Source: Nocardioides marmoribigeumensis (GTDB lineage Bacteria > Actinomycetota > Actinomycetes > Propionibacteriales > Nocardioidaceae). From it: 64,000 nt of DNA. Every line of letters begins with the position of its first letter. Within the stretch, counting starts at the first letter, position 1. The DNA lies in assembly GCF_031458325.1 (NCBI RefSeq), contig NZ_JAVDYG010000001.1:3658001-3722000 (forward strand). The letters are read 5' to 3'. This document shows positions 1-64,000 of the stretch, piece after piece. The notes below the pieces were generated by a model. It saw only the letters and a list, made by a program, of their open reading frames with translations, made no database searches and was not told where the DNA came from. Position numbers and translations under genes: made by a program.

Positions 1-2232
1 GGACGGCCCCGGGCGGGCGACGCCGGCGAGGTAAATCGGCGCGCTGGTGTGCACGAACGGCAGCGGCACGAACTCGGTGAACCCGCCGGTCTCGTCCTGG
101 ATCCGTTGCAGGACCCGCAGGTGGGTCACCCAGTGGTCGGGGCGGTCGACGTGGCCGTACATCATCGTCGCGCTCGAGCGGATGCCCAGCCGGTGCGCGG
201 AGGTGACGACCTCGACCCACGCGCTGGTGGGCAGCTTGCCCTTGGTGAGGATCCACCGGACGTCGTCGTCGAGGATCTCCGCGGCGGTGCCGGGGATCGT
301 GTCGAGACCGGACTCCTTGGCCTTGAGCAGCCAGTCGTGGATCGTCAGGCCGGTGCGCGCGGCGCCGTTGACGACCTCCATCGGGGAGTAGGCGTGCACG
401 TGCATCTCGGGCACGCGACGCTTCACCGCGGCGGCGATGTCGAAGTACGCCGTGCCGGGCATCTCCGGGTCGATGCCGCCCTGCATGCAGACCTCGGTCG
501 CGCCGAGGCGCCAGGCCTCCTCGGCCCGGTCGGCGACCTGGTCCAGCGAGAGCGAGTAGGCGTCGGCGTCGGTGCGCCGCTGGGCGAACGCGCAGAAGCG
601 GCAGCCCGTGTAGCAGACGTTGGTGAAGTTGATGTTGCGGTTGAGCACGTAGGTCACGTCGTCGCCGTTGACCTCGCGGCGCATCGCGTCGGCCAGGCGG
701 CGGACCTCGTCGAGGTCGGTGCCGTCGGCGGTGAACAGCGCTAGCGCGTGCGCGTCGGTCAGCCCGCGCGGGTCGCGCTCGGCCTGGGCCAGGGCGGCGC
801 GGACGTCGGAGCTGAGCCGCTCGGGAGCGGTCGCTGACGCGACCTCCTCGCGCAGGAGCGCCCAGTCGCCGTACACGTCGGAGAAGTCGCCCCGCCGGTC
901 AGCGGTGCGGCCGGTGGTGTCGATCGTCTCGTGGAGGTCGGTGCGCCCCCAGGCGCCGGCGTCCGCCCCGAGGTCAGGCTCCTGCCAGGGCAGCCCGACG
1001 GGGCGTACGCCGTCGCGCAGCAGCCCGGTCTCGTCGGCGAGCGCGGCCACGTGGGGGCGGACGCGGGGGTCGATCCAGGGCTCGCCGGCGCGGGCGTACT
1101 CGGGGTGGACGGTCAGGCGCGGCGTCAACGAGAAGCCGGCCTCGGCGGTGACCTCACGGAGGGTGTCGAGGGAGGGCCAGGGGCGCTCGGGGTTGACGTG
1201 GTCCGGCGTCAGTGGCGAGACGCCGCCCCAGTCGTCGACGCCGGCGGCGAGGAGGTCGCGGCACTCCGACAGGTCGACCAGGTTGGGCGGGGCTTGGATG
1301 CGCATGCGGGGGCCGAGCACGAGGCGGGCGACCGCGACGGCGGCGAGGTAGTCCTCCAGCCCGAGGTCGTCGACGCCACGCATCGCGGTGTCGGGCTTGG
1401 CCCGGAAGTTCTGGATGATCACCTCCTGGACGTGGCCGTACTGGCGCGCCACCCTGCGCAGGGTGAACAGCGACTCGGCGCGCTCGGCCACGGTCTCGCC
1501 GATGCCGACGAGCAGGCCTGTGGTGAACGGGACCGAGAGGCGACCCGCGTCCTCGAGCACGCGGAGCCGGACGGCAGGATTCTTGTCAGGGGAACCAAAA
1601 TGCGGTTGGCCCTTCTCGGTGAAGAGCCGCTCGGACGTGGTCTCGAGCATCATGCCCATCGACGGGGAGACGGGCTTGAGCCGGTTGATCTCCTCCCACG
1701 ACATGACGCCGGGGTTGAGGTGCGGCAGCAGGCCGGTCTCCTCGAGCACGCGCACGGCCATCGCGCGGACGTAGTCGAGGGTCGAGTCGTAGCCCTTCTC
1801 GTCCAGCCATTGCCGGGCCTCGGGCCACCTGTCCTCGGGCCGGTCGCCGAGGGTGAACAGCGCCTCGGCGCACCCGAGCGCGGCGCCCTGGGTCGCGATC
1901 GCGATCACCTCGTCGGGCGAGAGGTAGGGCTCGCGTCCCTCGCGCGCCGCCTGGGCCGGCGTCTCCACGAACGTGCAGTAGTGGCAGCGGTCGCGGCACA
2001 GCCGTGTCAGCGGGATGAAGACCTTGGGGGAGTAGGTCACGACCCCGGGCCGACCGGCGGCCTCCAGGCCCGCGTCACGCACCCGGGCCGCATGGCCCAT
2101 CAGCGTCCGCAGGTCGTCCCCGCGGGCCTGCAGCAGCACCGTCGTCTCGGCCAGGTCGAGCGTCGCCCCGCGGGCCGCGCGAGCCAGCGCGCGGCGTACC
2201 TCGTGGGGGGTCGGTGCGGTCGCGTCTGTCAC
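1..2232 (-). CDS. fbiC: 7,8-didemethyl-8-hydroxy-5-deazariboflavin (FO) synthase, CofG-CofH fusion, C-terminus cut by window
   Basis: This enzyme makes FO, the chromophore of coenzyme F420, from tyrosine and a flavin-pathway pyrimidine through two radical-SAM reactions. The frame is open for 744 codons from a GTG at 2230-2232 to the window edge, so roughly the last 100 residues expected for FbiC are missing. The N-terminal CofG half carries the cluster motif CRDRCHYC (Cys79, Cys83, Cys86). The C-terminal CofH half carries CYTGCRFC (Cys540, Cys544, Cys547). Having both halves in one chain is the actinobacterial arrangement. A TAGGCT box lies six bases before the GTG, which supports this start and a leaderless transcript. 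A patch of A/T-ending codons at residues 209-219 stands out from the surrounding GC-rich codons. Confidence 0.95.
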
Positions 2233-2238
2233 CGGACG

Positions 2239-2244
2239 AGCCTA
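2239..2244 (-). promoter_or_regulatory. -10 box of fbiC (leaderless type)
   Basis: Read on the minus strand, TAGGCT is followed by six bases and then the GTG start. This spacing puts the transcript start at or next to the start codon. No clear -35 is seen. Confidence 0.5.
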
Positions 2245-2300
2245 ACCACGCCACCGGTGGTGCCGGTCGGTGGTCCAGGGAACCCGACCGACCCCGCCCG

Positions 2301-4048
2301 TCAGGCCTGCCAGGAGCGCCAGAGGGCGGCGTAGGACCCGTCGCGGGCGACCAGCTCGTCGTGGGTGCCGATCTCGGAGACCACCCCGTCCTCGACGACG
2401 GCGACGCGGTCGGCGTCGTGGGCGCTGAACAGCCGGTGCGCGATCGCGACGACGGTGCGGCCCTCCAGCACCGCGGCCAGCGAGCGCTCGAGGTGGCGCG
2501 CCTCGCGCGGGTCGACCATCGAGGTCGCCTCGTCGAGCACGAGGGTGTGCGGGTCGACCAGCACCAGCCGCGCGAGCGCGACCTGCTGCACCTGGGCCGG
2601 GCTGAGCCCGCGCCCACCGGAGCCGACGCGGGTGTCGAGCCCGTCGGGGAGCGCGGCGGCCCAGTCCTCGGCGTCGACGGCGGCCAGGGCGCGCCACACC
2701 TCGTCGTCGGAGACCTCCTCGGGGTGGGCGAGCGCGCGACGTTGTCGCGCAGGGTGCCGGCGAAGACGTGGTTCTCCTGCGTCACGAGCGCGACGCGACG
2801 GCGGAGCGAGGGCAGGTCGAGCTCGGTCAACCCGACGTCGCCGACGGTGACCGACCCCGTCCGCGGCGGGTGGATGCCGGCGAGCAGGCGCCCCAAGGTC
2901 GACTTGCCGGCGCCGGAGGGGCCGACCACGGCGAGGCGCTCGCCCACACGGAGGTCGAGGGAGAGACCGTGGAGCACGTCGCGCTCGCCGTCGTAGGCGA
3001 AGCGCACGTCGGTGGCGTCGATCTTGTCGCAGGCGGGCGCGCGCCCCGTCACCACGCGGTCCTGCGGCACCTCGCGGACCCCGAGCAGCCGCGCGAGCGA
3101 GACCGACCCCGTCTGCAGCTCGTCGAGCACCGACATCAGCCGGTCCATCGGGTCGGCGAGCATCTGGACGTAGAGCGTCGCCGCGGTCACCTGCCCGAGG
3201 TCGACGTGACCGCCGACGTAGAGCCAGCCGCCGACCAGCACGGTCGCCGCGGTCGGGACCGCGTGGACGGTCGCCTCGAACACCGGGAAGAACCCCGTGC
3301 GCAGCCACAGCGTGTAGCGCTCCGCGGCGTACGACGACGCGACGTCGCGCGCGATCCGGCGCAGCCGGCGGTCCTCGAGCCGCAGCGCCTCCACCGTGCG
3401 CGCCCCGTCGACCGTCTCGGCCAGCGAGGAGGCGATGAAGGTCCACGACTCGTGCTCGCGGAGGTAGCCGTCGCGGGCGCGGGCGAGGTACCACCGCACC
3501 GTCGCCACCAGGGCGGGGAGGCCGAGGGCCAGCGGCAGGGCGACCCACCAGCCCCCGACGACCAGGGCGGCGCCGACGGTCAGCGCGGTCTGCAGCGTCG
3601 CCACGACCGCCTCGGGCAGCGACCGCTGGGCGGTCCACTGCAGGGCGTCGACGTCACGGGTGGTGCGGGTGACCAGCTCGCCGCTGCCGGCCGTCTCGAC
3701 CGCGCCGAGGGGCATGTCGAGACTGTCCTGCACGAACCCCTCGCGCAGCTCGGCCAGCGTCAGCTCGCCGAAGACGAACCCGCGGTAGCGCGCGGCACGG
3801 GTCAGCACCGTCTGCGCGGTCAGGGCGACGAGCAGCAGCAGGACGGTGCGGTCGACGTACGCCGTCGTGGTGCCGGAGCGGACCGCCTCGACAAGGCCGC
3901 CGATCAGGGCGGGCGCGGCGAGGCCGGCCACTGTCGCCAGGACGTGCAGCACGACGAGCTGTCCGACCAGGCGGCGACGCCGGGAGACCAGGTCGCCGAC
4001 GTAGGCGAGGACGGCCGACGGCTCCGAGACGGGCAGGTGGGTGCTCAC
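2301..4048 (-). pseudogene. ABC exporter half-transporter (TMD-NBD) with intact Walker motifs, interrupted by a frameshift
   Basis: This is the second gene of an ABC exporter pair; its start overlaps the stop of 4045..5754 by four bases. Residues 1 to about 330 form an exporter-type membrane domain. The nucleotide-binding domain follows, with Walker A GPSGAGKST at 376-384, Q-loop Gln424, Walker B TLVLDEATSMVD and H-loop IAHR. The signature is degenerate, LSPAQ instead of LSGGQ. The reading frame breaks at about 2728-2740, just after the NV of the LRDNV motif. The last 143 residues continue in the -1 frame, so one base is missing or two are extra relative to a functional gene. It could be a real mutation or an assembly error in a GC repeat (GCGCGCG). 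Without the break the protein would be about 580 residues, a normal length. Confidence 0.85.
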
Positions 4049-5754
4049 CGGGAGGCCACCTCCTCGCCACGGGTGACGGCCGCGGCGTAGCCCGGGACGT
4101 CGCGCAGCAGCTCGTGGTGGCCGCCCTCGGCGACGACGCGCCCGCCGTCGAGGAACACCACGACGTCGGCGCGGTCCAGGACCAGCGGGCTGGTGGTCGT
4201 GAGCAGCGTGGTGCGACCGCGACGCGCGGACCCCAGCCGAGAAGCGATCCGGGCCTCGGTGTGGGCGTCGACGGCGGAGGTGGGCTCGACCATGACCAGC
4301 ACCTCGGGGTCGGCGAGCAGCGCGCGGGTCAGCACCAGACGCTGCCGCTGGCCGCCGGAGAACGCCCGGCCACGCTCGGTGACCTGCCCGTCGAGCCGGC
4401 CCGGGAGGGCGTCGAGGACGTCCTCGGCCGCCGCGACGTGCAGGGCCTCGAGCAGCGCCGCCTCGCCCCGCTCGTGCAGGTCGAGCTCGTCACGCAGGCG
4501 CCCCGCGAAGAGCACGGCACCCGTGTCGCCGACGACGATGCGCCGCCGCACCTCGGCCAGGGGTACGGCGTCCAGGCGGTCCGCGCCCCAGCTCACCTCG
4601 CCCGGGGCGAAGCGGCCCAGCCGGTCGGCCAGCGCCGCCGCGTCCTCCGGGCGGGTGGAGACCACCGCGGTGAGCAGCCCGGACCGCACCCGGACCCCGG
4701 ACTCGTGGTCGACCAGGTCGCCACCGTCGACAGGGCGCGGGGACGTCGCGACGTCGGACTGCTCCGGCTCGAGGTCGAGCACGCGGCAGACCCGGGCAGC
4801 CGCGACCCGGGCGGAGATCGCCTTGCCCAGCACCTCGGTCGCCGTGCGCAGCGGGATCATCAGGAACGCGGAGTAGCCGTAGAACGCGACCAGCTCGCCC
4901 ACCGTGATCCGCCCCTCGACCGCGAAGCGCGCGCCCAGCCACACCACCACGACGACGAACAGCCCCGGCAGCGCGACCTGCGCGGCGTCGAGGACCGAGT
5001 GGACCCGGCCCACCTGGATGCCGGAGTCGCGCACCCGGGTCGACTCCTCGACGTACCTCCGGTGGAAGACGCGCTCCCCGCCGACCCCGCGCAGGATGCG
5101 CAGCCCCGCGACGATGTCGGCCGCCAGCGCCACCAGCTCGCCGTAGGCCTCGCGCTGCCGGATCGTGCGCTGCTGCAGCGGGCGCATGACGGGCCAGAGG
5201 AGCAGCAGCATCAGGGGCACGCCGACCAGCACGAGCGCGCCGAGGACCGTCGAGGTGCGCAGCAGCACGACCGCGACCAGTACGAAGGACACGACCGAGC
5301 CGGTGCCCCGCGCGGTGACGTCCATCAGCTGCCCGATGCGCGCCATGTCGGCGGTCCCGACCGCGACGACCTCGCCGGTGGAGAGGCGGTGCGGCAGGGT
5401 GCCGCCGAGCCTGACCGCCTGCTGCGAGACCAGCGTCAGCGTGCGGAAGGCGGAGGTCAGGAAGTTCGCGACCGCGCACCGGTGGCGCAGGATGCTGGAC
5501 GCCGCCTGGAGCAGCCCGACCGCGAGCAGCACCAGCGCCATGCGGACCAGCAGACCGGTGTCGCGCGGCACCAGCGCGTGGTCGATGGTCCACCCGACCA
5601 GGGCCGGCACGAGGGCCTGCGTGCACATCCACACCACGCCGTACGCCATGCCGGCCGCGAGGCTCTGCCACTGGCGGCGGGCCAGCCAGAAGAGGTACGA
5701 CCCCGGCCCGCGGGAGTCCGCGGGACCGGGGTCGTCGAGATGTCGTGGCCGCAC
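4045..5754 (-). CDS. ABC exporter half-transporter with degenerate nucleotide-binding domain
   Basis: This 569-residue protein is the partner of 2301..4048 in a probable heterodimeric exporter; the substrate is unknown. The membrane domain spans about residues 20-330. In the nucleotide-binding domain the signature FSGGQRQR is perfect (465-472). The Walker A region (about 361-380) has no GxxGxGKST, the Walker B aspartate is replaced (VLVMVEPTSAVD, 485-496, with Glu490 kept), and the H-loop histidine is absent (TTTSPL). This subunit therefore lends only its signature to the working ATP site formed with the partner's Walker A and B. The start is a GTG; a TAGCCT sequence ends one base before it, so the true start could be further in. 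Confidence 0.9.
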   Translation of the reverse strand: MRPRHLDDPGPADSRGPGSYLFWLARRQWQSLAAGMAYGVVWMCTQALVPALVGWTIDHALVPRDTGLLVRMALVLLAVGLLQAASSILRHRCAVANFLTSAFRTLTLVSQQAVRLGGTLPHRLSTGEVVAVGTADMARIGQLMDVTARGTGSVVSFVLVAVVLLRTSTVLGALVLVGVPLMLLLLWPVMRPLQQRTIRQREAYGELVALAADIVAGLRILRGVGGERVFHRRYVEESTRVRDSGIQVGRVHSVLDAAQVALPGLFVVVVVWLGARFAVEGRITVGELVAFYGYSAFLMIPLRTATEVLGKAISARVAAARVCRVLDLEPEQSDVATSPRPVDGGDLVDHESGVRVRSGLLTAVVSTRPEDAAALADRLGRFAPGEVSWGADRLDAVPLAEVRRRIVVGDTGAVLFAGRLRDELDLHERGEAALLEALHVAAAEDVLDALPGRLDGQVTERGRAFSGGQRQRLVLTRALLADPEVLVMVEPTSAVDAHTEARIASRLGSARRGRTTLLTTTSPLVLDRADVVVFLDGGRVVAEGGHHELLRDVPGYAAAVTRGEEVASR

Positions 5755-5790
5755 CGCACCAGGCTAGGAAGGACGTGCTTCCCGCGCGTC

Positions 5791-6084
5791 TCAGTTTCTG
5801 CGCAGGGCCCTGCCCAGGCTGGCGACCAGGCCGACCGCCCCGGCGATGACCAGGACGATCGAGAAGGCGACGCCGCCGTCCCCGACCTGCATCACCCCCT
5901 GGTCGGTGAGCAGCCACAGCAGGGCGACGCCGACGGCGAGCAGCCCCACCACCAGGTAGCCGGTCTGCAGCGGGTGGAAGCCGGGGTGCCGCTCGTCGTC
6001 CGGCTCGACCTCGTGGCTCTGCCACTGCCCGAGGACGGTCGTGTCCTCGGCCTCGAGCGGGGTGGTCTCCTCGTGCTCGGGCAT
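5791..6084 (-). CDS. Small two-TM membrane protein next to the PspC protein
   Basis: The 97-residue product has an acidic N-terminal tail (residues 1-40) and two hydrophobic segments (about 43-62 and 71-90) ending in a basic tail. I do not recognise a family. Its ATG lies one base after the stop of the PspC gene (6086..7366), so the two are very likely cotranscribed and translationally coupled. By context it may be a small accessory of the PspC/toastrack protein, but no motif shows that. Confidence 0.75.
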   Translation of the reverse strand: MPEHEETTPLEAEDTTVLGQWQSHEVEPDDERHPGFHPLQTGYLVVGLLAVGVALLWLLTDQGVMQVGDGGVAFSIVLVIAGAVGLVASLGRALRRN

Positions 6085-6085
6085 G

Positions 6086-7366
6086 TCAGCCCCTCCTCAC
6101 GTCGATGTGGCCGAAGGCCGCGTCCAGGTGGAGCGTCAGCGGAGCGCCGGTGACGCTCGGCGGGCCCTCGTAGGTGCGCCGCACGTCGGTGCCCCACCCG
6201 TCGTGGGTCAGGCCGTCGGGGGTGTCGATCGCGCCGCCGTAGCGGACCTCGGCGTCCACGTCGACGTCGACGTCGCCCGGCACGATCACCACGATCTCGC
6301 CGGCGTTGACGTCGGCGCTGATCGTGCGGCCCGCCAGGGCCGACGGCTCGCTCAGGTCGGTGAGGTCGATCTCGATGCGGCCGGCGGGGACCGAGTAGCT
6401 CGACCTCAGCTGGCTCGTCGTGGTCGGGCGGACCGTGACGTCGCGCGAGCCGTGGTAGGTCGGCTCGCCGACCGCGGTCGCACCGAGCGCGACGAGGGAG
6501 ACCAGACCGAGCAGGACCAGCCCACCGGCCCGCCCGAAGAACGAGCCGACCACGAGCATCCCGCCCACGATCGCCAGGGCGAGGGCGGCGTAGCCCGCGT
6601 CGGGCACGGCGTGGCCGTTGCTGTCGAGCAGCCCCAGCACACCGAGACCGAGCGCCACCAGGGCGAGCGTCGGCATGAACAGCAGGGGGCCGCGGCGCCG
6701 GCGCGCCGGGGGGTACGCCGGCGCGGGGCGCCAGGTGCCCGTCGCCCGGTCGTAGCGGCCGGTGAAGGCGGGAGCCGGGGCGTCGTACGACGGCTGCTCA
6801 GGACCGCCCGCACCGGTCACCCCGGGTGCACCGGTCGCACCGGTCCAGGTCGCCCGCTGCTCGCGCCGCGACTGCCGGACGAGGTGGAAGGCCAGTGCAC
6901 CGACCGCGAGCACGCCGAGGAACCACACGCCGCCGCTGTCCCCGCCGACCCCCGTGGTCAGGGCGATCAGCGCGGCGACGACGAGGGCGACGATCACCAG
7001 GACGTTGCGCGTGGAGTCGTCGCTCGGCACCACCACGTGGCCGTCCCGCTCGTCGGGCACCAGCAGCCACAGCGCGGCGTACAGCAGGATGCCCGAGCCG
7101 CCGAAGAACGTCAGGACGACGAAGATCACCCGCACGAGCAGCGGGTCGACGTCGAGGTGGCGGGCCAGCCCGCCCGCGACGCCCGCGACCTTGCGCTCGG
7201 TGACGCTGCGGCGCAGCGCCCGGTAGTCGCCGAGCGCCGCGGTGTTCATCCCGTCGCGCGGTCCGTCCCCACCCGGACCGGGCGGAGGGCCCGACCGGTC
7301 GCCCGGCGGCGGGGGAGGCGGGGTGCCGGGCGGCGAGGGGGGAGGAGGGGTGACCGTCTCGTTCAT
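6086..7366 (-). CDS. PspC-domain membrane protein with LiaF/toastrack-like C-terminal domain
   Basis: The 426-residue protein has a proline-rich cytoplasmic N-terminus (residues 1-45). A PspC domain follows with the hallmark VAGVAGGLARHLDVDP and a long hydrophobic helix. Several more membrane segments come next, and then a soluble C-terminal domain (about 310-426) rich in short beta-strands, like the LiaF or toastrack fold used in envelope-stress systems. I chose the ATG at 7364-7366, which begins the proline-rich segment; an upstream in-frame ATG would add 25 residues of promoter-region translation. The gene diverges from a PspC-fused sensor kinase over a 142-base gap, so both probably belong to one cell-envelope sensing module. 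The direct ligand is unknown. Confidence 0.85.
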   Translation of the reverse strand: MNETVTPPPPSPPGTPPPPPPGDRSGPPPGPGGDGPRDGMNTAALGDYRALRRSVTERKVAGVAGGLARHLDVDPLLVRVIFVVLTFFGGSGILLYAALWLLVPDERDGHVVVPSDDSTRNVLVIVALVVAALIALTTGVGGDSGGVWFLGVLAVGALAFHLVRQSRREQRATWTGATGAPGVTGAGGPEQPSYDAPAPAFTGRYDRATGTWRPAPAYPPARRRRGPLLFMPTLALVALGLGVLGLLDSNGHAVPDAGYAALALAIVGGMLVVGSFFGRAGGLVLLGLVSLVALGATAVGEPTYHGSRDVTVRPTTTSQLRSSYSVPAGRIEIDLTDLSEPSALAGRTISADVNAGEIVVIVPGDVDVDVDAEVRYGGAIDTPDGLTHDGWGTDVRRTYEGPPSVTGAPLTLHLDAAFGHIDVRRG

Positions 7367-7508
7367 GGCTCCACCGTGGCCCTTCCCTACGCGTGCGCAC
7401 CATCGGTGACGCCCCTGATCCTGCCCGGGGGAGGATGCCACGGACTCAGGGTGAGGTCAGGGTCGCCACTCATGGGTCAGGGGCTCGCGCTCTGCGACGA
7501 TTGAGCCG

Positions 7509-8870
7509 ATGGAGCAGACGAGCCAGACCACCCACCAGCCCCCGGCCTCCGGCCCGGCGGGCTCGGCGGGCTCGCCGGTGTGGGTGCCGCGCAAGGCGCA
7601 CCGCAGCCGTCGCGACAGCTACCTCGGCGGCGTGGCCGGGGGGCTCGCGGAGCACCTGGGCGTCGACCCGGTGCTGGTCCGCGGCTTCTTCGTGCTCTCC
7701 ACGCTGGCGGCGTTCGGGCTCGTGCTCTACCTGGCGCTGTGGGTGATGCTGCCGATGGACAACCGGCCCGAGCCCTCCAGCCCGGGTCTCGAGTCCGCCA
7801 CCCGCAGGGGCCTGCGACCGGGGCGCCCCGACTCACGTCGCCGCGACACCGGCATCCTCCTCGCGCTGGCCGCGGTGGTCTTCGGCGTCGCCGGGCTCAC
7901 CGACGTCGCGACCGGCAGCCTGCACCTGCTCTGGCCCGGCGCCTTCGCCGTCCTTGGTGTCTCCGTCCTCTGGCTGCAGGCCGACGAGGCCCAGCGCGAG
8001 CGGTGGCGCCACGCGGGCGAGCGCGTCGGGATCGCCCGCATCCTGCTCGGCAGCGGCGGCGCCGCGGCCTGGGCGCGCCTGGTCGCCGGGGCCGGCCTGC
8101 TGGTCACGGCGCTGGTCATCTTCGCCGCCCAGTCCGGCCAGGTCACCGTCGCCCGCGACATGGTGGTCGCCGGGATCCTCGGCATGGGAGGCCTGGCGAT
8201 CGTGCTCGGCCCGTGGCTGTTCAGCCTGGCCTCCGAGCTCACCGACGAGCGCGCCGAGCGCATCCGCACCCAGGAGCGGGCGGACGTCGCCGCGCACCTG
8301 CACGACTCCGTGCTCCAGACCCTCGCGATGATCCAGCGCAGCTCCGGGGACCCGCCGACGGTCGCCCGCCTCGCCCGCGCGCAGGAGCGCGACCTCCGGC
8401 AGTGGCTGTACGGCGACCAGGCGGCTCCCGAGGGCACGCTCGCCGCCTCGCTGAGTGCGGTGGCGGCCGAGGCCGAGGACCTGCACGGCGTGCCGGTCGA
8501 GGTCGTCACGGTGGGCGACCGGCCCACGACGGCCGAGCTCGTCCCGCTGGTCGGCGCGACCCGCGAGGCCGTGCTCAACGCCGTGCGCCACTCCGGTGCA
8601 CCGCGGGTCGACGTCTACGCCGAGATGGCCGGCGACCACGTGGAGGTGTTCGTCCGCGACCGGGGCCGGGGGTTCGACCTGGCGGCCGTGCCCCAGGACC
8701 GGCAGGGTGTCCGGGGCAGCGTCATCGGCCGCATGGAGCGCCACGGCGGCAGCGCCGAGGTCCGCAGTTCCCCCGAGGGTGGCACCGAGGTCCGGCTCTC
8801 GATGCCGGTCCGCACCCAGCCCCAGCAGCAGGTTCCCGAGCAGGCCCACGACCAGGAGGAGACCCGATGA
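7509..8870 (+). CDS. PspC-fused sensor histidine kinase (HisKA_3/NarL class)
   Basis: The 453-residue sensor begins with a PspC domain (about 28-85, core GGVAGGLAEHLGVDP). A set of membrane helices follows, two of them around 115-145 and 190-230. The dimerisation and phospho-acceptor helix has HLHDSVLQ, with His265 the likely phosphorylated residue. An HATPase domain ends the protein, with the N-box EAVLNAVRHSG and the G-box DRGRGFD. It overlaps the response regulator by the ATGA tetranucleotide. The N-terminal PspC domain replaces a periplasmic sensor, so it probably senses membrane stress or binds the divergently encoded PspC/toastrack protein. I see no obvious ribosome binding site before the ATG. 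Confidence 0.9.
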   Translation: MEQTSQTTHQPPASGPAGSAGSPVWVPRKAHRSRRDSYLGGVAGGLAEHLGVDPVLVRGFFVLSTLAAFGLVLYLALWVMLPMDNRPEPSSPGLESATRRGLRPGRPDSRRRDTGILLALAAVVFGVAGLTDVATGSLHLLWPGAFAVLGVSVLWLQADEAQRERWRHAGERVGIARILLGSGGAAAWARLVAGAGLLVTALVIFAAQSGQVTVARDMVVAGILGMGGLAIVLGPWLFSLASELTDERAERIRTQERADVAAHLHDSVLQTLAMIQRSSGDPPTVARLARAQERDLRQWLYGDQAAPEGTLAASLSAVAAEAEDLHGVPVEVVTVGDRPTTAELVPLVGATREAVLNAVRHSGAPRVDVYAEMAGDHVEVFVRDRGRGFDLAAVPQDRQGVRGSVIGRMERHGGSAEVRSSPEGGTEVRLSMPVRTQPQQQVPEQAHDQEETR

Positions 8871-9517
8871 GCCCGGTGACCGTGGTGGTCGTCGACGACC
8901 ACGCCATGTTCCGCTCCGGTGTGCGGGCCGAGCTCGCGTCGTACCCCGCTCGCGTGACGGTGGTCGCCGAGGCCGAGGACGTCGACTCCGCGGTCGAGCA
9001 GGTCCGCGCCCACCAGCCCGACGTCGTGCTGCTCGACGTGCACCTGCCCGGCGGCGGGGGAGTCGAGGTGATGCGCCGCGCCGCGCCGCGCTGCCCGGAC
9101 ACCCGCTTCCTGGCGCTGTCGGTCTCCGACGCGGCCGAGGACGTGATCGGCACGATCCGGGGCGGCGCCCGGGGCTACGTCACCAAGACCATCACCGGGC
9201 CCGAGCTGGTCGACGCCATCGACCGGGTCTCGATCGGCGACGCGGTGTTCTCGCCGCGCCTGGCCGGCTTCGTGCTGGACGCCTTCGCCGGCTCGATCGC
9301 CGTCGCCCAGGTCGACGAGGACCTCGACCGGCTCACCGAGCGGGAGCGCGAGGTGATGCGGCTGATCGCGCGGGGCTATGCCTACAAGGAGGTCGCCTCC
9401 GAGTTGTTCATCTCGGTCAAGACCGTCGAGACCCACGTCTCCAGCGTCCTGCGCAAGCTCCAGCTGTCCTCGCGTCACGAGCTCACCCGCTGGGCCAGCG
9501 ACCGCCGTCTGCTCTGA
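8867..9517 (+). CDS. NarL/LuxR-family response regulator, partner of the PspC-fused kinase
   Basis: The 216-residue protein has a receiver domain with acidic pocket Asp10-Asp11, phosphorylatable Asp57 (LLDVHLPG) and the conserved lysine in YVTKT. A LuxR-type helix-turn-helix follows (LTEREREVMRLIARGYAYKEVASELFISVKTVETHVSSVLRKL, in two parts about 148-195). Its start codon overlaps the kinase stop, the usual coupling for a cognate pair. It most likely controls the divergent PspC operon and its own operon; no operator was identified in the 7367-7508 gap. Confidence 0.93.
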   Translation: MSPVTVVVVDDHAMFRSGVRAELASYPARVTVVAEAEDVDSAVEQVRAHQPDVVLLDVHLPGGGGVEVMRRAAPRCPDTRFLALSVSDAAEDVIGTIRGGARGYVTKTITGPELVDAIDRVSIGDAVFSPRLAGFVLDAFAGSIAVAQVDEDLDRLTEREREVMRLIARGYAYKEVASELFISVKTVETHVSSVLRKLQLSSRHELTRWASDRRLL

Positions 9518-9562
9518 GACCTCACGCCTGCCCGGCCCGGTCGAGCGGTTGCCGCCTCCCAC

Positions 9563-9568
9563 TAGCGT
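9563..9568 (+). promoter_or_regulatory. -10 box of the SDR-CPBP fusion gene (leaderless type)
   Basis: TAGCGT is followed by six bases and then the ATG at 9575. No convincing -35 lies 16 to 19 bases upstream. Confidence 0.45.
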
Positions 9569-9574
9569 GAGGCC

Positions 9575-11350
9575 ATGAGTCCGGGGAGCGCGCACCAGTC
9601 CACCGACCAGATCCGCACCGTCCTGGTCGCCGGCGCGACCGGCTTCGTCGGCCGGCGCCTGTGCCCCGCGCTGGAGGACAAGGGCTACGAGGTGCGCGCG
9701 ATGACCCGCCACCCCGAGACCTACTCGGGGCCGGGTGAGGCGGTGTTCGGCGACGTCCACGACGCCTCGACGCTCACCGACGCGCTCAAGGGCGTCGACG
9801 CGGCGTACTACCTCGTGCACTCGCTGGACTCGCCCGACTTCGAGCGGCTCGACCGCGAGGCGGCCCAGGCGTTCGGCCGGGCGGCGGCCGAGGCCGGGGT
9901 CCGGCGCATCGTCTACCTCGGCGGCCTCGGCTCCGACGAGGACATCCTCTCGGCCCACCTGCGCAGCCGTCGCGAGGTGGAGAAGCACCTCGGCGACGCC
10001 GGGGTGCCCGTCACCTCGCTGCGGGCCGGCATCGTCATCGGCCACGACGGGCTGTCGTGGGAGATGACCCGCCAGCTCGTCGAGCGGCTCCCGATGATGA
10101 TCACCCCGCGCTGGGTCAGGACGCGCACCCAGCCGGTCGCCCTGAGCGACGTCGTCCGCTACCTCGTCGCCGTCCTCGACGTGCCCGAGACCTCCGGCCG
10201 ACCGCTCGAGGTGGGCGGCCCCGACGTGCTGTCCTACGCCGAGATGATGCGCCGCGTCGCACGCCACCAGGGCCGCACCATCCTCGTCCTGCCGGTCCCC
10301 GTCCTCTCGCCCCACCTGTCCTCGCACTGGCTCAACCTGGTCACCGACGTCGATACCGCCGCCGGCCGCTCCCTGGTCGACTCGATGGTCAACGAGGTCG
10401 TGGTCAACGACCACACGCTCGAGCGGCTGGTCCCGCTGGACCTGCGCACCTTCGACGAGGCGATCGGGGAGGCCTTCGAGGAGCGCGAGCGCGAGCTCGC
10501 CCAGGCCAGCGGGTGGAAGGCGCGCCTGCGCGCCAAGCTCCCGATGTCCCTGTCCTACAAGGTGCCGATCCGGCACGAGGAGTCCGACGCCGTACGCCGG
10601 CACCGGCGCCGGGTGGTCGCCGGCACGTCCCTGGTCGGTGCGGGCCTGCTCGGCTACGGCCTGAGCACCAAGCCCGGCTCGAAGGCGTTCTACGGCGCCA
10701 CGCTCGCCACCGCCGGCATCTACACCGCCGGGGGGCTGGCCTCCGGCCCCCTCCACCTGGGCTGGATCCAGCTGCAGGACCGGTCGCTCAATCGCCCGAT
10801 CATCACCCCGATCCTCACCGGCGCGGGTGCCTTCGGCGTCTTCTACGTCGGCGCCCACGTCGTCAAGCTCGTGCCGCCGCTGGGCAAGGCGGTTGCCACC
10901 GTCCTCCAGTTCGCCGACGAGGGCGACGAGAAGCTGCTCTACCTCACCACCCTGTCCAACGGGGTCGCCGAGGAGATCTTCTTCCGCGGCGCGGTCTACG
11001 CCGCCCTGCAGGACCTGCACCCCACGCTGACCAGCACCGGTGTCTACATGGTCGCCACGATCCCGACGCGCAACCCGATGCTGGTCTTCGCAGCCGGCCT
11101 CATGGGCCTGCTCTGGGGGGCCCAGCGACGCGCCAGCAACGGGCTCCAGGCGCCGGTCCTGACCCACCTCACCTGGTCCACCCTGATGCTGCGCTACCTC
11201 CCGCCCGTCTTCGCCGACGTCGTGCCCGAGCAGACCCGCGGCGCCCGCGCCGAGGTCGCGCGGCACCAGCCCCGCGCGGTGCGCGCCGTGTCGGCGGCCG
11301 TGGAAGCCCCCACCACCGCTCCGGGGCTGCTGCGCCGCTGGCTACGCTGA
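9575..11350 (+). CDS. Fusion of an NAD(P)-binding atypical SDR domain to a CPBP-like membrane domain
   Basis: Residues 1 to about 300 form a Rossmann-fold atypical SDR: the nucleotide-binding motif is VLVAGATGFVGRRL, followed by typical NmrA/epimerase segments. From about residue 340 the protein becomes hydrophobic, with several membrane helices. It then shows an EEIFFRG motif (Glu466, Glu467, Arg471) and a later LTHLTWS (His531), the first and last motifs of CPBP (CAAX-protease-like) membrane proteins. The middle FxxxH motif expected of an active CPBP peptidase is not obvious: YMVAT occupies that place. The membrane half may therefore not be proteolytic. The total of 591 residues is one uninterrupted frame. 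Its substrate is unknown. Confidence 0.8.
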   Translation: MSPGSAHQSTDQIRTVLVAGATGFVGRRLCPALEDKGYEVRAMTRHPETYSGPGEAVFGDVHDASTLTDALKGVDAAYYLVHSLDSPDFERLDREAAQAFGRAAAEAGVRRIVYLGGLGSDEDILSAHLRSRREVEKHLGDAGVPVTSLRAGIVIGHDGLSWEMTRQLVERLPMMITPRWVRTRTQPVALSDVVRYLVAVLDVPETSGRPLEVGGPDVLSYAEMMRRVARHQGRTILVLPVPVLSPHLSSHWLNLVTDVDTAAGRSLVDSMVNEVVVNDHTLERLVPLDLRTFDEAIGEAFEERERELAQASGWKARLRAKLPMSLSYKVPIRHEESDAVRRHRRRVVAGTSLVGAGLLGYGLSTKPGSKAFYGATLATAGIYTAGGLASGPLHLGWIQLQDRSLNRPIITPILTGAGAFGVFYVGAHVVKLVPPLGKAVATVLQFADEGDEKLLYLTTLSNGVAEEIFFRGAVYAALQDLHPTLTSTGVYMVATIPTRNPMLVFAAGLMGLLWGAQRRASNGLQAPVLTHLTWSTLMLRYLPPVFADVVPEQTRGARAEVARHQPRAVRAVSAAVEAPTTAPGLLRRWLR

Positions 11351-11354
11351 CGCC

Positions 11355-11696
11355 GTGAAGATCCTCGAGGCCGTCCTGCTGGTGTTCCACCTCCTCGGCC
11401 TCGCGGCCGTGGCGTTCGGCCTGCTGCGCCAGCTCAACCGGCCCACCAAGGTCGTCGACGCGGTCATCGCCCACGGGGCGACCACCCAGCTCGTCACCGG
11501 CCTGCTCCTCGTCGGCGTGCTGGAGTCCGGCGACGAGGCCGTCAACCACGTCAAGATCGGCATCAAGCTGCTCGTCGCCCTGGTCGTCGTGGGCCTGGCC
11601 CACGCCAACCGGCGCAAGCCGAGCATCCCCACCGGCCTGTTCTGGGGCCTGGTCGGGCTCGAGCTGGTCAACGCGGTCATCGCCCTGGCCTGGTAG
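11355..11696 (+). CDS. Small integral membrane protein (four predicted helices)
   Basis: The 113-residue product is almost all membrane: hydrophobic stretches at about 4-22, 40-58, 66-84 and 95-112, separated by short basic loops. It starts with GTG four bases after the stop of the fusion gene, so it is probably in the same operon. No catalytic motif is visible and I do not assign a function. Confidence 0.75.
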   Translation: MKILEAVLLVFHLLGLAAVAFGLLRQLNRPTKVVDAVIAHGATTQLVTGLLLVGVLESGDEAVNHVKIGIKLLVALVVVGLAHANRRKPSIPTGLFWGLVGLELVNAVIALAW

Positions 11697-11701
11697 CCCC
11701 G

Positions 11702-12610
11702 ATGCGCCGGGCCGCCCTCGCCCTCCCCGGCCTCGGCCTGGCGCTCGTCCTGGCGGCCTGCGGCTCCGGGTCGCCGCTCGAGCCCCGCACGGCCACGTCG
11801 AGCTCCCCCTCTTCCGCCGCGCCGCGCCCGTCGCACCGGCCTCCCGCCACGTCCGCGACCTCGCGACCCTCGCGCACGACCCCGACCCGGCGACCCGTCC
11901 TCGACACCTGGCAGGTCGGCGCCCACGTGCTCCCGCGCCGGCCGGACGGCTTCGGCGTCGTACGCCCCACCCCGCCGGAGCTCAGGGTGCGCCGCCTGGC
12001 CACCACCGACGCCCTCCCCGGGCCCACCGACGGACGGTTCCACTCCTCCTCGCGGACGATGACCCCTGCGCTGGCGCGACGGCTCGAGCTCGCCTGGTCC
12101 CCGGGCTGCCCCGTGGCGCTGGGGGACCTGCGGCTGCTGGACCTGGCCTTCCACGGGTTCGACGGGGAGCTCCACACGGGGCAGCTGGTGGTCCGCGCCG
12201 ACGTCGCGGGCGAGGTCGTCGAGGTGTTCCGGCGGCTGTTCGCCGCGCGGTTCCCGATCGAGCAGATGCGGGTGGTGACCCAGGCCGACCTCGTCGCACC
12301 GCCGACCGGCGACGGCAACAACACCGCCGCCTACGCCTGCCGCGCGACGCGGGGCTCGACCTCGTGGTCCGCGCACGCCTACGGGCTGGCCGTCGACGTC
12401 GACCCGTTCATGAACCCCTACACCCGCGACGGCTCCGACCTGGTGCTGCCCGAGCTCGCGTCGTCGTACCTCGACCGCTCCTGGCGACGTCCCGGCATGG
12501 TGCTCCCGGGAGGGCCGGTGACCCGTGCCTTCTCCGCGGTCGGCTGGACCTGGGGCGGGACGTTCTCGACCGTCCACGACCCGATGCACTTCTCCGCCGA
12601 CGGGCGCTGA
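11702..12610 (+). CDS. Lipoprotein, M15-family (VanY-like) D-alanyl-D-alanine peptidase
   Basis: The 302-residue protein begins with a lipoprotein signal whose lipobox is LAAC, followed by a Ser/Thr/Pro-rich linker to about residue 70. The C-terminal half carries the M15 zinc motifs SAHAYGLAVDVD (SxHxxGxAxD) and the late HDPMHFS. Such enzymes trim D-alanine from peptidoglycan stems or cleave related peptides at the outer membrane face. The ATG is five bases after the stop of the small membrane protein, so the three genes 9575-12610 may form an operon. Confidence 0.85.
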   Translation: MRRAALALPGLGLALVLAACGSGSPLEPRTATSSSPSSAAPRPSHRPPATSATSRPSRTTPTRRPVLDTWQVGAHVLPRRPDGFGVVRPTPPELRVRRLATTDALPGPTDGRFHSSSRTMTPALARRLELAWSPGCPVALGDLRLLDLAFHGFDGELHTGQLVVRADVAGEVVEVFRRLFAARFPIEQMRVVTQADLVAPPTGDGNNTAAYACRATRGSTSWSAHAYGLAVDVDPFMNPYTRDGSDLVLPELASSYLDRSWRRPGMVLPGGPVTRAFSAVGWTWGGTFSTVHDPMHFSADGR

Positions 12611-12614
12611 CACC

Positions 12615-12634
12615 TGCGCCGACCTGTCGGCGCA
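12615..12634. promoter_or_regulatory. Perfect 9-bp inverted repeat in front of pcrA
   Basis: The arms TGCGCCGAC and GTCGGCGCA are separated by CT. The repeat lies between the M15 stop (12610) and the pcrA -10 box, over the place where a -35 would be. It could be an operator or a short hairpin ending the upstream transcript. It does not match the actinobacterial SOS box. Confidence 0.4.
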
Positions 12635-12640
12635 GCGACA

Positions 12641-12646
12641 TAGGCT
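12641..12646 (+). promoter_or_regulatory. -10 box of pcrA
   Basis: TAGGCT lies nine bases before the ATG at 12656, giving a leader of at most a few bases. Confidence 0.45.
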
Positions 12647-12655
12647 GAGCCGGAC

Positions 12656-15097
12656 ATGACTTCATTCCCCATCCCAGCCCGGTCCGACTCGGCGAGGCAG
12701 TCCCTCACGGATCCCGACGCCGATGCGCTGTTCCCGGCGTCCGACGCCGGGTCCGACCTCGAGGAGCGGCCGCGCCGCAGGCCCCGGGTCACCGCCGACC
12801 AGCTGCTGGAGGGGCTCAACGAGCCCCAGCGGGAGGCAGTCGTCCACGAGGGCGCGCCGCTGCTGGTCGTCGCCGGCGCCGGCTCGGGCAAGACCCGCGT
12901 GCTCACCCGCCGCATCGCCTGGCTGATCTCCGAGCGCAAGGCCCACCCCGGCTCGATCCTGGCGATCACCTTCACCAACAAGGCCGCCGCCGAGATGCGC
13001 GCCCGGGTCGAGGACCTGGTCGGCGGGCGCGCCAAGATCATGTGGGTCTCGACCTTCCACTCCGCGTGCGTGCGCATCCTGCGCAAGGAGGTCGAGCGCT
13101 TCGGCTACAAGTCCGGGTTCTCGATCTACGACGCCGCCGACCAGAAGCGGCTCATGGCGCTGGTGTGCAAGGACCTCGAGCTCGACCCCAAGCGCTACCC
13201 GCCCAACGCGGTCCTGCACTGGGTGTCCAACCACAAGAACGACCTGGTCGACCACGAGTCCGCCGCCGCCCGGGCCGACAACGACCTGGAGCGCACCTAC
13301 GCCGAGGCCTACTCGCTCTACCAGCAGCGGCTCAAGTCGGCCAACGCCATGGACTTCGACGACCTCATCATGACGACGGTCCACCTGCTCCAGGCGTTCC
13401 CCGACGTGCGTGAGACCTACCGGCGACGCTTCCGCCACGTGCTCGTCGACGAGTACCAGGACACCAACCACGCGCAGTACGCCCTCGTCCGCGAGCTCTG
13501 CGCCGAGGACCCGTCGGCGTACGACGCCGGCTCGGACCCCGACGCCGTCGGGCCGGCCGAGCTCATGGTCGTCGGCGACGCCGACCAGTCGATCTACGCC
13601 TTCCGCGGGGCCAACATCCGCAACATCCTCGACTTCGAGGAGGACTTCCCCCAGTCGCGCACGATCCTGCTCGAGCAGAACTACCGCTCGACCCAGAACA
13701 TCCTCAGCGCCGCCAACGCGGTGATCAGCCGCAACCAGGGCCGCAAGCCCAAGAACCTCTGGTCCGACCAGGGCCGCGGCGAGCCCATCGTGGGCTACGT
13801 CGCCGACGACGAGCACGACGAGGCGCGGTTCGTCGCCAAGGAGATCGACACCCTCACCGACGCCAAGGCGGCCAGGCCCGGCGACGTCGCGGTGTTCTAC
13901 CGCACCAACGCACAGTCCCGCGTGTTCGAGGAGGTGTTCATCCGCACCGGCATGCCCTACAAGGTCGTCGGTGGGGTGCGCTTCTACGAGCGCAAGGAGG
14001 TCCGCGACGCGATCGCCTACCTCCGCATGCTGGCCAACACCGACGACGAGATCAGCCTGCGCCGGGTGGTCAACGAGCCCAAGCGCGGCATCGGCGACCG
14101 GGCGATCGCCTGCGTCGAGGCGATGGCCCGTCGCGACGGCACGACCTTCTTCGAGGCCCTGCAGCACGCCGAGGACGCCCCCGGCATCGCGACCCGCTCG
14201 GTGACCTGCATCGCGGGCTTCGTCGCGATGGTCGAGGAGCTCCAGTCGATGGTCGACGCGGGGGAGCGGGCCGACGTCGTGCTCGAGGCGACGCTGGCGC
14301 GCAGCGGCTACCTCGCCGCGCTGGAGGAGTCCGAGGACCCCCAGGACGAGACCCGGCTGGACAACCTCGCCGAGTTGGTCGCCGTGGCGCGCGAGTTCGC
14401 CGACGAGCCGGTCCCGCCGCCCTCCGACGACCCGGCCGACCTGACTCCGGCGCGCCCCGGCGTGCCCGAGTTCCTCGAGCGCGTCTCCCTGGTGGCCGAC
14501 TCCGACCAGATCCCCGACCAGGACGACGAGAGCCTCGGGGTCGTCACGTTGATGACCCTGCACACCGCCAAGGGGCTGGAGTTCCCCGTCGTCTTCCTGA
14601 CCGGGCTCGAGGACGGCGTCTTCCCCCACCAGCGCTCGCTGGGCGACCGCACCGAGCTCGAGGAGGAGCGCCGGCTGGCCTACGTCGGCCTCACCCGCGC
14701 CGAGCAGCGCCTCTACGTCTCCCGCGCCCTGGTCCGCTCCGCCTGGGGCGCACCGGCCCACAACCCCGCCTCGCGGTTCCTCGACGAGCTCCCCGACGAG
14801 GTCATGGACTGGCGGCGCACCGCCGCCGAGCAGTCCTCGTGGAACCGGTCGGTCATGCCGCAGCTGCCGACCCGCCGCTTCGGCAGCGCCAGCGCCAAGG
14901 CCGACGCCGAGGCCCGGGGCCAGAAGCGCGAGGTCCCCAGCCTCTCGCCGGGGGACCGGGTCACCCACGACTCGTTCGGCATGGGCACGGTCGTGGCCGT
15001 CGAGGGCGCGGCCGACAAGGCGGTCGCCTCGATCGACTTCGGCTCCGACGGGGTCAAGCGGCTCCTCCTGCGCTACGCGCCGGTCGAGAAGCTCTGA
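12656..15097 (+). CDS. pcrA: ATP-dependent DNA helicase PcrA/UvrD (superfamily 1)
   Basis: The 813-residue helicase unwinds DNA 3'-5' in nucleotide-excision and replication-restart pathways. After a variable N-terminal tail (about 45 residues) come the Q-motif LNEPQREAV and Walker A VAGAGSGKT. Motif Ia is ITFTNKAA, motif II is VDEYQDTN, motif III is VVGDADQSIYAFRGA, and motif IV is EQNYRS. Motif V is MTLHTAKGLEF and motif VI is EERRLAYVGLTRAE. The C-terminal 60 residues form the Tudor-like RNA polymerase-interaction tail (VTHDSFGMGTV). The length is typical. It stands as a single gene convergent with the M23 peptidase. Confidence 0.97.
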   Translation: MTSFPIPARSDSARQSLTDPDADALFPASDAGSDLEERPRRRPRVTADQLLEGLNEPQREAVVHEGAPLLVVAGAGSGKTRVLTRRIAWLISERKAHPGSILAITFTNKAAAEMRARVEDLVGGRAKIMWVSTFHSACVRILRKEVERFGYKSGFSIYDAADQKRLMALVCKDLELDPKRYPPNAVLHWVSNHKNDLVDHESAAARADNDLERTYAEAYSLYQQRLKSANAMDFDDLIMTTVHLLQAFPDVRETYRRRFRHVLVDEYQDTNHAQYALVRELCAEDPSAYDAGSDPDAVGPAELMVVGDADQSIYAFRGANIRNILDFEEDFPQSRTILLEQNYRSTQNILSAANAVISRNQGRKPKNLWSDQGRGEPIVGYVADDEHDEARFVAKEIDTLTDAKAARPGDVAVFYRTNAQSRVFEEVFIRTGMPYKVVGGVRFYERKEVRDAIAYLRMLANTDDEISLRRVVNEPKRGIGDRAIACVEAMARRDGTTFFEALQHAEDAPGIATRSVTCIAGFVAMVEELQSMVDAGERADVVLEATLARSGYLAALEESEDPQDETRLDNLAELVAVAREFADEPVPPPSDDPADLTPARPGVPEFLERVSLVADSDQIPDQDDESLGVVTLMTLHTAKGLEFPVVFLTGLEDGVFPHQRSLGDRTELEEERRLAYVGLTRAEQRLYVSRALVRSAWGAPAHNPASRFLDELPDEVMDWRRTAAEQSSWNRSVMPQLPTRRFGSASAKADAEARGQKREVPSLSPGDRVTHDSFGMGTVVAVEGAADKAVASIDFGSDGVKRLLLRYAPVEKL

Positions 15098-15136
15098 GCC
15101 CGACACGCGCGCGGTTGCCGAGGTGGCCGGGCGGGG

Positions 15137-15799
15137 CTACGGCGTGACGCCGTGGAAGACCAGCGCCTGGTAGGGGTCGACGGGGTCGCCGGCGCCGGGG
15201 CGGACCTCGAGGTGCAGGTGGGGGCCGGTGGTGTTGCCGGTGGCGCCGACCAGCCCGATCTCCTGGCCGGAGAACACCGTCTGCCCCGGGCGGACCCCGA
15301 TCGCCGACTGGTGGCAGTACCACAGCTCGGTGCCGTCCTTGAGCGTCTCGACGGTCCGGTTGCCGTAGGCGCCGGCCCAGCCGACCTGGGTGATGGTGCC
15401 GCCGGCCACAGCCTTGATCGGGGTCCCGGAGGGGGCGGCGAAGTCGAGGCCGGTGTGGCAGTGCGACCACAGGCCGCTGCACTGCCCGAACCGCGCGGTC
15501 AGGCGGTAGCCCGAGACCGGCAGCACCCACGCGTCCTTGGCGAGCTTCTTGGCCGCGTCCTCGGCGCTCGCCGCGAGCTTGGCGATGGCGGCGTTGGCCT
15601 CGCGCGCCTGGCGGGTCGTGCCGGCGTACGCGCTGGGGCCTGCGCCGCCCGTCGTCGCGAGCCCGGCGCCGGAGGAGTCCTCGCCCGGTGACGCCGTGGC
15701 GCTGGGGCCGGCGGCCGCCAGGGCCAGCGCCGCGCACGCGACGGAGGCGACCGCCAGCGGCACGCGTCGGCGCGCGGGTCGGGCAGCGGTGGGGCTCAC
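15137..15799 (-). CDS. Secreted M23-family (LytM-type) peptidoglycan endopeptidase
   Basis: The 220-residue protein starts with an arginine-rich signal sequence and a hydrophobic core ending near residue 36. A short helical linker follows (about 60-85), then the M23 zinc domain with HCHTGLDFAAP (HxxxD) and GPHLHLEV (HxH). Both metal-binding motifs are complete, so it is likely an active endopeptidase cutting cross-bridges in the cell wall. The start is a GTG; GACAAT lies six bases upstream and could act as a leaderless -10. Confidence 0.9.
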   Translation of the reverse strand: MSPTAARPARRRVPLAVASVACAALALAAAGPSATASPGEDSSGAGLATTGGAGPSAYAGTTRQAREANAAIAKLAASAEDAAKKLAKDAWVLPVSGYRLTARFGQCSGLWSHCHTGLDFAAPSGTPIKAVAGGTITQVGWAGAYGNRTVETLKDGTELWYCHQSAIGVRPGQTVFSGQEIGLVGATGNTTGPHLHLEVRPGAGDPVDPYQALVFHGVTP

Positions 15800-15882
15800 C
15801 CCCCGATTGTCCCCGATCCGGGCGCTTCGAGTCCCGCGGTTGACGACAAGACGGGCGGTGGCGCGGTGTCGAGGACGGATCG

Positions 15883-15898
15883 GTGCGAGATCTCACAC
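15883..15898. promoter_or_regulatory. Near-perfect 16-bp palindrome upstream of sdhC
   Basis: GTGCGAGATCTCACAC is symmetric except for one pair. It is centred about 45 bases upstream of the -10 box, a position fit for an activator or repressor of the sdh operon. Nine bases of one arm (GTGTGAGAT, other strand) recur at 19649-19657 upstream of sucC. The regulator is unknown. Confidence 0.45.
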
Positions 15899-15932
15899 AC
15901 CCCAGGTGCTCCGCAGTGCGGCACCCTCGCAC

Positions 15933-15938
15933 TAACCT
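15933..15938 (+). promoter_or_regulatory. -10 box of the sdh operon (leaderless type)
   Basis: TAACCT is followed by seven bases and then the GTG at 15946. This decides in favour of that GTG over an upstream in-frame ATG at 15883 that lies inside the palindrome. Confidence 0.5.
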
Positions 15939-15945
15939 GTCGAGA

Positions 15946-16647
15946 GTGACGACCACCACCAAGTCCCCGGCCGCTCGGGCGCGGTCCTCCACGATCGTCT
16001 GGAAGCTGGCAATGGCGCTGACCGGCCTGGTCTTCGTCGCCTACGTGCTGCTCCACATGTACGGCAACCTCAAGGTCTTCGCCGGCCAGGCGTCCTTCGA
16101 CGGCTACGCCGAGCACCTGCGCGAGATCGGTCAGCCGATCCTCCCGCACGCCGGCCTGCTGTGGATCATCCGTGTCGTGCTCCTGGTCTCGGTCGCCGTC
16201 CACGCGACCGCGGCGTACAAGCTGTGGGCCCGTGCGCGCGGCGCGCGTCCCCAGCGCTACGTCGTCCAGAAGGCGGTCCAGGCGTCCTGGTCCAGCCGCA
16301 CGATGCGGTGGGGCGGCACGGCGCTGCTGCTCTTCATCGTGTTCCACATCCTCAACTTCACCACCCGCACCGTGACCCCGGGCGGCGACTCCGACAGCCC
16401 CTACCAGCGGCTGGTCAACGCCTTCCAGCCCGAGCAGTGGTGGGTCGCGGTGATCTACCTGGCCGCGATGGTCGCCCTGGCGATGCACCTGCGCCACGGC
16501 GTGTTCAGTGCCGCCCAGACCTTGGGCCTGACTGGCACGGTGGAGAAGCAGCGCCGCTGGAACCTGCTCGGCTACGCCCTCGCGACCGTCGTCGCCGGCG
16601 GGTTCGCGCTCGTCCCCCTGTCCGTCCTGTTCGGCATCGTCGACTGA
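15946..16647 (+). CDS. sdhC: Succinate dehydrogenase cytochrome b subunit (single-anchor type)
   Basis: The 233-residue membrane anchor passes electrons from the SdhAB head to menaquinone. It has five hydrophobic helices (about 18-41, 68-93, 120-140, 162-191, 208-233). Histidines lie in LLHMYG, VHATAAY, VFHILNF and MHLRHG, the pattern of a di-haem, single-polypeptide anchor. No separate sdhD follows, which fits this type. I chose the GTG at 15946 from the -10 box seven bases upstream; residues before it would be promoter sequence. It leads the sdhC-sdhA-sdhB operon with a 24-base gap to sdhA. Confidence 0.93.
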   Translation: MTTTTKSPAARARSSTIVWKLAMALTGLVFVAYVLLHMYGNLKVFAGQASFDGYAEHLREIGQPILPHAGLLWIIRVVLLVSVAVHATAAYKLWARARGARPQRYVVQKAVQASWSSRTMRWGGTALLLFIVFHILNFTTRTVTPGGDSDSPYQRLVNAFQPEQWWVAVIYLAAMVALAMHLRHGVFSAAQTLGLTGTVEKQRRWNLLGYALATVVAGGFALVPLSVLFGIVD

Positions 16648-16671
16648 CCGACCCAGACCCGGGAGCAACGC

Positions 16672-18698
<2,027 letters not shown>

Positions 18699-18702
<4 letters not shown>

Positions 18703-19439
18703 GACTCACTCTCAAGATCTGGCGTCAGCCCGACGCCGCCACGAAGGGCTCGATGCACACCTACGAGGTCGACGACGTGTCCGAGGACATGTCGTTCCTC
18801 GAGATGCTCGACGTCCTCAACGAGCAGCTCAACACCAACGGCGAGGAGCCGGTGGCCTTCGACAGCGACTGCCGCGAGGGCATCTGCGGCATGTGCGGCC
18901 TGATGATCAACGGCAAGGCCCACGGCCCCGAGGTCACCACGACCTGCCAGCTGCACATGCGGTCGTTCAAGGACGGCGACACGATCACCATCGAGCCCTG
19001 GCGGGCCGAGGCGTTCCCGGTGATCAAGGACCTGTGCGTCGACCGCGGCTCGTTCGACCGAATGATCCAGGCCGGCGGCTACGTCTCGGTCAACACCGGT
19101 GCCGCTCCGGACGCCCACTCGACCCCCGTGCCCAAGCCCCATGCCGACCGTGCGTTCGACGCCGCCACCTGCATCGGGTGCGGCGCCTGCGTCGCGGCGT
19201 GCCCCAACGCCTCGGCCTCGCTGTTCCTCGGCGCCAAGATCACCCACCTCGGCGAGCTCCCGCAGGGCCAGGCCGAGCGTGACACGAGGGTGCTGGGCAT
19301 GGTCGCCCAGCACGACGAGGAGGGCTTCGGCGGCTGCACCAACATCGGCGAGTGTGCCGCGGCCTGCCCCAAGGAGATCCCGCTCGACGTGATCTCCCAG
19401 CTCAACAAGGACCTGCGCACGGCGCTGCGCCACGCCTGA
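18699..19439 (+). CDS. sdhB: Succinate dehydrogenase iron-sulfur subunit
   Basis: The 246-residue subunit carries electrons from FAD to the membrane anchor through three clusters. The 2Fe-2S ligands are in CREGICGMC (Cys58, Cys63, Cys66) with a fourth in TTCQLH. The C-terminal ferredoxin domain has [12 protein letters not shown] and [12 protein letters not shown]. The GTG start overlaps the sdhA stop (GTGA), so the subunits are translationally coupled. A hairpin follows at 19463-19493. Confidence 0.97.
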
Positions 19440-19462
19440 GCGGCGAGCGACGACGTACGACG

Positions 19463-19493
19463 CGACGGGGGTCCGGAGGCCGGGCCCCCGTCG
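19463..19493 (+). terminator. Terminator hairpin after sdhCAB
   Basis: A 13-bp stem with one G-U pair (arms from CGACGGGGG and CCCCCGTCG) closes a five-base loop 24 bases after the sdhB stop. No T-run follows, as is usual in such GC-rich genomes. Confidence 0.6.
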
Positions 19494-19755
19494 AGCTGTC
19501 CGGGCGGGTCGGTCCGCAGGGCGCACGCCCGGCCCGGCGGGCGGCTCGACCTGCGCGGACGCTGGAGCAGATTTTCCCAGCTGCCCGCGATTGATACCTC
19601 CTGCGGGCGGGCAGGTGTCCCGGCGGGGCCCGGCCGGGTCGGGCGGCGGTGTGAGATGCGTCGGGGTTGCCGGGGAGGCCTGTGCCCGGGCCGACCCCCG
19701 GCGCTAGGGTCGGAGACGGCCCGGACACCGGCGTGACCGCTCCGGGCCCACATCT

Positions 19756-19780
19756 GAACACTGACGAACACTGACGAACA
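19756..19780 (+). repeat. 10-bp tandem repeat in the sucC leader
   Basis: GAACACTGAC occurs twice in tandem and is followed by a third GAACA, ending 12 bases before the sucC GTG. The lower GC content than the surroundings suggests an unstructured leader or a regulator site. Confidence 0.5.
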
Positions 19781-19792
19781 GAGGCAGACCTC

Positions 19793-20956
19793 GTGGACCT
19801 GATGGAGTACCAAGCGAAGGAGCTCTTCGCCAAGCACGGCGTGACGACCACGCTCGGGAAGGTCGTGACGACCGCCGACGACGCGAAGGCCGCCGCGGAG
19901 GAGATCGGTGGCGTCACCGTCATCAAGGCCCAGGTGAAGGCCGGTGGCCGCGGCAAGGCGGGTGGCGTCAAGATCGCCAAGACCCCCGACGAGGCCAAGG
20001 CCCACGCCGAGCAGATCCTCGCGCTGACCATCAAGGACCTCCCGGTCAACCGGGTGCTGGTCACCCCGGCCACCCCGCCGGTGGAGGAGTACTACTTCTC
20101 GTTCCTGCTCGACCGCTCCAACCGCTCCTACCTCTGCATCGCCAGCGTCGAGGGCGGCGTGGAGATCGAGGAGGTCGCCAAGACCAACCCCGACGCGGTG
20201 AAGAAGATCGCGATCGACGCCGGCACCGGTGTCGACGACGCCAAGGCCCAGGAGATCGTCGACGAGGCCGGCTTCCCGGCCGAGCTGCGCGACCAGGCCG
20301 TCGACATGGTCAAGGCCCTGTGGAAGGTCTTCGTCGAGGAGGACGCCACCCTGGTCGAGGTCAACCCGCTGGCCCGCCTCGAGGGCGACAAGCTCGAGGC
20401 GCTCGACGGCAAGGTGTCGCTCGACGACAACGCCGACTTCCGCCACGAGGACCACGCCGGCTTCGAGATCCGCGAGGAGACCGACCCGCTGGAGGCGAAG
20501 GCCAAGGACAAGGGCCTGAACTACGTCAAGCTCGACGGCCAGGTCGGCATCATCGGCAACGGCGCCGGCCTGGTGATGAGCACCCTCGACGTCGTGGCCT
20601 ACGCCGGTGAGAAGCACGGCGGGGTCAAGCCGGCCAACTTCCTCGACATCGGCGGCGGTGCCAACGCCCAGGTGATGGCCGACGGTCTCGACGTGATCCT
20701 CAACGACCCGCAGGTCAAAGCGGTGTTCGTCAACGTCTTCGGCGGCATCACCGCCTGCGACGAGGTCGCCAACGGCATCAAGGGCGCGCTGGAGATCCTC
20801 GGCGACGAGGAGAACAAGCCGCTCGTCGTACGCCTCGACGGCAACAACGTCGACAAGGGGCGAGCGATCCTCGAGGAGCTCAACCACCCGCTCGTGACAG
20901 TGGTGGACACCATGGACGGCGCGGCCGACAAGGCCGCCGAGCTGGCGAACAAGTAA
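19793..20956 (+). CDS. sucC: Succinyl-CoA synthetase beta subunit (ADP-forming)
   Basis: The 387-residue subunit binds nucleotide in an ATP-grasp fold and makes succinate plus ATP from succinyl-CoA with SucD. The start GTG begins the family-typical [17 protein letters not shown]. The ATP-grasp lysine region is [16 protein letters not shown]. The C-terminal CoA-ligase domain has [10 protein letters not shown] and [16 protein letters not shown]. The gap to sucD is 12 bases. The succinyl-CoA node is also fed by mutAB-meaB at 49432-54514. Confidence 0.97.
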
Positions 20957-20968
20957 GGGCCGCAGAGA

Positions 20969-21850
20969 ATGTCGATCTACCTCAACAAGGACTCCAAGAT
21001 CATCGTCCAGGGCATGACGGGCGGCATGGGGTCGAAGCACACCACCTTGATGGTCGAGTCCGGCTCGAACATCGTCGGCGGCGTCAACGCCCGCAAGGCC
21101 GGCACCAACGTCGAGCTCGGCGGCAAGGACCTCCCGGTCTTCGGCTCCGTCGAGGAGGCGATGAAGGAGACCGGCGCCAACGTGTCGGTCGTCTTCGTGC
21201 CCCCGGCGTTCACCAAGGACGCCTGCATCGAGGCCATCGACGCGGGCATCGAGCTCCTCGTCGTGATCACCGAGGGCGTCCCGGTGCAGGACACCGCCGA
21301 GGTCTTCGCCTACCTCGAGGGCAAGAGCACCCGCATGATCGGCCCGAACTGCCCCGGCATCATCACGCCGGAGGAGTCGCTGGCCGGCATCACGCCGCAC
21401 ACGATCGCGGGCAAGGGCCCGGTCGGCCTGGTGTCCAAGTCGGGCACGCTGACCTACCAGATGATGTTCGAGCTGCGTGACCACGGCTTCACCACCGCCA
21501 TCGGCATCGGCGGCGACCCGGTCATCGGCACCACGCACATCGATGCCCTCGAGGCCTTCGAGAACGACCCCGACACCAAGGCGATCGTGATGATCGGCGA
21601 GATCGGTGGCGACGCCGAGGAGCGGGCCGCGGACTACATCAAGGCCCACGTGACCAAGCCGGTCGTCGGCTACGTCGCCGGCTTCACCGCCCCCGAGGGC
21701 AAGACGATGGGCCACGCCGGCGCCATCGTCTCCGGCTCCTCCGGCACCGCCGAGGCCAAGAAGGAGGCCCTCGAGGCCGCCGGGGTCAAGGTCGGCAAGA
21801 CGCCGTCGGAGACCGCTCAGCTGATGCGGGAGATCCTCGAGAGCCTGTGA
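20969..21850 (+). CDS. sucD: Succinyl-CoA synthetase alpha subunit
   Basis: The 293-residue subunit binds CoA and carries the phosphohistidine. Visible motifs are [12 protein letters not shown] near the N-terminus, [11 protein letters not shown] in the middle, and [14 protein letters not shown], whose histidine is the phosphorylated residue. It follows sucC in one operon. A strong hairpin and an unusual palindrome lie just after the stop. Confidence 0.97.
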
Positions 21851-21866
21851 CCCGCTGGGTTCAGTT

Positions 21867-21884
21867 TCACTAGGTACCTAGTGA
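21867..21884. promoter_or_regulatory. 18-bp perfect palindrome between sucD and kynU
   Basis: TCACTAGGTACCTAGTGA is a perfect palindrome at 44% GC in a genome well above 70%. It sits between the 3' ends of two convergent genes, where an operator has no obvious promoter to act on. No function is assigned. Confidence 0.5.
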
Positions 21885-21887
21885 CTT

Positions 21888-21925
21888 TGGCACTCCCCGA
21901 GCGAAACTTCGCTCGGGGAGTGCCA
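21888..21925. terminator. Bidirectional terminator between sucD and kynU
   Basis: An 18-bp perfect stem (arms starting TGGCACTCCCCGAGCGAA) closes a two-base loop, in practice a loop of four to six. It serves the convergent genes sucD and kynU. Confidence 0.8.
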
Positions 21926-21954
21926 GTTCTCCCGCAGGTACGACGGCCACGGGG

Positions 21955-23184
21955 TCAGGTCACCGCGAGACGACGGGCGTACGCCGGGTCGAGGTGCTCC
22001 TCGCTCTCCATCACCGTGACCAGGTGCTCGACGGCGTCCCAGAGGTCGACGTGCCGGACGTAGAGCGGCGCGACCCCGAAGCGGGCGACGTCGGGGGTGC
22101 GGAAGTCGCCCACGACCCCGCGGGCGATGAGCGCCTGCACGACGCCGTAGGCGTCGGGGTGGCGGAACGAGACCTGGCTGCCGCGCCGCTCGTGCTCGCG
22201 CGGGGTGATCAGCTCGAAGCCGTCGACCCGTGACTCGACCAGCTCGACCAGGTGGTCGGTCAGGGCCAGCGAGGCGGCCCGCAGGTCGGCCGTCGCGACG
22301 CCGTCGAAGACCTCGAGCGCGGACTCCAGGGCGGACAGCGCCAGGACGGGCGGGGTGCCGACGACCATGCGCTGGATGCCGGGCGCGGGCTCGAAGTCGC
22401 GGTGCATCTCGAACGGTGCGGCGTGGCCCCACCAGCCGGTGATCGGCTGGTCCAACGAGTCCTGCAGTCGTGGGGCCGCCCAGACGAAGGCGGGGGAGCC
22501 GGGGCCCCCGTTGAGGTACTTGTAGGTGCACCCGACGGCGAGGTCGGCGTCGGCCGCGGCGAGGTCGACGGGCACGGCGCCGGTGGAATGGCACAGGTCC
22601 CAGAGCGTGACGGCGCCGACGGCGTGCGCGGCCGCGGTCAGGCCGGGCAGGTCGAACATCGCGCCGCTACGGAAGTCCACGTGGGTCAGGGCGAGGACCG
22701 CGACGTCCTCGTCGAGGGACGCGGCCGGGTCGGCCGGGTCGCACCAGCGCAGCTCGAGGTCGAGCAAGGCCGCGACGCCCTGGGCGACGTAGCCGTCGGT
22801 CGGGAACGTGGTCGGCTCGAGCACGACCACGCGCCGGTCGGGTCGCAGCCGCGCGGCGGCCACCATCGCCTTGAACAGCGTGACGCTGGTGGAGTCGCCC
22901 ACGGTCACGTCCTCAGGGGCGGCGCCGATCAGCGGCGCGATGCGGGCCCCGCAGCGGGCGTTGAGGTGGGTCCAGTCGGCGGAGTTCCACCCCCGGACCA
23001 GCTCGCTGCCCCACTCCCGGCGTACGACGGCCGCCAGCCGGTCCGGCACGTGCCGGGGCAGGGCGCCCAGCGAGTTGCCGCACAGATAGACGACGCCGTC
23101 GGGCAGGTCGAACAGCTCGCGCCGCCCGCGCAGCGGGCTGGCGGCGTCACGGGCCTCGGCGTCCTCGCGGGTGAGGTGGGTCAT
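21955..23184 (-). CDS. kynU: Kynureninase
   Basis: The 409-residue PLP enzyme cleaves kynurenine to anthranilate and alanine. Family marks are YLCGNSLGALP near the N-terminus, the DLCHSTGAVPVDL segment holding the PLP aspartate, the PLP-lysine motif CTYKYLNGGPG, and GWWGHAAPFEM. The ATG at 23182-23184 follows a TAGCGT box by six bases. No tryptophan dioxygenase or formamidase is beside it, so in this window it is an orphan step of tryptophan breakdown. Confidence 0.95.
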   Translation of the reverse strand: MTHLTREDAEARDAASPLRGRRELFDLPDGVVYLCGNSLGALPRHVPDRLAAVVRREWGSELVRGWNSADWTHLNARCGARIAPLIGAAPEDVTVGDSTSVTLFKAMVAAARLRPDRRVVVLEPTTFPTDGYVAQGVAALLDLELRWCDPADPAASLDEDVAVLALTHVDFRSGAMFDLPGLTAAAHAVGAVTLWDLCHSTGAVPVDLAAADADLAVGCTYKYLNGGPGSPAFVWAAPRLQDSLDQPITGWWGHAAPFEMHRDFEPAPGIQRMVVGTPPVLALSALESALEVFDGVATADLRAASLALTDHLVELVESRVDGFELITPREHERRGSQVSFRHPDAYGVVQALIARGVVGDFRTPDVARFGVAPLYVRHVDLWDAVEHLVTVMESEEHLDPAYARRLAVT

Positions 23185-23190
23185 GGGGCC

Positions 23191-23196
23191 ACGCTA
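23191..23196 (-). promoter_or_regulatory. -10 box of kynU (leaderless type)
   Basis: TAGCGT on the minus strand is six bases before the ATG. Confidence 0.5.
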
Positions 23197-23231
23197 ACGC
23201 GGGGGGACGCAAGCCGCGGACGACCGACACT

Positions 23232-23284
23232 GGCGCCGATGTCGGCCCCCGACGGGCCGGAGTGCCGCATCGGCGCCGATGTCG
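23232..23284. repeat. 13-bp direct repeats with an inner inverted repeat, upstream of kynU
   Basis: GGCGCCGATGTCG occurs at 23232-23244 and 23272-23284. CGCCGATG (23234-23241) pairs with CATCGGCG (23268-23275). The stretch lies after the acylase stop and upstream of the kynU promoter, so it may end the acylase transcript or be a regulator site. Confidence 0.4.
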
Positions 23285-23291
23285 ACCGGCG

Positions 23292-25814
23292 TCAGCGCGG
23301 GGCGCTCACCGTCCTCCGGCTCACCCGGTCCTCGCGGATCTGGGCGCGGGTGAACGGGAAGGCGACCCACTCCTTGCGCGCGAACATCCGGGTCTGGTCC
23401 GCCGACCACCGCGACCGGGGATCGGTCGACTGGGAGTAGGTCAGGATCGTGCGCGCCAGCACCCGTCCGGCGTCGAGGAACGAGATCGCCTGGATGTGCG
23501 AGGAGCCGTAGGAGACCGGGACGAGGTGGTCCTTGTTGGCCGCCGGGGTCCGCGACGAGGTGACGTTGGCGTTGCCGACGAAGCCGTCGCCGCCGCCGAG
23601 CCCGATCGGCGGAGCCCCCTCGTCACCGGCGACCTGCAGCGTGCCCCACGGCGTGGCCGGCGCGACCATCTTCGAGGCGAGGTAGGCCAGCGCGTCGCTC
23701 ATCGCCTGCACGACCTCGGGGTTGTTCTCGTTGAGGTTGCGCGGGGTGTTCACCGGGTCGTTGGCGTCGAACGGCACCTCCCAGATCGGCGTCGTGGCGT
23801 CCAGCGCGCGGAGCATGAACTCCTGGAAGATGTGGGTGCCCACGCTGTCGCGGTCGCTGCGCCCGTCCCACGTGCGGAGCACGTCGCAGGACGCGCCGCC
23901 GTCGGCCGCCTCGCAGACGTCGACCAGGTCGTTGTCCTGGCGGGCCAGGATCGCGCCCATGATGCGGTTCTGGTGCTCGAAGCCGCGCAGGGCGCGCGGG
24001 GTGACCTTGGCGTGCTTCAGGCGGTCGAGCACGTAGTGGTAGACCATCCGCGTCCGCAGGGTCCGCTCGCACTTCTCGCAGCCGATGATGCGCGCGTAGC
24101 CCTCGAGCCGCTGCTTGGGGTTGGGCAGCCAGTAGGAGTCGTTGGCGTTGGCGACCCAGTCCTTGCGGAACGCCTCGGGCAGGTTCTTCGGCCCGAAGAT
24201 GCCGGGCCGGCTGGCGTCGGCGTCGGTGCCCCACTTGCAGTCGCTGGTGGCGCGGGTGCCGTCGAGGCCGGGGAGGCCGGCGACGTTGAACAGCACCTGC
24301 CCGGTGGGCGTGGCGCACTGGTTGACCTGTGCGTTGGTGACGTGCGGGACGACCGAGTGGTCGGCGTACACGACGTCCCCGTTGCGGTCCGCCGCGGTCG
24401 TGTTCACCCACGGCATGCCGCCGCCGACGTCCTGCTTGTGCAGCAGGTCGCGGACGTTGCGGGCCTTGCCCATGTCGAGGAACGTGTCGACGGTGCGCAG
24501 GTGCTCGGCGTTGGCGTCCTTGAGCGCGAAGAAGCTCACCGGCGTCCACGGCATGAAGGTCGCCTGGTCGGACAGCACGTAGCCCTCACCGGTGCGGTAG
24601 AGGTCCTCGCTGACCTTGCCGAGCGAGCCGCCGGGCTTCCTGACGGTGATCGAGACGGTCCGGTGGTCCAGCTCCTTGGGGCCGGAGTCGGTCAGGTAGG
24701 TCGTCGGGTTGCCGAGGACCTTGTACTCGTACGGCGTGAAGCGGTAGGCCGTGCTGACCGTGTGGCTCCAGGCCACGTTGCGGTTCCAGCCGATGTTGAT
24801 CACCGGGGAGCCGATCAGGCTGGCCCCGGCCACGTCGTAGACGCCCGGGATCGTCAGCTGCGCCTGCTCGAAGCGGTAGCGGCCCCGCCACGGGAAGTGG
24901 GGGTTGCCCAGCACCATGCCCCGCCCGGTCGAGGTCGCGGCGGACCCGAGCGCGGTGGCGTTGGAGCCGAACGGCTCGCGCGGGTCCTTGCCGAGCGCCT
25001 TGAGGAGCGCGTCGCGGTCGGTCACGGTCGGCGCCTTGGCGAAGGAGGTGAGGGCCGCGGTCGGGGCGACCGCCCCGGTCGGGGGAGCGGCGTCGACGAT
25101 CTGGGGGACGAAGACCCCGGTGGAGGCGAGCAGGTTGGCCGCGTAGACGCCGTACCAGAGGTCGAGGGCGGTCGCGTCCGGCCGGATGTAGCCCCTCCCG
25201 CGGCAGGTCGGGTCGGGCACGTTCGTGCGGCCACCGATGTCGCGGATGTACTTGTTCACGCCCGCGACGTAGCCCCGCACCATCGCGCGCGCCTGCTTGC
25301 CCGGCCCCCGCCTCGGGTCCGCGAGCAGCTTCTCGACGACCTTGCGGTTGTGGATGTCGGTGAACAGCGCGTCGGTCTGCAGGTTGGTCGCGTTGAGCGT
25401 GACCTGGTCGTCGTACCTCCTGTGGGGGCCGAACCACCTCGAGCGCTGGCCACGACCGGTGACCAGGGTGTCGGCCAGGTTGCACAGGTTGGTCTGCGCG
25501 GTCGCGTAGCCGTGACCGAACCCCAGCGAGCCCCAGTCGTCGGCGACGACGTGCGGGATGCCGTGCCGGGTGCGCGTGATCGTCGCCCGGTAGCCGGAGT
25601 ACGACGCGGCGCGCGCGCTGTCGACCGCCCGCGGCTCGGCCCCGGCAGCGGCCGGCGTGCCCTGGGCGGCCAGGACGAGCAGGGGAGCGGCCAGCGAGCC
25701 GGCGGCGAGGACCGCGAGGGAGCGGCGGCCGGGACGGCGGGTGGCACGGCTGGTGGCACGGCGGGTGGCACGGCTGGTGGCACGGCTGGTGGCACGGCTG
25801 GGGTGCAGGCGCAC
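23292..25814 (-). CDS. Secreted penicillin-acylase-family Ntn hydrolase (aculeacin/AHL acylase-like)
   Basis: The 840-residue precursor resembles acylases that remove fatty acyl chains from cyclic lipopeptides or acyl-homoserine lactones. The N-terminus has five near-identical Arg-Ala-Thr-Ser/Arg units, then a signal-type hydrophobic stretch (about 33-55). The alpha part has HGIPHVVADDWGSLGFGHGYA. The predicted self-cleavage site is before Ser284 in EPFGSNATALG, with GMVLGNPHFPW and ALIGSPVINIGWNRNVAWSHT after it. I chose the GTG at 25812-25814 because GAGGAG lies seven bases upstream; a GTG ten codons earlier lacks this. A TAACTT box (25869-25874, minus) may be its -10. Confidence 0.88.
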   Translation of the reverse strand: MRLHPSRATSRATSRATRRATSRATRRPGRRSLAVLAAGSLAAPLLVLAAQGTPAAAGAEPRAVDSARAASYSGYRATITRTRHGIPHVVADDWGSLGFGHGYATAQTNLCNLADTLVTGRGQRSRWFGPHRRYDDQVTLNATNLQTDALFTDIHNRKVVEKLLADPRRGPGKQARAMVRGYVAGVNKYIRDIGGRTNVPDPTCRGRGYIRPDATALDLWYGVYAANLLASTGVFVPQIVDAAPPTGAVAPTAALTSFAKAPTVTDRDALLKALGKDPREPFGSNATALGSAATSTGRGMVLGNPHFPWRGRYRFEQAQLTIPGVYDVAGASLIGSPVINIGWNRNVAWSHTVSTAYRFTPYEYKVLGNPTTYLTDSGPKELDHRTVSITVRKPGGSLGKVSEDLYRTGEGYVLSDQATFMPWTPVSFFALKDANAEHLRTVDTFLDMGKARNVRDLLHKQDVGGGMPWVNTTAADRNGDVVYADHSVVPHVTNAQVNQCATPTGQVLFNVAGLPGLDGTRATSDCKWGTDADASRPGIFGPKNLPEAFRKDWVANANDSYWLPNPKQRLEGYARIIGCEKCERTLRTRMVYHYVLDRLKHAKVTPRALRGFEHQNRIMGAILARQDNDLVDVCEAADGGASCDVLRTWDGRSDRDSVGTHIFQEFMLRALDATTPIWEVPFDANDPVNTPRNLNENNPEVVQAMSDALAYLASKMVAPATPWGTLQVAGDEGAPPIGLGGGDGFVGNANVTSSRTPAANKDHLVPVSYGSSHIQAISFLDAGRVLARTILTYSQSTDPRSRWSADQTRMFARKEWVAFPFTRAQIREDRVSRRTVSAPR
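25741..25800. repeat. Five tandem 12-bp repeats inside the acylase N-terminus
   Basis: Five copies of GTGGCACGGCTG (one with G for T) run without a gap and encode the RAT(S/R) units of the region before the signal sequence. Copy number is likely to vary by slippage without shifting the frame. Confidence 0.9.
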
Positions 25815-25964
25815 GGGGGCTCCTCGGCAGGCGACAGGGACCACGCGTCCAACGACGAATGTGAGCCGAAGTTAGGTTCTGCTGGTCGGCGAATCCCGCC
25901 CGGATCCAGCGAGGTGCGGCGTGGGAGCCCGCCCGGGACGGCGCGAGCGGAGAGGATGTCGGCG

Positions 25965-27491
25965 ATGACCGACCTGCTCTCCCGCCCGACCCGCGCCCCA
26001 CGCGACCGCGCCGGCTCGTCCGGCTCGTCCGGTGGTGGCCGCGCGAGCGAGCCGGGCCAGCGGGCGCTCGCCGTGAGCGCGGCCTGGGCCGGCGTGGTGG
26101 CGCCGGCGATCCTGCTGGCGGTCTTCTGGGGCGTCGCGCTGGTCGGCTGGTTCTCCTCCGACGGCGGCTCCCACGGCACCACCCGCACCGCCCTGCGCAT
26201 CGGCGCCGACGCCTGGCTCCTGGCCCACGGGGCCCACCTGCAGGTCGGCGCGGCGACGGTCACCGCGGTGCCCCTCGGCCTGAGCCTGCTCTGCGCCTAC
26301 GTCGCCTTCCGGGCCGGCCGCTGGGCCGGCGCGACGTCCGAGGTCGAGGACCTCATGTCGCTCGGTCTGGGCGCGGTCGTGCTCGGCGGCACCTACGCCA
26401 GCGTCGCCCTCGTCGCGGCGATCCTCGCCGCGACACCGGCGGCCGCGCCCGACCCGCTGCGGGCGTTCCTCGGCGGCGCCGTCGTGGCCGGAGTGGCCGG
26501 CGGGCTCGGGCTGGTCGTCGGGTCCGGCCTGCGCGCCGAGCTGCGCGCGCTCCTGCCCACCCATGCCCGCGCCGTCCTCTTCGGCGGCCTGGTCGCCTTC
26601 CTCGCGACGTACGCCGCCGGGGCCGTCCTGTCCGGCCTGGCGGTGGCGGTCCGCGGCCAGTCGGTGGCCAACGTCCTGGCCGGCCTCCACCTCGACGGGG
26701 CCGGTGCCTTCTTCTCGGTCGGCCTGGTCGCCGTCCTCGCCCCCAACCTCGCCGGGTGGGGCGCCTCCTACCTCCTCGGGCCCGGCTTCGCCCTCGGCAC
26801 GGGCACGGTCGTGGCGCCCTCGGGCGTCGTGCTCGGCCCGGTCCCCGCGGTGCCCGTCCTGGCGGCCGTGCCGGGCAACGGCCCCGCCCCCGGCTGGGCG
26901 CTCGCGGTGCTGGCGGTCCCGGTCCTGTGCGGGCTCTACGCCGGCCGCGCGACCCTGCGACGCTTCCCGACCCGGTCCTACGCCGTGGGGGCTGCTCGGT
27001 CCGCCGGTGCCGGGCTGCTCGCCGCGGTCGCGCTGGCCTTCCTCGCCGCCGTGTCCGGAGGGTCGGTCGGGTCCGGCCGCATGACCGACGTCGGCCCGGC
27101 CGCCGGCCCGACGCTGCTGATGTCCCTGGCCACCGTCGCCCTCGGCGCGGTCGTGGCCGGGCTGCTCCAGGTGTGGTGGCGCACCCGCCACGGCGACGAG
27201 GGCGACCTCGTCGACGAGGGCCCGCTGGACCGGTCCATCCCGTGGCGCGACCGCGAGGCCGCGGCGGGCCGCGCGGAGGCGCGCTCCGACCGACGCCGCG
27301 AGCGCCGGGCCCGTCGCCGCGGTGTCGCCGTCGACGACCCCCGGGCCGACGTGCCCGGGTGGGCCGACCTCGGGGTCTGGAGCGCCTCGACCCGGCACGT
27401 GCCGCGCCGGTCAGGGCCGTCCGGGGAGACCCAGGCGGTCCACCCGCCCGACGACGGCGAGCAGACGGCCCACGTGCCGCGTCCGGAGTGA
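25965..27491 (+). CDS. DUF6350-type polytopic membrane protein
   Basis: The 508-residue protein has about nine or ten hydrophobic helices between residues 25 and 400. The last 100 residues are a charged cytoplasmic tail rich in Arg and Asp/Glu. Its place just before purN-purH matches the conserved actinobacterial DUF6350 family, whose role is not settled. I chose the ATG at 25965 because GGAGAGG lies ten bases upstream. The ATG at 25956 is too close to that site. Confidence 0.8.
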   Translation: MTDLLSRPTRAPRDRAGSSGSSGGGRASEPGQRALAVSAAWAGVVAPAILLAVFWGVALVGWFSSDGGSHGTTRTALRIGADAWLLAHGAHLQVGAATVTAVPLGLSLLCAYVAFRAGRWAGATSEVEDLMSLGLGAVVLGGTYASVALVAAILAATPAAAPDPLRAFLGGAVVAGVAGGLGLVVGSGLRAELRALLPTHARAVLFGGLVAFLATYAAGAVLSGLAVAVRGQSVANVLAGLHLDGAGAFFSVGLVAVLAPNLAGWGASYLLGPGFALGTGTVVAPSGVVLGPVPAVPVLAAVPGNGPAPGWALAVLAVPVLCGLYAGRATLRRFPTRSYAVGAARSAGAGLLAAVALAFLAAVSGGSVGSGRMTDVGPAAGPTLLMSLATVALGAVVAGLLQVWWRTRHGDEGDLVDEGPLDRSIPWRDREAAAGRAEARSDRRRERRARRRGVAVDDPRADVPGWADLGVWSASTRHVPRRSGPSGETQAVHPPDDGEQTAHVPRPE

Positions 27492-27509
27492 CGGGTCGGG
27501 GCTGACGGG

Positions 27510-28304
27510 TCAGGCCGTCGCGGTGACGATGACGGCCCGGAGGAGCCCGGCCTGCGTGGCCGCGACGTTGTTGCCCAGCCGCGCGAGGAAGGTCGGCCCG
27601 AGCAGGGTCCCCTGGTTGACCGGCCCCGGAGGCGGCCCACCCGTCGTGGCCGCGGTGTGGTCCTCGACGGCCTCGACGCTCAGCCCGGCCGCCTCGAGGT
27701 GCCGCTGGTAGTCCTCGGCCGTCTCCACGAACGACGAGCGCTCGTCGTCGGCCCACGGCAGGGGATAGGTCAGGTCGACCGGCCCCGTCGCCATCTGGTC
27801 GTAGACCGCGAACCGGCCGCCGGGCCGCAGCACCCGGCGTACCTCCGAGAAGACCGCGGCCTTGTCGGGCACGTTCATCCCGACGTGGACCATCACCGCG
27901 GCGTCGAGACTCGCGTCCTCGAGCGGGAGGTGCTCGCCGGGGGAGACCACGAAGCCCGCCCGGTCCCCGAGCCCGACCCGGGCGGTGAGCTCGGTCGCGG
28001 ACTCGACGAACTCCGGGGTGAGGTCGACCCCGGTCACCTGCGCCCCTCGCAGGGCGGCCATCCGGCTCGTCCCGCCGATGCCGCAGCCGACGTCGAGCAG
28101 CGCGGTGCCCTCGCCGACGCCGAGCACCTCGAGGACGTGGCCCGTGGCCGCGGCGCCCCCGGCGTGGAGCTGGTCGACGGGGTAGAGGTCGGCCGGGGTG
28201 AGGCGGTCGAGGTCCACCCCGTGCTGGGCGAGGGCTGCCAGCACGCGCTCGGCGAGACTGCCCTCCGAGCCGTAGTAGCCGGTCACCAGGTCGCGCACGT
28301 CCAT
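27510..28304 (-). CDS. Class I SAM-dependent methyltransferase
   Basis: The 264-residue protein has motif I LLDVGCGIGGTS (about 69-80), the acidic post-I loop VTGVDLTPE, and VLRPGGRFAVYDQ after the substrate loop. This pattern fits small-molecule methyltransferases such as the UbiE or glycine/sarcosine type; the substrate cannot be named. GGAGGAGG precedes the ATG at 28302-28304. A TAGCGT box at 28348-28353 (minus) is a plausible -10. It is inserted antisense between DUF6350 and purN. Confidence 0.85.
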   Translation of the reverse strand: MDVRDLVTGYYGSEGSLAERVLAALAQHGVDLDRLTPADLYPVDQLHAGGAAATGHVLEVLGVGEGTALLDVGCGIGGTSRMAALRGAQVTGVDLTPEFVESATELTARVGLGDRAGFVVSPGEHLPLEDASLDAAVMVHVGMNVPDKAAVFSEVRRVLRPGGRFAVYDQMATGPVDLTYPLPWADDERSSFVETAEDYQRHLEAAGLSVEAVEDHTAATTGGPPPGPVNQGTLLGPTFLARLGNNVAATQAGLLRAVIVTATA

Positions 28305-28347
28305 GCCTGCCTCCTCCGCCCGACCCCGGGCCCACCGGGTCGCACGG

Positions 28348-28353
28348 ACGCTA
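28348..28353 (-). promoter_or_regulatory. -10 box of the methyltransferase gene
   Basis: TAGCGT on the minus strand lies 43 bases before the ATG, leaving a short leader with the GGAGGAGG site. Confidence 0.4.
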
Positions 28354-28431
28354 TGCCACCCGGGCCCGCAGGACCAGGGCCGCTGGGCCCGACGGGGCTG
28401 GGCGCGGTCCGGCCCGAGGCTGGTGGACGGA

Positions 28432-28437
28432 TACCCT
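28432..28437 (+). promoter_or_regulatory. -10 box of the purN-purH operon (leaderless type)
   Basis: TACCCT is six bases before the purN GTG at 28444. Confidence 0.5.
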
Positions 28438-28443
28438 GGACGC

Positions 28444-29072
<629 letters not shown>

Positions 29073-29076
<4 letters not shown>

Positions 29077-30659
29077 CCCAGGACGCGACCCAGCCGAGCA
29101 GCACCGACACCCGCAAGCCGGTCAGGCGCGCGCTGGTCTCGGTCTTCGACAAGACCGGTCTGGACGAGCTCGCCCAGGGCCTGCACGAGGCCGGCGTCAC
29201 GTTGGTCTCGACCGGGTCGACCGCGGCCCGCATCGCCGACGCGGGCGTGCCGGTGACCAAGGTCGAGGACCTCACCGGGTTCCCCGAGTGCCTCGACGGC
29301 CGGGTCAAGACCCTCCACCCGCGCGTGCACGCCGGGATCCTCGCCGACCTCCGCCGAGACGACCACCGCCGCCAGCTCGAGGAGCTCGACGTCGAGCCGT
29401 TCGACCTCGTGGTGGTCAACCTCTACCCCTTCACCGAGACCGTCGCCTCGGGCGCGACGCCCGACGAGTGCGTCGAGCAGATCGACATCGGCGGCCCGTC
29501 GATGGTCCGGGCCGCGGCCAAGAACCACCCGTCGGTCGCCGTGGTCGTCTCGCCGCAGCGCTACGACGACGTGCTGGCCGCGGTGCGCGACGGCGGCTTC
29601 ACCCTGTCCGGACGCCAGCGGCTCGCGGCGGAGGCGTTCGCCCACACCGCGTCGTACGACGTGGCCGTCGCCTCCTGGATGGGCGGGGTGCTGACCGACA
29701 GCAGCGACGGCACCGGCTTCCCGGCGTGGACCGGCGCGACGTGGACCAAGAAGGCCGTGCTGCGCTACGGCGAGAACCCCCACCAGCCGGCCGCGCTCTA
29801 CCAGCACTGGCGCGGCGGCCTGGCGGGTGCGACGCAGCTGCACGGCAAGGAGATGTCCTACAACAACTACGTCGACACCGACGCGGCCCGGCGGGCGGCC
29901 TACGACTTCGACGCTCCCGCGGTCGCGATCATCAAGCACGCCAACCCGTGCGGCATCGCGGTCGGGGCGGACGTCGCCGAGGCCCACCGCAAGGCCCACG
30001 CCTGCGACCCGGTCTCGGCGTTCGGCGGCGTCATCGCGGTCAACCGGCCCGTGAGCGTCGCGATGGCCGAGCAGGTCGCCGAGGTGTTCACCGAGGTCGT
30101 CGTCGCGCCCGACTACGAGGAGGGCGCCGTCGAGGTGCTCGCCCGCAAGAAGAACATCCGCGTGCTGCGCTGCCCCGACGACCAGGCGCCCGACCCGGTC
30201 GAGTTCCGCGCGATCAGCGGCGGCCTGCTGATGCAGCACGCCGACCGGCTGCAGGCCGAGGGCGACGCCTCGTCCAACTGGACCCTCGCGGCCGGTGAGC
30301 CGGCCGACGAGGCGACCCTGGCCGACCTGGCGTTCGCCTGGCGGGCCTGCCGCGCGGTGAAGTCCAACGCGATCCTGCTCGCCTCGGACGGCGCCTCGGT
30401 CGGCGTCGGCATGGGCCAGGTCAACCGCGTGGACTCCTGCCGCCTGGCCGTCTCCCGCGCGGGCGAGCGGGCCAAGGGCTCGGTCGCCGCGAGCGACGCG
30501 TTCTTCCCCTTCGCCGACGGCCTGGAGATCCTCGTCGAGGGCGGCGTCCGCGCGGTGGTGCAGCCCGGCGGCTCCGTGCGCGACGCCGAGGTGGTCGAGG
30601 CCGCCCAGAAGGCCGGGCTCACGCTCTACCTCACCGGCACCCGCCACTTCTTCCACTGA
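29073..30659 (+). CDS. purH: Bifunctional AICAR formyltransferase / IMP cyclohydrolase
   Basis: The 528-residue enzyme does the last two steps to IMP. The N-terminal cyclohydrolase domain has [28 protein letters not shown] and [14 protein letters not shown]. The C-terminal transformylase domain has [18 protein letters not shown] and the terminal RHFFH. The length is standard. It is coupled to purN and 30 bases ahead of folD, which supplies its 10-formyl-THF. Confidence 0.97.
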
Positions 30660-30689
30660 CCCCTGCTCCCCACCCCGGGAAGGACACCT

Positions 30690-31550
30690 GTGACCGCCCA
30701 GATCCTCGACGGCAAGGCGACCGCCGCCGCGATCAAGTCCGAGCTCAAGGCCCGCGTGGCCGTGCTGCGCGAGCACGGCGTGGTGCCGGGGCTCGGGACC
30801 GTGCTCGTGGGCGACGACCCCGGCAGCCGGTGGTACGTCAACGGCAAGCACAAGGACTGCGCCGAGGTCGGCATCGAGTCGATCCGCGTCGACCTGCCGG
30901 CCGACACCCCGCAGGCCGAGGTCGAGGCCGCGATCGCGCGGCTCAACGCCGACCCGGCGTGCACCGGCTACATCGTCCAGCTGCCGCTGCCCAAGCACAT
31001 GGACGAGAACGCCGTCCTCGGCCAGATCGACCCGTCGAAGGACGCCGACGGCCTGCACCCGACCAACCTCGGCTGGCTGGTGCTCGGCAAGCCGGCGCCG
31101 CTGCCCTGCACGCCGGCCGGCATCGTGGAGCTGCTGCGCCGCCACGACGTCGACATCGCCGGTGCGGAGGTCTGCGTGGTCGGCCGCGGCGTGACCGTCG
31201 GCCGCCCGCTGGGGCTGCTGCTCACCCGCCGCAGCGAGAACGCCACGGTCACCCTGTGCCACACCGGCACCCGCGACCTGGCCGCCCACACCCGCAACGC
31301 CGACATCGTGGTCGCGGCGGCCGGCGTGCCCGGCATCATCCGCGGCGACATGGTCAAGCCCGGGGCGGCCGTCCTCGACGTCGGCGTCTCCCGCGACAGC
31401 GAGGGCAAGATCGCCGGCGACGTCGCGCCGGACGTGTACGACGTGGCCGGCTGGGTCTCGCCCAACCCCGGTGGCGTCGGGCCGATGACCCGGGCGATGC
31501 TCGTGGCCAACGTGGTGCTCGCCGCCGAGCAGGCAGCCGGGATCGCCTGA
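30690..31550 (+). CDS. folD: Methylene-THF dehydrogenase / methenyl-THF cyclohydrolase
   Basis: The 286-residue enzyme interconverts one-carbon folates and provides 10-formyl-THF for PurN and PurH. Motifs are [17 protein letters not shown] with the catalytic lysine, [23 protein letters not shown], the NADP site [16 protein letters not shown], and the terminal [20 protein letters not shown] lies about eight bases before the GTG. Confidence 0.97.
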
Positions 31551-31551
31551 G

Positions 31552-31986
31552 GTGCTTCCCTCCGACGGGTCCCGCGACCCCGACGACGTCCGGGTCGGTC
31601 CGGACGTCCGGCCGGTCATCGAGCCGGAGCCCCACCCCGACGCCCCCTCGATCGACCCGGCGGAGGCGGTGCACCCCGTCACCGGGCGTCGCGCCCACAG
31701 CCTGCAGCCCCGCCGACCCCGGACCCGGGGTGGCGTCGCCTACCTCATGGTCCTGCTCGTGGCGGCCGCCGGCCTCGCGATGGTCGTGGCGGGGCTGTGG
31801 CGCGCGGGCACGATGCTGCTCGGGGTGGCGTTCCTGCTCGCCACGGTCAGCCGGATCGCGCTGGCCGACGAGGACGCCGGCATGCTCAAGCTGCGGCGCA
31901 AGGCGATCGACGTGCCCACCCTGCTCGCGATCGGTCTGGCGCTGGTGGTCCTGGCGGCCGTCGTACCCCAGCAGCCGACGCCCTGA
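31552..31986 (+). CDS. DUF3017-type membrane protein
   Basis: The 144-residue product has a charged, proline-rich N-terminal half and three hydrophobic segments (about 64-82, 86-102, 121-140). It begins two bases after the folD stop, the place held by DUF3017 proteins in many actinomycetes. The function is unknown. Confidence 0.8.
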   Translation: MLPSDGSRDPDDVRVGPDVRPVIEPEPHPDAPSIDPAEAVHPVTGRRAHSLQPRRPRTRGGVAYLMVLLVAAAGLAMVVAGLWRAGTMLLGVAFLLATVSRIALADEDAGMLKLRRKAIDVPTLLAIGLALVVLAAVVPQQPTP

Positions 31987-32041
31987 CCCAGCCGCCGCCA
32001 CCACCCAGCGCCACCACCCAGCGGCCGCGTGCATGTGCGCA

Positions 32042-32099
32042 CACATGAGCGCGCACTCCGTGCCGGGACGGCGTGTCCCGGTGAATGCGCGCTCGTGTG
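32042..32099. terminator. Two-part hairpin between DUF3017 gene and mdh
   Basis: An outer 14-bp stem with one mismatch (CACATGAGCGCGCA against TGCGCGCTCGTGTG) encloses an inner 7-bp stem CCGGGAC/GTCCCGG. It lies between two convergent genes and fits a bidirectional terminator. Confidence 0.7.
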
Positions 32100-32126
32100 A
32101 GCGACGTCCGACGAGCAGCGGCGGGC

Positions 32127-33113
32127 TCAGATGAGCCCGAGCTCCTTGACCGCGTCGCGCTCCTCGATCAGCTCGTTGGCGGTCGCCTCCATGCGGCTGC
32201 GGGAGAAGTCGTCGATCTCCAGCCCCTGGACGATCTCCCAGTCACCGTTCTTGGTGATGACGGGGAAGGAGTAGATCAGGCCCTCGGGGACGCCGTAGGA
32301 CCCGTCGGAGACGACGGCCATCGACACCCAGTCGTCGGCCGCGGAGCCGTGCAGCCAGTCACGGGCCGCGTCGATCGTGGCAGACGCCGCGGAGGCGGCC
32401 GAGGACGAGCCGCGGGCCTCGATGATCGCCGCGCCGCGCTTGGCGACGGTGGGGATGAAGTCGTTCTCCAGCCAGTCCTGGTCGTTGACCGTCTCGGCGG
32501 CGTTCTTGCCGTTGACCTCGGCGTGGAAGAGGTCGGGGTACTGCGTCGCGGAGTGGTTGCCCCAGATCGTCATCTTCTTGATGTCGGTCACCGAGGCGCC
32601 GGTCTTGGCCGCGAGCTGCGAGATCGCGCGGTTGTGGTCCAGGCGGGTCAGCGCGGAGAAGCGCTCCTTGGGGATGTCGGGGGCGTTGGTCATCGCGATC
32701 AGCGCGTTGGTGTTGGCCGGGTTGCCGGTCACGCCGATGCGGACGTCGTCGGCGGCCACGCTGTTGAGGGCCTTGCCCTGCGCGGTGAAGATCGCGCCGT
32801 TGGCCTCGAGCAGGTCGCCGCGCTCCATGCCCTTGGTGCGGGGGCGGGCGCCGACGAGCAGCGCGAGGTTGACGCCGTCGAAGATCTTGTCGGCCTCGTG
32901 GCCGATCTCCACGCCGGCCAGGGTCGGGAACGCGCAGTCGTCGAGCTCCATCACGACCCCCTCGAGCGCCTTGAGGGCGGGCTCGATCTCCAGCAGGCGC
33001 AGCTCGATCGGCCGGTCGCCGAGCGCACCGCTCGCGAGACGGAACAGCAGGCTGTAGCCGATCTGGCCGGCGGCGCCGGTGACGGCGACCTTGAGGGGAG
33101 AGGAGTCGGACAC
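32127..33113 (-). CDS. mdh: Malate dehydrogenase
   Basis: The 328-residue enzyme oxidises malate to oxaloacetate with NAD. Motifs are [21 protein letters not shown] at the N-terminus, [14 protein letters not shown] in the mobile loop, [17 protein letters not shown] and the catalytic [11 protein letters not shown]. This is the MDH-2-like type common in actinomycetes. The GTG is preceded by AAGGAG with a six-base spacer. A TAGCGT at 33171-33176 (minus) gives a leader of about 55 bases. Confidence 0.97.
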
Positions 33114-33170
33114 GGAGGTCTCCTTCGCAGCAGGTTCGTGTGCGGCCCGGCAGGTGGGGCCAGGGTCCCG

Positions 33171-33176
33171 ACGCTA
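33171..33176 (-). promoter_or_regulatory. -10 box of mdh
   Basis: TAGCGT on the minus strand, upstream of a leader with a clear AAGGAG site. It lies back to back with the promoter at 33210. Confidence 0.4.
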
Positions 33177-33209
33177 GCAGCGTCGGTGCGGGCGATGCCC
33201 CCAGCGTCC

Positions 33210-33215
33210 TACCCT
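33210..33215 (+). promoter_or_regulatory. -10 box of the debranching-like hydrolase (leaderless type)
   Basis: TACCCT is six bases before the GTG at 33222. Confidence 0.5.
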
Positions 33216-33221
33216 GCAAGC

Positions 33222-35093
33222 GTGATCCGCACCCCACCTCCGGCCCTGCACGACCTCGCGACGATGGTCGACGCGCCGGCCCTGCTGCTCGGCGACCTCG
33301 ACGGCCAGCTGCGGCCCGGCGGCGTGAGCGGGTGGTACGTCGACGACGTGCGCCTGCTGCAGCGGTGCGAGGTCTCGCTGGTCGGGGCCCGGCTGGAGCT
33401 GGTCCGGCGGGACACGGGACCGGCCGGCCGACACTCGTGGAGCTACGTCACCCGCGAGCTCGCCGAGGGCGCCGACGCCGCCGTACGCCTGGAGCGCGTG
33501 CGGCACCTCGGCCCCGACTCGTGGGAGGAGGACCTCGAGCTGAGGGTCTCCGGGCCGACAGCGCTCGAGGTGACCCTGGTCGTCGAGCTGACCGTCGACG
33601 ACACCGGGATCTTCGTCGTGCGCAGCGGGGGGACGGGGGACCCCGCCGCGCTGTCGGGCGACCTGACCTGGGGTGCCTCGACCACGGCGTCGCTCTCGCT
33701 CACGGGCCCCGGGCCCGACGAGCGCACCGTGGACGGCGGCTCGCTGCGGTGCTCGTGGACGGCCACGCTCGAGCCGGGGTCGTCGCTGCGGGTCGGGCTG
33801 GCGGCGCAGGCGCCGGGGGAGCCGCTGTTCGGACCCGGGTCCGACCGTGGCTGGGACCCGGTCGTCGAGAGCGACGACCCGCGCATCGGCCGCGTCGTAC
33901 GCCGGAGCCTGGGGGACCTGCAGGGCCTGCTGATGCGCGACGGCGACGACGACTTCCTGGCCGCCGGGAGCCCGTGGTACCTCACCCTCTTCGGCCGGGA
34001 CTCGCTCTGGGCGGCCCGCCTCCTCCTGCCGTACGACGACTCGCTGGCCCTGCCGACCCTGCGCGCCCTCGCGCGCCGTCAGGGGACCACCACCGACCCG
34101 TCGATCGAGGAGGAGCCCGGCAAGATCCCGCACGAGATCCGGCGCGAGGAGCTGGCCCACCTGCTGCCGCCGGTCTACTACGGGTCGGTCGACGCCACCG
34201 CGCTGTGGGTGTGCCTGCTGGCCGACGTCGCCCCGACGGCGCCCGAGGCCGAGGTCCGTGCGCTGGTGCCCGCGCTGCGGGCCGCCCTCGGGCAGGTGGT
34301 GGCGACCAGCGAGGCGACCGGCTGGTTGCGCTACGTCGACTCGACGGGGACCGGTCTGGCCAACCAGGGCTGGAAGGACAGCCCCGACTCGGTCAGCCAC
34401 GCCGACGGCCGCCTGGCCGACCCGCCGATCGCGCTGTGCGAGGTGCAGGCCTACGCCTACGAGGCGGCGGTGCGCGGGCAGTCGCTGCTGGCCTCGCTCG
34501 GCGAGGCGCCGGTGCCGGGTCTCGACGAGTGGGCGGTCTCGCTGCGGGAGCGGTTCAACCGGGACTTCTGGACCGGCGACGGCCTGGCCCTCGCCCTCGA
34601 CGGCGAGGGGCTCCCGGTCGACATCGCCTCCTCCGACGTCGGGCACGTGCTGGGCACGGGCATCCTCGACCCCGACCGTGAGGCGGTGCTGGCCGACCTG
34701 CTCGTCTCCGACGAGCTCTCCTCCGGCTTCGGCCTGCGGACGCTGACCACGGCGTCACCGCGCTATGCGCCCCTGAGCTACCACAACGGCTCGGTCTGGC
34801 CCCACGACACCGCCATCGCCGTGCGCGGGCTGCTCGCGACAGGTCACACCCGCGCGGCACGTGTCCTCACCGCGGGCCTGCTCCGCACGGCCGAGGCGTT
34901 CGAGGACCGCGTCCCCGAGCTGTACGCCGGCGACAGCGCGGCCGAGGTGCCGTCCCCGGCGGCCTACCCGGCCTCGTGCCGCCCCCAGGCCTGGTCGGCC
35001 GCGGGCCTGGTGTTCGCCCTGTGGGGGTGCCAGGGGGAGGGTGACGACCTCCTCCCGGCGTACTCCGTGCGCCGGTCCTCGCGTCAGTCCTGA
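33222..35093 (+). CDS. Glycogen-debranching-like glycoside hydrolase (amylo-alpha-1,6-glucosidase family)
   Basis: The 623-residue protein has an N-terminal beta domain of the glycogen-debranching N-terminal type (about 10-200, with GGVSGWYVDDVRLL). An (alpha/alpha)6-barrel follows, with LTLFGRDSLWAARLLLP, EEEPGKIPHEIR, NQGWKDSPDSV and HNGSVWPHDTAIA. It should act on alpha-glucan or oligoglucoside branches in the cytoplasm, as no signal sequence is seen. The start GTG is set by the -10 box. Its last ten bases overlap the end of the convergent SDR gene. Confidence 0.88.
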   Translation: MIRTPPPALHDLATMVDAPALLLGDLDGQLRPGGVSGWYVDDVRLLQRCEVSLVGARLELVRRDTGPAGRHSWSYVTRELAEGADAAVRLERVRHLGPDSWEEDLELRVSGPTALEVTLVVELTVDDTGIFVVRSGGTGDPAALSGDLTWGASTTASLSLTGPGPDERTVDGGSLRCSWTATLEPGSSLRVGLAAQAPGEPLFGPGSDRGWDPVVESDDPRIGRVVRRSLGDLQGLLMRDGDDDFLAAGSPWYLTLFGRDSLWAARLLLPYDDSLALPTLRALARRQGTTTDPSIEEEPGKIPHEIRREELAHLLPPVYYGSVDATALWVCLLADVAPTAPEAEVRALVPALRAALGQVVATSEATGWLRYVDSTGTGLANQGWKDSPDSVSHADGRLADPPIALCEVQAYAYEAAVRGQSLLASLGEAPVPGLDEWAVSLRERFNRDFWTGDGLALALDGEGLPVDIASSDVGHVLGTGILDPDREAVLADLLVSDELSSGFGLRTLTTASPRYAPLSYHNGSVWPHDTAIAVRGLLATGHTRAARVLTAGLLRTAEAFEDRVPELYAGDSAAEVPSPAAYPASCRPQAWSAAGLVFALWGCQGEGDDLLPAYSVRRSSRQS

Positions 35094-36055
35094 AGTCCGG
35101 CCGCCTCGCGCACCCACTCCCACATCGCCTGGCGGTCGGCCTCGCTCTCGCGGGTGCGGCGCGTGAGGTGCTCGGGCCGCGGGCGCCGATCGTGCCAGAG
35201 CAGCCCGCCCTCGGGGGCGGGTTCGGCGGCGACCAGCCAGACGCTGGTGTCGGCGCCCTGCGCCGCGTCGCGCAGGATCGGGCCGGTCACCTTGTGGAAG
35301 CCGGGCAGCGAGTCGACGACGCCCGGGGTGTCGGCCCAGCCGGGGTGCATCGCGTGGACCGCCACGCCCTTCCACCGCTCGGCGAGGACCGGCAGGAGCG
35401 AGACCTGGACCCGCTTGCTGCGGGCGTAGGCGGTCGGCGGCTTGTACTCCCCGCGGGTGTACTCCGGGTCGCGGACCGGCAGGCGCGAGGTGTACATCCC
35501 GCCGGAGGTCACCAGCACGACGCGGGCGTCCGGCTCGAGGTGGGGGAGCAGCAGGTCGGTCATCAGCACCGGGCCGAGCACGTGCACGGCCATGGTCTGC
35601 TCGTGACCCTGCGGGGACTCGGTGCGCTCGGGCGGCATGACGCCGGCGTTGTGCACGATGCCGGCGAAGGTCAGCCCGGACGCGGCGGCCTCGCCGGCGA
35701 ACCGGCGTACGTCGTCGAGGTCGCCCACGTCGCACCGCCACAGCCGGAAGCTCGCCCCCGGCACCGCCTCCCGCAGCTCGCCCTCGACCCGCGCGCCCTT
35801 GTCGAGGTCGCGCACGACGAGGTGGACGTCAGCGCCGAGGCGCGCGAGCCCCTCGGCGGTGGCGGTCCCGAGTCCCGACGAGGCACCGGTGACCAGCACC
35901 TGCCGGCCCGTCAGTGCCCCCGGGGCGGGATCGCGGGGCCAGGACGCCAGGTGACGGCGGACGCCCAGGCCGATCGTGGAGTAGCCGAGGACCACCGACC
36001 GGTCCAGGACCGTGTCGACCGCACGGCTCAGGGTGTGGCTCGGGGTGTGGCTCAC
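35084..36055 (-). CDS. Short-chain dehydrogenase/reductase
   Basis: The 323-residue enzyme has an N-terminal extension of about 45 residues before the NAD(P) motif TGASSGLG. Other marks are the VHNAG segment, the active-site serine in VTSGGMYTS, the catalytic YARSK, and the HPGWADTPG loop. This resembles the DHRS12-like group that acts on lipophilic ketones or alcohols; the substrate is unknown. Its GTG overlaps the SRPBCC stop by four bases, so the two are coupled. Confidence 0.9.
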   Translation of the reverse strand: MSHTPSHTLSRAVDTVLDRSVVLGYSTIGLGVRRHLASWPRDPAPGALTGRQVLVTGASSGLGTATAEGLARLGADVHLVVRDLDKGARVEGELREAVPGASFRLWRCDVGDLDDVRRFAGEAAASGLTFAGIVHNAGVMPPERTESPQGHEQTMAVHVLGPVLMTDLLLPHLEPDARVVLVTSGGMYTSRLPVRDPEYTRGEYKPPTAYARSKRVQVSLLPVLAERWKGVAVHAMHPGWADTPGVVDSLPGFHKVTGPILRDAAQGADTSVWLVAAEPAPEGGLLWHDRRPRPEHLTRRTRESEADRQAMWEWVREAAGLQD

Positions 36056-36507
36056 GAGGAGACCCGCAGCCGGTCGAGCGCCTCCTGCATGCCCTTCTCC
36101 GCCTCGTTGCCCAGCTTCTTGAGGGCCAGGCCGAGCACGGGGGACAGCAGCGGGGCGGCCTTGCCGACGAGGCCGTTGAACTGGAAGTCGGCGTGGTAGG
36201 TGACCTTGGTGCCGCCGGCGGGAGTGGGCTGGAAGGTCATCGTGTCGGTGGCGGTGACGGTCTTGTTGGTGCCGCGCAGCTGGAACCGCTCGCCCGGGAC
36301 GAGCTCGGTGACGGTGTACTCCAGCTCGGTCGTGGACCCCATGAACGACGAGGTGTTGTCGTAGACGGTGCCCACGCCGCCGTCCCCGGACCGCCGGCTG
36401 GTCTCGACGGTGCCCGGGTCCCACTCCTCGGTGGTGGTGAAGTCGCTGAGGTAGGCGAACACCCGGTCGACGGGCGTGAGGGTCTCGACGGTGCGCGTGA
36501 TGTCCAT
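36052..36507 (-). CDS. SRPBCC-family (START-like) lipid-binding protein
   Basis: The 151-residue protein starts with MDITRTVETLTPVDRVFAYLSD and has the beta-rich SRPBCC pattern, ending in a long C-terminal helix (EKGMQEALDRL). Such proteins hold hydrophobic ligands in a cavity. Coupling to the SDR suggests that it presents the SDR substrate, which is inference. Confidence 0.88.
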   Translation of the reverse strand: MDITRTVETLTPVDRVFAYLSDFTTTEEWDPGTVETSRRSGDGGVGTVYDNTSSFMGSTTELEYTVTELVPGERFQLRGTNKTVTATDTMTFQPTPAGGTKVTYHADFQFNGLVGKAAPLLSPVLGLALKKLGNEAEKGMQEALDRLRVSS

Positions 36508-36528
36508 GCCCCAGCCTTACCCACCCGC

Positions 36529-36545
36529 GCAAACTTTGTGCAAAC
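36529..36545. promoter_or_regulatory. RamB-like site upstream of icd
   Basis: GCAAACTTTGTGCAAAC has two GCAAAC hexamers with an 11-bp period and is near the corynebacterial RamB motif AAACTTTGCAAA, but with two extra bases. It lies in the gap between the divergent SRPBCC gene and icd and is strikingly A/T-rich for this genome. Confidence 0.35.
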
Positions 36546-36635
36546 CCTCACGGGTGGATCCGGTGAGAGGAGCGCCACAGTGCCTGCCGGACCGGATCGA
36601 CCCTCGGCGTGCGAACCGCCCGAGGAGTGGGCAGG

Positions 36636-38879
<2,244 letters not shown>

Positions 38880-38894
38880 CTGCGGGTCGCCGGT

Positions 38895-38926
38895 CCGCGG
38901 CTCCGGGTGATCGGGGGGAGCCGCGG
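38895..38926. terminator. Hairpin between icd and the convergent secreted hydrolase
   Basis: A 10-bp perfect stem (CCGCGGCTCC against GGAGCCGCGG) with a 12-base loop lies 16 bases after the icd stop and three before the end of the minus-strand gene. Confidence 0.65.
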
Positions 38927-38928
38927 CC

Positions 38929-41601
38929 TCAGCGGCTTCGGCGGACGACCCCCCGCAGCGCGGTGGTGAAGCCGAGCTGGGGGAGGGTCACCCGGACCCG
39001 GACCACCTCGCGCGGCTCGGGGCTGGCGTCGTGGCGCACGGGCACCCGGACCACCCAGCGGTGGGCCGACGGGTCGTCCAGGGCGTGCTCGGAGAAGGCG
39101 GGGAACCCCAGCCGCAGGTCGTCGGCGGTGAGGGACCGGCCGCGGTGCGCGGGCAGCAGCCGCCGCCGCACGAACGGCGCGTAGTCGGTGCGCGGGTGCC
39201 ACGACACCACCCACACCAGGGCCTCGCCCTCGCGCACGCGGTCGCGCACCGCACGCACCCGGACCCGCGGCGGCGGGTCGTCGTCGAGGACGGTCACCGA
39301 GCCGGTGGCCTGGCCCGCGACCACGCCGTGGACGCCGTACGCCGTGACGCGCGTGAGCGACCGCGCGAGGGAGTCGCGGCGGTCGCCACGGACCGGCCAG
39401 GCGAGCGTGCCGGACGTGGCCCCGCCCGCGAGGTCCAGGAGGGGCCGGCCGACCGCCCGGCCGTCGAGCGCCCGCAGGCCCCCGAGGCGGAGGGTCGCCG
39501 GGGAGGACAGCGCGCCGCGGAGGCGGTAGGGCAGCCAGGCGACCGACCCGTGGTCACCCTCCCGGAGGGTCACCGAGCCCAGGTCGAGCAGGGGCAGGCG
39601 TCGGCGGGGCACCGGGGGCAGCGAGCCGTCCATGGCCGAGACGTCCAGCACCCAGACGCGACCGCGGTCGCTGCGGGCGACCAGCGAGACCTGGGTGAGC
39701 GACCGCGTGTCGAGGTCGGCCCCGCCGAGGGGGACGCGGAGGGTCTGCGCCCACAGGCGTCCGGGTGACTCGCCGCCGCTGGGCAGCGGGCTCAGCGACC
39801 CGTCGCCGGCCGGGGTGACGAGCGCGGAGCGCCCGGAGGCGTCGGTGAGCCGCACGTCGACCTGCACGGGGCCTCGAGCCGGGTCGACGACCGTGCGCAG
39901 GTCGAGGGCCTCCGCGGCGCTGACGTCCCAGGGACGGCGCAGCCTCAGGCCGCCGGTCGCCCCGGCGCTCGTCCAGCCCATCTCGAAGGCCGGACGGGTG
40001 GGCGCGAGCGCGGGTGCCGAGGCCCAGTGGGGCGGCGGGATCCGCGGGTCGGCGGCGAAGCGGCCGCACGCCCGGGTGGAGGGACCGGCGGGCGTGACGC
40101 CGCGGCACAGCTGGGTCCGGGCCCCGGAGGACCGAGCCAGGACGGCGTCGGTGCCGGGTCGGCGCAGCGCGCGTCCGACCCCGACCGCGTGGCTCAGCAC
40201 CACCGCGTCTCCGGCGCTGGGCGCGGAGACCCGCGACCCGTCGTACAGCGGGAGGAAGGTGGTGCGCCGCGTCGCCAGCAGCCGCACGGCCCCGGCGACG
40301 TAGGTGCGCGCTGCGCGGCGCTGCTCCGCGGCGTCGAGCCGCTCGGGCGCGTCGGGCGCGCACGGACCGGTGCCCCCCGACCAGTCGTCCTCGGTCCACT
40401 CGCTGTTGAACCAGTCGTGGTTCGCGCCGACCAGCATCACGCTGCTGTGCAGCGCGGTGTCGTCGCGCCCGGCGAGCCCCGGGGCGGCGTCGGTCCAGGC
40501 CTGGCCCTGCAGGTCGACGACGTCGCCGTCGCAGGAGGGGAGCAGGGTCACGGTCGGGAGGTACGGCGTCGCGCGCCGGGCGAGGTCGGTCGGCGCCAGG
40601 AGGACCAGGCCGCGGACGCGGTAGGGCGCCGACAGGGGGGTCTCGAGCGCGGCGAGGGCCGCCCCCTCGCCACCGCGACCGTGCCCGAGGAGCACGACGT
40701 CGGAGAGGTCGGCCTGACGGGTCCCGGAGGCGACCCAGTCGGCCCAGAGGTCGAGGTGGGCACGCAGCAGGCGGGCGCGGGCGAGCGCCCCGCCGTCGTC
40801 GGGGGAGCCGTCCTGGGCGTTGATCCCGTCGGCCGACACCGAGACGGTGACGAACCCCTGGGAGGCAAGCCGCCGTTGCAGGTAGTGGAACCCGAGGTGG
40901 TTGGCCACCGGCTCCAACCCGTGCGGGCAGGGCCACTCGAGGTCGCTGCGCCCGTCGCCGTCGGTGCAGGTGGCGTGCCGGCCGTGCAGGAGCAGCACGA
41001 GCGGGCTGCGGCCGGTGGCGTCGGCGGGAGCCTCGACGTGGCCGACCACCTCGACGGGGTCGGGCAGGCCGGGGAGCTTGATGCCGGGGCGGGTGTAGTC
41101 GCTGGTCACGACGGGGTGCCGCCCGGCCACGCCGGGGTCGGCGGTCGTGGCCCGGGCGATCGCGGGTCCGGCGGCGGTGGGGGAGGTCACGGCGTCCTCG
41201 ACCGGCTCGTCGAGCACCCGGGAGCCGAGCCGCACGTCGAGGTCCTCCGGGTCGGGTGCGGTGCCCCCGGGCACCCGGAGGGAGACGGTGCGGCCCTCGA
41301 CGGCGGCGTCGCCGAGCACGGCCCCGGCGGGCACGTCGCCGACCGCCGCGGAGAGCACGACCTGGGGCCGGGCGTCGCCGACGGGCAGGGTCTCGGGCGC
41401 GGTCCAGGTGACCTCCCAGCCGCCGTGGGGGTCGGGCGCCACGTCCCAGTGCCCGACGTCGGTCGACGGCGCGTCGAGGTCGGTGCTGAGCTGGTCGCGG
41501 GGTCCGGGAGGGGCGTCGGGTGCGGCGCTCGCCGCGGGCACCGCGGTCAGCGCGAGGAGGACCGCCAGGGCAGCGGCACGAGCGGCTCGGGGAAGGCGCA
41601 C
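38929..41601 (-). CDS. Large secreted alpha/beta-hydrolase-fold protein with missing nucleophile serine
   Basis: The 890-residue protein has a signal sequence (about 1-27, ending AASA). It then has an N-terminal accessory domain and an alpha/beta-hydrolase domain (about 170-480) with [12 protein letters not shown] and [12 protein letters not shown]. The C-terminal region is beta-rich and ends in a Calx-beta-like segment (VREGE). The nucleophile elbow reads [10 protein letters not shown] where related proteins have GHSRGGEG, so Gly308 (codon 40678-40680) stands in place of serine. The acid ([11 protein letters not shown]) and histidine (GANHDWFN) regions are present. It may be inactive or use another chemistry. 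I chose the GTG at 41599-41601, which starts a normal signal peptide. Confidence 0.82.
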
Positions 41602-41671
41602 CTCAGCACGATAGGAGCCGTTCTGTCCCGTTCCGGGGAGCCCGCGCCGGTGCCCTGCGATCAACGGGCGA

Positions 41672-42805
41672 TCAGGACCGGGCGGCCTCCCACTCCTCGC
41701 GGAGCAGGTCGAACGCCACGGCGTCCTCGAGCCCCCGGCGGGTCAGCACGTGCCGGCGGGCCAGGCCCTGGACCAGCAGTCCCGCCGAGGTGAGGACCCC
41801 GCGGGAGGCCTGGTTGCCCACGGCGGCGAAGGCGTGGACCTGTTCCAGCCCGAGCGCCCCGTCCTCCCCGTCCAGGAACGCGTGCCGCAGCGCCAGCCGG
41901 CAGGCCTCGACGGTCAGGCCCTGCCCCCGGGCGTCGGGGTGCGTCCAGTAGCCGAGCTCCGCGCTGCGCCCGTCCTCCAGGTCGAAGAGGTTGACCGCCC
42001 CGACCAGCTGGTCGCTCGCGTCGGCGACCGCCCAGACGACCGCGGTCCCGTCCGCGGCCCGGCAGGCCGACTGGTGCCGCCACGTGGCCGCGTCCCCGGA
42101 GGCGTAGGGCGAGGGCAGCTGCCCCAGCCAGTCGCTGGTCGTCGGGTCGCCGCAGGCCTCGACGACGCGCGGGTCGTCGGCGGCACGCAGGGGTCGCAGG
42201 TGCACCCGGTCGCCGTGGACCTCGGGCACGTCGAGCCACCGGTGCCGTGGCGCGAGCGGTTCACCCGGCAGCACCGTGCCGACCCACCCGTCGCGCAGCT
42301 CGCCGCGCTGGGACAGGTGGCGCCGCACGGTGCCGTCGAAGGTGAAGCCGACCTTCCACGCCAGGCGCCTCGAGGCCCAGTTGCCCTCGTGGGCCCACCA
42401 CTCGACCACCTGCAGGCCCAGCTGCTCGAAGCCCCAGCGCACCAGCAGCCGCACCGCCCGCTCGGTGACGCCGCGCCGGCGTACCCAGGCGGACGCGCCG
42501 TAGGCGAGCTCCGCCCGACCGTCACCGCGTGCGACCAGGCCGATGTTGCCGGCGTACGACGGGACGCCGTCGCGGTCGGCCTCGACGACGAAGACGTGCT
42601 CGCTCTCGGACCGCCACCAGCCCGGGATGTCCGCGAGCAGGTAGGTGCGCGCGTCGGCCTCGGTGTAGCCCACCGGCACCGTGGTCCACCGCACCGACTC
42701 CGGGTCGAGGCACTGCTCGAGGACGCCGGGCGCGTCGGACTCCCGAGGAGCGCGCAGGGTCACGACCCCGTCGCTCAGGGTCGGGACGTCCTCGGGGAAC
42801 CGCAT
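41672..42805 (-). CDS. Tandem GNAT acetyltransferase (two RimJ-like domains)
   Basis: The 377-residue protein holds two GNAT domains, about 1-185 and 190-377. Each starts with a TLRAPRESD- or HLRPLRAADD-type strand. Each has an acetyl-CoA loop, seen as WVRRRGVTERAVRLLVRWGF in the first and HPDARGQGLTVEACRLALRHAF in the second. The first lacks the full Q/RxxGxG/A signature, so only the second may bind CoA well. The acceptor is unknown. It diverges from the CNNM gene over 31 bases. Confidence 0.88.
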   Translation of the reverse strand: MRFPEDVPTLSDGVVTLRAPRESDAPGVLEQCLDPESVRWTTVPVGYTEADARTYLLADIPGWWRSESEHVFVVEADRDGVPSYAGNIGLVARGDGRAELAYGASAWVRRRGVTERAVRLLVRWGFEQLGLQVVEWWAHEGNWASRRLAWKVGFTFDGTVRRHLSQRGELRDGWVGTVLPGEPLAPRHRWLDVPEVHGDRVHLRPLRAADDPRVVEACGDPTTSDWLGQLPSPYASGDAATWRHQSACRAADGTAVVWAVADASDQLVGAVNLFDLEDGRSAELGYWTHPDARGQGLTVEACRLALRHAFLDGEDGALGLEQVHAFAAVGNQASRGVLTSAGLLVQGLARRHVLTRRGLEDAVAFDLLREEWEAARS

Positions 42806-42824
42806 GGAGCCAGGGTCGCACCCC

Positions 42825-42830
42825 TATCCT
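42825..42830 (+). promoter_or_regulatory. -10 box of the CNNM-trpS operon (leaderless type)
   Basis: TATCCT is six bases before the ATG at 42837. Confidence 0.5.
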
Positions 42831-42836
42831 TCACGC

Positions 42837-44174
42837 ATGAGCGAGGTCCTGCCCTCCATCGGGCTGGTCGTGCTGTTCGTGCTCGTGGGGGGCGTGTTCG
42901 CCGCGGCAGAGATCTCCCTGGTCTCCCTGCGCGACAGCCAGGCCCGTGCCCTGGCCACGCGCGGGCGTCGGGGGCGGGTGGTCGCCGAGCTCAACCAGGA
43001 CCCCAACCGCTTCCTCGCCGCGGTCCAGGTGGGCGTGACGCTGGCCGGCTTCCTCTCCGCGGCGTACGGCGGCGCGACGCTGAGCGAGGACCTCGCCCCC
43101 AGCCTGGTGGACTGGGGCCTCCCTGCGGGCGGCGCGGACGCGGTGGCCCTGGTGCTCGTGACGGTCGCGATCTCGTTCCTCTCGCTGGTGCTGGGCGAGC
43201 TGGTGCCCAAGCGGCTCGGCCTGCAGCGGGCGGAGGCGTTCTCCCTCGCGCTGGGCCCGATGATCGACCGCCTGTCGCGGCTCTCGCGCCCGGTCATCTG
43301 GGTGCTGTCGGCCTCGACCGACGTGGTCGTGCGCCTGCTCGGCGGCGACCCCGACGCCCAGCGTGAGCAGATCACCGACGAGGAGCTGCGCGAGCTGGTC
43401 GGCTCCCACCACACGCTGGGGGAGGAGGAGCGCCAGATCGTCGAGGAGGTCTTCGAGGCCGGTGACCGCCAGCTGCGCGAGGTGATGGTGCCGCGCACCG
43501 ACGTGGCGTTCCTCGACGCCTCGACGCCGGTCTACAAGGCGGCCAAGGAGGCGCTGACGATGCCGCACAGCCGCTACCCGGTGATCCGCGGCTCCTCCGA
43601 CGACGTCATCGGGTTCGTGCACGTGCGCGACCTGCTCGACCCCGAGATGGCCAAGAGCAGCGTGCGCGTGGCCGAGCTCGCCCGCCCCGTGCTCACCCTC
43701 CCGTGGACCAGGCCGATCCTCTCCGCGCTGAGCGACCTGCGGCGCGAGGGCATGCACCTGGCGGTGGTCGCCGACGAGTACGGCGGCACCGCCGGCATCG
43801 TGACCATGGAGGACCTGGTCGAGGAGCTGATCGGCGACATCCGCGACGAGTACGACACCGCCGAGTCCGACTCCACCCACCTGGTCTCGGGCGAGGTGGA
43901 GGTCGACGGTCTGCTCAACCTCGACGACTTCGAGGACGAGACCGGCATCGCGCTCCCCGAGGGGCCCTACGAGACCGTCGCCGGGTGGTTGATGGCCGAG
44001 CTGGGGCGGATCCCCGAGCCCGGGGACGCCGTGCGGCACGGGCAGTTCGCCATCACCGTGCTGGTCGTGGACGGCAGGCGGGTCAGCCGGGTGCGGGTGG
44101 AGGCGGCGCCCCAGGGCACCGAGCCCGACGGTGACAACCCCGTCGCAGAGGCGGACGAGCGCATAGCAGAATGA
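42837..44174 (+). CDS. CNNM/CorC (HlyC) family membrane transporter
   Basis: The 445-residue protein has an N-terminal CNNM membrane domain (about 1-195, with [20 protein letters not shown] and LGELVPKRL). A CBS pair follows (about 215-340; [34 protein letters not shown]), and then a C-terminal CorC/HlyC domain (about 355-430). The family is linked to divalent cation, especially magnesium, homeostasis. It overlaps trpS by four bases. Confidence 0.92.
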
Positions 44175-45244
44175 CGCCCATGGCCGAACCCGCCGCTGCC
44201 CCTGCTCGTCCCCGCGTGCTGTCCGGCATCCAGCCGACGTCGGACTCGATGCACCTCGGCAACTACCTCGGGGCGACGCGGCAGTGGGCGGCGATGCAGG
44301 ACGAGTTCGACTCGTTCTTCTTCATCGCCGACCTCCACGCGATCACGGTGCCGCACGACCCCAAGCAGCTGCGCGAGCGGTGCCGCCGCTCGGCCGCCCA
44401 GCTCCTCGCCGCGGGCGTCGACCCCGAGCGGTCCACGATCTTCCTGCAGTCCCACGTGCCGGCGCACGCCCAGGCCGGCTGGGTGATGCAGTGCCTGACC
44501 GGGTTCGGTGAGGCGCGCCGCATGACCCAGTTCAAGGACAAGACGGCCAAGCAGGGCGAGAACACCGCCAGCGTCGGGCTGCTGACCTACCCCATGCTGA
44601 TGGCGGCCGACATCTTGTTGTATCGACCACAATATGTCCCGGTGGGTGAGGACCAGCGCCAGCACCTCGAGCTCACCCGCGACCTCGGCCAGCGCTTCAA
44701 CAGCCGCTACAAGAAGACCTTCCGCCTTCCGGAGCCCTACATCCTCAAGGAGACGGCCAAGATCTTCGACCTCCAGGAGCCGACGGCCAAGATGTCCAAG
44801 AGCTCCTCGAGCCCGACCGGCATCATCGAGCTGCTCGACGACCCCAAGGTCTCGGCCAAGAAGATCCGCTCGGCCGTCACCGACTCCGAGACCGAGATCC
44901 GCTTCGACGAGGAGAACAAGCCCGGCGTCTCCAACCTGCTGCGGATCTACTCCGCGCTGACCGGCGACTCCGTGGACTCCTTGGTCGACAAGTACGCCGG
45001 CCAGGGCTACGGCGCGCTCAAGGGCGACCTGGCCGACGTGCTCGTCGACTGGGTCACGCCGTTCCGCGACCGCACCTTCGAGCTGCTCGAGCACCCCACC
45101 GAGCTCGACCAGATCCTGCGCGCGGGAGCCGAGCGGGCCAACGCGATCGCCGACCGCACGCTGGCCGACATCTACGACCGGGTCGGGTTCGTCCCGCCGC
45201 TGCACACCTCCCTGACCGCGGCCGAGCCGGGCACCGCTCGGTGA
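44171..45244 (+). CDS. trpS: Tryptophanyl-tRNA synthetase
   Basis: The 357-residue class I synthetase charges tRNA-Trp. The signature HIGH motif appears as MHLGNYLG and the KMSKS motif as AKMSKSSSS. Tryptophan-pocket segments such as [11 protein letters not shown] and VGEDQRQH are present. ATG 44171 overlaps the previous stop; an ATG three codons later is an alternative. Codons 149-155 are seven low-GC codons in a row (TTG TTG TAT CGA CCA CAA TAT), unlike the rest of the gene. Confidence 0.97.
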
Positions 45245-45753
45245 CGACCATCGGGGTGTCGGTCGCGGTCCCCGACCCGTGGGGCGTCGACCTGCAGCGC
45301 TACCGCGTCGAGCTCGGGGACGACTCGGCCGCCGGCATCCCGACCCACGTGACGCTGCTGCCCCCGATCGACGTCGACGACGTGCTGATGCCGGTCATCG
45401 ACGAGCACCTGGCGGCGGTCGCGAGCGACACCACGCCGTACCTCCTGCGCATGCGCGGCACCGGCACCTTCCGGCCGGTCTCGCCGGTCGTGTTCGTCAA
45501 CGTCGTCCAGGGCATCGGCGGGTGCGAGCTGCTCGCGCAGCGCGTGCGTCGCGGGCCTCTGGCCATCGACACGCAGTTCCCCTACCACCCCCACGTGACC
45601 ATCGCCCACCGTCTGCGGGAGGACCTGCTCGACCGGGCGTTCGAGGAGCAGGCGGGCTTCGACTGCACGTTCACCGTCGACCGGTTCAGCCTCTACGTGC
45701 ACGACGACGCGCAGGGCTGGGTGACCGAGCGCGACTACGCCTTCGGCGGCTGA
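45241..45753 (+). CDS. 2'-5' RNA ligase / LigT-like phosphoesterase family protein
   Basis: The 170-residue protein shows the two catalytic tetrapeptides of the 2H phosphoesterase superfamily, HVTL (in PTHVTLLPP) and HVTI (in HPHVTIAHR). Such proteins act on 2'-5' linkages or cyclic phosphates of RNA or nucleotides. It overlaps the trpS stop by four bases, and its 3' end overlaps the convergent coiled-coil gene by 19 bases. Confidence 0.88.
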
Positions 45754-46130
45754 TCCTCCTCGCGTCGCAGTGCCCGGCCGGCCCTGCCGACCCCGCGCAC
45801 GCCCTTGCGGGCCAGGTCGACGGGCACGCCGACGAGGTCGGTGAGACCGAGCACCACGCCGAGGCGGTCGGTGATGGTGTCGAGCTTGCCCGAGACCCGG
45901 TCGATCTTCTCCGCGGCGTCGCTGAACCGGTCGAGCGCGACGGAGAAGCGGTCGAGCGCCTCGCTGAAGCGGTCGAGCTGGACGCCCAGGCTGTCCGCGG
46001 TCGCGTCGATCTTGGCGACCGTCTCGTCGACGGTGAGCAGGGTCCGGGCGCGGTCACGCATGCGGCGCCGCTCGGCGGCGGTCGGGGCGGCCTGGGCGGT
46101 CGGGGCAGTCGGGGTGGTGGAGTCGGGCAC
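45735..46130 (-). CDS. Hypothetical protein with heptad-like amphipathic repeats
   Basis: The 131-residue product has a Thr/Ala/Pro-rich head and then repeats based on LDRFSEALDRFSVALDRF (about 52-75), which predict a coiled coil. A hydrophobic helix follows (about 88-105) and a basic tail ends it. I do not recognise a family. The repeat resembles small membrane-proximal helical proteins rather than an enzyme. Confidence 0.7.
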   Translation of the reverse strand: MPDSTTPTAPTAQAAPTAAERRRMRDRARTLLTVDETVAKIDATADSLGVQLDRFSEALDRFSVALDRFSDAAEKIDRVSGKLDTITDRLGVVLGLTDLVGVPVDLARKGVRGVGRAGRALRREEDQPPKA

Positions 46131-46219
46131 GTGGTGATTGTGGCGCGTTCCTGCCCTGGTCGCCGAGGGTCCCGACGCTCGCTGCCCGTCCGTCGGGGGC
46201 GACCTTGTTCAATGGGGGC

Positions 46220-46468
46220 GTGACCCTGACCCGCCGCCACGTCCTCCTGCTCTGGGCCATCGCCGCGTGGAACGTCTTCTCCTACGCCAACTTCGCCAAG
46301 AACCTCTGGTCCGCGCACCAGGCCGGCGAGGACCGGCCGACCGGCTACTGGGTCGCCCACACCGTGCTCATCGTGGTCAACCTCGTGATCGCCGTCGTGC
46401 TGGCGCGGCTGGGCTGGCAGGCGCACCGCGCCGGTCGGGAGGCCGGCGCCCGGCAGGGGCGTGCATGA
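46220..46468 (+). CDS. Small two-TM membrane protein, SCO4848-like
   Basis: The 82-residue product has two hydrophobic helices (about 6-22 and 44-64) around the segment FAKNLWSAHQAGEDRPTGYW, which resembles the Streptomyces SCO4848 membrane family. That gene also lies near sdh and trpS genes in Streptomyces. The start used is the GTG at 46220; a TTG five codons earlier is also in frame. It overlaps the next gene by four bases. Confidence 0.65.
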   Translation: MTLTRRHVLLLWAIAAWNVFSYANFAKNLWSAHQAGEDRPTGYWVAHTVLIVVNLVIAVVLARLGWQAHRAGREAGARQGRA

Positions 46469-48492
46469 GCGCACCGGCCCGCGGCGTCGTGCGCGACCGG
46501 TGGGGCGTGCCCCACGTCGTCGCTGACGACCTGGACGACCTCGCGCGGCTCCAGGGGACGGCGGCGGTCGAGGACCGCGCCTGGCAGCTGGAGCTCGTGC
46601 GGCGCAAGGCGGAGGGGCGGCTCGCCGAGGTGCTGGGCGAGGGCCAGCTCGCCGGGGACGTCCTGGCCCGGCGGGCCGGCCTGGCGAGCCTGGCCCGTCG
46701 GTCCCACGACGCCGCCGACGCCGAGACGCAGGCCTTCTTCGCGGCGTACGCCGAGGGGGTGAACGCCGCGCTGCCCGGCGCCCGTGCCCCCGAGCTCGAG
46801 CGGCTCGGCGTGGTGCCGGAGCGGTGGGAGCCGTGGACCCCGATGGCCGTGTTCGCCGCGCACCACCTGCTGTTCGGCAGCTTCCCGACCAAGCTCTGGC
46901 GCGAGCACCTGCGCCGTCACCTCACGCCCGAGCAGGGGGCGGTGTTCCACGACGAGGGGATCTGGGTCCCCGGCAGCAACTCGTGGGTGGTCGGCGGTGA
47001 CCGCACGCGCAGCGGCAGACCCGTCATCGGCGGCGACCCGCACCGCACGTTCGAGGCGCCCAACCCCTATGCCCAGGTGCGGCTGACCTGCCCCGCCGAG
47101 GGTGTCGACGTCGCCGGGTTCACGTTCCCCGGCGTGCCCGGCGTGCAGCACTTCGCCCACGCCGGCGAGGTGGCCTGGGGCATCACCAACGCGATGGGCG
47201 ACTACCAGGACCTCTACGTCGAGCGGTTCGAGCAGGACGACGACCAGGTCCGGGCGCTCGGTCCCGACGGGTGGGAGCCCGTCGAGCGGCACCTCGAGAC
47301 GATCGAGGTCGACGGGAGCATCGCGCCCGTCGAGGTCGAGGTGCTGCGCACCCGGCGGGGCCCGGTGGTGCTGCTCGGCGACGAGCCCGGCACGGCGTAC
47401 TCCCTGCGCTGGCCGGCCGACGTGCTGGGCGACCTCGGACTCGGCACGGTCGTGCCGCTGCTGCGGTCCCGCAGCGTCGCCGACGTGCTGAGCGCCCTCG
47501 AGGGCTGGGTCGAGCCGGTCAACAACCTGCTCGTCGCCGACACCGCGGGGGCGATCCGTCAGCAGGTCGTCGGCCGTGTGCCGCTGCGACAGGAGGAGAA
47601 CCGCTGGCGCCCGGTCCCCGCCTGGGACGGGTCGAGCGCCTGGCAGGGGTGGGCCGACCTCCCCGGCCGCGACGTCGCGGCCGACGAGCACGTGGTGACC
47701 GCCAACCACCGCATGCCGGGCTTCGACGTCGTGGGCGTCGAGTTCGCGACCCCCGCACGCGCCGACCGGATCGACGCCCTGCTCGACGGCGCGACCGACG
47801 TGGACGTGGACACCTGCGCGGAGGTGCACGGCGACGTCCTCGCCGGGCAGCCGGTCGCCCTGCTCGAGGCGCTGGGACGGCTGACCGAGGTCCCGGACGA
47901 CGCGCGCGCCCTGCACGAGGAGCTCCTGGCGTGGGACCAGCGGTTCGACGCGGCGAGCGAGACCGCGGCGGCCTTCGTCGCGGTGCGCGACGCCTTCGTC
48001 GCCCGGCTGGCCGCGTCGCCGCCGTTCGACCGCCTCCCGGCCCCGACCCACCCGGCCTACCTCGCCTCGTGGTTCGACGTGCCGACGCAGCTCTACCTCA
48101 GCCTCGCCAACCTCCTGTCCGAGCGGGGCGCCACGGTCGTCCCCGACCGCGAGGTCCACCTGCGCGCCGCCCTCGCCGAGGTCGCCGCGCAGCCGAGGAC
48201 GACCTGGGGGAGCCGTCACGTCTACCAGCCCTTCACGCTCGTGGGGGAGCCGGGCGTGGGCGCGCCGCCGCTGCCCGGGGACAACGACTGCGTGCGCTGC
48301 GCGGGGCAGGTCCCCGGCACGTCCACGGCCTCACGGGGCTCGGTCGCGCGCTACGCCTGGGACCTCGGTGGCCCGCACCTCAGCGGCTGGGTCGTGCCGC
48401 GCGGGGCGCACGGCGACCCGGCCCACCCCCACTTCGACGACCAGCAGCAGGCCTGGCTGGACGCCACCTTGTTGCCCGTCGCCGGGCCCTGA
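46465..48492 (+). CDS. Penicillin-acylase-family Ntn hydrolase, cytoplasmic form
   Basis: The 675-residue protein begins directly with the alpha-part hallmark VVRDRWGVPHVVADDLDDLARLQG, with no signal sequence. The spacer peptide is followed by PGSNSWVVGGDRT, which gives the predicted cleavage before nucleophile Ser171. GGDPHRTFEAPNPYAQVRL and FPGVPGVQHFAHAGEVAWGIT follow. The substrate is an amide, not predictable further. It differs clearly from the secreted acylase at 23292. Its ATG overlaps the small membrane protein stop. Confidence 0.9.
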   Translation: MSAPARGVVRDRWGVPHVVADDLDDLARLQGTAAVEDRAWQLELVRRKAEGRLAEVLGEGQLAGDVLARRAGLASLARRSHDAADAETQAFFAAYAEGVNAALPGARAPELERLGVVPERWEPWTPMAVFAAHHLLFGSFPTKLWREHLRRHLTPEQGAVFHDEGIWVPGSNSWVVGGDRTRSGRPVIGGDPHRTFEAPNPYAQVRLTCPAEGVDVAGFTFPGVPGVQHFAHAGEVAWGITNAMGDYQDLYVERFEQDDDQVRALGPDGWEPVERHLETIEVDGSIAPVEVEVLRTRRGPVVLLGDEPGTAYSLRWPADVLGDLGLGTVVPLLRSRSVADVLSALEGWVEPVNNLLVADTAGAIRQQVVGRVPLRQEENRWRPVPAWDGSSAWQGWADLPGRDVAADEHVVTANHRMPGFDVVGVEFATPARADRIDALLDGATDVDVDTCAEVHGDVLAGQPVALLEALGRLTEVPDDARALHEELLAWDQRFDAASETAAAFVAVRDAFVARLAASPPFDRLPAPTHPAYLASWFDVPTQLYLSLANLLSERGATVVPDREVHLRAALAEVAAQPRTTWGSRHVYQPFTLVGEPGVGAPPLPGDNDCVRCAGQVPGTSTASRGSVARYAWDLGGPHLSGWVVPRGAHGDPAHPHFDDQQQAWLDATLLPVAGP

Positions 48493-48565
48493 GCCCCCGC
48501 CCGGCGTACCCCGACGTACGCGTTGGACACATGGGACAACAGCAGCTCGTACGCCGGAGTACGCG

Positions 48566-49249
48566 TCAGCCGGCGAGCGGCAGGCGGGCCGACGCGACCT
48601 CGGCCCAGGTCATGACCAGCTCCTCCACGGCCACCGACCAGGGCCGCTGCGCGACCCGGGTGTACGCCGTGCCGGGTCCAGCGGGCGTGCAGGTCGGGGT
48701 TGCGGTAGTCCGCGCCGAACAGGTCGAGGTCGGCGCCGTGCCGCCACGTGCGGACCGTGGGGGCGCCGAGGGTGCGCGCCTCCCGTGCGGCCTGCTGGTG
48801 GGGACCGGCGTCAGGTGGACGTCGCGGTGGATCCGGCGCCACCAGCGGTCCAGCGGGAGACCGGCGGCCAGCGGACGGCGGCACCCCGGCGTGCCGCGCC
48901 AGCGCAGCTCGGCGACGACGGGGATGCCGCGCGCACGCGCCGCACGCAGGGCGCTCGCCCCGAGGAGCCAGGGCGAGGCGAGGTGGACCGCGTCGGGCCG
49001 CACCCGCGCGAGCACCTGCTCGACCTGCGGGTCCGGCAGCCCGACGGGGAACGTCCGGGTGGGCACGGAGCGTGTCCGCACCACCGGGACGCCGCGGTAG
49101 TCGCTCGCGCCCCCTCCCGGGGTCACCAGCACCGGCTCGTGGCCGGCGCGTGCGGAGGTGTCGACGAGCCCGTCCAGCACCTGCCGGACGCTCATCGAGG
49201 TGCTGCTGGTCCGCGGCCAGAAGGTCTCGCTGACGATCACGATCCGCAT
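48566..49249 (-). pseudogene. Decayed GT-B glycosyltransferase (mannosyltransferase-like)
   Basis: The first 130 residues (MRIVIVSETFWPRTSS, VRPDAVHLASPWLLGA, RRIHRDVHLTPVPTS) match the acceptor domain of GDP-mannose-dependent family 4 transferases. After PTS, near 48790-48800, the homologous frame shifts and reads AREARTLGAPTVRTWRHGAD and then DLFGADYRNPDLHARW. Near 48660-48680 sequence is lost: the donor-binding domain is missing and only the C-terminal tail RPWSVAVEELVMTW remains, back in the first frame. The region spans 228 codons where an intact protein has about 375. It should be inactive. Confidence 0.8.
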
Positions 49250-49309
49250 GACCCGACCGTGGCGGGCGCGGATGAACGGACGGTGACCTGTGGGCAGAGG
49301 GTGTGCGGC

Positions 49310-49351
49310 GTGATCTCGACTGATCACTCGCTTCGCTCGTTGCTCGATCAC
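49310..49351. repeat. REP-like inverted repeat
   Basis: GTGATC and GATCAC bound a segment with ACTCGCTTCGCTCGTTGCTCG. It resembles the short extragenic palindromes rich in CGCTTCGCTCG that are scattered in Nocardioides-like genomes. It lies between the decayed transferase and mutA. Confidence 0.5.
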
Positions 49352-49418
49352 CGTGCTGCATTCGTCACACCGGCGGCGGAACGTGTCTCGAACGGTGGCC
49401 CCGGGCAGGAGGGGTCCC

Positions 49419-49424
49419 TAGGCT
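49419..49424 (+). promoter_or_regulatory. -10 box of the mutA-mutB-meaB operon (leaderless type)
   Basis: TAGGCT is seven bases before the ATG at 49432. Confidence 0.5.
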
Positions 49425-49431
49425 GCGGAGC

Positions 49432-51276
49432 ATGTCCCCGCAGGAGCACCTGTCCCTCCTCGCCGGAGGCGAGCCCCACACCCGCGAGGAGTGGGAGAAG
49501 GCCGCCGCCGACGTGCTGCGCAAGACCGGCCGGATGAAGGCGGAGGACTCCGACGCCCTCGTCTGGTCCAAGCTGACCCGCACGACGCTCGACGGCATCG
49601 AGATCACCCCGCTCGGCACGCCGCTGCTGGTCGCCGACGTGCCGGAGCCGGGTGAGCCCGGCCTCGCGCCGTACACGCGCGGCTCGGTGGCGGGCCGGGC
49701 CGACGAGGGCTGGGACGTGCGGGCGCACTACGCCGACCCCGACGCCGAGCAGAGCGCGCGGGACGTCCTCACCGACCTGGAGAACGGCGTCACCAGCCTG
49801 TGGCTCCAGCTGGGCGAGGCCGGCATCGCGGTGGCCGACCTGCCCGTGGTGCTCGAGGACGTGCTGCTCGACCTCGCGCCCGTCGTGCTCGACGCACCCG
49901 ACGACCCGGTCGCGGCCGCCCGCGCCTACGCCGACCTGCTGGACGAGAAGGGCAAGGACGCCGCTCCCGGCACCAGCCTCGGCGGCGACCCGCTCGGCGT
50001 CGCCGTGCGCCACCGCGCCAACCCCGCCGCGCCGGCGCCGGGCGACCTCGAGGAGACCGTCCGGGCGCTCGCGGAGATCGCCCGCGAGCGCGGCACCTAC
50101 GCCCTGACCGTCGATGCCACCGCGGTGCACGACCTCGGCGCGACCGACGCCCAGGAGCTCGGCTACAGCCTGGCCGCCGGGGCGGGGTACCTCCGGGCGC
50201 TGACCGCCTCCGGCCTCGACGTCGCGACCGCGGCGAGCCTGGTGGAGTTCCGCTACGCCGCCACCGACGAGCAGTTCCCGACGATCGCCAAGCTGCGCGC
50301 CGCGCGCCGCCTGTGGCAGCGGGTGCTCGAGCTGTCGGGCGTCGCGGACGCCGCCGGCCAGGTGCAGCACGTGGTCACGAGCCGGCCGATGATGAGCAAG
50401 TACGACCCCTGGGTCAACATGCTCCGCACCACGGTGGCCGCCTTCGCGGCGGGAGTCGGCGGCGCGACCTCGGTGACGGTGCTGCCCTTCGACAGCGCGA
50501 TCGGCCTGCCCGACACGCTCGCCCGCCGCAACGCACGCAACACCTCCTCCCTGCTGATCTCCGAGTCCCACGTCGCGCGGGTCACCGACCCCGCCGGTGG
50601 CTCCTACGCCGTGGAGCGGCTCACCGACGACCTCGCCCACGCCGGCTGGGCCCAGCTGCAGCAGATCGAGGGCGAGGGCGGTGTCCTGGCCTCCCTCGAC
50701 GCCGACGACGGCCTGCTGGTCCGCGTGCAGGAGCAGGCCGTGACCGCCCGCGACCGGCAGGTCGCGACCCGTCGCCGTCCGGTGACCGGGGTCAGCGAGT
50801 TCCCCAACCTGGCCGAGGAGCTGCCCGCGCGGAAGCCGTGGCCCGCTGCGGCCGTCCCGGTCCGCCGCTACGGCCAGCCGTTCGAGGAGATGCGCGACGC
50901 GCCTGTCGGCACGCCGGTCCTCCTGGCCACGCTGGGCCCGATCGCCCAGCACACCGCCCGCGCGACCTTCGCCGCCAACCTGCTCGCCGCCGGTGGCATC
51001 GACACGGTCGTGGCCGGGGCCACCGAGGGACCGGACGACCTGGTCGCCGCGTTCTCGGAGGCGGGCACCTCCGTGGTGTGCCTGGCCGGCACCGACCAGG
51101 CCTACGCGGAGTGGGGGGCAGCGGCGGTCAGCGCCCTGCGCGAGGCCGGCGCGACGTACGTCATCCTCGCCGGGAAGCCCGGCGAGAGCACGGTCGACTC
51201 CGTCGACGACAGCTGCGCGACGGGCGTGGACGCCTTGGCGTTCCTGACCCGCGTGCGAGAGGAGCTGGGCAAGTGA
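49432..51276 (+). CDS. mutA: Methylmalonyl-CoA mutase small subunit
   Basis: The 614-residue subunit resembles MutB through its barrel and the B12-fold domain but has no DxHxxG cobalamin-binding motif, the normal state for the non-catalytic partner. Marks are [56 protein letters not shown] and the end of the barrel at [14 protein letters not shown]. It overlaps mutB by four bases. Confidence 0.95.
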
Positions 51277-53507
51277 CTGCCACCACTGGCAACGGGGTTC
51301 CGGAGAGCTTCGCGGAGCTGGACCTGGGCGACGGCGCGACGTCCGGCGGCGCGCCCAGGACCAGCGCGACCGAGGGCGCGGCGCCGTCCACCGACGCGGG
51401 CACCGTCGAGGACGGCGTCTGGGCCTCGCCGGAGGGCATCGGGGTCAAGAGCCTCTACACCGCCGCCGACCTCGACGGTCTCGACGCGCTGGACACCTAC
51501 CCGGGCCTGACGCCGTTCCTGCGCGGCCCCTACCCGACGATGTACACCACCCAGCCGTGGACGGTCCGGCAGTACGCCGGCTTCTCGACCGCCGAGGAGT
51601 CCAACGCCTTCTACCGCCGCAACCTCAAGGCCGGCCAGAAGGGGCTCTCGGTCGCCTTCGACCTGGCCACGCACCGCGGCTACGACTCCGACCACCCGCG
51701 CGTGCGCGGCGACGTGGGCATGGCGGGCGTGGCGATCGACTCGATCTACGACGCGCGCACGCTCTTCGACGGCATCCCGCTGGACCAGATGTCGGTGTCG
51801 ATGACGATGAACGGCGCGGTGCTGCCGGTCATGGCGCTCTACATCGTCGCGGCCGAGGAGCAGGGGGTGAAGCCGGAGCAGCTCGCGGGGACCATCCAGA
51901 ACGACATCCTCAAGGAGTTCATGGTCCGCAACACCTACATCTACCCCCCGCAGCCGAGCATGCGGATCATCAGCGACATCTTCGCCTACACCGCGGCCAA
52001 GATGCCCCGCTTCAACTCCATCTCGATCTCCGGCTACCACATGCAGGAGGCCGGGGCGACCGCCGACCTCGAGCTCGCCTACACGCTGGCCGACGGCGTG
52101 GAGTACATCCGGGCCGGCCTCGACGCGGGCCTGGAGATCGACAAGTTCGCGCCCCGCCTGAGCTTCTTCTGGGCGATCGGCATGAACTTCTTCATGGAGG
52201 TCGCCAAGATGCGCGCGGCCCGCGCGCTGTGGGCGCGGCTGGTCAGCGACTTCGACCCGCAGAACCCCAAGTCGCTGTCGCTGCGCACGCACAGCCAGAC
52301 CTCGGGCTGGTCGCTCACCGCGCAGGACGTGTTCAACAACGTGCAGCGCACCTGCATCGAGGCGATGGCCGCGACGCAGGGCCACACCCAGTCGCTGCAC
52401 ACCAATGCCCTCGACGAGGCCATCGCGCTGCCGACCGACTTCTCGGCCCGCATCGCCCGCAACACCCAATTGTTGCTGCAACAAGAATCCGGCACCACCG
52501 GCACGATCGACCCGTGGGCGGGCTCCTACTACGTCGAGCGGCTCACGCAGGACCTCGCCGAGCGCGCCTGGGGCCACATCCGCGAGGCCGAGGAGGCCGG
52601 CGGCATGGCCAAGGCGATCGAGGAGGGCATCCCCAAGATGCGCATCGAGGAGGCGGCCGCCCGCACACAGGCACGCATCGACTCGGGTGCGCAGAAGGTC
52701 ATCGGCGTCAACACCTATCGCCTGCCGAGCGAGGACGCCCTCGACGTGCTCCGCGTCGACAACGCGGCGGTCTACAAGTCGCAGATCGCCAAGCTCGAGC
52801 GGCTGCGCGCCGAGCGCGACGACGACGATGTACGCCGGGCACTGGAGGCGATCACCAACAGCGCGGAGCGGGGCGCGGCCAAGGGGTCGCTCGACGGCAA
52901 CCTGCTGGCGCTCGCGGTCGACGCGGCGCGGGTCAAGGCGACGGTCGGCGAGATCTCCGAGGCGATGGAGAAGGTCTACGGGCGGCACCAGGCCGTCATC
53001 CGTACGATCTCGGGTGTGTACAGGTCCGAGGCCGGTGAGTCCAACACGTCGGTGGAGAAGGTCCTCGCCGCGACCGACAAGTTCGAGGAGGAGGAGGGCC
53101 GTCGCCCCCGCATCCTCGTGGCCAAGATGGGGCAGGACGGCCATGACCGCGGCCAGAAGGTCGTCGTCTCCGCCTTCGCCGACCTCGGCTTCGACGTCGA
53201 CGTGGGCCCGCTGTTCTCGACCCCCGAGGAGGTCGCCCAGCAGGCGGTCGACGCCGACGTGCACATCGTCGGGGTCAACTCGCTCGCGGCCGGCCACCTC
53301 ACGCTCGTGCCCGCCCTCAAGCAGGCGCTGGCGGACCTCGGGGCCGAGGACACGCTCATCGTGGTCGGCGGGGTGATCCCGCCCGACGACGTGCCCACGC
53401 TGCTCGAGATGGGCGCCGCCGCGGTCTTCCCGCCCGGCACGGTCATCGCCGACGCCGCGCTCGGGCTGCTGGAGAAGCTGTCCGAGAAGCTCGGGCACGC
53501 GGCCTGA
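51273..53507 (+). CDS. mutB: Methylmalonyl-CoA mutase large (catalytic) subunit
   Basis: The 744-residue enzyme turns (R)-methylmalonyl-CoA into succinyl-CoA with adenosylcobalamin. Barrel motifs are [45 protein letters not shown] and [14 protein letters not shown]. The C-terminal B12 domain has the base-off ligand His624 in [12 protein letters not shown] and the [10 protein letters not shown] loop. The first 45 residues are a poorly conserved acidic extension. Codons 399-405 include the low-GC run CAA TTG TTG CTG CAA CAA GAA with a 7-bp inverted repeat. Confidence 0.97.
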
Positions 53508-53521
53508 GCCGGGCTGGTCAC

Positions 53522-54514
53522 GTGCCGGTCGACGTCGACGCCCTCGTCGCGGGGGTCCGTGAGGGCAAGCGCGCAGCCGTCGCACGGTCGATCACGCTGG
53601 TCGAGTCCTCGCGTCCCGACCACCGAGCCCTGGCCCGTGAGCTGGTCACCGCGCTGGCGTCGGAGGACGCGCCGGTCGTGCCCCGGGTCGGCATCTCCGG
53701 CGTGCCCGGGGTCGGGAAGTCGACGTTCATCGAGTCGCTCGGCACGCACCTCACCAGCCAGGACCTGCGGGTCGGGGTGCTGGCCGTCGACCCGTCGTCG
53801 GTGCGCACGGGCGGGTCCGTGCTGGGCGACAAGACCCGGATGCCGCGCCTGGCCACCGACCCGCGCGCCTACATCCGGCCCTCGCCGACCGCCGGCACCC
53901 TCGGCGGCGTCGCCCGCGCCACCGCGCAGTCGATGACCGTCCTCGAGGCCGCGGGGTACGACGTGGTGCTGGTCGAGACGGTCGGGGTCGGCCAGTCCGA
54001 GGTGACCGTCGCCGGCATGGTCGACTCGTTCCTCTTCCTCACCCTCGCCCGCACCGGGGACCAGCTGCAGGGGATCAAGAAGGGCATCCTCGAGATCGCC
54101 GACGTGATCGCGGTCAACAAGGCCGACGGTCGCGAGCACGAGACCGAGGCCGCGGCCAAGGAGCTGGCGGGTGCGCTGCGCTTCGTCCACCGCGGCGCCA
54201 AGGGCCGCTGGGTCCCGCCCGTCCTCACCTGCTCCGGCCTCACCGGTCACGGGGTCCCCGAGGTCTGGGCCAAGGTGGTCGCCCACCGCGAGTCCCTGGG
54301 GGAGCAGGGGGTGGCGGCCAAGCGGGCGCAGCAGCAGCTCGACTTCACCTGGGCGCTGGTCCGCGACGAGCTCGAGCAGCGCCTGCGCCGCTCGCCTGGC
54401 GTGGCCGCCGTGCGCGAGGCGATCCGGGCCGAGGTCCTCAGCGGCGCCCTCCCCGCCACGGCCGCCGCCGACCGGCTCCTCGAGGCCTTCGACGGCCGAC
54501 CCACGCAGGCCTGA
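53522..54514 (+). CDS. meaB: MeaB/ArgK-type G-protein chaperone of methylmalonyl-CoA mutase
   Basis: The 330-residue GTPase protects and reloads cobalamin in the mutase. Walker A is GVPGVGKS (60-67), switch residues lie in DPSSVRTGGSVLGDKTRM, Walker B in VETVGVGQSE, and the base-specificity NKAD motif is present. It lies 14 bases after mutB, so the three genes form the expected operon. It ends three bases from the convergent acyltransferase. Confidence 0.95.
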   Translation: MPVDVDALVAGVREGKRAAVARSITLVESSRPDHRALARELVTALASEDAPVVPRVGISGVPGVGKSTFIESLGTHLTSQDLRVGVLAVDPSSVRTGGSVLGDKTRMPRLATDPRAYIRPSPTAGTLGGVARATAQSMTVLEAAGYDVVLVETVGVGQSEVTVAGMVDSFLFLTLARTGDQLQGIKKGILEIADVIAVNKADGREHETEAAAKELAGALRFVHRGAKGRWVPPVLTCSGLTGHGVPEVWAKVVAHRESLGEQGVAAKRAQQQLDFTWALVRDELEQRLRRSPGVAAVREAIRAEVLSGALPATAAADRLLEAFDGRPTQA

Positions 54515-54517
54515 TCG

Positions 54518-56686
54518 TCACGAGCCGCCCGGGCGCTCCTGCAGGTCGAGCTCGGCGGCGAGCGGCTCGGCCAGCCGCCGGCTGTAGTCGACGGTCATGT
54601 GCTGCAGGTCGCGCATCGTGACCAGGTCACCGACCACCGAGGGGCAGACCCCGTCGAAGCAGAACCACCTCGCCGCGTCGATGCTGCGCGCGCCGGCCGC
54701 CTCCGCCGCCTCGAACGAGGCCTCGGCCTCGCGCTGCGCGTCGGCGCGCGGGGTGAACAGGCAGTCGCCCAGGTCGGGGTGGCCGTCGGTCAGGCAGGTG
54801 GAGCTCGCCTGGCGCAGCCTCGGGGTGTTGCCCACGACGTAGGTCCGACCGGCGTGCGGGACGAGCCGCTCGAAGAGCGTGCGCCAGCCCGCCCGCAGGA
54901 CCTCGAGGTAGCGCTCGAGGTCGCCGCCTCGGGACACCGTCTCGCCCGTGGCCGGGTCCACGACGGGCGTGGCGTGGGTGGCGACCACGAGCACGTCGGG
55001 GGAGAGGTCGTCGACCTGCTCCAGCGCCCAGTCCTGGAAGTCCTCGCACCCCTCGTCCGGCCGTCCGGTGTGGCGGTCGACCTGCACCAGGGCCGTCGCC
55101 ATGCACCCGCTGTAGACCAGGAGGAGGACCCGGTAGCCGTGCCGGCGGCCGATCGTCTCGACGGCCGGGGCCAGGGCGCGGGCACGGGAGTCGCCGAGCA
55201 CGACGATCGTGCGGGCAGCCGAGACGTCCCCGGTCGGGCACAGCGCGCGGGTCCCGGTGCGGCGGTAGTCGCACCTGCCGAGGGAGGCGACCGAGCCCAC
55301 GACCTCGCGCAGGTCGGGCTGGAGGCCGCGGGGCACCTCGTGGTGGTCGCGAGCGGCCAGGACCGACGCCCGGACGAGGGCGACCAGCGGGTCCGTGCCG
55401 GCGTGGCGCGGCGGGTAGTCCGCCACGGTGACGGCCGGGCCGTTCGGCCAGGAGTCCAGCTCCCGGTCGATCACGCGCTGGCCGCCGAGGAGGACGGCGA
55501 GGGAGACGACGACGCTCACCGGGTAGACCAGCAGCGCCCGGCCGGTCGGGCGCCACGTCCGGCCGTGGAGGAAGGGCGTCTCGACCCACCTGTACGTCGC
55601 CCAGGAGAGCAGCAGCGCGACCGTCACCAGGAGCAGCTGGCCGGGCATGCTCTCGAGCCGGGAGGGCGCGGCCGCCCGGCCGAGCACCAGCAGCGGCCAG
55701 TGCCAGAGGTAGAGGGAGTAGGACCAGTCGCCGACGGTCGTGAGCGGGCGCACGGAGAGGAGCCGGCCGACCGCCGTGGGACGGCCGCCGTCCCCGTCGG
55801 GCAGGAGCAGCGCGGCGGTGCCGAGCACGGGCAGCGCGGCGACGACCCCCGGGAACGGCGTGGAGCCGTCGAGCAGCAGCGCGGCGGCGGCGACCGCGAC
55901 CAGGCCGGCGGCGGCGGCCACCTGACGCACCGGCCGGGACCTCCACCGCCCCGCGGGCCACAGCGCGACCAGGGCACCGACGCCCAGCTCCCACGCCCGG
56001 GCCGGGGTCGAGAAGTAGGCCGTCACCGGTGAGGCGTGCGTGGTCCAGGCCGACCACGCGAGCGAGACCACGAGCAGCGGCACCAGCAGCCGGGTGGCGG
56101 CACCGTGCAGCGTCCGTCCGCCCCGGTGCGGCGCGGAGCGCACCCACGCCAGGCAGAGCAGGAGCAGCAGGGGCCAGGCGAGGTAGAACTGCTCCTCCAC
56201 CGCCAGCGACCAGTAGTGCCGCAGCGGCGAGGCCGGCTCGCCCTGCGCGAAGTAGTCGGTGCCGACCGTCGCCTCGCGCAGGTTGGCGGCGAAGAAGGTC
56301 GCCCACACCCCGTCCGTCAGCACCTTCGCCGCCCGGGTCAGGGGGAGGACGAGCAGCGAGGCGACCGCCGTGGTGACCAGCACCAGCGTCGCCGCCGGGA
56401 GGATCCGCCGGGCGCGCCGGGCGTAGAACCGGCGCAGGGAGACCCGTCCGCTGCCCTCGGCCTCCCGCAGCAGCAGCGAGGTGATGAGGTAGCCCGAGAT
56501 GACGAAGAAGACGTCGACGCCGACGTAGCCGCCGGGCAGCGCGCCCGGCCTCAGGTGGTTGACCACGACCACGAGGACCGCGACCGCGCGCAGGCCCTGG
56601 ACGTCGAGGCGTCGGCGCAGCCTGGGGGTCCGGGCACCGGTCTCGCGCGCCGGGGTCGGCGCGGCGGACGTCGCCGGGGCAGCCAC
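54518..56686 (-). CDS. OafA/YrhL-type membrane acyltransferase with C-terminal SGNH domain
   Basis: The 722-residue protein has an N-terminal acyltransferase-3 domain with about ten or eleven membrane helices (about 25-400; start DVQGLRAVAVLVVVVNHL, with YVGVDVFFVISGYLIT). A periplasmic SGNH-like domain follows (about 470-722), with the nucleophile segment VLGDSRARAL and a late DLQHMT (Asp-x-x-His). Such enzymes O-acetylate cell-wall or surface glycans. A TAGATT box lies six bases before the GTG. Confidence 0.93.
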   Translation of the reverse strand: MAAPATSAAPTPARETGARTPRLRRRLDVQGLRAVAVLVVVVNHLRPGALPGGYVGVDVFFVISGYLITSLLLREAEGSGRVSLRRFYARRARRILPAATLVLVTTAVASLLVLPLTRAAKVLTDGVWATFFAANLREATVGTDYFAQGEPASPLRHYWSLAVEEQFYLAWPLLLLLCLAWVRSAPHRGGRTLHGAATRLLVPLLVVSLAWSAWTTHASPVTAYFSTPARAWELGVGALVALWPAGRWRSRPVRQVAAAAGLVAVAAAALLLDGSTPFPGVVAALPVLGTAALLLPDGDGGRPTAVGRLLSVRPLTTVGDWSYSLYLWHWPLLVLGRAAAPSRLESMPGQLLLVTVALLLSWATYRWVETPFLHGRTWRPTGRALLVYPVSVVVSLAVLLGGQRVIDRELDSWPNGPAVTVADYPPRHAGTDPLVALVRASVLAARDHHEVPRGLQPDLREVVGSVASLGRCDYRRTGTRALCPTGDVSAARTIVVLGDSRARALAPAVETIGRRHGYRVLLLVYSGCMATALVQVDRHTGRPDEGCEDFQDWALEQVDDLSPDVLVVATHATPVVDPATGETVSRGGDLERYLEVLRAGWRTLFERLVPHAGRTYVVGNTPRLRQASSTCLTDGHPDLGDCLFTPRADAQREAEASFEAAEAAGARSIDAARWFCFDGVCPSVVGDLVTMRDLQHMTVDYSRRLAEPLAAELDLQERPGGS

Positions 56687-56692
56687 GCGCGG

Positions 56693-56698
56693 AATCTA
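56693..56698 (-). promoter_or_regulatory. -10 box of the acyltransferase gene (leaderless type)
   Basis: TAGATT on the minus strand is six bases before the GTG at 56684-56686. Confidence 0.5.
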
Positions 56699-56750
56699 GC
56701 ACCGGCCGGTCGGCCCGACCCGGATCGCCACGGACGTGGGGCAGGGCGGA

Positions 56751-56756
56751 TAACGT
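56751..56756 (+). promoter_or_regulatory. -10 box of the M20 amidohydrolase gene
   Basis: TAACGT is ten bases before the ATG at 56767. This puts the transcript start just before that ATG and argues against the GTG codons at 56755 and 56758. Confidence 0.4.
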
Positions 56757-56766
56757 GGTGCCCGAC

Positions 56767-57969
56767 ATGTCCATCACGCGCACGCCCGCCGACACCGCCC
56801 TCGCGGCGGAGGTCGACCGCCTCGAGCCCGACCTGCGGGAGCTGCGGCGCGACCTGCACGCCCACCCCGAGCTCGCCTGGACCGAGAGCCGCACCACCGA
56901 GCTGGTCGCCGAGCGCCTGGTCGCCGAGGGCATCAAGGTGCAGCGCCTGTCCCGGTCGGGGCTCATCGCCGAGCTCGGCAGCGAGGGGCCCGTGGTCGCG
57001 CTGCGGGCCGACCTCGACGCGCTCCCGGTCGACGACACCACGCCCGACCCCTGGGCCAGCACCGTGGACGGGGTCGCCCACGCCTGCGGCCACGACGTGC
57101 ACACCACCGCCCTGCTCGGTGCGGGGCTGGCCCTGCAGCAGGTCCTGGAGTCCCACGAGGTGCCGGGCCGCGTGCGGCTGCTGTTCCAGCCCGCCGAGGA
57201 GGTCATGCCCGGCGGGGCCCTCGAGGTGATCGCCGCCGGGGGGCTGGCCGAGGTGGAGCACGCCTTCGGCCTGCACTGCGACCCTTCGCTCGACGTGGGC
57301 CAGGTGGGCCTGCGGGTCGGTGCGATCACGGGGGCGGCCGACTCCGTGCGCGTGCGGCTGACGGGTCGTGGCGGCCACACCAGCCGGCCCCACCTGACCC
57401 AGGACCTCACCTACGCGCTCGGCACGATGATCACCGAGATCCCGGCGGCCCTCAGCCGCCGCCTCGACCCCCGCTCGGGCGTGAGCATGGTGTGGGGCGT
57501 GGTCCGCGCCGGCGCGGCGCAGAACGTCATCCCGTCGTACGGCGAGGCGGCCGGCACGGTGCGCATGCTCGACCCGGTCGCGTGGGCCGGCGCGGAGGAG
57601 CTGGTCACCACCCTGGTCCACCAGGTCGTGGCGCCCTTCGGGGTGACGGCCGAGGTCGACTACACCCGAGGCGTGCCGCCGGTGGTCAACCAGCCGCGGT
57701 CCACGGCGCTGCTGGCCGACGCGGTGGAGCTGACCCTCGGCGAGGCGGGCGTCGTCTCGACGACCCAGAGCCTCGGCGGCGAGGACTTCGGGTGGTACCT
57801 CGAGAAGGTGCCCGGTGCGATGGGCCGCCTCGGCACCCGCACCCCCGGCGGGCCGACGTACGACCTGCACCAGGGTGACCTGCGCATCGACGAGCGGTCC
57901 ACCGCCGTCGGCGCCAAGGTCCTGGGCCACGCGGCCCTCACCGCGCTCGAGTGGACAACGAAGCGGTAA
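56767..57969 (+). CDS. M20-family amidohydrolase (IAA-amino acid hydrolase-like)
   Basis: The 400-residue enzyme hydrolyses an N-acyl amino acid or similar amide. The metal motifs are LRADLDALPV, ACGHDVHTTALLGAG and PAEEVMPGGALEVI, with HCDP and GGEDFGWY completing the site. A dimerisation lid lies at about 185-300. The ATG start is favoured by the upstream box. A strong hairpin follows. Confidence 0.92.
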   Translation: MSITRTPADTALAAEVDRLEPDLRELRRDLHAHPELAWTESRTTELVAERLVAEGIKVQRLSRSGLIAELGSEGPVVALRADLDALPVDDTTPDPWASTVDGVAHACGHDVHTTALLGAGLALQQVLESHEVPGRVRLLFQPAEEVMPGGALEVIAAGGLAEVEHAFGLHCDPSLDVGQVGLRVGAITGAADSVRVRLTGRGGHTSRPHLTQDLTYALGTMITEIPAALSRRLDPRSGVSMVWGVVRAGAAQNVIPSYGEAAGTVRMLDPVAWAGAEELVTTLVHQVVAPFGVTAEVDYTRGVPPVVNQPRSTALLADAVELTLGEAGVVSTTQSLGGEDFGWYLEKVPGAMGRLGTRTPGGPTYDLHQGDLRIDERSTAVGAKVLGHAALTALEWTTKR

Positions 57970-57979
57970 CGGTTTCCCT

Positions 57980-58015
57980 CCCGCACCGGTGCGGGCTTCG
58001 GGCGCGCCGCGCCCG
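57980..58015 (+). terminator. Tandem hairpins after the amidohydrolase
   Basis: The perfect palindrome CCCGCACCGGTGCGGG (57980-57995) is followed by a second stem CGGGCGCG/CGCGCCCG (57999-58015). Confidence 0.6.
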
Positions 58016-58019
58016 GCAC

Positions 58020-58025
58020 TAGCCT
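58020..58025 (+). promoter_or_regulatory. -10 box of the nucleoside importer operon
   Basis: TAGCCT begins a leader of about 57 bases ending in the strong site AGGAGGG, eight bases before the GTG at 58089. Confidence 0.45.
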
Positions 58026-58088
58026 CGGCCACGACTCCGCTGGGTGTGATCTGGCCCCGGGGCAATCGTGCACAGGAGGGATCGACAA

Positions 58089-59171
58089 GTGCGTCGACTC
58101 AAGAAGACATCGGCCGCGATCGCGGCCGCCGCGCTGCTCCTCGGCGGTGGCTTGACCGCATGTGGCAGCAAGGACACCGGGGCGTCCGGCAAGGGCGACC
58201 CGTGCTCCGGCGGCAAGGGCCCCAAGGTGGGCCTGGCCTACGACATCGGCGGCCGTGGCGACCAGTCGTTCAACGACGCCGCCTGGGCCGGCATGGAGAA
58301 GGCCCTCAAGGAGCTCGACGCCTCCTGCAAGGAGGTCAAGGCCGCCGCGGACGACGACAACGCCGCGCGCGCCGAGCGTCTGCGCACCCTCGCCGAGGCC
58401 GGCTTCAACCCGGTCATCGGCGTCGGCTTCGCCTACTCCGAGGCCGCGGCCGCGGTGGCGCCGGACTACCCCGACACCGACTTCGCGGTGATCGACGGCT
58501 ACAGCCAGTTCGTCAAGGAGTCCAAGAACCTCGTCGACCTGACCTTCGCGGAGGAGCAGGGCTCCTTCCTCGTCGGCGTCGCCGCGGCGCTGAAGTCCCA
58601 GAAGAAGCACGTCGGCTTCCTCGGCGGCACCCACGGTGACCTGATCAAGAAGTTCGAGGCCGGCTACACCGCAGGTGTGCACGCCGTCGACCCGAAGATC
58701 AAGGTCGACGTCAAGTACCTCACCGAGGACCCCAACGACAACGCGACCGGCTTCGAGAACCCCGCCGGCGGCAAGACCGCTGCCGAGGGCCTCTTCGACG
58801 GCGGCGCCGACGTCGTCTACCACGCGGCCGGCAAGTCGGGACTCGGCCTGTTCCAGGCGGTCGCCGAGAAGGGCGACGGCTACTGGGCGATCGGTGTCGA
58901 CTCCGACCAGTACCTCACCGCGGCCGCCGACCAGAAGCCGCACATCCTGACCTCGATGCTCAAGCGCGTGGACACCGCGGTGTTCGACGTGATCAGCGAG
59001 GTCAAGGACGACAGCTTCAAGGGCGGCAACAAGACCTACGACCTCAAGCTGGGCGGCGTGGGCTACTCCAAGTCCGGCGGCTTCGTCGACGACATCGCCG
59101 ACCAGATCGACGGCTACGCCGAGAAGATCAAGAGCGGCGAGATCAAGGTCCCGACGGCGCCCAAGGGCTGA
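58089..59171 (+). CDS. BMP-family nucleoside-binding lipoprotein of an ABC importer
   Basis: The 360-residue lipoprotein has a signal with lipobox LTAC (Cys25). The BMP/Med fold follows, with VGLAYDIGGRGDQSFNDAAW, AEEQGSFLVGVAAAL, VGFLGGTHGDLIKKFEAGY and ADVVYHAAGKSGLGLFQA. These proteins bind purine or other nucleosides. Start GTG 58089 is set by AGGAGGG eight bases upstream. It heads an operon with an ATPase, two permeases and cdd. Confidence 0.94.
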   Translation: MRRLKKTSAAIAAAALLLGGGLTACGSKDTGASGKGDPCSGGKGPKVGLAYDIGGRGDQSFNDAAWAGMEKALKELDASCKEVKAAADDDNAARAERLRTLAEAGFNPVIGVGFAYSEAAAAVAPDYPDTDFAVIDGYSQFVKESKNLVDLTFAEEQGSFLVGVAAALKSQKKHVGFLGGTHGDLIKKFEAGYTAGVHAVDPKIKVDVKYLTEDPNDNATGFENPAGGKTAAEGLFDGGADVVYHAAGKSGLGLFQAVAEKGDGYWAIGVDSDQYLTAAADQKPHILTSMLKRVDTAVFDVISEVKDDSFKGGNKTYDLKLGGVGYSKSGGFVDDIADQIDGYAEKIKSGEIKVPTAPKG

Positions 59172-59174
59172 TAG

Positions 59175-59207
59175 CCCGGGGCTCACGGCTCCGCTCCGAG
59201 CCCGGGG
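59175..59207 (+). terminator. Imperfect hairpin (attenuator) between the lipoprotein and ATPase genes
   Basis: CCCGGGGCTC pairs with GAGCCCGGGG with one mismatch and a 13-base loop. Partial termination here would make more binding protein than transporter. Confidence 0.5.
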
Positions 59208-59215
59208 TCGCGCGA

Positions 59216-59221
59216 TAGCGT
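59216..59221 (+). promoter_or_regulatory. Possible internal -10 box before the ATPase gene
   Basis: TAGCGT lies after the hairpin and 42 bases before the ATG, which has its own AGGAGG site. Confidence 0.35.
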
Positions 59222-59263
59222 GGCCCCGGGCTCGGCCGTTGTCAGCAGAGTGTCAGGAGGGAC

Positions 59264-60837
<1,574 letters not shown>

Positions 60838-60841
<4 letters not shown>

Positions 60842-61932
60842 TGGACCTCCCCAAGCGCCTGGTGCTGGCGCTCGCCGCACCCGTGCTCGCCTTCGTGGTC
60901 TCGGGCATCGTGGCGACGGTCGTGCTGATGATCAGCGGGGACGACGTGGCGTCGTTCTGGTCGACGCTCACCTCGTGGCCCGAGAAGCGCAACCTGGTCA
61001 ACATCGTCAACTACGCCGGCATCCTCTACCTCTCCGGCGTGGCCGCGGCGATCGGCTTCCGGATGAACCTGTTCAACATCGGCGTCGAGGGTCAGTACCG
61101 CATCGCCGGCCTCGCCGCCGGCTGGGTCGCCGGCGCCGCCTGGCTGCCGGGCTACGCCAACACCGCCCTGGCGATCGTCGCGGCGATGGTCGTCGGCGCG
61201 CTGTGGGCGGGCATCGCCGGCTGGCTGCGCGTCTCCCGCGGCGTGAGCGAGGTGATCTCGACGATCATGCTCAACGCGATCGCGGGCGCGATGATCGGCT
61301 ACCTGATCAACAAGGTCGGCGTGCGCACGGGCGTCGACCTGCACACCGAGAACATCCCCCAGGAGTCGTGGGTCGGCACGATCCCGCTGCTGGGCGCCGA
61401 CGGCGGGGTCTACGGCCTGACCGCCCTGGCGGTGCTCGTCGGGGTCGTCTACTGGCTGCTGCTCAGCCGGACCCGTTTCGGCTTCGAGCTGCGCGCGACC
61501 GGCATGTCGGAGACAGCGGCGGTGGCCAGCGGCGTCAACGTCAAGCGGATGATCGTCTACACGATGCTGATGTCAGGTGCCGTCGCCGGCCTGATCTCGC
61601 TGCCGGCGATGTTCGGCTCGGTGCACAACTACGGCCAGTCCACGCAGGCCGGCCTCGGCTTCGCCGGCATCGCGGTGGCGCTGCTCGGTCGCAACAACCC
61701 CGCGGGGATCGCGGCGGGCGCGCTGGTCTTCGCCTTCCTGCGGGAGAAGGGCAACCTGCTCAACATCCTGGCCGGCATCTCCCCGGAGATCGTCGCGGTC
61801 ACCCAGGGCGTGATCGTGCTGGCGGTGGTCATCGCCTACGAGCTCGTGCGCCGCTACCGCGTCCGCTCCGAGCAGGCGGCGGTCGCCGAGAAGGTCGACG
61901 TCCACACCGAGGTCGAGGGGGCGAGGGCATGA
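60838..61932 (+). CDS. ABC importer permease 1 (BMP/nucleoside type)
   Basis: The 364-residue permease has about eight to ten membrane helices and the family segments FRMNLFNIGVEGQYRIAG and SRGVSEVISTIMLNAI, then TRFGFELRATGMSETAA. It overlaps both neighbours by four bases. The C-terminus is a charged cytoplasmic tail. An ATG one codon after the GTG is an equal start. Confidence 0.94.
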
Positions 61933-63212
61933 GCACCAGCACTCCGGGGGCGGGCGTCAGCACCACCGCTGCTCCCCACGCCTCGCGGCACGGCAGGGAG
62001 CGCTCGGCGTTCTTCCGCTACCGCTGGTGGATCTACACCGTCGGCGCCCTGGTGCTCGTCTCGGCGGCACGCATCATCGGCAACGCCGACGACGTGTCGT
62101 CGTCGGGGACCCTGCGTGCGGCGATCCTGGCCGCCGTCCCCATCGCGCTGGCGGGGCTCGGTGGTCTGTGGTCCGAGCGCGCGGGCGTGGTCAACATCGG
62201 CCTCGAGGGCATGATGATCATGGGCACGCTGGGGGCGGGCTACTTCGGCTACCACTACGGCTGGATCGCCGGCGTGCTCGGCGGCATGCTCCTGGGAGCG
62301 GTCGCCGGTCTCGTGCACGCGGTCGCCACGGTGATCTTCGGGGTCGACCACATCGTCTCCGGCGTCGCGATCAACATCATCACGCTGGGCCTGGCCGGCT
62401 TCCTCGCCGAGCTGCTCTTCACCGACCTGCCCGGCGGTGGCCCGACGCAGTCACCCACGCTGCCCAAGCCGTGGGAGATCGACCTCACCGTGATCGCCGA
62501 CCCGGCCAAGACGGTGGAGGACAAGCACTGGTTCGTGATCTCCGACCTGGCCTCCGCGGTGGGGGCGCTGACCCTCAACCTGTCGGTCCTCACGATCCTC
62601 GCGCTGGTGCTCGTCGTCGGGTCGGGGTGGGTGCTGTGGCGCACGCCGTTCGGCCTGCGCCTGCGGTCCTGCGGCGAGTCGCCGGCGGCCGCGGAGTCGC
62701 TGGGCGTCGACGTCTACCGCTACAAGATCGTCGCGGTCACGATCTCCGGGGCGCTGGCCGGTCTCGGTGGCGTGTTCCTCGCGATGGTCGCCCAGTCGGG
62801 GTTCCAGCAGAACCAGACCGGAGGCCGCGGCTACATCGGCCTCGCCGCGATGATCTTCGGCAACTGGCGGCCCGGTGGCCTGCTGCTGGGCTCGGGCCTC
62901 TTCGGCTACACCAACGGCGTCCAGCTGCGCTCGGGCGGCACCTCGCTGCACGCGCTCCTGCTCGCGGCCGGTGTCGTCCTGCTGGTGCTCGCCGTCGTCC
63001 AGCTGCGCCGGGGCGTGCGTGGCTCGGCCGTCGCCAGCGCCGTGATGGGGGCGGCCGTGATCGCGCTCTACTTCTCCATCGACGTGGTGCCGCGGCAGTT
63101 CACGACGATGGCCCCCTACGTCGCCACCCTGCTCGTGCTCGCCTTCGCCTCCCAGTCGTTGCGGATGCCGGCGGCCGACGGACAGGTCTACCGCAAGGGC
63201 TCTGCAGGATGA
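61929..63212 (+). CDS. ABC importer permease 2 (BMP/nucleoside type)
   Basis: The 427-residue permease has a 30-residue soluble head and about ten helices, with WSERAGVVNIGLEGMMIMG, GVDHIVSGVAINIITLGL and RTPFGLRLRSCGESPAAAESLG. A loop of about 50 residues around 175-215 lies between helices. It pairs with permease 1 to form the channel. Its stop lies inside the repeat that precedes cdd. Confidence 0.94.
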   Translation: MSTSTPGAGVSTTAAPHASRHGRERSAFFRYRWWIYTVGALVLVSAARIIGNADDVSSSGTLRAAILAAVPIALAGLGGLWSERAGVVNIGLEGMMIMGTLGAGYFGYHYGWIAGVLGGMLLGAVAGLVHAVATVIFGVDHIVSGVAINIITLGLAGFLAELLFTDLPGGGPTQSPTLPKPWEIDLTVIADPAKTVEDKHWFVISDLASAVGALTLNLSVLTILALVLVVGSGWVLWRTPFGLRLRSCGESPAAAESLGVDVYRYKIVAVTISGALAGLGGVFLAMVAQSGFQQNQTGGRGYIGLAAMIFGNWRPGGLLLGSGLFGYTNGVQLRSGGTSLHALLLAAGVVLLVLAVVQLRRGVRGSAVASAVMGAAVIALYFSIDVVPRQFTTMAPYVATLLVLAFASQSLRMPAADGQVYRKGSAG

Positions 63213-63262
63213 GTGGGCAGGATGAGTGGGCAGGATCAGGTGGGCACGATGAGGTGGGCAGG
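63209..63262 (+). repeat. Four tandem 13/14-bp units carrying start-codon and ribosome-site sequence before cdd
   Basis: Two units of ATGAGTGGGCAGG are followed by ATCAGGTGGGCACG and ATGAGGTGGGCAGG, then the ATG at 63263. Each unit joins a GG-rich ribosome site to an ATG-like triplet. Only the ATGs at 63209 and 63263 are in the cdd frame. Confidence 0.8.
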
Positions 63263-63691
63263 ATGACGGCTCCCGAGGTCGGCGTCGACTGGGACGCGCT
63301 CCGCGCCGAGGCCGTCGCCGCGTGCGCACGCGCCTACGCGCCGTACTCCGACTACCAGGTGGGTGCCGCCGCGCTCGTCGACGACGGGCGCGTGGTGGTC
63401 GGCTGCAACGTGGAGAACGCCTCCTACGGCGTCGGGCTGTGCGCCGAGTGCGGGCTCGTCTCCGCCCTGCACGCCGGCGGCGGCGGGCGGCTGACGCACT
63501 TCGTGTGCGTCAACAAGGAGGGCGAGGTGATCATGCCGTGCGGCCGCTGCCGCCAGCTGCTGTTCGAGCACGGCGGTCGCGACCTCGTGCTGATGACGGT
63601 GAGCGGGGTCCGGCCGATGAGCGAGGTGCTCCCCGACGCCTTCGGACCCGACTCCTTGGAGCAGGTGCGTGCGCCCGACGTCGACGCTTGA
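63263..63691 (+). CDS. cdd: Cytidine deaminase
   Basis: The 142-residue zinc enzyme turns cytidine or deoxycytidine into the uridine form. The zinc ligands are Cys60, Cys93 and Cys96 (CAECGLV and PCGRCRQ) with proton donor Glu62. YAPYSDYQVGAA is the typical N-terminal motif. I chose the ATG at 63263 for family length and GAGG eight bases upstream; an in-frame ATG at 63209 overlapping the permease stop would add 18 residues from the repeat. It completes a nucleoside salvage operon. Confidence 0.93.
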   Translation: MTAPEVGVDWDALRAEAVAACARAYAPYSDYQVGAAALVDDGRVVVGCNVENASYGVGLCAECGLVSALHAGGGGRLTHFVCVNKEGEVIMPCGRCRQLLFEHGGRDLVLMTVSGVRPMSEVLPDAFGPDSLEQVRAPDVDA

Positions 63692-64000
63692 CCTGCACGA
63701 CCCGGCCGTCGTCGCCGACCCCTACCCCGCGCTCGCGGAGGAGCGGTCCCGGCACGAGGTGGCCTGGCACGAGGCGAGCGGGGGATGGCTGGCGTTCTCG
63801 CACGCCGCGGTCTCGGCCGTCCAGCGCAACCGTGACCTCGGCCGGCTCTGGCGCGACCGCGAGCCCGCTGCCGAGCTGGAGCCGTTCAACCTCCTGCACC
63901 GCAACCAGATGATGGAGAACGAGCCGCCGCGGCACACCCGCCTGCGCCGCCCCGTCGCCGCGGCGTTCAACCGCGGTCACGTCGAGCGGCTGCGACCGCG
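63669..64000 (+). CDS. Cytochrome P450, N-terminal part, cut by window end
   Basis: About 110 residues are visible, starting MRPTSTLDLHDPAVVADPYP from a GTG at 63669. LAFSHAAVSAVQRNRDLG follows, and then the P450 B/C segment ENEPPRHTRLRRPVAAAFN. The heme-binding region lies beyond the window. Its start overlaps the cdd gene by 23 bases, so it may be translated with the salvage operon although P450s are not usual there. Confidence 0.8.
   Translation, partial: MRPTSTLDLHDPAVVADPYPALAEERSRHEVAWHEASGGWLAFSHAAVSAVQRNRDLGRLWRDREPAAELEPFNLLHRNQMMENEPPRHTRLRRPVAAAFNRGHVERLRP

Follow-up and report, generated by a model that had tools for sequence, protein, structure and literature searches.

What kind of circuit is formed by two PspC proteins that are encoded back to back, one joined to a toastrack domain and the other to a histidine kinase, and how would a signal pass between them? 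Such a pair lies at ~3.665 Mb in the genome of the soil bacterium Nocardioides marmoribigeumensis (NZ_JAVDYG010000001.1, GCF_031458325.1), within a stretch of 64,000 nucleotides referred to here as the window. The locus (positions 5791-9517 of the window) holds four genes, whose frames and coordinates were confirmed. The small protein and the PspC-toastrack gene lie on the minus strand, divergent from the PspC-kinase and the response regulator on the plus strand:

5791-6084, minus strand: small protein, 97 aa; helices about 41-60 and 71-89 (topology, profile rank)
6086-7366, minus strand: PspC-toastrack protein, 426 aa from ATG; PspC 50-106; helices about 118-139, 146-165, 230-249, 256-276 and 282-299; toastrack 306-426 (Pfam, orthologue profile, fold match, topology)
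7509-8870, plus strand: PspC-histidine kinase, 453 aa; PspC 28-83; helices about 115-135, 141-157, 185-208 and 215-235; HisKA_3-like DHp with H265; HATPase_c 348-435 (Pfam, alignment, model, topology)
8867-9517, plus strand: LuxR/NarL-type response regulator, 216 aa; receiver 6-118; GerE 155-210 (Pfam, matches in relatives)

Layout of the locus and its published relatives

The small-protein and PspC-toastrack genes are separated by one base, the regulator start overlaps the kinase stop by ATGA, and 142 bases (7367-7508) lie between the divergent ATGs of the toastrack and kinase genes. A longer, GTG-started frame of the PspC-toastrack gene also exists and reaches 7441. The sequence-only reading had described a four-gene layout with PspC proteins facing each other across 142 bases; this is confirmed, with the genes divergent, and co-occurrence of the four genes is supported. 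Conservation in 40 named relatives and in 25 phylum loci makes chance an unlikely account of the locus.

The regulator is matched in all 40 named relatives and the toastrack protein in 38 (tblastn), being absent only from L040 and L042, where kinase and regulator are present and a divergent partner was not detected. In Streptomyces and Streptacidiphilus this tblastn match spans the PspC part only, and the toastrack ORF was not placed by script in 8/40 relatives (L005, L013, L022, L026, L034, L035, L040, L042). The layout is widespread in Actinobacteria: divergent PspC pairs occur in 26 of 119 sampled genomes of the phylum, the window's included, and convergent pairs in none. The 25 other divergent loci all carry the kinase and the regulator, and 23 carry a toastrack-type domain, with profile E-values reaching 5e-4 (L093) and 3e-3 (L095). 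At L084, the divergent PspC protein has 183 aa, with no toastrack match and no palindrome of the kind described below.

Ravi et al. (2024) describe the divergent layout in Actinobacteria as a pspA-free Lia-like system (AIJ13865.1/AIJ13866.1), in which a kinase with PspC, LiaF-LiaI-TM and a REC-HTH partner shares its promoter region with a divergent gene for PspC and TM segments (plus toastrack). The window has the same parts, namely a kinase with N-terminal PspC, following membrane helices and a REC-HTH partner, and a divergent gene for PspC, more TM helices and toastrack at a common promoter region. The earlier view of the arrangement as unexplained therefore falls. Because the layout is already published (Ravi et al., 2024; EsrISR), the core of the locus is ordinary, and the locus is a Nocardioides-like member of that layout. 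A domain search and a genome-wide PspA search found no pspA/LiaH gene at the locus; the sole PspA match in the genome is far away, at 161610-162299.

EsrISR is reportedly a three-component system of Corynebacterium glutamicum, from work ascribed to Kleine et al. in 2017. Its kinase EsrS is tabulated with PspC 47-107, five TM segments, HisKA_3 and HATPase_c, alongside a LuxR regulator (PMC3353115, where the regulator is Cg0709); esrI is cg0706 and esrS cg0707, and the system as a whole has also been given as cg0706-0708 (PMC10963414). EsrI inhibits EsrSR, esrI is in the Esr regulon, and bacitracin and vancomycin activate the system (PMC6975037). Stress induction and the inhibitor role of EsrI are shown there, for EsrISR, and would extend to N. 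marmoribigeumensis by analogy. The likeness lies in a PspC-fused kinase with five TM segments, HisKA_3, HATPase_c and a LuxR-type regulator, with HisKA_3 of the window kinase under its cut-off (16.6 of 24 bits). For the third protein the likeness is one of layout and of the inhibitor role described for EsrI. The likeness to EsrISR lends support to the proposal of an envelope-stress circuit, and the PspC-toastrack protein is by the same analogy a probable EsrI/LiaF-like inhibitor of the kinase. In the literature searched, which was available in part, C. glutamicum is the only organism in which such a PspC-fused kinase has been studied by experiment.

The locus also resembles LiaFSR/VraTSR of Firmicutes in its LiaF-like C-terminal domain and in the LiaS/VraS/DesK-type kinase core, the nearest solved chain to which is 4gt8 (VraS; E 6.7e-8). 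It differs in having PspC in both membrane proteins, a divergent layout rather than one operon, no PspA/LiaH at the locus and a kinase free of HAMP matches at E up to 1. The NCBIfam model Strep_LiaS scores 28.8 bits on the kinase against a cut-off of 450. The catalytic domain is matched (HATPase_c, E 5.5e-10), and an alignment of 35 sequences shows no variation at H265, D266, N357, D384, G386 or G388. In the regulator, Response_reg (E 1.8e-20) and GerE (E 1.3e-19) are matched, with D57, counted from the sequence, as the presumed phosphate acceptor.

Membrane module and the side of the toastrack

PspC domains are matched in the two divergent membrane proteins with E 2.8e-23 and 4.2e-18 (Pfam). 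In the window protein alone, the LiaF-like_C match is weak (E 0.024, under the Pfam cut-off). PF09922, however, has matches (E up to 0.1, best 3.3e-9) in 34 of 42 aligned toastrack orthologues, and a profile of these orthologues finds PDB 4QRK (E 3e-8). Superposition of the predicted domain 306-426 on 4QRK gives Z 9.7 over 109 residues at 2.9 A. The VIA-align list past 4QRK consists mostly of membrane hairpins of other proteins and was left unused. On these orthologue, profile and predicted-fold matches we take the toastrack domain to be real despite the weak score of the window protein, and the claim of a toastrack/LiaF-type C-terminal domain is borne out.

The two membrane proteins share more than PspC. 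The likeness is strongest in PspC (hhalign E 2.2e-29), and the remaining membrane part aligns at 95.8% (E 7.5e-9) against 0.4% for reversed controls. Hairpin 1 reaches 96.0%, well above controls, and hairpin 2 reaches 60.3%, under the worst reversed control of 74.0%, so that common origin of hairpin 2 in kinase and partner is suggestive only. The sequence-only reading proposed that PspC-PspC contact may pass the signal; this stays a hypothesis, and since the likeness extends beyond PspC into the following helices, any contact between the proteins could use more than PspC. The divergent membrane protein might instead be a membrane-protecting effector, with the kinase working alone. Its gene adjoins the same likely operator as the kinase gene, and the genome's one PspA gene elsewhere could be recruited; yet EsrI is an inhibitor in the studied relative (PMC6975037) and the membrane part common to the kinase fits direct pairing, and we regard the effector role as unlikely.

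No extracytoplasmic ligand domain was expected of this circuit. For the kinase this is borne out, its predicted outside loops being 3-6 residues; the partner, however, may carry such a domain, its toastrack being predicted outside by charge and helix count. The membrane part of both structure models (kinase and toastrack protein) has low confidence, and topology was drawn from hydropathy and charge with author-set segment limits. The fifth helix of the toastrack protein lacks K/R in 42/42 sequences and the preceding loop carries K/R in 42/42, a charge pattern that predicts the toastrack across the membrane from the positive loops 3 and 5. The prediction that the toastrack lies outside the membrane thus draws on one extra charge-free helix, the charge pattern and the helix count.

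The side of the membrane is stated differently in two comparative papers: Ravi et al. (2024) argue from domain contexts for an intracellular toastrack, and PMC9239133 describes DUF4097 of LiaG, a related domain, as extracellular. An intracellular toastrack could be a sub-membrane platform that gathers signalling partners, with PspC sensing a membrane-proximal signal and a partner that need not inhibit the kinase. The rank of PspC as the strongest shared part speaks for PspC as sensor, and loop 1, which our topology puts inside, is net acidic in the toastrack family (mean D+E 4.2, K+R 1.3; K/R in only 29/42). The constant charge pattern around the fifth helix, the acidic domain itself (mean D+E 20.4 vs K+R 9.1) and the LiaG precedent point the other way. 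We consider the platform rather doubtful, if less so than an effector, and the family here predicts an outward toastrack.

The small protein and the intergenic palindromes

The 97-aa protein, with both termini predicted inside, is like a LiaI/LiaF-TM hairpin in shape. No Pfam family matches it, PF18917 and PF22570 (LiaI-LiaF-TM) included. Among 22 members of the first small-protein alignment, PF22570 matches 2 and PF18917 matches 3 (E up to 0.1); among 21 members of the broad alignment, the counts are 5 and 1 (E up to 0.01). Of 23 scored phylum loci, 20 have a small two-helix protein 3' of the toastrack gene, and none of 25 has one after the regulator. The exceptions are L080, L087 (near a contig end) and L096, which have no small ORF. 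The ATG/GTG closest to the toastrack stop, in a range from 30 bases upstream to 60 bases downstream of it, was used as the start of the small ORF, a rule that favours short gaps. A profile of the 20 phylum-locus proteins ranks the window's protein first of 297 window ORFs (E 1.7e-4). The suspicion that this protein is a conserved component is thus well founded, and it is a candidate fourth component. Long ORFs in L034 and L035 match the small-protein profile strongly, but PspC and toastrack are out of frame with them; these are frame extensions and not fusions. Compared with toastrack hairpin 2, the small protein scores 89.4% in a mainly Nocardioides alignment and 68.8% in the phylum alignment. 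A reversed control, small protein against kinase hairpin 2, reaches 74.0%, and common origin with the membrane hairpins is therefore suggestive only. The small gene is unmentioned in the available parts of Ravi et al. (2024).

The 142 bases between the divergent ATGs hold the following elements:

7403-7418: candidate operator site A, TCGGTGACGCCCCTGA, differing at one position from TCRGGG-N4-CCCYGA; its near edge lies 37 bases upstream of the toastrack ATG
7446-7451: additional TCAGGG half-site; the TCAGGG of site B follows 11 bases on, giving a direct repeat
7457-7472: candidate operator site B, TCAGGGTCGCCACTCA, differing at two positions; its near edge lies 37 bases upstream of the kinase ATG
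7493-7501, plus strand: TGCGACGAT, a conserved element resembling a -10 box and separated from the kinase ATG by 7 bases; TGNGACGAT in 33/39 intergenic regions

The position of TGCGACGAT suggests a promoter role, and a leaderless kinase start is possible. TCRGGG-N4-CCCYGA within one mismatch is found in 34 of 39 regions from relatives and window (shuffle mean 0.69), which are related genomes and not 39 independent events, and in 15 of 25 phylum loci (shuffle mean 0.68), the fairer test. Both figures use dinucleotide shuffles, and the first k-mer looks used mononucleotide shuffles. At two mismatches, the level of site B, shuffles reach the palindrome in about 8 of 39 regions. The palindrome often occurs in two copies at recurring spacings, which were counted by eye, the shuffle controls covering occurrence and not spacing. 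Site B lies 54 bases from site A, and the distance is 54-55 in 16 Nocardioides-group relatives, 46 in L089, 52 in L097 and 11 in L075; L009 has no second palindrome within two mismatches.

We read the palindrome as the regulator's operator. Another regulator might bind it, or it might be part of the promoters: its link to this regulator is that of a candidate operator, and strict matches in the genome are few (6, reversed control 2), with none at the locus. Against this, the palindromes are kept with the locus in two genome sets with the regulator as constant neighbour, and their paired spacing recurs. The TGA-half form within one mismatch is also rare elsewhere (79 strand-wise matches in 4.44 Mb, where the reversed control has 43). 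Either reading, another regulator or a promoter part, seems to us improbable and is the least favoured of the alternatives.

A search for a regulon beyond the locus established none. From the 79 one-mismatch matches, 20 sites were picked by eye for likeness to the locus sites; 14 are inside likely genes and 6 were scored intergenic. The site closest to a gene start (3178545) may, as judged by eye, overlap the end of the upstream frame, and no Pfam family matches the gene that follows. No second operator target is claimed. No report of the palindrome or an operator was found in the literature searched, mostly title listings, and the available parts of Ravi et al. (2024) mention no operator.

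A proposed envelope-stress circuit

By analogy, then, the locus is probably an Esr/Lia-type cell-envelope stress circuit, and we hold the whole mechanism with reasonable confidence. The kinase, with no outside domain, would use its membrane part for sensing. Without stress, the PspC-toastrack protein, with its kinase-like membrane module, would pair with the kinase in the membrane and keep it switched off; the toastrack of this partner, probably on the outer side, would read envelope damage. Stress would break the pairing, the kinase would autophosphorylate on H265, and the phosphate would pass to the regulator receiver (D57). The phosphorylated regulator dimer would bind the two intergenic palindromes and raise both transcripts, and the additional inhibitor would then end the response. 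Produced together with the inhibitor, the small two-helix protein may be a membrane accessory of the inhibitor-kinase complex.

A fuller version is more tentative, and we would not yet bet on it. It builds a four-part complex from one membrane module: kinase and inhibitor would each combine PspC with helix hairpins, whereas a free single hairpin of related type would make up the small protein. The fifth helix would turn the toastrack outward as a sensor, read by helix exchange between the look-alike modules, and the paired palindrome, conserved throughout the phylum, would let the regulator complete the loop.

To the published core these data add a conserved small fourth protein, a conserved palindrome pair and signs of an outward toastrack. 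The small protein as fourth component is a point unraised in the searched literature, as far as its available parts go. Should the regulator's operator prove to be the paired palindrome, regulons could be predicted throughout the phylum.

Layout and distribution of the divergent locus

The sequence-only reading had proposed four frames at the locus, and these were recovered with the same layout and coordinates:

5791-6084, minus strand: small protein, 97 aa (open frame)
6086-7366, minus strand: PspC-toastrack protein, 426 aa (open frame; PspC by Pfam)
7509-8870, plus strand: PspC-kinase, 453 aa (open frame; PspC and HATPase_c by Pfam)
8867-9517, plus strand: LuxR-type regulator, 216 aa (open frame; receiver and GerE by Pfam)

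The divergent start codons of the toastrack gene and the kinase are 142 bases apart, one base separates the toastrack stop from the small gene start, and the kinase and regulator frames overlap by ATGA. Two of the three PspC matches in the 4.44 Mb genome lie at the locus, and the single PspA gene is distant from it. The third PspC match (genome 1142150-1142317, plus strand) falls outside the window, within an open frame of 68 residues elsewhere in the genome. On the regulator side, a 591-aa protein (9575-11350, plus strand) begins 57 bases past the regulator; in it an NAD(P)-binding/NmrA-like domain (PF13460) is fused to a membrane domain of CAAX-protease-like type (PF02517). Two adjoining frames (2075-5754, minus strand) lie downstream of the small gene; the nearer (4045-5754) is an ABC transporter half-protein and the farther (2075-4048) is ABC-like by eye. 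In both L005 and L007, relatives of the half-protein (55-56% identity) adjoin the corresponding locus.

Among 40 named relatives obtained by genome scan (mainly Nocardioides, with Actinopolymorpha, Streptacidiphilus, Streptomyces and a few MAGs), the regulator was matched in all 40 and the toastrack protein in 38. Across the phylum, PspC is present in 58 of 119 genomes, and a back-to-back PspC gene pair in 26, this genome counted; no convergent pair was found in the 119. The other 25 divergent-pair loci all carry a kinase and a regulator, and 23 have a toastrack-type domain (E up to 0.01), the exceptions being L077, truncated at the end of its contig, and L084. In 20 of 23 scored phylum loci the toastrack gene is followed by a protein of 63-153 aa for which exactly two helices are predicted. 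The co-occurrence of the four genes, which the sequence-only reading had offered as a check, is borne out by these counts. In L084 the kinase and regulator are kept, the divergent PspC protein has only 183 aa with no toastrack match, and the palindrome described below is absent. Two actinomycete MAG loci (L040 and L042, the latter Propionicimonas) have the PspC-kinase and regulator with no divergent PspC-toastrack match, and L094 and L074 contain one more PspC gene, a short one (105 and 84 aa), adjoining the toastrack gene or right after the small gene.

When starts are assigned to the nearest ATG or GTG, the small proteins begin from 14 bases before to 1 base after the toastrack stop, except in L092 (50 bases after); none of the 25 phylum loci has a small two-helix protein after the regulator. 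A profile of the 20 phylum proteins ranked the 97-aa protein first of 297 window ORFs (E 1.7e-4), followed by the kinase (E 0.01) and the toastrack protein (E 0.073). Applied to the named relatives, the profile matched frames in the position of the small gene at 36 loci (E no higher than 0.003), as counted and placed by eye. Pfam gave LiaF-TM for 5 of 21 small proteins, LiaI-LiaF-like_TM1 for one, and no match for the window protein. These Pfam names are weak, and the small protein is described here as LiaI-like in shape, not as a proven family member.

Toastrack domain, shared membrane part and predicted topology

The window toastrack protein alone matches LiaF-like_C only weakly, below the Pfam cut-off (E 0.024). 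Under an E limit of 0.1, PF09922 is matched by 34 of 42 orthologues (best E 3.3e-9), and a profile of the 42 reaches PDB 4QRK (E 3e-8), one of two entries cited as toastrack-fold examples by Ravi et al. 2024 (PMC11237479). The AlphaFold2 model of the C-terminal domain (block pLDDT 87-97 over 311-426) aligns with 4QRK over 109 residues (Z 9.7, 2.9 A; Foldseek E 8.3e-3, probability 0.99). Orthologue matches, profile match and model alignment together settle the toastrack/LiaF-like identity that the sequence-only reading had proposed.

Catalytic motifs are invariant among 35 aligned kinases; VraS, DesK, DevS and DosT are among the closest solved chains. By model and hydropathy, the kinase membrane part consists of the PspC region and four more helices. 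Its predicted outside loops have only 3-6 residues and are therefore too short to accommodate a ligand domain outside the membrane, in agreement with the sequence-only reading. Once PspC was taken away, the helical segments of the 42 toastrack proteins and the 35 kinases still aligned in hhalign at 95.8% (E 7.5e-9; reversed controls 0.4%), so that both proteins are built on a common membrane part. The first hairpins aligned at 96.0%; the second reached 60.3%, less than the 74.0% of a reversed control for a different pair, so the second hairpin alone is not proven to be shared. A common membrane part suits a pairing of kinase and partner, which we infer; signalling through PspC-PspC contact is a hypothesis of the sequence-only reading.

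K/R residues are found in the N-tail, loop 3 and loop 5 of all 42 toastrack sequences, in loop 1 of 29, loop 2 of 11 and loop 4 of 7; loop 1 is net acidic and does not help an outward topology. The fifth helix (282-299), right after positive loop 5, is K/R-free in 42/42 (mean hydropathy 2.14). In the kinases, K/R occur in loop 1 (32/35), loop 3 and the stretch past helix 4 (35/35 each), loop 2 (7/35) and loop 4 (13/35). The kinase necessarily ends inside past its fourth helix and the partner has one helix more; the toastrack is therefore predicted to lie outside the membrane, the helical region of the model being of low confidence. The opposite placement is argued, for toastrack in general, by Ravi et al. 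2024 (PMC11237479), and the related LiaG domain is called extracellular in PMC9239133.

Candidate operator and promoter

A palindrome, TCRGGG-N4-CCCYGA, is located between the divergent genes. The 39 intergenic regions compared come from the window and 38 relatives, L040 and L042 being left out for want of a divergent partner; 25 of them hold an exact copy and 34 a copy with at most one mismatch, against dinucleotide-shuffle means of 0.03 and 0.69. The corresponding phylum counts are 3 and 15 of 25 regions (means 0.02 and 0.68). Elsewhere in this genome, the pattern occurs at close to background level. Two candidate sites occur in the window:

7403-7418: operator candidate A, one mismatch, near edge 37 bases before the toastrack ATG
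7457-7472: operator candidate B, two mismatches, near edge 37 bases before the kinase ATG

With sites within two mismatches admitted, counts by eye put paired sites at a distance of 54-55 bases in 16 Nocardioides-group relatives (54 in the window), 66-68 in 6 relatives, and 42-44 in 9 of 25 phylum loci, with 46, 52 and 53 in one locus each. A -10-like TGNGACGAT is present in 33 of 39 regions, and in the window 7 bases separate it from the kinase ATG. Should the transcript begin at this ATG, the centre of site B would fall near -44.5, a usual place for an activator. We consider the palindromes a candidate operator of the regulator.

Relation to described systems

Ravi et al. 2024 (PMC11237479) describe this divergent arrangement in Actinobacteria as a Lia-like system lacking pspA. 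Among actinobacterial PspC proteins of more than 300 aa, over half have a kinase domain according to PMC9239133, which also cites EsrISR, the three-component system of Corynebacterium glutamicum. In other papers, EsrI is the inhibitor of EsrSR with bacitracin and vancomycin as inducers (PMC6975037), stress activation is likewise given (PMC9960051), Cg0707 and Cg0709 appear in a domain table (PMC3353115), and the system is given as cg0706-0708 (PMC10963414). The literature passages and searches covered here make no mention, for this system, of a small fourth gene, a paired palindrome or an outward toastrack, all of which may be in print. The locus is an ordinary member of the described kind.
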